Source: Planctomyces sp.
Lineage (GTDB): Bacteria; Planctomycetota; Planctomycetia; Planctomycetales; Planctomycetaceae
Direction of reading: 5' to 3'
Assembly (NCBI GenBank): GCA_005791255.1
Contig: SXXK01000279.1
Span: 1 to 33,315 of the forward strand
DNA length: 33,315 nucleotides
The notes beneath the pieces were generated by a model. The model had not been told where the DNA came from, searched no databases, and saw only the letters and a list, made by a program, of their open reading frames with translations. Shown piece by piece: positions 1 through 33,315 of the stretch; position 1 is the first letter of the stretch; the number at the start of each line of letters is the position of its first letter. The position numbers and the translations under genes are program-made.

Positions 1-756
1 GCGCTGAAGGACGTGCGAAATGTTCCTCTGCTGGTAACGCTCGACGGCCCCAGCCAGTTGAACCTTGTGCGATATGCTCTGGACAATCTGACCGTATCCC
101 AGGACCCGAACAAACGCCTGCCGGCGTTTGTTGTGGTTTCGGTGCAGAATGGCGGGAATGATGGTAAGGGCAGTGAACGGGGGCTGGAGTATGACACGAT
201 GTCCGATCGGTTTGCCCGATTCATCAGTGAGGAAGTCCTGGTGGCGGTGCAGTCCAATGCGGAAATTCAGCAGGCATACCCAGGGCTGACACTGACCAGA
301 GATCCATGGGGACGTGCCGTGATGGGCTGCAGTTCGGGTGGAGCCGCTGCACTGACGATGGGCTGGTTCCGACCGGATCTGTTTCGCCGGCTGATCACCT
401 ATTCCGGCACATTTGTTGATCAGCAGGACGATGACGCCCCGGAAGAAGCTCAGTACCCGCTGGGTGCGTGGGACTATCATTCGGGGTTGAAACTGATTGA
501 GAACAGTCCAAAGAAGCCGCTGCGGATTTTCACGCATGTGGCGGAGTTTGACAATCGGGCGAATGATCCCGAGGAGACATACCACAACTGGGTGATGGCG
601 AACGAACGCACAGCAGCGGCTCTGGCGGCAAAGGGCTACGACTACCGATACGTTTTCAGCAAAGCCAGTAAACACTGTGACCGCAGTGTGTTCGAACAGA
701 CTCTGGCGGAAACGCTGGTGTGGATGTGGCAGGATTACCAGCCGACAGCCCAGTGA
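1..756 (+). CDS. Alpha/beta-hydrolase esterase (enterochelin-esterase-like), 5' end missing
   Basis: The frame is open to the window edge, so the N-terminus lies outside. The visible 250 or so residues carry the nucleophile elbow G-C-S-S-G-G (near codon 107 of the visible part), followed by the pattern of the putative esterase family PF00756 (an Ala-rich helix, then a conserved Tyr-Ser-Gly-x-Phe strand). A C-terminal His in the Lys-His-Cys-Asp context is a plausible catalytic histidine. Proteins of this family hydrolyse esters; in planctomycetes they are often secreted and found near carbohydrate-degradation genes, but the substrate cannot be read here. A signal peptide cannot be judged because the start is missing. 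The gene ends 178 nt before the DUF1552 gene on the same strand. Confidence 0.8.
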   Translation, partial: ALKDVRNVPLLVTLDGPSQLNLVRYALDNLTVSQDPNKRLPAFVVVSVQNGGNDGKGSERGLEYDTMSDRFARFISEEVLVAVQSNAEIQQAYPGLTLTRDPWGRAVMGCSSGGAAALTMGWFRPDLFRRLITYSGTFVDQQDDDAPEEAQYPLGAWDYHSGLKLIENSPKKPLRIFTHVAEFDNRANDPEETYHNWVMANERTAAALAAKGYDYRYVFSKASKHCDRSVFEQTLAETLVWMWQDYQPTAQ

Positions 757-934
757 GTTCGGAGTGCGTGGCCTTCCTTGTCCCGGGGCGGATGGCCATG
801 CACCAGCCGGTCTTTGATCCCCAATTTCGTGACCGTCATCCGTCATTTCCTGTTGGATGTGCTGCGGCTGGCCGTTATTCTTCAGGACATTGTCAACTCC
901 CGCCTTTCTCCGACTTGCCCTGCAGGTGCCACCA

Positions 935-2260
935 ATGAAGATGCTGTCACGTCGTGCTGTAATCCGTGGTGCTGCGGGAGTGACTCTGGCATTGCCGCTG
1001 CTTGACGCTATGGGGCAGGAAGATGGTCAGCAGTCGCCGCGGCGATTCTGTGCCATGTACACGGCCAACGGCATGTCGTTGCCGGCAGCTGACAACGGTC
1101 TCAGTGACTGGAGCTGGTTTCCGCAGGCCGTGGGGCCTGACTTTCAGTTCGGGCAGTCCACTCAGCCACTCAGTCCATTTCGCCAGCACGTCAGTTTTCT
1201 CGGCGGACTGCATCACGCTGCCGGGCTCAAGGCTGACCCGCATATGTGCTCAGACATGTGGCTCACGGCAGCACCTCTGCACAATCCCAGACCGGGCACT
1301 TTCAACAGTGTCAGTATTGATCAGGTCATTGCCCTGCACACTCGCCAGTATTGCCGTCAGCCGTCGCTGGTGCTGTCGATTGATGCGGGTGTCGGATTTC
1401 TCTCACGCACCGGCACGATTTCCTGGAACATTGAAGGCAAACCGATTCCGGCTGAGAACAATCCGCGGCGAGTATTTGATCGGCTGTTTCGCGGGGACAC
1501 GGATTCCGCTCAGACGCGTCGTGCAGATCTTGCCCATCGCATGCGTCTGGTCGACGCCGTCCTTGAAGGTACTCGTGCCCTGAATCGCCAGCTGGGCAAA
1601 TCCGACCGCGACAAGATGGAACAGTATCTGACTTCGCTGAATGAAATTGAGGGGCGACTGACGGCCTCGGAACGCTGGATTGACATTCCCCTGAAGCCTC
1701 AGGATTACTCACACCTGAACCTTGACGCGACCAGCGAAGGTGCACCGGCAGACTACTACCGCAATATGTTTGACCTGATTGCACTGGCTTTCGATGCTGA
1801 CATCACACGGTCAGTTTCGTTCATGCTGAACCGTGAAGACGGCATGGGGATCAGTGACACATTCCCGCTGAAGCTGGGCCTGACCCGCACTCATCACAAT
1901 CTGTCACACGCCGGTGACAGGGACGGACAGCTGGAATTTGCGAAATACGATCTGTTCCTCAGTCAGCAGATTGCCGGATTCCTGCAGCGTCTGCAGCAGT
2001 ATCAGGATCGCAACGGAAGTGTACTCGACAACACCGTCGTGCTGTATGGAAGCGGCTGCAGCACAACTCACAATCCCGCCAACCTGCCAACGCTGGTTGC
2101 GGGTGGACGTAATCTGGGATTGCGTCATGGCCAGTACTGGAAGGCTCAGGATGGCCTGATGTCCAGTCTTTATCTCAGCATCCTGCGGTCGATGGGGATC
2201 GAACAGGACAGTTTCGGAGAGAGCGACAAAACGCTGACCTGCCCGATCTTCACTGTCTGA
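935..2260 (+). CDS. DUF1552 family protein with twin-arginine-like leader
   Basis: A 441-residue protein. I chose the ATG at 935 because it gives a short leader with a twin arginine (Ser-Arg-Arg-Ala-Val-Ile-Arg), a Gly/Ala/Leu hydrophobic stretch and a polar start of the mature part. The open frame extends upstream to 857 but that adds an implausible 26 residues. The body matches the DUF1552 family (PF07586): an early F-C-A-M-Y-x-A-N-G-M segment, the F-L-G-G-L-x-H segment, and a central segment around F-M-L-N-R-E-D. The family is abundant in planctomycetes, where it usually sits beside a large DUF1592/DUF1588/DUF1587 cytochrome-like protein; that partner is not next door here. The function of the family is unknown. 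The leader suggests export of a folded protein. The peroxiredoxin follows after a 27-nt gap. Confidence 0.87.
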
Positions 2261-2287
2261 CGGCCTGCGGCCGTGGAAATTCTGCAG

Positions 2288-2740
2288 ATGGCATCGCTTG
2301 CTGAAGGCAGTCCGGCACCGGATTTTTCGGCCCGCACCAGTGACGGCGGGGAGGTCAGTCTGTCTGCGCTGCGCGGTCAGCGGGGCCTGATACTGTTCTT
2401 CTACCCGAAAGACGAAACTCCGATCTGCCGCGCCGAAGTCTGTGCCTTTCGTGATTCCTATGCAGCATTTCAGGCTGCCGGATTTGAAGTAGTGGGTGTC
2501 AGCAGCGATACAAATGACAGCCACGATCGATTTCGCGAACGCCATCAGTTGCCATTTGCCCTGATTTCAGATCAGGATGGTGAACTTCGCAGACTGTATC
2601 AGGTCCCCCGGACTCTGGGCCTGCTTCCCGGTCGAACGACGTTCGTTATCGACTCTGCCGGTATCATTCGCCGGGTGTTCACCGCAGCTTTCGCGTCAGA
2701 TGAACATGTGGCACAGGCACTGCAGGCCATCCGCACGTGA
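2288..2740 (+). CDS. Peroxiredoxin, Bcp/AhpC-TSA type
   Basis: A 150-residue thioredoxin-fold thiol peroxidase that would reduce H2O2 and organic hydroperoxides in the cytoplasm. The active site reads Y-P-K-D-E-T-P-I-C-R-A-E-V-C: the peroxidatic Cys is residue 47 and a second Cys lies five residues on (52), the C-x4-C arrangement of atypical 2-Cys Bcp proteins. The usual Gly before the peroxidatic Cys is Ile here. The early A-P-D-F segment and the late T-F-V-I-D strand are typical. I start at the ATG at 2288; a GTG at 2273 would add five residues. No signal peptide is visible. It lies 27 nt after the DUF1552 gene and may be co-transcribed. Length fits the Bcp family (about 150). Confidence 0.92.
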   Translation: MASLAEGSPAPDFSARTSDGGEVSLSALRGQRGLILFFYPKDETPICRAEVCAFRDSYAAFQAAGFEVVGVSSDTNDSHDRFRERHQLPFALISDQDGELRRLYQVPRTLGLLPGRTTFVIDSAGIIRRVFTAAFASDEHVAQALQAIRT

Positions 2741-2788
2741 GACTTGAAACAGAGGACTGTCGGTGTCCCGACTGCAGTTATCGGACGA

Positions 2789-3787
2789 CTAGCGGTTTTT
2801 TGCAGCAAGTGCGGGGAACTGCACCAGTACCTTCAGTGCACCGTCAGTGCGATCGCGGAACACATCAAACGCCTGCTGCAGATCGCTCAGGTCGAAACGA
2901 TGAGTCAGCAGCGGCGCCAGATTGACGCGACCTTCTGCGATCCATTGCATGGCCAAAGGAAACGTGCGTTCAAAATCCGGGTGCAGACTGGTCAGCAGAG
3001 TGCCGTTCTTCCACATCAGAGCTCGCAGGGTGGTGCCGTCGATCGTGTGCGGAGGAACTCCAAAGAACAGCACGGTCCCGTACTCCCGCACCAGTCTGAC
3101 CGCATCGTTGAAGGCCTGAGCCCGGTGACCAACAGCCTCGATAACGAATTCCGGCAGCAGCCCATCCAGATGATCACGAATGGCCTGTTCGGCATCAATC
3201 CCCCTGGCACACACGGTTGCTGTCGCGCCCATCTGCAGACTGGCCCGCAGTCGCGATGCCAGTGGGTCAACCCCGATGATTCGCCGGGCACCAAGATTTC
3301 GCAAACCGGCATTGAACATCTGCCCGATAGGTCCCTGGCCGAGGACCACCACATCACGATCAATCATGTTGGGCAGTTTTTTCAAAGCATGCACAACGGT
3401 TCCAAATGGCTGAGCCAGCATCGCCATTTCATCCGACAACCCCGGATGCAATGCCACAGCCCGCGTTTCAGGAAGCACAAACCGTTCGAATAGTCCCTGC
3501 TGACCCAACGGAACTGCCAGCACTCGCTGCCCACGCTTCCAGCGACTGCCGTTGGTATCGATCACAGTCCCCACCATCTCGTGCAGACTCATACCCACCG
3601 GCTGAGGATACTCAATCGGATGTCCCTCAAACCCACCATCGAAGTACGGCAGGTCTGAGCCGCAAAGACACGTCATTTCCGGTTGAAACAGGATCATTCC
3701 GGGTGCGTCCTCAGCGGTCGGAAGTTCCGGTTCGGGGATCTCAATGAGCTGGATTCGGCGTGGAGCAGCAAGCAGTCCGGCAAGCAT
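2789..3787 (-). CDS. Zinc-type alcohol dehydrogenase family protein (MDR superfamily)
   Basis: A 332-residue medium-chain dehydrogenase/reductase. The GroES-like N-terminal half carries a catalytic zinc site (C-G-S-D, Cys42 and Asp45, and L-H-E, His69-Glu70, in place of the common G-H-E). The nucleotide-binding half has G-Q-G-P-I-G (150-155) and an Asp at the end of the second strand (D174), which suggests NAD preference. The lobe that normally holds the four-cysteine structural zinc is missing: Gly-Gln-Arg-Val-Leu-Ala-Val-Pro runs straight into the next strand without cysteines. The start is the ATG at 3787; an upstream in-frame start at 3829 would add 14 residues. It is convergent with the peroxiredoxin. 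Likely oxidises a polyol or sugar alcohol, but the substrate is not readable. Confidence 0.85.
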   Translation of the reverse strand: MLAGLLAAPRRIQLIEIPEPELPTAEDAPGMILFQPEMTCLCGSDLPYFDGGFEGHPIEYPQPVGMSLHEMVGTVIDTNGSRWKRGQRVLAVPLGQQGLFERFVLPETRAVALHPGLSDEMAMLAQPFGTVVHALKKLPNMIDRDVVVLGQGPIGQMFNAGLRNLGARRIIGVDPLASRLRASLQMGATATVCARGIDAEQAIRDHLDGLLPEFVIEAVGHRAQAFNDAVRLVREYGTVLFFGVPPHTIDGTTLRALMWKNGTLLTSLHPDFERTFPLAMQWIAEGRVNLAPLLTHRFDLSDLQQAFDVFRDRTDGALKVLVQFPALAAKNR

Positions 3788-3849
3788 GGTGAGAGTCCGA
3801 TAACTGAGATGTGAAGAAGCGGCAGACAAACAGTGACGAAGATACGCAG

Positions 3850-5319
3850 TCAGAATTCGCTGACGGCCGGGTCGTCCAGCCGCTGCATCTCAGACTTCAA
3901 CAATTGCCGCATCTGCTGCAGCTGTGCAGCATACTGAGGCTGATCGGCCAGATTGGTCTGCAGCGGCGCAGGGGCAGCAGACAGTTGGCGACTGACCGCT
4001 TCGGCATGGTGCTGCGGCAGCAGCTCGTGGGGATTCTGTTGCAGATTAAACAACTGAACCTGGTTCAGGTTCAACTGCGGAGCTTTATAGACGATCAGTT
4101 TCCAGTCGCCCCTGCTGACGCAGCGAATGCCAGGGGCTGCACCGCCGGAATACGCACCATACAGCACATCACGGATTATCTCGGTGCGTCCGGTGAGTAC
4201 CGGTTTCATACTGATGCCCTCATTGGTCTCCGGAGGCTGAATTCCCGCGAAGTCACAGACTGTTGCCAGCAGGTCCAGCAGGTACACATTGCCCGCCGCG
4301 CGACGTCCGGCCGCAATACCGGGCCCTGCGGCGATGAACGGTACCTGCCACGTGTGCTGGTACAGATTCTGCTTGCCCATCAGTCCGTGCCGACCGATGG
4401 ACATGCCATGGTCAGCCGTGTAGATAACCACAGTGTTGTCCAGCTCGCCAAGTTCCTGTAATCGCTGCAGGACTTTTCCGATCTGCTGATCGATGTTTTC
4501 GCTGCAGGCAAATTCCCGCCCCAGTTCGTTGCGGACCGTTGCCGGGTCCCGCCTCTTCCAGACTCCGCTGACCGCCACTTCATCGCGTACATCGGCATGG
4601 GAATTATTGAATGGGTGCTGTGGCAGGTAGTTCGGCGGCAGAGCGGGCAGCGCAGGGTTCAGCGGAGGCGGATTCGTCATATCGGTGTGATTGACTGCGC
4701 CGTAGTGATCCAGCAGCTCCGGAGTGCCGTTGCGGGTATCATGCGGGTGAGAAAACCCAAACCAGATCAGAAATGGCCGAACATCCTTTTCGGCGTGTCG
4801 ATGACTCAGATAGTCCAGCACCTGCTGAGCATGCCAGGCGCTGCCACCTTCTTCAGTCCCCTCACGTTTGGTGGCATCGCGACGCACAGTGAACTGGCGA
4901 TTGGCTCCTTCATAGCTGTTGCCCTTTTTACAGGTACGCATGGTGGCGTAGCCAGCGTCATTGAAGACGGCGGCCAGCGTCTGGCGCGGTAACCCCGGCA
5001 GTGGGTTCTGAGCAGCCAGTGGACCGATGGGCAGATGCCACAGAGTACGTCCGCACATCAGCATGTGTCGGGACGGCGTGCAGACAGCTCCGCTGAAGGA
5101 TCCCATATGCACAGCGTTCTGCAGCAGCGTTCCGCGGGCCGCCAGTCGATCGAGGTTGGGAGTCCGCAGCGGTGATGCCGGATTGTAAAGCTGCAGATCC
5201 TGGGGTGACTGATCGTCGACAACGATCAGCAGAAAATTCGGACGTCGCTCCTGCCCGGGACAGAGTCGAACGGCGCTGAGAATCACGCAGATGAACAGCA
5301 GCAGGTGCAGAGATTTCAC
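3850..5319 (-). CDS. Secreted sulfatase (formylglycine-dependent, S1-type)
   Basis: A 489-residue sulfatase that would remove sulfate esters from a sulfated glycan or small molecule outside the cytoplasm. It begins with a signal peptide (Lys-Ser-Leu-His then a Leu/Ile/Val-rich core). The metal-binding V-V-D-D follows at about residues 33-36, and the sulfatase signature C-T-P-S-R starts at Cys80, the residue converted to formylglycine by a maturase encoded elsewhere. The T-A-D-H-G-M segment supplies further metal ligands. I take the GTG at 5319 because it places a basic residue directly before the hydrophobic core and has AAAGG 10 nt upstream; another GTG lies at 5349. The palindrome GAAACGTTTC lies 36-45 nt upstream of the start. 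The substrate is unknown; planctomycetes carry many such paralogues. Confidence 0.92.
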   Translation of the reverse strand: MKSLHLLLFICVILSAVRLCPGQERRPNFLLIVVDDQSPQDLQLYNPASPLRTPNLDRLAARGTLLQNAVHMGSFSGAVCTPSRHMLMCGRTLWHLPIGPLAAQNPLPGLPRQTLAAVFNDAGYATMRTCKKGNSYEGANRQFTVRRDATKREGTEEGGSAWHAQQVLDYLSHRHAEKDVRPFLIWFGFSHPHDTRNGTPELLDHYGAVNHTDMTNPPPLNPALPALPPNYLPQHPFNNSHADVRDEVAVSGVWKRRDPATVRNELGREFACSENIDQQIGKVLQRLQELGELDNTVVIYTADHGMSIGRHGLMGKQNLYQHTWQVPFIAAGPGIAAGRRAAGNVYLLDLLATVCDFAGIQPPETNEGISMKPVLTGRTEIIRDVLYGAYSGGAAPGIRCVSRGDWKLIVYKAPQLNLNQVQLFNLQQNPHELLPQHHAEAVSRQLSAAPAPLQTNLADQPQYAAQLQQMRQLLKSEMQRLDDPAVSEF

Positions 5320-5354
5320 GATGAACGGGCCTTTGGCGGGGGGGCACACAGAAT

Positions 5355-5364
5355 GAAACGTTTC
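5355..5364. promoter_or_regulatory. Palindrome GAAACGTTTC upstream of the sulfatase gene
   Basis: A perfect 10-bp palindrome, 36-45 nt upstream of the sulfatase GTG. The same 10 bp recurs at 7324-7333, 42-51 nt upstream of the DUF1080 gene. A central CG flanked by AAA/TTT is the shape of LacI-family operators (the RbsR-type site has this core). No LacI-type regulator lies in the window, so operator function is inferred. Confidence 0.5.
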
Positions 5365-5515
5365 CGCAGTCCGACGCTGCAGAATGCTCGCAGAATTTCA
5401 GCGGAGTGTCCACGAATGTGGCTGCGGTGGGTTGCCTGTGCTGCCGGGAAAACTGAGGATATTCGCTGAAGCGCGGCGGAACCTGCACTGCCTGCTGATT
5501 TGGGAGAAGCCTGCC

Positions 5516-5803
5516 ATGAAGTTTTTTCGCTATCGTCGGCCGTCATGGAAAACGGCACTGGGAGTGACTCGTGCGAAAAAAAGGGTCAAGAAGGCCCTTG
5601 GAATCACTGCCTTGCTGGCCCCATTTCGCTGGTGGCCCAATCAGGTGCGAAAAGCAAAGCGACGGCTGGGCTGGTATTCTCCGCTGGCCCGGCTGATTCG
5701 ACTGGGATTACCTCGCCCTGGTGGCTGCCTCGTGCTGATCGCAGCAGGTTTGTCACTGCTGGGGGCCATGCTGGGGGCCTGCATACTGGCGGTTCTGCCC
5801 TGA
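5516..5803 (+). CDS. Small basic protein with C-terminal membrane segment, function unknown
   Basis: A 95-residue protein. The first 60 residues are rich in Arg, Lys and Trp (K-K-R-V-K-K and R-K-A-K-R-R clusters), followed by a Leu-Pro-Arg-Pro-Gly-Gly turn and one hydrophobic helix (about residues 70-94, Gly/Leu/Ala rich) ending almost at the C-terminus. This predicts a tail-anchored protein whose positively charged domain stays in the cytoplasm, where it could touch nucleic acid or lipid head groups. The start is the ATG at 5516, with GGGAGA 8-9 nt upstream; the frame is open back to 5384 but without a better start. It is transcribed away from the sulfatase. I believe similar small proteins occur in other planctomycetes but do not recognise a named family. 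Confidence 0.75.
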   Translation: MKFFRYRRPSWKTALGVTRAKKRVKKALGITALLAPFRWWPNQVRKAKRRLGWYSPLARLIRLGLPRPGGCLVLIAAGLSLLGAMLGACILAVLP

Positions 5804-5848
5804 CAGCAAGCAGCAGACTTCAGACAAATCAGCAGCGCAGAAACGGAA

Positions 5849-5881
5849 ACGGCCGAAGTCTTCCAGGAAGACTCCGGCCGT
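5849..5881 (-). terminator. Intrinsic terminator between convergent small genes
   Basis: An inverted repeat of about 15 bp with one A-C mismatch and a 3-nt loop (arms ACGGCCG-A-AGTCTTC and its complement). On the minus strand it is followed by a T-rich stretch (TTTCCGTTTC), so it best fits the end of the histone-like gene (stop at 5914). The plus-strand flank is less T-rich, but the hairpin also lies 45 nt after the stop of the small membrane protein and may serve both. Confidence 0.7.
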
Positions 5882-5913
5882 CAATTTATCCGGTCAGTAA
5901 GCTCTGCAGCAGA

Positions 5914-6087
5914 TCACTTCTTGCCGGTCGTCTTACCCTTGGCAGACTTGGCAGCCGGCTTGGCTGCGCCGGTCTTGGCTTTCGTTGACTTTGCAGCAGG
6001 AGCGGCGGCCTTGGTGGCCTTTGCTGCTGGTGCTGGTGCTGCCGGCGCTGCTGCCGGGGTCTTTGCTGCTTTGCTCTTTGCGGCCAT
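5914..6087 (-). CDS. Histone-H1-like Ala/Lys/Pro-rich small protein
   Basis: A 57-residue protein made almost only of Ala, Lys, Pro, Thr, Ser and Gly, with repeated P-A-A and K-x-x-K-A motifs like the C-terminal tail of histone H1 and bacterial H1-like proteins (the Hc1/BpH1 class). It would bind DNA non-specifically in the nucleoid; no folded domain or acidic residue is seen. The start is the ATG at 6087, placed 9 nt after a perfect GGAGG. An ATG at 6093 (Met-Gly-Met) is only 3 nt from that ribosome site. A good promoter lies at 6220-6249, giving a leader of about 125 nt with a GC hairpin near its 5' end. The low-complexity sequence rules out a precise family call. Confidence 0.78.
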   Translation of the reverse strand: MAAKSKAAKTPAAAPAAPAPAAKATKAAAPAAKSTKAKTGAAKPAAKSAKGKTTGKK

Positions 6088-6180
6088 TCCCATATTCCTC
6101 CGTGGGGAGTCTTCGACACCGAATCCAGTGCAGGATGTCCGCCGGTGTCGGGCACGAACAACCGCGAGATCAAAGGCTGC

Positions 6181-6202
6181 GGCGGGGCAAACAGGCCCCG
6201 CC
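6181..6202 (-). other. Perfect GC hairpin in the leader of the histone-like gene
   Basis: GGCGGGGC, six-base loop, GCCCCGCC: an 8-bp perfect stem of only G-C pairs. If transcription starts about 7 nt after the -10 box at 6220-6225, this hairpin begins about ten nucleotides from the 5' end of the mRNA. No T-run follows on either strand, so it is not a classic terminator. It could protect the 5' end, or mark the end of the DUF1080 transcript, whose stop lies 109 nt upstream on the same strand. Confidence 0.5.
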
Positions 6203-6219
6203 AGTTCCAGCCAGACAAC

Positions 6220-6249
6220 GTTATAGGACAGCCGCATAAAATGCGTCAA
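6220..6249 (-). promoter_or_regulatory. Sigma70-type promoter for the histone-like gene
   Basis: On the minus strand TTGACG (6249-6244) is followed after 18 nt by TATAAC (6225-6220). Both boxes match the housekeeping consensus in five of six positions. It points at the histone-like gene at 6087 and lies inside the gap after the DUF1080 stop codon, so the small gene is probably transcribed on its own. Confidence 0.65.
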
Positions 6250-6310
6250 GTGGAAAACATGCGAAGCTGCTGCCGGCGGGAATCAGACTGCCGCAGCCAC
6301 CCACGCCACC

Positions 6311-7282
6311 TTACTTGCGCACCACCCAGATATTGCGATATGCAACCGGATTCCCATGGCCCTGCAGATAAATCACGTCGGGCCCCGGACCTTCGGGGTT
6401 TTTGCCCGGAGTTCCTTTTGGCAGCTCAAGATTGTCGTGAATCACAATGCCGTTGTGGCGAATCGTGACGCGGGAATTCTTCACCTTGCGGTCACCCTCG
6501 TACTGGGCTGCCGTAAAGTCCATGTCGTAGGTCTGCCATGACAGCGGCGGGAAACAGGCGTTAACAGCAGGGCGGGCGATGGAATAGATCCCGCCACACT
6601 CATTGTTCTCCCCCTCAAGCCCGAACGAGTCGAGCACCTGACACTCATATCGGCCCTGAATATAGACGCCACTGTTGCCGCGATCCTGCCCGCGTCCCTT
6701 CGGCTTGAACGGAGTCCGGAACTCGATGTGCAGCGTGTGACTGCCGAATTTTTCCGTGGTTTCGCAGTCTGCCGCCAGCAAATCACCCAGCATCAGCTGG
6801 CCGCGATGAAACTTGTCGGCAGACTTGCCGTCGAACAGCACCACAGCACCCGCCGGCGGTTTTGCACCCAGCGTCGGACTGACTCGTTCGGTCTTCTTCA
6901 GCGATCCCAGCGAACTGCCCGAACCGGACTTTACCGAAACTTCTCCGCTGCGAATCTCGGCTGTCATCCCCTCCCCGCTCGTGAACTTCGCCACACCATC
7001 CTGCAGCATGCCGCTGGCTCGGTGCTTCTCCGTACCCAGCCAGCCAGCTCCCGGCAACCCGCCCGGATAGGCTACAGCGTCAAACTTTCCGTCACCCAGG
7101 GCAATCACCTGCAGGCCGACCGGCACTTTCTGGCCATCGATTTCGAGGCTGCCCGAGTATTCGCCCTGGACGGCGAACTCCGGACCAGCGTCCTCCGGCT
7201 TCAGAAAAATATCCTGAGCCGAAGCAATGGTCGATGCTGTCAGCATGACACAGCAGGCAAGGCTCTTGAACAGTCTCTTCAT
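6311..7282 (-). CDS. Secreted DUF1080 (3-keto-disaccharide hydrolase family) protein
   Basis: A 323-residue protein. The signal peptide is Lys-Arg-Leu-Phe-Lys then a hydrophobic core ending Ala-Ser-Ala. Residues of about 20-130 form a Gly-rich beta segment with no family I can name. The C-terminal 190 residues are a DUF1080 domain (PF06439), recognised from V-V-L-F-D-G-K-S, the H-I-E-F-R-T strand, the G-N-S-G-V-Y-I-Q-G-R-Y-E segment, the W-Q-T-Y-D-M-D-F strand and a concanavalin-like C-terminus ending in Y-R-N-I-W-V. Some members cleave 3-keto-glycosides in bacterial sugar oxidation pathways; many are uncharacterised. The start is the ATG at 7282; the frame upstream to 7729 is non-coding shadow. 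The palindrome at 7323-7334 lies 41-52 nt upstream. Confidence 0.87.
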   Translation of the reverse strand: MKRLFKSLACCVMLTASTIASAQDIFLKPEDAGPEFAVQGEYSGSLEIDGQKVPVGLQVIALGDGKFDAVAYPGGLPGAGWLGTEKHRASGMLQDGVAKFTSGEGMTAEIRSGEVSVKSGSGSSLGSLKKTERVSPTLGAKPPAGAVVLFDGKSADKFHRGQLMLGDLLAADCETTEKFGSHTLHIEFRTPFKPKGRGQDRGNSGVYIQGRYECQVLDSFGLEGENNECGGIYSIARPAVNACFPPLSWQTYDMDFTAAQYEGDRKVKNSRVTIRHNGIVIHDNLELPKGTPGKNPEGPGPDVIYLQGHGNPVAYRNIWVVRK

Positions 7283-7322
7283 GGTTCGTGGGTTCCTGTC
7301 ACAAATAGATCCGGCAGGCCGA

Positions 7323-7334
7323 CGAAACGTTTCG
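7323..7334. promoter_or_regulatory. Palindrome CGAAACGTTTCG upstream of the DUF1080 gene
   Basis: A perfect 12-bp palindrome 41-52 nt upstream of the DUF1080 start. Its inner 10 bp equal the element upstream of the sulfatase at 5355-5364. The shape fits a LacI-family operator. Position and repetition are seen; operator function is inference. Confidence 0.5.
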
Positions 7335-7464
7335 CCACGCCTCAACCTGAAATTCTGACGCGCCTGCGGCTGACTTTCAAACCGAAGACCGCTAGGATTT
7401 GCAGAACACGGCCTGCTGGCCTCAGATCGCAGGGTTCGACGTGGTTCTTCCGGATCAGAATGAC

Positions 7465-8904
7465 ATGACAATCCATCTGCTGGACTGCCCAGACTGTCGG
7501 ACCGAACTTCGCATTCGTGATCTGACCAACCCGGTTCCACTGCACTGCCCGCGCTGCGGCGAAGCGCTCGATACCCGACAGGCCCGGCCCCGCCCGCCAC
7601 GGGAAAAGAAAAAAACACAGCTCCCCGCTGCGTCTGTGCGAACTGAGAATGATTCCGGAAAGGCGAAGCCCGGAAAGTCCGGCGAAAAACAGGTCGCCCG
7701 AGCAAAACGCGGACTGCAAATGGGACCACTGGCCGCAGTCGCTATTGTCCTGTGTGCCGGAGGTGCCGTCACTGCCGCCATGTACTTCGGAATCCGACTG
7801 GCACTGCGTCCGACAATTGGCGATCTGCCAACAGCCTTCCATCCCTCGCCAAACACCACGGCACAAAACCCCGGCAGCCGAATCCGCCAGGACTGGCAAA
7901 GACAAGTACAGCAGCAGATGGACTCAATGCAACAGGCTCTGCGGAATCCCGGCACCGGCCCGGCATCACCGGGACTTGCCACGGTACCCCCCGTGCCCGA
8001 CACCAGACCAGCATTGCCCGCTGCCAGTAATGCTGCACTTCGCCTGACCGACATCCGTGAAAAAATGCAGGCTGACCTTGAACAAGCCCGCAGCAGGTTC
8101 CGCGGACCACCATCAGCTGGCGGGCCACCATCCTTCGGCGGACCACCATCCTTCGGCGGACCACCATCTGCCGGCGGACCACCAGGACCTGGCTTCGGGG
8201 TTCCGCGAGCCTTTGGGCCGCCACCGGGTTTTGGTGCGCCCGCCACACCACCCGCACCGTCCAGCCCGAATCCCAGCGGAAATCCCGCTGTACCCAATCT
8301 TCCGGCAGTTAACGACGAAGAGCAGACTCGAAAACTTCTGCAGGAAATCAAGTCCTCAAACAGCAATCGAGCCGCCCTCGTGCGGCTGGTACAACTGCCG
8401 CTGCGTCCTGTGATACCCGGGCTGCGATCCGAGGTACTCGACACAGTCAGGCCTCTGCTGGCTGCGGAGAACCCCATAATCAGGTCCACTGCCGCTGAGA
8501 CCTTCGCGATCTGGGCCGATCAGGAACAGCTTGCAGAGCTGCAGCGACTGGCCACCAGCACCGATCCTCTTTATACGGCAACTCGCCGCAGGGCCCTGAA
8601 AACACTCATCGCCATGCAGCCGGCTGAACTGAATCCGGCTGTCGTCAGCAGTCTCGACGACTTCCAGGTCAGCTACGACATTCAGAAGGCGCTCGCAACG
8701 CTGGGACCAGCAGCAGAAAAACCCGTCCTGCAGGCGTGGCCGAATGTAACCACCGGTCCTGGAAAACGAGCATTAATCGAGGTGCTGGGCGAAGTTGGCT
8801 CAGCCGCAAGCCTGCAATTTCTGGAGCCCCTGGCAACATCAACGGACACGGAAGTTCGCATCCCAGCGGTCCTCGCCATCGACAAAATCCGCAGCCGCAG
8901 GTAA
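7465..8904 (+). CDS. Zinc-ribbon / transmembrane / GPP-repeat / HEAT-like membrane protein
   Basis: A 479-residue protein of four parts. Residues 8-31 hold a zinc ribbon (C-P-D-C at 8-11, C-P-R-C at 28-31). A basic linker (40-85) leads to one membrane helix (about 87-111). A low-complexity region follows, with five six-residue repeats of the type G-P-P-S-x-G (DNA repeat at 8104-8193). The last 200 residues are helical with HEAT-like spacing and end in repeated segments such as L-x-L-L-E-V-L-G-E-V-G-S. The topology would place the ribbon in the cytoplasm and the HEAT part outside the inner membrane. Such zinc-ribbon membrane proteins are frequent in planctomycetes and uncharacterised. I start at the ATG at 7465, since upstream residues (to 7399) lie before the ribbon and look non-coding. 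It is 6 nt from thpR. Confidence 0.8.
   Translation: MTIHLLDCPDCRTELRIRDLTNPVPLHCPRCGEALDTRQARPRPPREKKKTQLPAASVRTENDSGKAKPGKSGEKQVARAKRGLQMGPLAAVAIVLCAGGAVTAAMYFGIRLALRPTIGDLPTAFHPSPNTTAQNPGSRIRQDWQRQVQQQMDSMQQALRNPGTGPASPGLATVPPVPDTRPALPAASNAALRLTDIREKMQADLEQARSRFRGPPSAGGPPSFGGPPSFGGPPSAGGPPGPGFGVPRAFGPPPGFGAPATPPAPSSPNPSGNPAVPNLPAVNDEEQTRKLLQEIKSSNSNRAALVRLVQLPLRPVIPGLRSEVLDTVRPLLAAENPIIRSTAAETFAIWADQEQLAELQRLATSTDPLYTATRRRALKTLIAMQPAELNPAVVSSLDDFQVSYDIQKALATLGPAAEKPVLQAWPNVTTGPGKRALIEVLGEVGSAASLQFLEPLATSTDTEVRIPAVLAIDKIRSRR
8104..8193 (+). repeat. Five-unit 18-bp tandem repeat inside the HEAT protein gene
   Basis: Five consecutive 18-bp units starting GGACCACCAT or a near variant, at 8104, 8122, 8140, 8158 and 8176. 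Units 2 and 3 differ at one base. Each unit encodes Gly-Pro-Pro-Ser-(Ala/Phe)-Gly; the last unit drifts to Gly-Pro-Pro-Gly-Pro-Gly. The unit is a multiple of three, so copy-number changes keep the frame. Confidence 0.9.
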
Positions 8905-8910
8905 CGCTGA

Positions 8911-9465
8911 ATGCCACGACTGTTCACCGGTATCCCGATTCCATCAGCGGTGGCAAAAACGCTGCTGGCACTGGTCCCCGACAGTCCCGGCCTGCGACCG
9001 GTTCCCGCCGGGAATCTGCACCTGACTCTGCACTTCCTCGGCTCGGTCGCGGAAACTCAAGCCGTCACACTCGCCGCAGCACTGGCCGATATTCCCACAC
9101 CTCAGGTCAGCGTGCAGTTGTCGGCTGGCGGTGTGTTTGGTCACAAGACAGGTTCGGGCGTGCTCTGGGTGGGACTGGCGTCGTCGTCAGCTGTTGATGT
9201 GCTGCGGTCACTGCAGCAGCAACAACGGAGCATCATTGAAAGACTGGGACTGCGCTGCGAGGATCGGGAGTGGCAGCCGCACGTCACCGTGGCCAGATTC
9301 CAAAATCCCGATCAGCACCTGCTGCAGCAGTTTCAGAACAACTGCCGTCATTTGTCGCTCAGCACAGAATTGCAAAGCTGTGTCCTGTGGGAGTCGCAGC
9401 CCACATTGGGAACTTCGACCTATCTCGAACGCCAGCGGTACCCCTTCCATCCGCAACTCCAGTGA
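8911..9465 (+). CDS. thpR: RNA 2',3'-cyclic phosphodiesterase (2H superfamily)
   Basis: A 184-residue cytoplasmic enzyme of the 2'-5' RNA ligase / ThpR family. Both H-x-T-x motifs of the 2H phosphoesterase fold are present: H-L-T-L at 37-40 and H-V-T-V at 124-127. The N-terminus (Arg-Leu-Phe-Thr-Gly-Ile-Pro) and the R-P-V-P-x-x-N-L-H-L-T-L-H-F-L-G context are typical. It opens 2',3'-cyclic phosphates and in vitro can ligate tRNA halves; the physiological role is uncertain. Start at ATG 8911, six nucleotides after the HEAT gene stop, so the two are almost certainly co-transcribed. Length is normal for the family. Confidence 0.93.
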   Translation: MPRLFTGIPIPSAVAKTLLALVPDSPGLRPVPAGNLHLTLHFLGSVAETQAVTLAAALADIPTPQVSVQLSAGGVFGHKTGSGVLWVGLASSSAVDVLRSLQQQQRSIIERLGLRCEDREWQPHVTVARFQNPDQHLLQQFQNNCRHLSLSTELQSCVLWESQPTLGTSTYLERQRYPFHPQLQ

Positions 9466-9489
9466 ACCGCAGATCACCCGGAGGCGCGT

Positions 9490-9530
9490 AAAAAAACGCC
9501 TGCCCCCGGCGGACCCGGGAAGACAGGCGT
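9490..9530 (-). terminator. Intrinsic terminator of the propeller operon
   Basis: On the minus strand the arms ACGCCTG and CAGGCGT (9530-9524 with 9502-9496), with further G-C pairing inside, are followed by a run of T (9496-9490 read in reverse). It lies 15 nt after the stop of the 647-residue propeller protein at 9545. It also separates this unit from thpR, whose stop is at 9465. Confidence 0.85.
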
Positions 9531-9544
9531 CTGGTCTGAATTCC

Positions 9545-11488
9545 TCAACCACCGGCACCAGTGTCCTCAGGAGCCGCAGCGACCTGCGGTTCCCGTGCAG
9601 GAACCTCAGGCATCAGCGGACGCTGCTCCGGATTGCGGTGATACCGGGCAAAGTCGGTCTGCAGCTCTGCTGTCGGAGTCACAATCCAGGTGAATGCTCC
9701 GGCAATTGGCACCGGAGTCACTCCGTACTGAATCCGACGCTCAGCCCACAAAGTAATCTGGCCCGTCAGAGTGCTGGTGATCACTCGATCCGTCCGATCA
9801 TTGAAGAGCCGGATGGACTGATCAGCCGCATCCATCGAATACTCGATGCTGCCATTGCTGCGATTGACTCCAATAATCGATCCCGACAGGTCCTCGCAGT
9901 AAATCGTGGCCTCGGAAGCCGCCAGAATTGAGGCCACTCCGGGAACTTTCCAGGGCCGTGAACCTGTGGAAAGTCTGCCCCGGATGGTACGCGGCGGATA
10001 GGCTTCGGCAGCCCCGGCAGCGATCGCTGAAGCCGCTCGCTTCGGAGCCACCAGGGCCCGAATGTCGGCACCCGCGAGATAACTGTCTGAGATTTTCTGT
10101 ACCGACACTTCGGGATGCTGCAGACCCAGATTCAGATACAGGTACTCATCAGCATCAAAGCCAGTGAATTCAAGTGTCGCAGACTTCTGATCCGGACTCA
10201 GCGTCATTCCGGTCAGACCAGTGGATTCCCGCCCGTCTCCCAGAACAGTGATCGCCGGTACCGCCGGATCAGCGGCAGACGCGGTGAATGTCAGAGCCGT
10301 ACGACTGAGATCCAGAGTAATGGATCGTACTTCCTGCTGCGTCGAACGATTGGCAATCCGAAACGGTGCAAAGGCGGTCAGTCCATCGATATTGGCTTCC
10401 ACCAGTGCGCCGTAAGCTCGCAATTCGCCACGGCTGGATTCGCTCTGCGACGCCACGGCCCCGGTGCCACTGCTGATTTGTCCGGCATCACCGGACAGAA
10501 TGTCGTGCTTCGCCAGCACACCATCATGCGTCACGAAATACAAATCATTCTGAACTGCCAGCATCGGTTTCATCACGGGTGCAGCCAGCGCCAGTCCCCA
10601 GTGCATGCGTCCGGCACTGTTGAGATCCACGCAGAACAGTCGCCCGTCCCTGGTGGCCGACACAACACGTTCATCCGTGCCGCGCACTGCCAGTACCGGC
10701 GGAGCACTGGCGCCACTCTTCATGATGAACTGGAAACGTCCCTGACCGGCATCCGACCCCGACAGCATAATGCTGTAGATGTTCCCTGCACCCGTGGCAA
10801 AACCCAGGCGACTGCTGCCAGCCAGTACGCTGTACCGAATATCTTCGCTGATCACAAAACGCCACTGCTCGCCACGCCACACATCATCCGGCAGCGTCCC
10901 CAGTCGCCCCATGCGTTCCAGAGATTCCACATCGAAAGATACAATCGAACCGTCAATCATCGGCACCACGATCCACCGCAGCATGCGAGTGGAATTGCCA
11001 TAGGTCACTTCGCGGCGAAAGATAATCGGGGAGGCCGACGGGCTTTGCGGCATGCGATAACTGAACAGTCTTCGCCCTGTAAACTTTTCAAACGCGTGAA
11101 TCGTCGGGCCGGTGATCACCGCCAGCAGCTGACTGTCGGTCGCTGCGGGCATTGTCGCGTCGTTGGTGCGACCAATGTGACTGGACCAGTACTCACGGCC
11201 GTTTTCCGAGTTCAGCACTGTAATCACACCGGACATCGACTGAGCCACCACGACGTCCTCATCAGCCGTCAGATGCTTCAGTTTGTCAGTGGCACGATTC
11301 AGTACAGCCCGCGCCTGCCACTGCGGTTTCAGGCTGGGGACCGAGTAAATCGCCCGACCGTCCTGTGAATCACCAGGCTGAGCCGCAGCAGGAGGAGCAG
11401 GGGCCGGAGTTGTGTCCTCCTGAGCATTCACCGTGGGCACCCATCCTGAAAGTGCCAGCAACAGACCTTTTCGGAACACAGGATTCAT
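9545..11488 (-). CDS. Secreted PQQ-like beta-propeller protein, function unknown
   Basis: A 647-residue protein. The signal peptide is Phe-Arg-Lys-Gly-Leu-Leu-Leu-Ala-Leu-Ser, with cleavage expected near Val-Asn-Ala-Gln. A Pro/Ala-rich spacer follows. The middle has repeated four-strand blades of the PQQ/quinoprotein type (V-V-A-Q-S-x-S-G-V-I-T-V-L-N; V-V-P-M-I-D-G-S-I-V-S-F-D; V-S-A-T-R-D-G-R-L-F-C-V-D; I-I-G-V-N-R-S-N-G). No catalytic quinone-binding set is evident, so it is likely structural or a binding protein. The tail is Pro/Ala-rich. It is last in a same-strand series after the enolase-superfamily gene, with a 335-nt gap that may hold its own promoter. Homologues are probably restricted to planctomycetes, but I cannot search. 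Confidence 0.77.
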   Translation of the reverse strand: MNPVFRKGLLLALSGWVPTVNAQEDTTPAPAPPAAAQPGDSQDGRAIYSVPSLKPQWQARAVLNRATDKLKHLTADEDVVVAQSMSGVITVLNSENGREYWSSHIGRTNDATMPAATDSQLLAVITGPTIHAFEKFTGRRLFSYRMPQSPSASPIIFRREVTYGNSTRMLRWIVVPMIDGSIVSFDVESLERMGRLGTLPDDVWRGEQWRFVISEDIRYSVLAGSSRLGFATGAGNIYSIMLSGSDAGQGRFQFIMKSGASAPPVLAVRGTDERVVSATRDGRLFCVDLNSAGRMHWGLALAAPVMKPMLAVQNDLYFVTHDGVLAKHDILSGDAGQISSGTGAVASQSESSRGELRAYGALVEANIDGLTAFAPFRIANRSTQQEVRSITLDLSRTALTFTASAADPAVPAITVLGDGRESTGLTGMTLSPDQKSATLEFTGFDADEYLYLNLGLQHPEVSVQKISDSYLAGADIRALVAPKRAASAIAAGAAEAYPPRTIRGRLSTGSRPWKVPGVASILAASEATIYCEDLSGSIIGVNRSNGSIEYSMDAADQSIRLFNDRTDRVITSTLTGQITLWAERRIQYGVTPVPIAGAFTWIVTPTAELQTDFARYHRNPEQRPLMPEVPAREPQVAAAPEDTGAGG

Positions 11489-11823
11489 GAGGAGGATCCG
11501 CCGAAGGACAGAAAACCGGGAGGGGCGCCAGGCTGCCTTTGCATTCTGCGCGCAAAGACCCTGCCGGGACTAAAAAATCCCGACGGATCCTTCGGCCATA
11601 ATACCCATACCCAAAAAGCAAACTCCAGATTTCCGCAGACGGAAAAACTGTTGTTTTCAGAACTTTCCGGAATTCCTGGCAGGTTCGTTATATTCCGAGC
11701 CTCCCGAGGGGGCTCGCCAATGGCTCCCGGCGCCTGTTTTTCCGCCCGCAGCACTTTTCTCACCCGTGCCGCACTCTGCCCGGCCTGAGCCGGATCCGGA
11801 ATTGCAGCGGGCGACCAGTGGAT
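11489..11823. other. Intergenic region between propeller and enolase-superfamily genes
   Basis: No convincing gene: the small frames crossing it have no family resemblance or ribosome site. It holds a hairpin at 11696-11716 and an 8-bp inverted repeat pair (GCCGAAGG at 11499-11506 and CCTTCGGC at 11589-11596). A TATTAT on the minus strand lies within it, but I found no -35 box at a proper distance. It may carry a promoter for the 647-residue protein. Confidence 0.5.
11696..11716 (-). terminator. Possible U-poor terminator hairpin after the enolase-superfamily gene
   Basis: A 21-nt stretch forms a stem of six pairs, one mismatch and two more pairs (CGAGCC with GGCTCG). It lies 108 nt after the stop of the enolase-superfamily gene, on the minus strand. 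No T-run follows, so it is a weak terminator candidate. Confidence 0.35.
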
Positions 11824-13185
11824 TCAGCCGAAACCCAAACCGACTCCACTCAAACCGCTTGTGTCGATTCTGCCGTTGCGCAGTTGAAATGCCGCAGGTA
11901 TTCTCGCCGCCCATTCCGCATTTGCAGCCGGACAGTACTGTCGCGAATTTCCTTCCACAGCAGCCACTCCCGGGATGTGCGCTGCGAGACTGGCGGAATG
12001 CAGAAATGAGGCCCCCGGACAGGTCAGGTCCTGAACACACAGGAACATGCCGAATTTCTGCGCCGCAGCCGCCATCAGGATCGATTCAGACTGCCCCTTG
12101 CAGGCTTTCAGTGCAATCCCTGAATACCCCTGGTCACGAGCCATCAGCAGGGACTCATAGGAAATCAGAGCTTCATCAATCACCACCGGCTTCACTGCTG
12201 CCGCCGCATGCATATCCGGAGCATCTGCAGCCTGCAGATTTCGACTGGTCGGCTGCTCGATGTACTGAATGCGCCGGAAGGCCGGCATACTGGCTGACTC
12301 GATCCGCCGCAGAAATTCCACCACATAATCTGCAGACCGACATTTCTCGTTGAAATCACACGAGTAAAACCATTCGGCACACCCGCGCTGCTGCTGTGCC
12401 TGCAGCGCAACTCGCTCAATCGCCAGCACTCGCTCAACGTCCCAGTCCAGCTGATCCCCGTTGAGCTTGATCTTCAGATGCGTCAGCTGATCCGCCAGAA
12501 TCCATTCTCCCAGAGTCCATGGCAGACTGTCAGACGGTCGACTGCCAGCCTCTTCCGGAGTCAGCGGATCGAGCGCTCCGACCAGATGATACAGCGGCAG
12601 CGAGGACGCCGGGGCCCGCAGTGTGTATCGATCCGCAAATTCACCCCGGAAGCGCTCGTCAAGATACGTCGACAGATCGCGATTGCAGAACTGCTGCGAT
12701 AATGTATCGAATGCATTCAGATGATGCAGTCGCCCGTAGGCATCATGCACCGCCGCATCCACCGGACTTGCCGCGACCAGCTGCGCCAGCACCGGTGGCG
12801 ATTCCGACAGTCCCAGCACCGTCGCAGTTCGAGCTGCCAGATCCGAATACTGTCCGGCAGCCGCAGCCTCAATCTCCAGCGGATGCCCCCACTCACCACA
12901 CCCCGCGAACCCTTCGCCCACACCCCGCGAAAACTCCTTCATCGCCGCTTCCGTACGGTCCGGCTCCAGCTGCGCTGATGGCCACGCCCACACATTCCCC
13001 ACCGGCATACTGCCATAACCTGTCGCCCGCTGCCCCAGCCGACTTTCAACCACCACCTGCGCATTGACCAGCCAGCCACTGCTGACAACACGACCGCCGA
13101 ATTTCAGGGCCGATCGATACGGCACGGGTGCAAAACTGATCTGCACCTCCTGAACTTTTACGTCGGTCAACTTCCCGCTGCTCAT
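11824..13185 (-). CDS. Enolase-superfamily enzyme (mandelate racemase / muconate-lactonizing-like)
   Basis: A 453-residue cytoplasmic protein. The barrel of the enolase superfamily shows: K-I-K at 238-240 (end of the second strand), C-D-F-N-E at 276-280 (third-strand metal ligand Asp277), Y-I-E-Q-P at 308-312 (Glu310), V-I-D-E-A at 335-339 (Asp337/Glu338) and A-L-K-A-C-K at 358-363 (Lys360). These match the metal and acid/base positions of dipeptide epimerase and muconate-cycloisomerase-like members. The N-terminal capping domain (about 1-130) is longer than usual. I cannot assign a substrate. The start is the ATG at 13185 rather than an in-frame TTG at 13200; AGGG lies 5 nt upstream. It follows the 1484-residue protein by 62 nt on the same strand. 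Confidence 0.83.
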   Translation of the reverse strand: MSSGKLTDVKVQEVQISFAPVPYRSALKFGGRVVSSGWLVNAQVVVESRLGQRATGYGSMPVGNVWAWPSAQLEPDRTEAAMKEFSRGVGEGFAGCGEWGHPLEIEAAAAGQYSDLAARTATVLGLSESPPVLAQLVAASPVDAAVHDAYGRLHHLNAFDTLSQQFCNRDLSTYLDERFRGEFADRYTLRAPASSLPLYHLVGALDPLTPEEAGSRPSDSLPWTLGEWILADQLTHLKIKLNGDQLDWDVERVLAIERVALQAQQQRGCAEWFYSCDFNEKCRSADYVVEFLRRIESASMPAFRRIQYIEQPTSRNLQAADAPDMHAAAAVKPVVIDEALISYESLLMARDQGYSGIALKACKGQSESILMAAAAQKFGMFLCVQDLTCPGASFLHSASLAAHIPGVAAVEGNSRQYCPAANAEWAARIPAAFQLRNGRIDTSGLSGVGLGFG

Positions 13186-13247
13186 AATCCCTGTTCCCAA
13201 ACTGTGTTAATGCCGGAGGCCGTAAACGGCAGGTGCGCCGCAACAGT

Positions 13248-16200
13248 CTATTCCCCGACAGGCATCTTTCGAATCAACCGCGCCCGATTTCCAAAGGCTT
13301 CCAGATCAAACACATCGGCCGACACACGGCTGAATCGCAGTCCGGGACTGGGGAACTGAGAAACCACAGTATAGCTCAGCAGCCGACGTCCATTACCGCG
13401 AGCCAGTGCAGTGACTATGAACTGCGTCTCACCGGCAAAATTCAGGCCGGGAATATTATTGCCATTCGCCGCCCGCGGCATCGCCGTCATCGACGTCAGC
13501 AGCAGCCCCGCACTTTCCGAACCATCAAAAGTCACCAGCGAATCTTCAGGAATCGTCGCTTTCCATGCCAGCTGCCCGGTGCTGCGACTGATGGCCAGCA
13601 ACTCACCGCGAATTGCATCACCTCGCAGACCCAGCATCATCTGCGGCTGTATCAGACCGTTCTGACGAGCCGGGACCTCGAACACATAGACATTGCCGGA
13701 ATCCGCTGCCAGCTCCACCCGCTGCAGGTTCAGCGGTTGACCATCCGCCGCCGCATAACTCAGCACCTGCTCCGCACCCGTCTCCAGATTGATCAACTGA
13801 ATTTCCGGAGTCTGGCGGAGCACAGCCAGCAGTTCACGCCCCAGAAACTGCGCACGCACAAGACCTGTCAGCTCAACCGTCCGAATCACCTCCAGCGTGA
13901 CCGCATCCAGCCACTGCAAAGTACTGCGATCATCCAGACTGGCCTCAGGATCCCATGCCACCAACTGGTTCCCGGTCGCACGAATGATCTTCCCCGAAAG
14001 CGCTGCTGCCCGCACCCGGAACGGCAGTCGCAACGGCTGATCGGCCGCCAACTGCTGCGTCGTTGCTGTCCGACGTCGCGGCACACCCGTCAGCGGTTCC
14101 AGCTGCACTTCACGATTGCTGCCAGGATCCCGCAGCAGCACGACCCGCTCGGCCGCATAAACCTGCCGCGACAGGCCCGCCGACGACAGACTCCACAGCA
14201 GCTCGCCTGTCAGCAGATCCAGCATCTCCAGCCGCGCATCCCCCAGCACACAGATCCAGCGGGCAGTGTGCCCACAAATCTGCCGACTGCGTTCATACAA
14301 CAACTGCCAATTCTCATCAAAATTGAACTTTTCGAAGGTGCGATCCATCAGCAGCAGCATTTCGGCATCGCCCGTCATCGCTTTCGTCCACAGCAGACGA
14401 CGATCCACAATTGAAAACGCACTGATCGCTTCCCGACTGCGATGAATCAGCACAGTCCCCGCGCGCGAAATCGACTCTTCCGTCAGCGCCATGGCCTGCC
14501 GCGCGTCCGAGGCCTGAGGTCGGACCCGCCACGCTTCGCCGCCCACGGCATAAGCCGCTTCACCAACTATCTCATCCGACTCACGCCGCAGCCGCCACTC
14601 AACGCCCTGCAGCACCGGATCATCCACACCCTGACGACGCAGCGTCGTACTGGCATTGGCCCGCAGTGTCATGCCACCGGTCGTGCTCACAGGGACCAGA
14701 TTCCACTGCCCCTCCGCCACATCCATCCAGCTCTGCTCACGCTCCGCCGCCAGCACTGCGGCCGCAGCCGCCTCAGAAACCGCTCCCGCCTGCTGTCGCA
14801 TCCACCCCAGCAACTGCACAGTCAGGCGCCGGCGCCCCCCAGCCGGCAACTGCTCCGCCACCTGCTGCAGGCGATCCAGCAGCAGCAGCACCCTCTGACG
14901 TCGCTGCTGCAATGACTCCGCTGCTCCCGCTCCCGTCTCAACCGCTTCCGCCCGCGGATCCGCTGTCGTCGCCTGCAACAAGAGCTGCACCGTCAGCTCG
15001 CTCAGCTCGCCCGCAGAAACTCGCTGCTCGGCTCGCCGCAATGCTTCCGACGCCGCAGACACACCCGACAGACGCAGCAGGACCTCGTCCGCATACCCGG
15101 CCAGCCGCTGCTGCACCTGCTGCCGCTGCATCTCAGTCCCGTAGTTCAGCAGTTCGTCAATCCGCTGGCAGATCCATGAACGCAACTGAGTCCGACGACT
15201 GTCCAGCCCCGCCAGATTCCGCCCGGACAGGACGTTCTCCTCACTGGTCTGAGCAGCAGCCAGCACCGCTTCCAGCGTCGGAACTTCCTGCTGCAGCAGC
15301 GATTCTCCCAGCATCAGAGCATCAGAAAACTGCGCTGCAGCATCCTCCTGATCCTTTTGCAGTGCACTCAGTGTCAGATACCAGACCAGCGCCTGACTTG
15401 ATCCGGCCGGTGCCAGTCGGTGCAGTTCGTCCAGCAGTGGCCTGTTCGCTTCAGGATTCGCCGCATAGATCGACAGACCGGCCCGAAATCTCATCCGCCG
15501 CACGCGCTCCTGCAGAATGGTCTCCGGCACAGCACTGTCCAGCACCTGCAGGCACGCTGCCGGCTGCCCTGTCTCCAGCAGAAACTGAGCCCGCTGCAGC
15601 CAGTCCTCAGGACCGCCAATTTCGCGACGTTCCGCACCCAGCAGAGAAATATGGTCCAGCCCAAAACTGACGATCCCCGAATCATCTCCATACAACCCAC
15701 CCGAAGTTCGCCCCGCACGCAGACCGGGCACGTTCTCCACTTCACGGCCATCCTGCAGGTTCAGCACCTGAACCGAACCATCCGCCAGCGGGATCAGCAG
15801 CCTGCCATCAGACACCGCACCCGGCCCCACCGGCAACGCAGCATCCGCCGCTCGCTGCTGCTGCCACACAGGCTGCAGCTGCGGAAGACGATACGCTGAC
15901 GTCTTCAGCACCGAAGCCAGTACAATCAGGTCACCACCATGGTACACACACACCGTACCATCAACTGCACCCGGTTTTTCAAATCGCCCACTCAAAGAAT
16001 CCAGCAGCACGGGCGATGGAGTTTCAGCAAGCATCCAAAAGACTGACTGGCCCGACAGAAACGGATCCAGAGATCGCTGCACCCGAACACCTGTCAGCGG
16101 CTGCGGCGACTGCAGGCCACCAAACCGACGCGCCTGAGGAAATCCCCGGATCTGCCCCTCAAGAACCTCCGGAAGCTGCTGAGCCCAGACCACACTGCGA

Positions 16201-17702
16201 GTCAGCAGGTCGATCCCAAACACCCAGCCCGCAGTCGTCGACGTAATCAACAGCCCATTGTGCACCAGTCCGCGAGCTGCCAGCAGCTGCCGTCGTACAT
16301 CCTGCTGAATGCTGAACTCCGGAGTCATCAAAGGGACCGACCAGAGCAACTGCCCGCTGGACGCATCCAGACACCCCGCGCTGATCAGCCCGTCCCGCTC
16401 AAAAACCTGATATAAGCGACCCTCGGAAACTATCGGCGGTCCAAAAAACCAAACCTGCGACAGCTCGTTGCGAAACCGATTCTCGACCGCCTCACCACCA
16501 GCCGTCCACAGCCTGCGGCCCGTGCTCTTTTCAATCGCAATCAGCTCCCACAGCTCGGCCAAACTCTCGCCACGGCTGCGACTGAGCCGCATCCGCAGTT
16601 GCAGAGATTCTTCCACCGAACGAGTCGCTGCTGAGTCACGGACTCCATACACCACGTATAAGCGGTCACGATCCATGCTGACACGGCCAAGAAACTCGTG
16701 TCGCTCCATCAGACCACCGCTGATGCCACCACGCGACAAACCTTGCGACAGCGAATCTTCACGGCTGACAGCCGTTCGAGGATTCAGGCTGCGACTCCAC
16801 AGATGGCGTCCCGTCGAACGCTCCCACGCTGTGATCCGATCCGGCTGTTTCACGTAAACGCGCTCGGAATCCAGCCCGGGTTCCGCCGACATCCAGGGAA
16901 TGCCCCGCTCTCCACCCCGGCGAGCATCAGCAGACTGCCTGATCAATTCCTGATGCACTCGCCGCTCACTGACGGACAACGGCAGCAGTTCAAGCCACTG
17001 CAGATACCGCGGCAGCGGTGCCCCGGCAGAACCGGACGCGGCGGAGGGATCAGCAGTGCCAACCGGAGCCGGTGTCTCTGACGCTTTCGGTTTTCCCTGA
17101 CCATCAGGCAGTCGTGACAACAGCTGATTCACCAGCCGCAGAATCTCAGGAGCCGTCGCCGGAGACTGCAACGGACGCAGCCAGCGCCGCGCTGCCAGAT
17201 GCTGTCCCCGATCCGCATGCAGAACCGCCAGCAGCAAGTGAATACGCTGAGACGTTGTCGTCCCGGAATACCGATGCAGCAGTCCCGGCAACTCATCCGC
17301 ACTGCCACTCTGCAAAACTCGCTGCAGCTCACCGGCCGCTGATGACTCTTCCGTGTTGACAATTCGTCGCAACTCCGGATCAAGATTCTGCAACCGCTGA
17401 AACAGAGCCGCCGAAAGTGGCTGATAGCCCTCGTTCAGCACCGGCACCATCAGCGCCCCGTTCACCTCACGCAGCAATTGCAGCTGACGCTCAAATTCCT
17501 GCGCGTCACGCCGGTCGATCGCGGCACTCAGCTCCGCCAGTTGCTCTGGAATCCGACGCTCTGTCAGCAACCGCTGCTGCCACACCGGAGCCTGTTCTTC
17601 CGGGACAGGCAACTCGTCAGGTGCCTGAGCACTCGACACAGGAACACCGCACAACCACAACCACAGCAGCATCGATGTTCGCACCAGACCGAGTTTCCAC
17701 AC
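13248..17702 (-). CDS. Giant secreted propeller / alpha-helical repeat protein
   Basis: A 1484-residue protein. The GTG at 17702 is chosen because GGAG lies 7 nt upstream and it gives a basic N-region before the hydrophobic Leu/Trp core; an ATG at 17672 would lose the charge. After the signal peptide, residues of about 30-230 look like helical repeats. Residues of about 270-690 form a PQQ-like propeller with W-motifs such as G-R-H-L-W-S and G-R-R-L-W-T. Residues of about 700-990 are alpha-helical with Leu/Gln/Arg heptads (TPR-like or solenoid), and about 1000-1480 form a second propeller (R-R-L-L-W-T, G-E-L-L-W-S, G-Q-L-A-W-K). It is probably periplasmic. The combination recalls the propeller-plus-solenoid membrane-coat-like proteins described in planctomycetes; I cannot tell whether it is one. 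Confidence 0.8.
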   Translation of the reverse strand: MWKLGLVRTSMLLWLWLCGVPVSSAQAPDELPVPEEQAPVWQQRLLTERRIPEQLAELSAAIDRRDAQEFERQLQLLREVNGALMVPVLNEGYQPLSAALFQRLQNLDPELRRIVNTEESSAAGELQRVLQSGSADELPGLLHRYSGTTTSQRIHLLLAVLHADRGQHLAARRWLRPLQSPATAPEILRLVNQLLSRLPDGQGKPKASETPAPVGTADPSAASGSAGAPLPRYLQWLELLPLSVSERRVHQELIRQSADARRGGERGIPWMSAEPGLDSERVYVKQPDRITAWERSTGRHLWSRSLNPRTAVSREDSLSQGLSRGGISGGLMERHEFLGRVSMDRDRLYVVYGVRDSAATRSVEESLQLRMRLSRSRGESLAELWELIAIEKSTGRRLWTAGGEAVENRFRNELSQVWFFGPPIVSEGRLYQVFERDGLISAGCLDASSGQLLWSVPLMTPEFSIQQDVRRQLLAARGLVHNGLLITSTTAGWVFGIDLLTRSVVWAQQLPEVLEGQIRGFPQARRFGGLQSPQPLTGVRVQRSLDPFLSGQSVFWMLAETPSPVLLDSLSGRFEKPGAVDGTVCVYHGGDLIVLASVLKTSAYRLPQLQPVWQQQRAADAALPVGPGAVSDGRLLIPLADGSVQVLNLQDGREVENVPGLRAGRTSGGLYGDDSGIVSFGLDHISLLGAERREIGGPEDWLQRAQFLLETGQPAACLQVLDSAVPETILQERVRRMRFRAGLSIYAANPEANRPLLDELHRLAPAGSSQALVWYLTLSALQKDQEDAAAQFSDALMLGESLLQQEVPTLEAVLAAAQTSEENVLSGRNLAGLDSRRTQLRSWICQRIDELLNYGTEMQRQQVQQRLAGYADEVLLRLSGVSAASEALRRAEQRVSAGELSELTVQLLLQATTADPRAEAVETGAGAAESLQQRRQRVLLLLDRLQQVAEQLPAGGRRRLTVQLLGWMRQQAGAVSEAAAAAVLAAEREQSWMDVAEGQWNLVPVSTTGGMTLRANASTTLRRQGVDDPVLQGVEWRLRRESDEIVGEAAYAVGGEAWRVRPQASDARQAMALTEESISRAGTVLIHRSREAISAFSIVDRRLLWTKAMTGDAEMLLLMDRTFEKFNFDENWQLLYERSRQICGHTARWICVLGDARLEMLDLLTGELLWSLSSAGLSRQVYAAERVVLLRDPGSNREVQLEPLTGVPRRRTATTQQLAADQPLRLPFRVRAAALSGKIIRATGNQLVAWDPEASLDDRSTLQWLDAVTLEVIRTVELTGLVRAQFLGRELLAVLRQTPEIQLINLETGAEQVLSYAAADGQPLNLQRVELAADSGNVYVFEVPARQNGLIQPQMMLGLRGDAIRGELLAISRSTGQLAWKATIPEDSLVTFDGSESAGLLLTSMTAMPRAANGNNIPGLNFAGETQFIVTALARGNGRRLLSYTVVSQFPSPGLRFSRVSADVFDLEAFGNRARLIRKMPVGE

Positions 17703-18069
17703 AGATGTGCTCCGTTGCTTGCGGATTCCGTGTCCAGTCCTTCCCGGCAGACGCCACGGCAAAACGAATCTTACGTTCCGGAACGCTGCATGCACAGCCC
17801 CGAATCAGCGGGAAATCAGCCATCGCCAGGGTTTGCCCGTTTTGCCCAACACGCCCCAGCCACCACCGGATCAGTCCAGCTTCGGCCAAATCTGCCGCTG
17901 TTCACCAGCACCAGCAGCCATTCGCCAGCCGAAACGCAGCGCCACTGAAATCCGGCCTGTGATCCGCTTCCTCCCAGCCATAGATTCCGCCGATCAGTCT
18001 CCGCAGTGTCGCTCCGCAGCAGTGGCCGGTTCCCCGCTCGCTGCTGTTTTCGGCCACCGAATCCGCCGT
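17703..18069. other. Divergent intergenic region
   Basis: The 367 nt lie between the divergent giant propeller gene (-) and the gene at 18070 (+). The plus-strand frame stays open from 17707 but has no in-frame ATG except at its first codon, and its residues do not look coding. Promoters for both genes are expected here; I found no box pair that I would defend. Confidence 0.5.
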
Positions 18070-19500
18070 ATGACCCCCTGCACTCCAATTCATCCTGCTC
18101 ACTGCCAACGCCGGACAGCCGCTCTCTGCTGCCTGCTGACGGGCTGGTACATGCTGTGTACTGCGGGTTTTGCGGATGAACCCGCCACATCAACCGGAGC
18201 CCGCACAAACAGTGGCCGGGCTGCACTCGACAAACCAGCCCCAACCACTCCCGGACATTCGCTGCTGCGATCTCGCAAAACCAGCCCTCCAGCCGCGGCC
18301 GATCCGTTCCTCGAAACACAGGAATCCCCGACCGCTCAGCCGGCCGGAGCAACTGCCACTCCACGCATCACGCCCCGCAGGCCACCAGCGGAATCCGGCA
18401 AATCGATGACCGAACGACTGCGACTGGCCAATCGCGGCTCACGCACGCTCAACGATCGCACCCCCACACCAGACACAGCCGAAGAACCGCCGCAGGACAT
18501 CCCGGTCGGGCCCGCGCCCGCACCAGCAGCAGATCCTGAAACCACCCCCGCGGATGGCAGTGATCCGTCGATGCTGAGCCGACTCCGAGGACTGTATTCA
18601 CCCAAAATCGACGAGAACACCGAACGCCTGCGAAAACAGATGCTGCGACTCAGTGACCCGTTCGGGCTCATCCACGAACGCGAAACGGCTGAAACCCAGC
18701 CGGCCGCGGAGGAAACTGAAACGCCGACCACAGCAACCGCCGAATTACTTCCCACACTGCCGGAAACACCCGAAATCACGGATCGGGACCTTGCTCTCAC
18801 AGCAGCCATCACCCTGCTGGAGGACGAACTGAAACACTGGCCCCGAAACTCCGCCGGACGGCCCGAAAACCTGCCCGCATGGCGACGTCGACAAACCGAC
18901 CTGCGACTGCTGATGATGATCGCCGGACGCAACGCCGAATCCATTCGGACCATCGAAGCACTGCCCCGCGAAGAACAGGAATTCTGGCAGTCCATGATGC
19001 TGGCCATGAATCAGTATCGCACGACCGACGAATCCATCCCTCGCAGCGATCTGCTCGGAGAAACTCTGCGACAGATTCGCACTGCCGAACGTCGACTGCA
19101 GCCACTGGCACGCCTGGAAATCAATCGGCTGCAGTTTTGCAGCCGAATCAACGGCTTTGGCAGCGTCGTCGCTTTCCCGACTGCCGATTTCGAACCGGGA
19201 CAACGACTGCTGCTGTACGTCGGGCTGAGAAATTTTCGCTCGGAACTGACCGCTGAAGGACGCTACAGAACAGAATCCGCGGCAGTGATCGAGTACATTC
19301 GGGAGGAAGATGGCGAGGCACTGGAACCGGTCCGGCTGCCGTCCATCCCCGATGAGTGCGACGAACAGCGGACTGACTACTACCAAAGCATCGAATTGAC
19401 CGCACCACTGCTCGAAGGATCCTGGCTCGTTCGAGTACGTGTGCGGGATCAATACAGCATGCAGACTGCTGAAGCCCAACTGAAGCTGAATGTCCGCTGA
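18070..19500 (+). CDS. Secreted conserved-looking protein of unknown function
   Basis: A 476-residue protein. ATG at 18070 precedes Cys-Gln-Arg-Arg-Thr-Ala-Ala-Leu, a hydrophobic stretch and Gly-Phe-Ala-Asp, a good signal peptide. Residues of about 35-190 are a Pro/Thr/Ala-rich disordered region. A Tyr-Ser-Pro-Lys-Ile-Asp-Glu-Asn-Thr segment opens a folded C-terminal part (about 190-476) that is helical and then ends in beta strands: P-G-Q-R-L-L-L-Y-V-G-L-R-N-F and W-L-V-R-V-R-V-R-D resemble an Ig-like fold. I do not recognise the family. The cytochrome gene follows 41 nt later, so they are likely co-transcribed. Confidence 0.75.
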   Translation: MTPCTPIHPAHCQRRTAALCCLLTGWYMLCTAGFADEPATSTGARTNSGRAALDKPAPTTPGHSLLRSRKTSPPAAADPFLETQESPTAQPAGATATPRITPRRPPAESGKSMTERLRLANRGSRTLNDRTPTPDTAEEPPQDIPVGPAPAPAADPETTPADGSDPSMLSRLRGLYSPKIDENTERLRKQMLRLSDPFGLIHERETAETQPAAEETETPTTATAELLPTLPETPEITDRDLALTAAITLLEDELKHWPRNSAGRPENLPAWRRRQTDLRLLMMIAGRNAESIRTIEALPREEQEFWQSMMLAMNQYRTTDESIPRSDLLGETLRQIRTAERRLQPLARLEINRLQFCSRINGFGSVVAFPTADFEPGQRLLLYVGLRNFRSELTAEGRYRTESAAVIEYIREEDGEALEPVRLPSIPDECDEQRTDYYQSIELTAPLLEGSWLVRVRVRDQYSMQTAEAQLKLNVR

Positions 19501-19541
19501 ACAGACCGCTGCCAGCTAACCCACGACGAAAGACTGACTTC

Positions 19542-20012
19542 ATGAAAACTGCATTGATCACCGCTGCTGCTGCAGTCGGATGCCTGCTGACTGTGCTCGC
19601 CCCGGAATCGTCACGCGTGGCATGGTCCGTCCCGGCCGCCCCGACTGATGACGTCAAACCAGTCGAAGACAGCATGCACGAGTTTATGGAATACGTCTTT
19701 CAGCCCACCTACCTGCGGCTCAAGGCCAACATGGCTGCAGCCCCGACAGACAACAAGGGCTGGAAAGCCATCAAAGCCGATTCACTGGTGCTGGCCGAGA
19801 GCTGCAACCTGCTGTTCAGTCGCGCCCCGGAGGGTTCAGCGGCCGACTGGATTGCGCATGCGAAAGCATCCCGCGAGAAAGGCGCTGCTTTGTATGCCGC
19901 CGGCAAAGCCAAAGACTTCGCAGCCGCCGGTACCGCATGGAAATCCATGCTGGAAAGCTGCAACGCCTGCCACAGGCAGTTCGAAGATGGCAAACACATT
20001 CTGCAGCCCTGA
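19542..20012 (+). CDS. Small periplasmic c-type cytochrome (c556/c'-like)
   Basis: A 156-residue protein with an N-terminal signal peptide (Met-Lys-Thr-Ala then an Ala/Leu-rich core). The C-terminal C-N-A-C-H (Cys140, Cys143, His144) attaches one heme c. The body is a four-helix pattern with the heme site near the C-terminus, as in cytochrome c' and c556; a Met at position 45 or 49 could be the second axial ligand, but I cannot prove this. It carries electrons in the periplasm or binds small gas ligands. It lies 41 nt after the unknown secreted protein and 53 nt before hemC, which supplies heme precursors. Confidence 0.85.
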   Translation: MKTALITAAAAVGCLLTVLAPESSRVAWSVPAAPTDDVKPVEDSMHEFMEYVFQPTYLRLKANMAAAPTDNKGWKAIKADSLVLAESCNLLFSRAPEGSAADWIAHAKASREKGAALYAAGKAKDFAAAGTAWKSMLESCNACHRQFEDGKHILQP

Positions 20013-20065
20013 AGTGCAGTGATCCACATTCCCCAGAATCCTGCCCGGCCACCGGTTTTCGCAGC

Positions 20066-20995
20066 ATGTCACAGCCGATTCTTCGTATCGCCACCCGCAA
20101 AAGTCCCCTCGCCCTCTGGCAGGCGAACTACACGGCAGATCGGCTGCGGCAACTGCCCGCACAGCCGCTGGTTGAACTCGTTCCAATTGTCACCTCCGGT
20201 GATACCAATCAGACCGACGCCCTGCGACAGTTCGGCGGTACAGGTGTATTCACTCGCGAAGTCCAGAGGGCAGTGCTGGATGGTCGCGCCGATCTGGCGG
20301 TGCACAGCCTGAAAGACCTGCCGACACAGTCTGCTGATGGTCTGGTCCTCGCCTGTGTTCCCGAACGAGCCCCCCGCTGCGACTCCCTGCTGCTGCCCGC
20401 CGGCAGTGCCCAGCTGCAGACTCTGCACGACCTGCAGCCGGCTGCCCGCGTCGGTACCGGCAGCCCGCGACGGCAGGCCCAGCTGCTGCACCATCGCCCC
20501 GATCTGCAGCTCAGTGAAATCCGCGGCAATGTCGATACGCGACTGCGGAAACTGGACGACGGTCAGTACGACGCCATCATCCTTGCCGAAGCCGGACTCG
20601 GCCGACTGGGACTGGCTGAACGCATCTCACTGATCCTGTCACCACCGCTGATCTTCCCGGCAGTCAGTCAGGGAGCACTCGGAATTGAAGCTCGCGAAGA
20701 TGACACCACCACCCGCGACCTGCTGGCACAACTGATCTGCCCGATCGCTCTGGCAGAAGTACAGGCCGAACGTTCGCTGCTCAGAACACTGCGCGCCGGC
20801 TGCCACGCCCCGCTCGGTGTCTGGTGCAGCATTCAGGATCAGCAGCTGACTCTGTCCGGTGTCCTGCTGTCACACGATGGTCGCACACGCCTCGAACAGT
20901 CGGCCGCCGGAGACATTGCGGACGCAGAATCCATCGGTCGCAAAGTGGCCGATCTGCTGCTGTCCTGCGGAGCAGAACCACTGCTGCAGGCCTGA
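20066..20995 (+). CDS. hemC: Porphobilinogen deaminase (hydroxymethylbilane synthase)
   Basis: A 309-residue cytoplasmic enzyme that joins four porphobilinogens into hydroxymethylbilane in tetrapyrrole (heme) synthesis. I-A-T-R-K-S-P-L-A at 8-16 is the family N-terminus; Ser-Leu-Lys-Asp-Leu-Pro with Asp84 is the catalytic aspartate; G-T-G-S-P-R-R at 130-136 binds substrate carboxylates. L-R-A-G-C-H at 242-247 holds Cys246, which carries the dipyrromethane cofactor. I start at ATG 20066; the frame is open upstream to 19937 but overlaps the cytochrome gene. Length is normal. A terminator follows at 21004-21024. Confidence 0.97.
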   Translation: MSQPILRIATRKSPLALWQANYTADRLRQLPAQPLVELVPIVTSGDTNQTDALRQFGGTGVFTREVQRAVLDGRADLAVHSLKDLPTQSADGLVLACVPERAPRCDSLLLPAGSAQLQTLHDLQPAARVGTGSPRRQAQLLHHRPDLQLSEIRGNVDTRLRKLDDGQYDAIILAEAGLGRLGLAERISLILSPPLIFPAVSQGALGIEAREDDTTTRDLLAQLICPIALAEVQAERSLLRTLRAGCHAPLGVWCSIQDQQLTLSGVLLSHDGRTRLEQSAAGDIADAESIGRKVADLLLSCGAEPLLQA

Positions 20996-21003
20996 TCGCT
21001 CCC

Positions 21004-21024
21004 AGCGGCAGGACATGCCGTTTT
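21004..21024 (+). terminator. Intrinsic terminator of hemC
   Basis: Arms CGGCA and TGCCG (21006-21010, 21016-21020) with a 5-nt loop, followed by four T. It lies 9 nt after the hemC stop and touches the stop codon of the convergent adaptor gene. Confidence 0.6.
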
Positions 21025-22142
21025 CAGTGTTCAGCGGCAGGCAGCACAATACCAGAAGATCCGCCAGCTGCAGCAGCTCCGTCACGTGACTCGATAAACA
21101 CGTCCATCTGCTGTCCAATAAAGATGGCATCCGCATCGGCTGCGATTTCGTACAGCACCTGCAGTACGCGAGTATCAATGCGCTCGGTATTGTCCCCTGT
21201 CAGGGATCGCTTCGGCAGCACAAACGGTTCGAGCCGCATGAACTTCAGCGGAAAACTGCGTGCGACGTCGCCCCGAAAGACGCCTGTCGCCGCTCCCTCG
21301 CTGCGAAATCGCGGCACATCATGCTCATCGATGTCTACCCGCACATGCTTGCGACGAACGTCTCCCAGCATCACCAGAGTTTTTCCGCTCGCCGTATCAA
21401 CAGCCTCTCCCGGACGCACATTGACCTGCAGCACCGTCAGCTCCACAGCGCCAGCCGCATCGGTCAGTTCCGGAGTGCAGACTCTGTGCAGGTCCAGTTG
21501 AGTTTTCAGCTGCAAAACCTCGGCGTCGGCCAGCGCCACCGCGGCACGGGCAATCGTCTTATCCGCTTCCCAGGCACCAGCCCGCAGCCGGTCCTCCTCA
21601 GCTTTCATGCCGGCCGCATCAGCGCGGGCGGCAGCCAGCTTCTGACGACTGGCCACCAGCGATGACTCAGTCGTGGCACCATCCAGTGCCAGTTTCTGCT
21701 GCCGTGCATACTCGTCCTCCCACTGTCGGACAATTGCCTCAGCCTGCTCCCGCCTCGCCACAACCGGTGGAAGATCCTCCGCTCGGGGCAGTTGCTCAAG
21801 CCTCGACAACTCTGCACGAGAACTGACCGACCGCATTTCCTGAACTGCGATCTGCGAACGAATCAGCCGCGTGTCCAATTCAAACAGCGGGTCATTGGCC
21901 CGAACACGCTGACCCACCTGCACAAAAACCTGATCAACAATTCCCTGCAGGTGGGTGCCAATCGCCAGATTCTCCGTGGCCGCTTCAACCAGCCCCGCAC
22001 CGGCAATGCGCTCGGCATAGGGCGAGACAACCGGCTTAATCGGTGGCGGGGTCTGCGGAGTCTCTTTCTGCCTGTTACTAATATGACTCACTCCGAACAG
22101 CAGCATTCCGAGCGCAAGCAGCGGCAGCAGCAAGTTACGCAT
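21024..22142 (-). CDS. HlyD/MacA-type periplasmic adaptor of an ABC exporter
   Basis: A 372-residue membrane-fusion protein. The N-terminal anchor is Arg-Asn-Leu-Leu-Leu-Pro-Leu-Leu-Ala-Leu. A lipoyl-like half motif (G-T-H-L-Q-G-I-V-D-Q-V-F-V-Q-V-G-Q-R-V) sits before a long alpha-helical hairpin rich in Ala, Glu, Arg and Gln (about residues 95-220) and a beta-barrel tail. It links the inner-membrane transporter to an outer-membrane or periplasmic exit. The ATG at 22142 lies 4 nt after the stop of the ATPase gene and has GGGAGG 12 nt upstream; a TTG at 22175 would overlap the ATPase gene. It is the last gene of the permease-ATPase-adaptor set. Confidence 0.88.
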   Translation of the reverse strand: MRNLLLPLLALGMLLFGVSHISNRQKETPQTPPPIKPVVSPYAERIAGAGLVEAATENLAIGTHLQGIVDQVFVQVGQRVRANDPLFELDTRLIRSQIAVQEMRSVSSRAELSRLEQLPRAEDLPPVVARREQAEAIVRQWEDEYARQQKLALDGATTESSLVASRQKLAAARADAAGMKAEEDRLRAGAWEADKTIARAAVALADAEVLQLKTQLDLHRVCTPELTDAAGAVELTVLQVNVRPGEAVDTASGKTLVMLGDVRRKHVRVDIDEHDVPRFRSEGAATGVFRGDVARSFPLKFMRLEPFVLPKRSLTGDNTERIDTRVLQVLYEIAADADAIFIGQQMDVFIESRDGAAAAGGSSGIVLPAAEH

Positions 22143-22146
22143 AGTT

Positions 22147-22911
22147 CTATGGTGCCTCCCGTTGATGGTTGTCAATCAGTCCATCGGACATGGCGATAAT
22201 GCGATCTCCCAGATCAAACACCCGGCTGTCATGAGTCACGACAATAACGGCCCGATCACTGCGAACTGTGACTCGCCGTATCAAATTCATCACCGTACGT
22301 CCCGATTGCGCATCAAGCGCAGCAGTCGGCTCATCACAAACCAGCAGACGCGGCTCATGGACCAGTGCACGTGCAATCGCAACGCGCTGCTGCTGCCCCC
22401 CGGAAAGCTGTGCTGGCAGTGCCTGCGCCCGTTCCCGCAGACCAACCTCAGTCATCAGTGCCATCGCACGCTCAATCGCCAGCGAACGCCGAACCCCGCG
22501 AATAATCAGCGGTACCGCAGCATTTTCAACCGCCGTGAGCGACGGCAGCAGATTGTACTGCTGAAACACAAAACCAATGTTCTCGGCCCGAAATTGCACC
22601 AGACGACTGCCGGACAGACTTCGCAGATCACAGCCCAGCAGTGACACTTCGCCAGCCGTTGGATCAAGCAGACCCGCCATGATCGAAATCAAAGTCGTCT
22701 TGCCACAACCGCTGGGACCCACCAGCAGAGTCATCCGGCCATACGGAATATGCACATCGATACCCCGCAGAGCACGCACCTTCGCTTCACCGGTGCCAAA
22801 CTCCTTAGTTACTCCCCGGCAGTAAACCGCTGTTTCAGCAGCCGAACTGCCGGATCGATGATCTTCCGTGCCTCGTGCCCGGTCTTCCGGTACCTCAGAA
22901 TGCAGCACCAT
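22147..22911 (-). CDS. ABC transporter ATP-binding protein (MacB/LolD/DevA-type)
   Basis: A 254-residue cytoplasmic ATPase that powers the neighbouring permease. Walker A G-P-S-G-C-G-K-T-T at 65-73, Q-loop at 117-118 (F-V-F-Q-Q), signature L-S-G-G-Q at 169-173, Walker B ending L-V-C-D-E at 190-194 and switch His at 227. The MacB/LolD/DevA look is supported by the Y-N-L-L-P-S-L-T-A-V-E-N segment. The N-terminus is about 25 residues longer than usual, with no recognised domain. It starts 11 nt after the permease stop. Confidence 0.95.
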   Translation of the reverse strand: MVLHSEVPEDRARGTEDHRSGSSAAETAVYCRGVTKEFGTGEAKVRALRGIDVHIPYGRMTLLVGPSGCGKTTLISIMAGLLDPTAGEVSLLGCDLRSLSGSRLVQFRAENIGFVFQQYNLLPSLTAVENAAVPLIIRGVRRSLAIERAMALMTEVGLRERAQALPAQLSGGQQQRVAIARALVHEPRLLVCDEPTAALDAQSGRTVMNLIRRVTVRSDRAVIVVTHDSRVFDLGDRIIAMSDGLIDNHQREAP

Positions 22912-22922
22912 GGCACCCCCTG

Positions 22923-24065
22923 CTACCTGAAGACCATCGCTGGTTCAAGAACCAGGACACGACGCAGACTGAGCAGACTGGAAAGCACAATGATCAGCCC
23001 AACCGCACCCGCGGCGATCACTGCCACCTGCCACGGAACCCACATCCCGCGCAGGTCAGCCTGCCCGCTTCGCTCAGTCAGCTCGAAAAAAAGTGCTGAT
23101 GCCCCCAGACCGATTCCATATCCCATGATCCCCACAATCGAAGCCTGCAGCAGAATCATTCCGATCAGCCTGAGATTCGTTACGCCCATGGCCTTCAAAC
23201 TGCCGAACTGCCTGAGATTTTCCAGAGTAAACAAATAAAACGTCTGCCCGGCAATCGCTCCGCCCACAATAAACCCGAGGGTCACCGTGATGCCAAAATT
23301 CACCGGAATGCCGGTGTTTTCTATGTAGTACCCGATGTTCAGCCAGAAGAACTCGTCCCACGTCAGAGCCTTGAGCCCGGTCTGCTGCGAGATGCGTTGC
23401 GACAGCTCCTGCGGCTGACGCCCAGGCTCGGCCTTCGCCAGAATAAAGGACAAAGTATTCCGCTGCGGCGGCATAAACTGCACCGCCTGGCTGTAGCGAG
23501 TATAGATCACGGGGAATGTCTGAAACGGTGGCGTCACTCGACAGATTCCAACCACCACCGCCCGGCGGTCGTTCATGTCCAGGACCCGACCCACCCTCAC
23601 CGGTTCTCCGGGAAACAGCTGCCTGTAACCGTCGAAATCCAGAATCACACCGTCCGGACGACGCAGGTCCGAATGCTGGCCCTGCAGCATTTCAAGCGGA
23701 GCACCCGTAAACGACCCGTCATCCACTCCGACAAGAATTGCCTGAGTAAAGTCACCGGCCAGAGTCCTGACGCGGATCATCGATTTGGAAAGTCGCACCG
23801 CCCATTCCACACCCGTCACACCACGAACACGACCAAGCCGTGAATCCGGCATCGGTCGGATGTCGTCAACATTCCGCTGCCGCTGATCCATCACCCAAAT
23901 GTCGGCCGACGTAATGTCAATGATCTGACTGGATGTACGCCGCATCAGACCGACAAAAATCGATGCCTGCTGAGCAATGAGCAGTGTTCCGAATGCAACA
24001 CCGAAAACGATCCCCAGGTACTTCGTCCGATCCCCGGTCAGCATCTTCCACGCCAGCCAATTCAT
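22923..24065 (-). CDS. ABC transporter permease (FtsX/MacB/DevC-like)
   Basis: A 380-residue inner-membrane protein with one N-terminal membrane helix (about 17-40), a periplasmic domain of about 200 residues, and three C-terminal helices (G-F-I-V-G-G-A-I-A-G; I-L-L-Q-A-S-I-V-G; V-A-V-I-A-A-G-A-V-G), the FtsX-type layout. The L-K-A-M-G segment before the second C-terminal helix is family-typical. The start is the ATG at 24065, 7 nt after GGGAGG. With the ATPase and adaptor it forms a DevBCA/MacAB-like exporter; the cargo (lipid, glycolipid, peptide or antimicrobial) is unknown. Confidence 0.9.
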   Translation of the reverse strand: MNWLAWKMLTGDRTKYLGIVFGVAFGTLLIAQQASIFVGLMRRTSSQIIDITSADIWVMDQRQRNVDDIRPMPDSRLGRVRGVTGVEWAVRLSKSMIRVRTLAGDFTQAILVGVDDGSFTGAPLEMLQGQHSDLRRPDGVILDFDGYRQLFPGEPVRVGRVLDMNDRRAVVVGICRVTPPFQTFPVIYTRYSQAVQFMPPQRNTLSFILAKAEPGRQPQELSQRISQQTGLKALTWDEFFWLNIGYYIENTGIPVNFGITVTLGFIVGGAIAGQTFYLFTLENLRQFGSLKAMGVTNLRLIGMILLQASIVGIMGYGIGLGASALFFELTERSGQADLRGMWVPWQVAVIAAGAVGLIIVLSSLLSLRRVLVLEPAMVFR

Positions 24066-24107
24066 CGCGCGGCCTCCCACGCTGTTGCAGCAATGCCCGA
24101 AGCCACC

Positions 24108-25175
24108 TCAGAACTGCAGCGCATCGAGATCCGCCAGCAACTGGTCCATCTGCTCGCGATGCCGCTGCCTGATCCCCACACTCATACCCACGGCATCCCG
24201 ACCGTCCAGAATCAGCTCGCGGTCACGTTCCTTCACCGCCATCTCAATCGCACTTTCACCTTCGTCACCGCCAAACAGTTTCGTCAGGTCAATCTTCAGA
24301 CCACTGACCTCACCCTCCGCTCCAGCGATCGCTGCTGTCTTGTGATGCGGAAAAATGATGGCGTTTGCCGGACACACGCGACTGCAGGCCGGACAGCCCT
24401 TCTTGCAGTTATCCTGCTGCTCCACCAGAATGCGATCCAGCGCATCCACTCCGTACACACCAAACAGGCAAAAATCGATGCACTCCATGCAGTTCGTGCA
24501 GCGACTGTAATCAATCACCGGATACCAGCGACGCCCCGTATCCTCCGGCAGCACCGCCCGGTCCTCCAGACTGGCCGCACCACCGTCAAAGTTCCGCCGC
24601 GCCTCCAGCAGACGCTCGGGCTGAAGATACCGCTGCAGCTGCTCGGCGGAAGGATTGCCGCTGATCCATGACAGCAGGTCAAATCCGGCCACTTCCGCCG
24701 CCGCCCCCGCGTCACGCATTCGACGGATCTCGTTCACAAAATCCTGACACTTCTCTGATGCCCGGAAATCGATGCACCACAACGCTCGATCCGGAACATC
24801 CACGCTGCCAATCCCACCCGCCGCGTGACGCTCATCAGCAGACTCGTCCTCGTCGTCATCCTCATCAGCTTCATCTGCGGAGCGCAGCAGAGTCTCTGCC
24901 AGACGACCGCGAACGCTGGCACGATCCAGTGTCCACCGAATCGCTCGCTCATACAGCCAGCCCAGCACCAGCAGATCACCACGCACCTCACGCAGAAACT
25001 GCAGCCCCGAATGATTCTGCGACATGTCGTACAGATGCGGAACCAGCGTCACACTGATGCCAGGCTCCGCAAGCAGCGCCTGTGCCAGTTCCTCCTCCAG
25101 ACGACGCTTCGTCGGATTCCGCCCCTGCGCCTGAGATATCACTACCGTCAATGTGCCCGTCGTGCTCGCTGACAT
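24108..25175 (-). CDS. Ferredoxin-like protein with two 4Fe-4S clusters and novel N-terminal domain
   Basis: A 355-residue protein. Cys226, 229, 232 and 236 form C-x2-C-x2-C-x3-C. Cys257, 261, 264 and 268 form C-x3-C-x2-C-x3-C-P. Together they make a bacterial-ferredoxin-type pair with a longer first spacer in the second cluster, and the first cluster lacks the usual Pro after its last Cys. Residues 1-90 form an alpha/beta segment unrelated to anything I recognise. Residues 101-116 are an almost pure acidic stretch (Asp/Glu). The last 80 residues are helical and charged. No signal peptide is seen. It starts 25 nt after the GcvH-like gene and ends 42 nt before the permease. It likely transfers electrons in a cytoplasmic reaction that uses the lipoyl neighbour. 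Confidence 0.82.
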   Translation of the reverse strand: MSASTTGTLTVVISQAQGRNPTKRRLEEELAQALLAEPGISVTLVPHLYDMSQNHSGLQFLREVRGDLLVLGWLYERAIRWTLDRASVRGRLAETLLRSADEADEDDDEDESADERHAAGGIGSVDVPDRALWCIDFRASEKCQDFVNEIRRMRDAGAAAEVAGFDLLSWISGNPSAEQLQRYLQPERLLEARRNFDGGAASLEDRAVLPEDTGRRWYPVIDYSRCTNCMECIDFCLFGVYGVDALDRILVEQQDNCKKGCPACSRVCPANAIIFPHHKTAAIAGAEGEVSGLKIDLTKLFGGDEGESAIEMAVKERDRELILDGRDAVGMSVGIRQRHREQMDQLLADLDALQF

Positions 25176-25200
25176 GTCCGATCTGAACCCCGTCTGAATC

Positions 25201-25659
25201 CTAACCCTCGTTCATCTGGCCCTTGATCGTTCGCTGCGCCTCTTCCCATGCCGTTCGCAGATGGTCCAGGTACTGCTCGGCCGTCAGCAGCTCGCCGTCC
25301 GGACGAAACTCGTACAGCCAGCCGGTACCGTAGTTGTCCGCATTGATGCCCGAGGGATCACGCAGCAGCTCCGGATTGAATCGCAGAATCCTGCCGGCAG
25401 ACGGAGGAAACATCGACGACACAGCCTTGGCACTTTCAACTTCGCCAATTTCCTGCCGATCCCGGACCAGCGCCCCTTCGTCCACCGACCACTCCAGAAA
25501 ATACACATCCTGCAGCAGCCGCACCGAATAGGCCGTAAACCCGACACGATACACGTCCGAACCACACGACTGCAGCCACAAATGCCGCTTCGAATACATC
25601 CGATCCGCCGGCATCTGAGCCTCGTACTGGCCCATCATAAACACAAATGGCTGCTGCAT
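25201..25659 (-). CDS. GcvH-like lipoyl-carrier protein
   Basis: A 152-residue protein with the glycine-cleavage H-protein fold: Y-S-K-R-H-L-W at 22-28 (typically Y-T-K-x-H-E-W), V-G-F-T-A-Y-S-V-x-L-L-Q-D-V-Y-F-L-E-W, then the lipoylation site E-V-E-S-A-K with Lys78. F-N-P-E-L-L-x-D-P matches the family, but a short insertion (Ile-Asn-Ala-Asp-Asn) precedes Y-G-T-G-W-L. The N-terminal 20 residues are extra. In the glycine cleavage system H carries the aminomethyl group, but no T, P or L gene is in the window. Its neighbours are an ACT-pair protein (3-nt gap) and an iron-sulfur protein, so it may be a redox lipoyl carrier rather than true GcvH, like the lipoyl proteins of sulfur oxidation. Confidence 0.85.
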   Translation of the reverse strand: MQQPFVFMMGQYEAQMPADRMYSKRHLWLQSCGSDVYRVGFTAYSVRLLQDVYFLEWSVDEGALVRDRQEIGEVESAKAVSSMFPPSAGRILRFNPELLRDPSGINADNYGTGWLYEFRPDGELLTAEQYLDHLRTAWEEAQRTIKGQMNEG

Positions 25660-25662
25660 TGC

Positions 25663-26193
25663 CTAGTCCGCCGCTCGCAGATCCGCCGTCACCCCAAAAT
25701 CCTCACCAGCCGACTCCACCTCCTGCTGCAGCACCAGCGGATCCACCCCCGCCGGCAACGCCAGACGCTGGATCATTTCAAAAGAATGACCGTCCTCCGA
25801 ACGCTCAGCGTGCATCCCCGTAATATCCACACTGTGCCGCGCCATGATCTGGCTCAGCCTGCGCAAAACACCCGGCTCGTTGCGACCACCCAGACGCAGC
25901 CGGTAATGACTGGTGCCCGCAGCATACTCGACAGGCGCTGCCGCAGGAGCATCCAGCTCACGCAACACCAGCTCTATGCCAAACGGACGACAGGCATCCT
26001 GCAGATGATCCCGAATGATCGACTGCTCCAGAGACTCCAGAAACTCCGCCGAAAAAATCATCGTAAAATGCCCCCGCACCACCGTCTGACTGGCCTCACG
26101 CAGATCCCCCTTCAGCTCGGCGATTGCACGAGTCACCGCGGCGAGAATACCGGCTCGGTTCGCCGCCGCCATGATGATGATCCACTCCTTCAT
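25663..26193 (-). CDS. Double-ACT-domain protein (GcvR-like)
   Basis: A 176-residue protein with two ACT domains in tandem. The first starts at W-I-I-I-M-A-A-A-N-R-A-G-I-L (about residues 4-80) and the second at Y-R-L-R-L-G-G-R-N-E-P-G-V-L (about 98-170); N-R-A-G-I and N-E-P-G-V are the glycine-containing loops that bind amino acids. The length and layout match GcvR, the repressor of glycine cleavage in E. coli, and related amino-acid-sensing proteins; no DNA-binding domain is present. It is 3 nt from the GcvH-like gene. The ATG at 26193 has AAGGG 6 nt upstream; an in-frame TTG at 26211 is less likely. A role sensing glycine or serine for this gene set is inference. Confidence 0.87.
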   Translation of the reverse strand: MKEWIIIMAAANRAGILAAVTRAIAELKGDLREASQTVVRGHFTMIFSAEFLESLEQSIIRDHLQDACRPFGIELVLRELDAPAAAPVEYAAGTSHYRLRLGGRNEPGVLRRLSQIMARHSVDITGMHAERSEDGHSFEMIQRLALPAGVDPLVLQQEVESAGEDFGVTADLRAAD

Positions 26194-26401
26194 CGGTCGC
26201 CCTTCCAGCAACTGCGGAACACCTGCCCGGAAACTGATACCGCCACGGACACGCCGGCACCGCCCCGCTCAGACCTCCAGCATACAGTTCCGCAACCGCG
26301 AATCAATCGGCCAGCCCCGGACGTTACGGCGAATCAACCGAGAACTCAAAATCCTGAAGAATCAGGAAAAAATCGGCAGATGCTGTCGGATTCCCGGGAA
26401 T

Positions 26402-26863
26402 TCAGTCGTGCAGCTCCAGAATCGCCTCCACCTCCACCGGCACGTTGTACGGCAGTGAACCCATCCCGACAGCACTGCGCGCTGCCTTGCCGGCATCACC
26501 GAAAATCTCCACCATCGTGTTGCTGAATCCGTTCATCACCGCCGGATGACGCTGAAAATCGGCCGTCGAATTCACCATCCCCAGCACCTTCACTATCCGC
26601 TTCACACGATCCAGACTGCCCAGACTGGCCCTGATTGTCGCCAGCATCGTCAACGCCACCACCCGGGCAGCAGCAGCACCCTGCTCCTCCGTCAGCTCCG
26701 AACCCACACGGCCAGTCACCAGCTTGCCGTCCGGACCATAAGGCACCTGCCCGCTCACATAAGCCAGACGGTCAACAATGACCACAGGAGTATACACGCC
26801 ACCCGGCGGCGGAGGTGCGGGCAAAGTTATCCCAAGTTCCACAAGTCGAGCTTCCACGGACAC
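26402..26863 (-). CDS. RidA/YjgF/UK114 family protein
   Basis: A 153-residue protein of the RidA superfamily, chorismate-mutase-like subgroup judging by A-R-S-A-V-G-M-G-S-L-P and V-P-V-E-V-E-A-I-L-E-L near the C-terminus and L-A-Y-V-S-G-Q-V-P near residue 37. RidA proteins hydrolyse reactive enamines or imines such as 2-aminoacrylate; many subgroup members have no known activity. The Arg in A-R-S-A-V corresponds to the conserved substrate-binding Arg. I chose the GTG at 26863, which follows AGGTGA by 5 nt; GTG at 26872 is also in frame. It is 208 nt upstream of the ACT gene on the same strand and may or may not belong to that operon. A possible promoter lies at 26908-26936. Confidence 0.87.
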   Translation of the reverse strand: MSVEARLVELGITLPAPPPPGGVYTPVVIVDRLAYVSGQVPYGPDGKLVTGRVGSELTEEQGAAAARVVALTMLATIRASLGSLDRVKRIVKVLGMVNSTADFQRHPAVMNGFSNTMVEIFGDAGKAARSAVGMGSLPYNVPVEVEAILELHD

Positions 26864-26907
26864 GGCAATCACCTTTCTGATCAGTTCCAGATACGAAATT
26901 CCCCCAG

Positions 26908-26936
26908 AGTGTAACCCACCCGCTCACAAGCCACAA
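26908..26936 (-). promoter_or_regulatory. Possible promoter of the RidA-family gene
   Basis: On the minus strand TTGTGG (26936-26931) and TACACT (26913-26908) are separated by 17 nt. The -10 matches consensus at four of six positions, the -35 at three. It would leave a leader of about 40 nt. Confidence 0.35.
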
Positions 26937-26966
26937 TTCTGCCCGTAAGCCCTGCCCTGGCTGCTC

Positions 26967-28406
26967 TCACTCACCAAAGCAATACAACTGGTCCCCAACC
27001 CGCACAAACAGGCGACCGTCGGAAATCGCCGGAGTCGCGTGGACGTCACCACTCAAATCCGCCGTATGCAACTCCTCAAACGAATCCGCATCCAGCACCG
27101 TCAGTCCACCGTTCACATTCACCAGATACACCTTCCCGTCGCCCGCTACCGGGCTTGCATAATAATCATTCGTCATCTTCAGCCGCTTCTGCTTCAGCAC
27201 CTCCCCCGTTTCAGCCTTCAGCACCGTCAGAATTCCGCCGTTCTTCACCATGTACAGCCGGCCACGGTAGAACAACGGCGACGGACAGTACGGAATCTGC
27301 TTCTGATGCTCCCACAGCACATGCGTCCTCGTGATGTCCCCGGTCCCGCCCGGACGGATCGCCAGCACCACGTTGCGACCAGCCACATGCGGACGACTGG
27401 CCACCTCATACTCGGCCTTCGTCAGATGCTGATCCTTGTTGCGGTCCAGCTGCGAAAATCGTCCCCTGAACGGATGCTCCGGAAACTCAGATTCCTCAAT
27501 CGTGCCATTCCCGTCAGCATCCGCCGCGAACAGCTCGTCAGTCGTCAGCGGCGTCACGCGATCCTCAGCATCGTTCCCCGGAGAAAAACAGGCCGCGTAA
27601 AGAATGTTATCATCGCCGATCACCGGAGTCATATTGATGATTCGCGACACACCGCTGACACTCCACACCTCCTCACCCGTCTCCAGGTCGTACGAAACAA
27701 TGCGCAGGGTTGCCAGCACCACAATCTGCCGCCGACCATTCACGTTCCAGATCAGTGGAGTCGCATAATTCCGCAGAAACTCGGATCGATCCTGCCGCCA
27801 GATCTGCCGACCGCTGCGACGATCATAAACCGCAATAAAGGAATCCACATCGTGGTCCTGCACCAGGACCACACGCTCACCCTCAATCACCGGTGAACTG
27901 CCCGCACCAAAGTCATTCGCAAACGGGCCCATCCGCACACTCCACAGCGGCTCCCCCGCCACCGTCCACGCATGCAGTCCGCTGCTGCCAAAAAAACCAA
28001 TCACCACCTCGCCGTCAGTCACCGGCGTCGACTGCGCCAGACTGCCCGTGGTGTGGAACTTTTCCTTTGTCTCCCACGGCACCGTCCGCTTCCACAGCAG
28101 CTTCCCCGTGGCTCGCTCCAGACTCAGCAGCACCAGTTCCTCACCGTCCACCCCCGTCAGGAACATCCGCTCGCCTGCGATGACAGGCGAGGAATGACCG
28201 GTGGGCAGGGTGACCTGCCACTGCAGCTGATGATCACGAGCCGGCTGACCAGGCAGCGATCTCCCGGCATGACTGACACCCCCGGAACCGGGCCCCCGAA
28301 ATTGTGGCCAGTCCTCCCCTGCCACCACAGTCGCAGTTCCGGCTGCCAGCAGCACCAGCGCCGTGAGAATCCACCACGCGCTGCTCATCGGCTGCGACTT
28401 GCTCAT
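26967..28406 (-). CDS. Secreted PQQ-like beta-propeller with inserted EF-hand pair
   Basis: A 479-residue protein. A signal peptide (Trp-Trp-Ile-Leu-Thr-Ala-Leu-Val) is followed by D-W-P-Q-F-R-G-P, the signature opening of planctomycete PQQ-like WD/quinoprotein repeats. Blades carry T-G-K-L-L-W-K, G-R-Q-I-W-R, T-G-E-E-V-W-S and T-G-E-V-L-K motifs. Between the middle blades sit two EF-hand loops: 296-307 (D-A-D-G-N-G-T-I-E-E-S-E) and 321-332 (D-R-N-K-D-Q-H-L-T-K-A-E), both with correct calcium ligands at positions 1, 3, 5 and 12. The ATG at 28406 has AGGAG 7 nt upstream, formed by the last codons of the hydrolase gene, so the two are translationally linked. Confidence 0.88.
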   Translation of the reverse strand: MSKSQPMSSAWWILTALVLLAAGTATVVAGEDWPQFRGPGSGGVSHAGRSLPGQPARDHQLQWQVTLPTGHSSPVIAGERMFLTGVDGEELVLLSLERATGKLLWKRTVPWETKEKFHTTGSLAQSTPVTDGEVVIGFFGSSGLHAWTVAGEPLWSVRMGPFANDFGAGSSPVIEGERVVLVQDHDVDSFIAVYDRRSGRQIWRQDRSEFLRNYATPLIWNVNGRRQIVVLATLRIVSYDLETGEEVWSVSGVSRIINMTPVIGDDNILYAACFSPGNDAEDRVTPLTTDELFAADADGNGTIEESEFPEHPFRGRFSQLDRNKDQHLTKAEYEVASRPHVAGRNVVLAIRPGGTGDITRTHVLWEHQKQIPYCPSPLFYRGRLYMVKNGGILTVLKAETGEVLKQKRLKMTNDYYASPVAGDGKVYLVNVNGGLTVLDADSFEELHTADLSGDVHATPAISDGRLFVRVGDQLYCFGE

Positions 28407-28411
28407 TGCAT

Positions 28412-29290
28412 TCACTCCTGACTCTTCCCGGTGGTTCGCTTCACAAATCGCGTCAGCAGCGGAAATGCCGGCTCCGCCATCTTCCCGTGATCAAATCCCT
28501 GCAGCTCATGCAGCACGACATCCGGGTGCTGCACCTCCTGAAACATCCGCCACAAATACGCATTCTCTTCGTATCGCCCCAGCAGCTCCTGGCTGCGATC
28601 GCCAGTGATCAGCACAATCGGCGGACAGTCACTGCGGACATGAAACAACGGCGCGTACCGATCAATCACCGGCTGCTTATCACTGATCCCCAGCTCGCCC
28701 CGAATCGTAAAATGCGTGATCGCCTGCCCGCTGAACGGGACCAGACCCGCCAGACTGTCCGCCGAAACTCCCTCAGCCTGCAGCCACGTGCGATCCAGCC
28801 CCACCATCAGCGCCAGATAGCCGCCCGCGGAATGCCCCGACACCACCACGCGTTTCGCTGAACCGCCATAACGACCGATGTTCTTCACGACCCATGCCAC
28901 AGCGGCAGCAGCATCTTCGATGTACACAGGCGCCTTCACGGACGGACTGAGCCGATAGCCGGCCGCGGCGACCGCAAACCCCTGGCCACGCAGCTGCGGT
29001 GGAATCGCCCGACGCCCCTTCGTCAGCCCCCCTCCGTGAAACCAGATGACTGTCGCAAAATCCCGCTGCCCCTCAGGTACCACCAGGTCCAGCCGGCAGC
29101 GTTCCTGAGCCTCCGCGTCCAGACCGGTCAGGTCCCGGTATGGCAGGCCACTGTGCAGCACCTCCTGAACCGCCGCTGTCGAAGCCGCCGCAGCCGGCAC
29201 AGGTATCGCTGCTGTCTGACCGCAAACCGTCCCCGCAGACAGCACCGCCGAAATCACAAAACAGCATACAATCCACAACAGCCGCTGCAT
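28412..29290 (-). CDS. Secreted alpha/beta hydrolase (carboxylesterase type)
   Basis: A 292-residue esterase/lipase. After a signal peptide (Gln-Arg-Leu-Leu-Trp-Ile-Val) it has the oxyanion motif H-G-G-G at 85-88, the nucleophile elbow G-H-S-A-G-G with Ser154, Asp231 (G-D-R-S) and His268 (F-D-H-G), the catalytic set of the BD-FAE/hormone-sensitive-lipase-like families. The substrate may be acetyl or feruloyl esters on plant or algal glycans, by analogy; not provable here. The ATG at 29290 follows GGGGG by 7 nt; an ATG at 29314 is also in frame. It ends 5 nt before the EF-hand propeller gene. Confidence 0.9.
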   Translation of the reverse strand: MQRLLWIVCCFVISAVLSAGTVCGQTAAIPVPAAAASTAAVQEVLHSGLPYRDLTGLDAEAQERCRLDLVVPEGQRDFATVIWFHGGGLTKGRRAIPPQLRGQGFAVAAAGYRLSPSVKAPVYIEDAAAAVAWVVKNIGRYGGSAKRVVVSGHSAGGYLALMVGLDRTWLQAEGVSADSLAGLVPFSGQAITHFTIRGELGISDKQPVIDRYAPLFHVRSDCPPIVLITGDRSQELLGRYEENAYLWRMFQEVQHPDVVLHELQGFDHGKMAEPAFPLLTRFVKRTTGKSQE

Positions 29291-29332
29291 CTTCAGCCCC
29301 CGCAGGCACCGCATAACCCAAACATCACACTG

Positions 29333-30520
29333 TCACTTCACGCCCGTCACCCGTCGAATGTAATCCACTTCGGACTGCCGGAACGGACGCCCGTCGGCTT
29401 CCAGCACATCATGAAACCAGACCGGTGGCGGACCATCATAAGCCTTGCGCCACGAATCCCACGGATAAATCGTCTGTGATCTGCCGTTGATGAATCCCCA
29501 GCACCACGCTGAAACATTACGCTGTTTCATCATCCCCAGGTGCGGATCAAATTCGCTGCCGTTCGGTCGCGCCATAAACTCAGTACACTGCAGTGGCCGA
29601 CCGTAAACACTGAGCCGATCCATGCATCGCTGCAGCGATGCCGCGTCACCGTAAGTATGAAAACTGATGACGTCACTGTGCGATAACTGAATGCGCTTGC
29701 AATCGTCGAGCTGCGCCGTGTTCTCACTGTCACGCCAGACACCCGAAGTGAGTGGCTGAGTCGGGTTCGCAGCGCGGGCCCACGCAAATACCTGCGGCAG
29801 CAGACGATTCACCAGTTCCGGCTTGTTCCGCGGCTCCAGATCGGGACGCTTCGCGGCCCCGCCATCGAAGTTGTCAGGCTCATTCCAGATGTCCCATGTG
29901 ATCACCCGCTGATCACTCGCAAACCGCTGCACAACCCCCTGCACATAAGCCTGCAGATGTCCGCCCTTCGCCGGATCCCGCAAAATCTCAATACCCGGAC
30001 TCTGAACCCAGCCGCTGTTATGTGTAAAGGGAAGGGGAGCAGGCTGCGGGCCGAGACGCGGAATCGGATGCCAGCAGCTGTCAAACAGCACAAACATCAC
30101 CCGAATACCGTGCCGCTCCGCGATCGACAGCACCTGCTCGCAGCGGTTCAGAAAGCCGTCACTGTCCTGCACCCACAGCAGATCATGCAGAAAGATCCGA
30201 GCTGTATTGAAGCCGAGCTGTTCAGCGAAGCCGAATTCCCGGTCTATCAGCTCAGGACTGAACGTCTCAGCCTGAAACATTTCCAGCTGATTGATCGCGT
30301 TGCTCGGCAGGTAGTTGAAACCAGCCAGCCACGGGACCCCCTTTTGCCATTCATTCGCCCGCTGACGATCCCAGCGACCCGCCGCGTCCGCGACAGGCTC
30401 CGGCTGCTGCGCACGCCCGGCACTGCCACTGATCAGTAACACCAGTACTGCCAGCAACATCGCTGACAGCCGCAGCAAACTACTCTGACGCCCCAGACTC
30501 GAGTTCACCGTGATCGCCAT
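29333..30520 (-). CDS. Secreted glycoside-hydrolase-like TIM barrel (cellulase superfamily)
   Basis: A 395-residue protein. The signal peptide runs Leu-Leu-Arg-Leu-Ser-Ala-Met-Leu-Leu-Ala to Gly-Arg-Ala-Gln. The barrel has F-N-Y-L-P-S-N near 68-74, N-T-A-R-I-F near 105-110, the acid/base site W-D-I-W-N-E-P-D-N with Glu214 and the candidate nucleophile C-T-E-F with Glu314. These fit GH clan A (GH5/GH2-like), with sequence too divergent for a family number. Glycan hydrolysis outside the cytoplasm is the likely role. GGAG lies 8 nt before the ATG at 30520; an in-frame start at 30586 would add 22 residues before the signal peptide. It is upstream of the hydrolase gene with a 42-nt gap. Confidence 0.86.
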   Translation of the reverse strand: MAITVNSSLGRQSSLLRLSAMLLAVLVLLISGSAGRAQQPEPVADAAGRWDRQRANEWQKGVPWLAGFNYLPSNAINQLEMFQAETFSPELIDREFGFAEQLGFNTARIFLHDLLWVQDSDGFLNRCEQVLSIAERHGIRVMFVLFDSCWHPIPRLGPQPAPLPFTHNSGWVQSPGIEILRDPAKGGHLQAYVQGVVQRFASDQRVITWDIWNEPDNFDGGAAKRPDLEPRNKPELVNRLLPQVFAWARAANPTQPLTSGVWRDSENTAQLDDCKRIQLSHSDVISFHTYGDAASLQRCMDRLSVYGRPLQCTEFMARPNGSEFDPHLGMMKQRNVSAWCWGFINGRSQTIYPWDSWRKAYDGPPPVWFHDVLEADGRPFRQSEVDYIRRVTGVK

Positions 30521-30652
30521 GGAAACTGCTCCGACGTGCACGAAATCCGCCGCGCCCGCACAGACGGACAGAGACGAACCAGACAAACAGACGTCAGAGA
30601 ATAGCAGGTGGGCCGCTGAATGTCATTTCCGCGGGGTGACATCCGGTCCGCG

Positions 30653-31804
30653 TCAGGTCTGCACCAGACCGGCCGCCCAGGCACTCGCCATCCCGTTCAG
30701 AATCACCGGCAGCCACGCCGCCAGATCCGGCTCAATCATCCCGGTGCCTCCCAGAGCCAGCGAAACATGAGCCAGCCCGAAAAAGCAGCCCTGCACACCC
30801 GCACACAAGGCCATATTGGCAATCAGACTGCTCGACTCCCGCCGCAGCACCAGTGGCAGGGCAATCGTCACGCTCAGCAGCGACAGCAGCGGTCGAGTCA
30901 GCCGGGAATGCAGTGCCAGACTGCGTGCACGCAGCGGATTCTGACCGGTCGACGGATTTCGGATCTGCTGCACCAGCTCCCACGAAGACAGCAGCTTCAT
31001 GTTGCGACCACGATTGTACAGTTGCTCAAACGTAACGTCCGATTCCACGAACGCGTCCCGGCCATTGGCAGAAGGAGTAATCCGTTTGCGACCTTCCACC
31101 GTCAGAATCTGCGAATCCAGCACCGCCGTCAGGTTCTCCAGCAGCCAGCCGCTGCGACCACTGCGAGCCTTGTCCTGCACGTATCGAGCCCGCTCGGCCT
31201 TCATCACAAACGGCCGACTGCTCAGTTCCTTCGAATCCACCGCAAAGGACGCACCCACGATCAGCCGCCGGTCCAGCAGTACCTGATCGCCCGAAATGTG
31301 CATCATGTAGTTCGAATAATCATACACAGGCTCTACCTGCTGCACTGAAGCAATCTGACTGCCACGCGGAGTCTGCAGCTGCACTGCCAGACGCGGAATC
31401 ACAAATTCCTGATTCACCACCAGCAGCAGATTGAGGCCGGCGGTCGTGACCAGCAGTGGCCGCAGCAGACGAAACGCCGGGATGCCCGCTGCCAGCAGCG
31501 GAAACGTCTCACTGCTTTTGCGAATCAGCGCCAGCACCGCGATCGCCGACAGCACGATCAAAATCGACCCGGCCAGCTCAAAAAAGTCAAACGCCCGGTA
31601 CAGGTAATACACACCAATCCGACGGAACAGTTCCAGCTGCCGACCAGACTCGCCCGCACCCAGACCCTTAAGCGAATTCTCCTGGAACTCGTCGATGTTC
31701 ATGAACAGATCGATCACCACGTACAACCCGTAGGTGGCAATAAACAGCATCGCGAACGTGTGCAGCACGCGCCAGGTCAGGTAACGGTCGAACGTCGAAA
31801 ACAT
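30653..31804 (-). CDS. LptF/LptG (YjgP/YjgQ) family permease
   Basis: A 383-residue inner-membrane protein. Helices are seen at about 14-36, 60-85 and 95-125, then a periplasmic beta-jellyroll-like domain (about 130-270), then three C-terminal helices. The N-terminus T-F-D-R-Y-L-T-W-R-V-L and P-L-L-S-L-L-S-V-T-I-A-L-P-L-V-L-R are family-typical. Together with LptB and LptG-like partners it would extract lipopolysaccharide-like lipid from the inner membrane. The ATG at 31804 has AGGGA 4 nt upstream; a TTG at 31816 is less likely. It is divergent from the DUF1559 gene. Confidence 0.88.
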   Translation of the reverse strand: MFSTFDRYLTWRVLHTFAMLFIATYGLYVVIDLFMNIDEFQENSLKGLGAGESGRQLELFRRIGVYYLYRAFDFFELAGSILIVLSAIAVLALIRKSSETFPLLAAGIPAFRLLRPLLVTTAGLNLLLVVNQEFVIPRLAVQLQTPRGSQIASVQQVEPVYDYSNYMMHISGDQVLLDRRLIVGASFAVDSKELSSRPFVMKAERARYVQDKARSGRSGWLLENLTAVLDSQILTVEGRKRITPSANGRDAFVESDVTFEQLYNRGRNMKLLSSWELVQQIRNPSTGQNPLRARSLALHSRLTRPLLSLLSVTIALPLVLRRESSSLIANMALCAGVQGCFFGLAHVSLALGGTGMIEPDLAAWLPVILNGMASAWAAGLVQT

Positions 31805-32003
31805 GCGTCCCTGCAATTTCCACTGCTTCCCGGCCTGTCAGATTCCATCCCATCGGCGGCAGAACGCATTACAACGGCTGATCCCGTTCCCGGTCAAGAT
31901 CGCTTCCCCTGACCCCCGGAACGAGGCGATTTCCTGCTGTCCGCCCCGGCAGGTTCCGCCCGACCAGGTCACCCTCGGATGCAGGCTGTTTGTACCGTCA
32001 GAA

Positions 32004-32040
32004 AACGCCCGGGGGGTGCAAATCCCCACCAAAGGGCGTT
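32004..32040. other. Strong hairpin between divergent LptF-like and DUF1559 genes
   Basis: Outer arms AACGCCC and GGGCGTT (7 bp) enclose a second stem in which GGGG pairs with CCCC around TGCAAAT. It lies upstream of the DUF1559 promoter, so it is not in that mRNA, and 200 nt upstream of the LptF-like start. It could be in the leader of the LptF-like gene or a stand-alone RNA. Confidence 0.45.
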
Positions 32041-32076
32041 CAGATTGCCTCAAAACGTGCATATTCGCCGAAAAAG

Positions 32077-32106
32077 TTGACACGCAGGCTGCTTCCACGG
32101 TAACAT
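32077..32106 (+). promoter_or_regulatory. Sigma70-type promoter of the DUF1559 gene
   Basis: TTGACA (32077-32082, perfect consensus), 18-nt spacer, TAACAT (32101-32106). It points at the DUF1559 gene with a leader of about 40 nt and shows that the ATG at 32105, inside the -10 box, cannot be the start. Confidence 0.8.
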
Positions 32107-32152
32107 GATGCTTTCGTTATTTATTCACAAAATTCCCCGCCAAGAGGTCCAC

Positions 32153-33130
32153 ATGTCTGCCCGAAGGTTGCGCAGATCGGCGTTCACGCTGATCGAACTG
32201 CTCGTCGTAATCGCCATCATCGCCATTCTTGTGGCACTGCTGCTGCCAGCTGTTCAGCAGGCTCGCGAAGCTGCTCGCCGCACACAGTGCAAAAACAACC
32301 TGCACCAGCTCGGGATTGCTCTGCACAATTACCATGACACTCACAATGTGTTCCCTCCCGGTGCGTTCTGGAACAATGTGAACGCGGGACGTACCTATCA
32401 GCAGGGCAGCCTGCTGACGCACCTGCTGCCGTTTGTTGAGCAGGCCAACATGTTCAATCAGATTCCTTTTAACAATCCGCCAGCCGCATCCCTGAACGTC
32501 AATGACGCCACCATGGCCGATGGACGCCTGATGCGTACTGTGTTCCGGGTACCGGCATACCTGTGCCCTTCAGACACTGCCACGGGAAACTTCAACGGTG
32601 TCAGCACCGTGCAGAATTATGCCGGCAGCAAAGGTGCCACGAATGCCGGCAGTCCAACCGGAGGCAACCCCAACGTTTCTCCAACCTGCCCGGATAAATA
32701 CCTCGGTTTCATCATGGGGCACGGGCAGGGCGGCAGCCGGGTCCCCGGGCCGTTTTATCGCAACAACTGCAGCGACGCCATGAAGAACTGCGTCGACGGG
32801 CTGTCCAACACCATCTACATGGGTGAAGTGCGTCCGGAGTGCAGCAACCACATGCGTCAGGGCTGGCTGCAGTCCAACAACGGTCAGGGCATGGCCTCCA
32901 CGCTGTACCCGATCAACCTGAACACCTGCAACGAAGACAGTACTTCGGGCTGCAACTGGGTCAACAACTGGGTGGATGAGTTTGGATTCCGTTCCCGCCA
33001 CACCGGCGGCGCTCAGTTCCTGCTGGGTGATGGTGCCGTTCGCTTCATCTCAGAAAATATCGACCACACCACCTACAACCGCCTGGGCGCCAAGAACGAC
33101 GGTATGGTTGTGACTGTTCCTGGCGACTGA
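32153..33130 (+). CDS. DUF1559 family pseudopilin-like protein with H-X9-DG C-terminus
   Basis: A 325-residue protein. The N-terminus is a type IV prepilin signal: basic leader, cleavage expected between Ala10 and Phe11, then F-T-L-I-E with Glu at position 5 of the mature protein and a long Val/Ile/Ala/Leu helix. The DUF1559 domain (PF07596) follows, with C-K-N-N-L-H-Q-L-G-I-A-L-H-N-Y and an N-V-F-P-P-G segment. The tail has the H-x9-D-G motif (H-T-G-G-A-Q-F-L-L-G-D-G). The family is greatly expanded in planctomycetes and is thought to be surface or periplasmic; its function is unknown. The start at 32153 has AGAGGT 6 nt upstream and a near-consensus promoter at 32077-32106. Confidence 0.96.
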   Translation: MSARRLRRSAFTLIELLVVIAIIAILVALLLPAVQQAREAARRTQCKNNLHQLGIALHNYHDTHNVFPPGAFWNNVNAGRTYQQGSLLTHLLPFVEQANMFNQIPFNNPPAASLNVNDATMADGRLMRTVFRVPAYLCPSDTATGNFNGVSTVQNYAGSKGATNAGSPTGGNPNVSPTCPDKYLGFIMGHGQGGSRVPGPFYRNNCSDAMKNCVDGLSNTIYMGEVRPECSNHMRQGWLQSNNGQGMASTLYPINLNTCNEDSTSGCNWVNNWVDEFGFRSRHTGGAQFLLGDGAVRFISENIDHTTYNRLGAKNDGMVVTVPGD

Positions 33131-33157
33131 TCACGGTCGTTGCAGCCGCAGAACTTT

Positions 33158-33191
33158 CGCCCCTGATCGCTCAGTCGCTCAGGGGCGTTTT
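33158..33191 (+). terminator. Intrinsic terminator of the DUF1559 gene
   Basis: Arms CGCCCCTGA and TCAGGGGCG (9 bp, perfect) with a 12-nt loop, followed by TTTT. It starts 28 nt after the DUF1559 stop. Confidence 0.9.
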
Positions 33192-33252
33192 GCTTATCCT
33201 GCCCGAACATTTCCGTTACCCCGGACCTCATTCATTTCAAAGAGCCTGATCC

Positions 33253-33315
33253 ATGCGTAATTTCATGCTGGCGACCTGCCTGCTGCTCATTCCAGTTCTG
33301 TCCACCGGCTGCAAC
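33253..33315 (+). CDS. Start of a lipoprotein gene, cut by the window end
   Basis: An ATG at 33253 opens a typical export signal (Arg-Asn-Phe-Met-Leu-Ala-Thr then Leu-Leu-Leu-Ile) ending L-S-T-G-C, a lipobox-like site with Cys20. Only 21 codons are visible. Small lipoproteins commonly follow DUF1559 genes in planctomycetes, which makes this plausible. The terminator at 33158-33191 lies between the two genes, so it may have a separate promoter or depend on read-through. Confidence 0.6.
   Translation, partial: MRNFMLATCLLLIPVLSTGCN

Follow-up and report, generated by a model that had tools for sequence, protein, structure and literature searches.

The GcvH-like lipoyl carrier (GcvHL) and the two-cluster Fe-S protein described here are encoded by a gene pair that is best explained, with a probability of about one half, as a lipoyl-carrier/Fe-S module dedicated to an uncharacterised terpenoid-type (polyprenyl) pathway of planctomycetes, and not as part of glycine cleavage. 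This explanation is based on the linkage of the two genes across genomes, on their co-inheritance with a polyprenyl synthase, a cyclase, and two radical SAM families, and on the loss in the carrier of the glutamate of the H-E-W motif. We know of only a few jobs for lipoate: 2-oxoacid dehydrogenases, glycine cleavage, and Hdr-like sulfur oxidation. The pair is inherited not with glycine cleavage but with genes for a terpene cyclase, a prenyl synthase, and radical SAM proteins, which suggests that lipoate has a role that has yet to be described.

The pair lies in a 33,315-nt stretch of planctomycete DNA (the window, which here means the whole stretch analysed). The genome to which the window belongs (G000) is assembled in 542 contigs and is 88% complete. 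Loci, genomes, and contigs of the window genome are given L-, G-, and C-numbers, respectively.

Organization of the three-gene operon

Three adjacent genes on the minus strand encode an ACT-ACT protein (positions 25,663 to 26,193, with an alternative TTG start at 26,211), the 152-residue GcvHL (25,201 to 25,659), and the 355-residue two-cluster Fe-S protein (24,108 to 25,175). The gap between the ACT-ACT and GcvHL genes is 3 nt and that between the GcvHL and Fe-S genes is 25 nt; the open reading frames and the Pfam matches agree with the original prediction on this layout. A promoter and terminator scan of window positions 23,900 to 26,500 yielded nothing above chance. DevC/DevA/HlyD-type ABC exporter genes (21,024 to 24,080) follow the Fe-S gene after 27 nt, in the same orientation; such genes are also found downstream in locus L003, and not in L004.

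The ACT-ACT protein has a Pfam ACT match of 57 bits over two stretches, and its best NCBIfam match, PRK00194, reaches 46 bits, below the cut-off of 74. GcvR-type regulators likewise have two ACT domains; however, no GcvR model matched the ACT-ACT protein. The ACT-ACT gene adjoins GcvHL only in close relatives of the window (L003 to L007 and L013 to L016), and the conserved cluster of other families lacks it. It is a lineage-specific addition, possibly a regulator. Upstream of it in the window is a RidA-type gene (26,402 to 26,872), which most close relatives with the ACT-ACT gene retain. The original prediction described a lipoyl-dependent redox module controlled by an amino-acid sensor, in which the Fe-S protein would reduce or oxidise the lipoyl arm. 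This is supported in part: the carrier outside glycine cleavage and its tie to the Fe-S protein stand, but control by an amino-acid sensor is not a general feature.

GcvHL and canonical glycine cleavage H proteins

GcvHL belongs to the same sequence family as the glycine cleavage H protein (GcvH, PF01597, TIGR00527). It matches PF01597 (GCV_H) with 70 bits, over the Pfam cut-off, every solved relative that a profile search retrieved is an H protein, and it has an H-x-W motif. The predicted lipoyl attachment residue, Lys78 (codon AAG, 25,426 to 25,428, minus strand), lies in an E-S-x-K-A motif whose lysine is invariant across all aligned rows of GcvHL and canonical GcvH, as expected from the original prediction that the lipoyl lysine is retained. 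The two groups differ in other respects. The glutamate of H-E-W, which contacts the aminomethyl arm in the pea H protein, is kept by all 19 canonical GcvH proteins from planctomycetes but by none of 48 GcvHL proteins, which have L, M, F, Y, or other residues instead; in the window this position is Leu27 (25,579 to 25,581, minus strand). GcvHL scores below both NCBIfam GcvH cut-offs (84.8 against 117 bits and 73.4 against 115.85 bits), whereas the canonical GcvH of the window genome (L001) passes both, with 140.4 and 123.9 bits. In a maximum-likelihood tree, canonical GcvH and GcvHL fall into separate groups with support of 100/99, and the GcvHL clade comprises a close group and a distant group. 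The relatives of GcvHL also keep its N- and C-terminal extensions (FxFMMG... and WExxQRTIKGQ). A short insertion before the G-W-L segment had been proposed, but alignment with L001 has no gap there; the window GcvHL is instead 5 residues shorter after this place.

The window genome encodes a separate set of glycine cleavage proteins. A canonical gcvH, read directly, is located beside gcvPA on contig C518, and gcvT is on C441; lipA and an adjacent LipB/LplA-type gene are on C291. The operon had been described as standing without a glycine cleavage system, which these genes correct for the genome; they also mean that GcvHL is not the only gcvH present. GcvHL has no gcvT or gcvP neighbours, and it is not the glycine-cleavage H protein of the genome. 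Its invariant lysine, the lost H-E-W glutamate, the separate cleavage genes, and its linkage to the Fe-S protein across much of the phylum support the view of GcvHL as a lipoyl-type carrier outside glycine cleavage. It is probably a mistake to annotate GcvHL proteins as "glycine cleavage H protein".

The two-cluster Fe-S protein

The 355-residue protein comprises an N-terminal domain and a dicluster ferredoxin domain. Several Pfam Fer4 families match residues ~217 to 273, a region with eight cysteines for two 4Fe-4S clusters. The first cluster motif, C226-x2-C-x2-C-x3-C236 (Cys 226, 229, 232, and 236), is encoded at 24,468 to 24,500, and the second, C257-x3-C-x2-C-x3-C268 (Cys 257, 261, 264, and 268), at 24,372 to 24,407, both on the minus strand. 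All eight cysteines, which the original prediction had picked out, are invariant in 34 aligned sequences.

AlphaFold2 predicts an alpha/beta fold for the N-terminal domain (24,876 to 25,154, minus strand), with pLDDT values that mostly exceed 90. Foldseek with the whole model, whose Fe-S half is poorly modelled, gave no match at an E-value of 0.001 or better, and a profile of the N-terminal domain found nothing meaningful among PDB sequences. Distant families have a small stand-alone ORF, with the pattern C-x-C...C...AAC-x-PR...NMR, directly before the Fe-S gene. The window N-terminal domain matches these small ORFs weakly by hhalign (E-value 1.9e-4, probability 48%, against an E-value of 0.38 for a reversed control), and the Cys-containing ORF is possibly a relative of the domain.

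A relation of the N-terminal domain to that of HdrA is possible and is best treated as a lead. The whole Fe-S model aligns with the HdrA chain 8rvy_A (Z 8.9, 111 residues, 3.2 Å), which ranks third, tied with unrelated Rossmann-like folds; neither 8rvy_A nor any other HdrA is among the best 50 matches listed for the N-terminal domain alone. The stand-alone small ORFs share a short AAC-x-PR...F...N-[MI]-R pattern with residues 66 to 107 of 5odc_A, and a single small ORF used as a query found no match among PDB sequences. The window Fe-S protein lacks the rest of the HdrA chain, gives no significant sequence match to the HdrA domain, and is missing the cysteines of the small ORFs.

Linkage of the carrier and Fe-S genes across planctomycetes

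A scan with the window GcvHL of one genome per species (84,980 species), which is sensitive to close relatives only, found 50 GcvHL loci, all in planctomycete-type records, a few of them titled Candidatus Kuenenia. In 44 of the 50, the locus also carries an Fe-S homologue; with relatives encoding the same proteins, the arrangement in the window is more than chance. The six remaining loci are L012, L018 to L020, and L025 (Fuerstiella type or similar) and the cut contig L051. The adjacency foreseen in the original prediction is kept in related genomes. The gap between the two genes, with start codons assigned by a simple rule, was measured in 41 cases and is 5 to 195 nt in 40 of them. Among 244 sampled planctomycete genomes, GcvHL is linked to the Fe-S gene in 46, representing 21 families; 43 of these genomes come from match lists and three (G023, G130, and G147) were added on reading loci.

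An Fe-S gene is present without a linked GcvHL in 12 genomes. A B12-type radical SAM gene is found beside the Fe-S gene in four loci (L060:11027-12580, L072:5328, L073:1245, and L077:6645), and three of these show no GcvHL, as if the radical SAM gene had replaced it. The 12 genomes, which include the three with such a locus, indicate that some versions of the module can do without GcvHL.

A co-inherited terpenoid-type gene set

The link to terpenoid-type genes lies beyond the window. In Pirellulaceae-type loci, the genes ahead of the GcvHL/Fe-S pair encode an ALDH-like protein, an iron alcohol dehydrogenase, a PQQ-repeat protein, and a radical SAM protein like HemN/HutW (rSAM21). Genes for a second radical SAM protein (rSAM60), a squalene-cyclase-like protein, and a fusion of DUF116 with a polyprenyl synthase lie near the pair. 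GcvHL and rSAM21 are adjacent in these loci and in L068. Distant families have a cluster of GcvHL, a CobW-type GTPase, the C-x-C small ORF, the Fe-S gene, rSAM60, the DUF116-synthase, a PF00432 toroid protein, and the cyclase; it is contiguous in, for example, L061, L064, L075, and L119, and its order and completeness vary (L060 to L065, L075, L076, and L118 to L120). The window genome has the full set, split over C242, C2 (rSAM21), C496 (cyclase and synthase), and C412 (rSAM60). The synthase fusion of this genome (L058:7667-9598, on C496) has several invariant cysteines in its DUF116 part.

The cyclase has the DxDD feature of class II terpene cyclases, D401-x-D403-D404, invariant in 13 rows. 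In this feature, and in a radical SAM protein weakly matching HpnH, the partners resemble squalene-hopene cyclases (TIGR01787) and the hopanoid radical SAM protein HpnH (TIGR03470). However, both fall far below the curated cut-offs, the cyclase with 101.6 against 322.7 bits and the HpnH match with 43 against 225. We know of no hopanoid counterpart of the fused DUF116-polyprenyl synthase or of the lipoyl carrier.

rSAM21 belongs to the HemN/HutW group and has no LipA match. It has a conserved operon of its own, which in the fullest cases is made up of an AMP-ligase, an ALDH-like protein, an iron ADH, a PQQ-repeat protein, rSAM21, an unassigned ~200-aa protein, an FAD oxidoreductase of the Trp-halogenase family, a glycosyltransferase, a 4HBT thioesterase, and a second AMP-ligase. 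This operon was found in L103, L105, L106, L107, L110, L111, L113, L117, and L121, and also in genomes that have no Fe-S module.

Each family was searched for in the same set of 244 planctomycete genomes, using thresholds that were set after the score gap was seen, with the Fe-S protein counted at 90 bits or more. The Fe-S protein occurs in 58 genomes and the DUF116-synthase in 59, with 57 shared (Fisher p = 4e-52); the cyclase occurs in 56, rSAM60 in 51, and rSAM21 in 55. At the level of families, all 31 with the Fe-S protein also have the synthase (p = 1e-21). The p-values in part ignore relatedness, an effect that the family-level test lessens and does not remove. In the 46 linked genomes the synthase is found in 46, the cyclase in 44, rSAM60 in 45, and rSAM21 in 44; the corresponding counts for the 43 genomes from match lists are 43, 41, 42, and 41, and each of the three added genomes has all four. 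Among the 58 Fe-S genomes, 44 have both GcvHL and rSAM21, two have GcvHL only, none has rSAM21 only, and 12, which were read by eye for GcvHL in part, have neither (p = 1e-10). About 10 genomes have rSAM21 and no module. These genomes, the 12 with no linked GcvHL, the five Fuerstiella-type loci, and the scatter of the set over contigs in the window genome count against the pathway explanation. GcvHL, the Fe-S protein, the cyclase, and rSAM60 are jointly absent from G081, a member of the window's own family. By this association, the GcvHL/Fe-S pair very probably belongs with the terpenoid-type pathway.

Alternative roles of the module

GcvH-like carriers outside glycine cleavage are known, and the best studied is LbpA (PMC6067878). 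LbpA resembles GcvHL as a single-domain GcvH-like carrier encoded with Fe-S proteins, and it has two conserved cysteines, near the N- and C-terminus (PMC6067878). In a sulfur module of this kind, as in Hdr-like sulfur oxidation, the lipoyl arm would bring sulfane sulfur to an HdrA-like Fe-S protein. The joint presence of a GcvH-like carrier and an Fe-S protein agrees with such a role, as does the possible likeness of the N-terminal domain to HdrA, seen in the 8rvy_A alignment and the 5odc_A pattern. The role is nevertheless improbable: the 8rvy_A match carries the ambiguity described above, no alignment column has a cysteine in more than 10 of the 48 GcvHL proteins (that of the window has only Cys32), and neither an hdr-like cluster nor a lipoate ligase gene was identified in the GcvHL neighbourhoods typed, in which the prenyl-synthase, cyclase, and radical SAM genes are found instead. 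Membership of GcvHL in the LbpA group was rejected on the cysteine pair and the hdr cluster. Glycine cleavage as the main role of GcvHL was likewise rejected on the separate gcvH, gcvPA, and gcvT, the lost glutamate, and the sub-cut-off scores. GcvH works as a relay with LipM and LipL in Bacillus subtilis, and GcvHL might be a second H protein that still takes part in glycine cleavage or relays lipoyl or octanoyl groups to other lipoyl enzymes. The retained lysine with its E-S-x-K-A surroundings and the PF01597 match favour this, but it is quite unlikely given a canonical gcvH that passes the cut-offs GcvHL fails, the loss of the glutamate in 48 of 48 proteins, and neighbours that are Fe-S, synthase, cyclase, and radical SAM genes and not lip or gcv genes.

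The remaining explanations accept the linkage and assign it differently. GcvHL could be a protein substrate of rSAM21, which would complete or modify the lipoyl-type cofactor of GcvHL while the Fe-S protein donates electrons or sulfur. The co-occurrence of GcvHL and rSAM21 within the Fe-S genomes and their adjacency in some loci are what such a substrate would lead one to expect; it is made an outside chance by the HemN/HutW affinity of rSAM21, by the LipA already encoded in the genome, and by the separate rSAM21 operon, which extends to genomes that lack the module. The pair could also be only a general supply of low-potential electrons, located by chance near terpenoid-type genes, as the dicluster ferredoxin domain and the dispersed genes of the window genome would allow. 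This is unlikely, since the near one-to-one co-inheritance of the Fe-S protein and synthase over 31 families and the joint absence in G081 speak for a dedicated role.

Proposed mechanism and significance

In the dedicated module of a terpenoid-type pathway proposed here, Lys78 would receive its lipoyl group from the LipA/LipB-type enzymes, whose genes lie elsewhere in the genome. The pathway, as suggested by the invariant DxDD motif of the cyclase, would make and then cyclise a polyprenyl chain. The lipoyl arm would carry a pathway intermediate or an electron pair between the two 4Fe-4S clusters of the Fe-S protein and radical SAM chemistry, above all that of rSAM21, whose presence GcvHL follows. 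This carrier mechanism is tentative. The pair may represent the first lipoate-dependent step of a terpenoid or polyprenyl-lipid pathway, in which the carrier would pass electrons or a bound intermediate between the Fe-S protein and radical SAM enzymes whose substrate would be a cyclised polyprenyl product of planctomycetes.

Within the literature searched, no paper joins DUF116, planctomycetes, and lipoate or describes the gene set, and these genes are not mentioned in the main text of an essential-gene paper on Planctopirus limnophila. Several genomes with the set are complete in a single contig, and the question is thus open to test in a cultured strain. If the explanation is true, lipoate would have one more job, present over 21 planctomycete families and marking an uncharacterised pathway.
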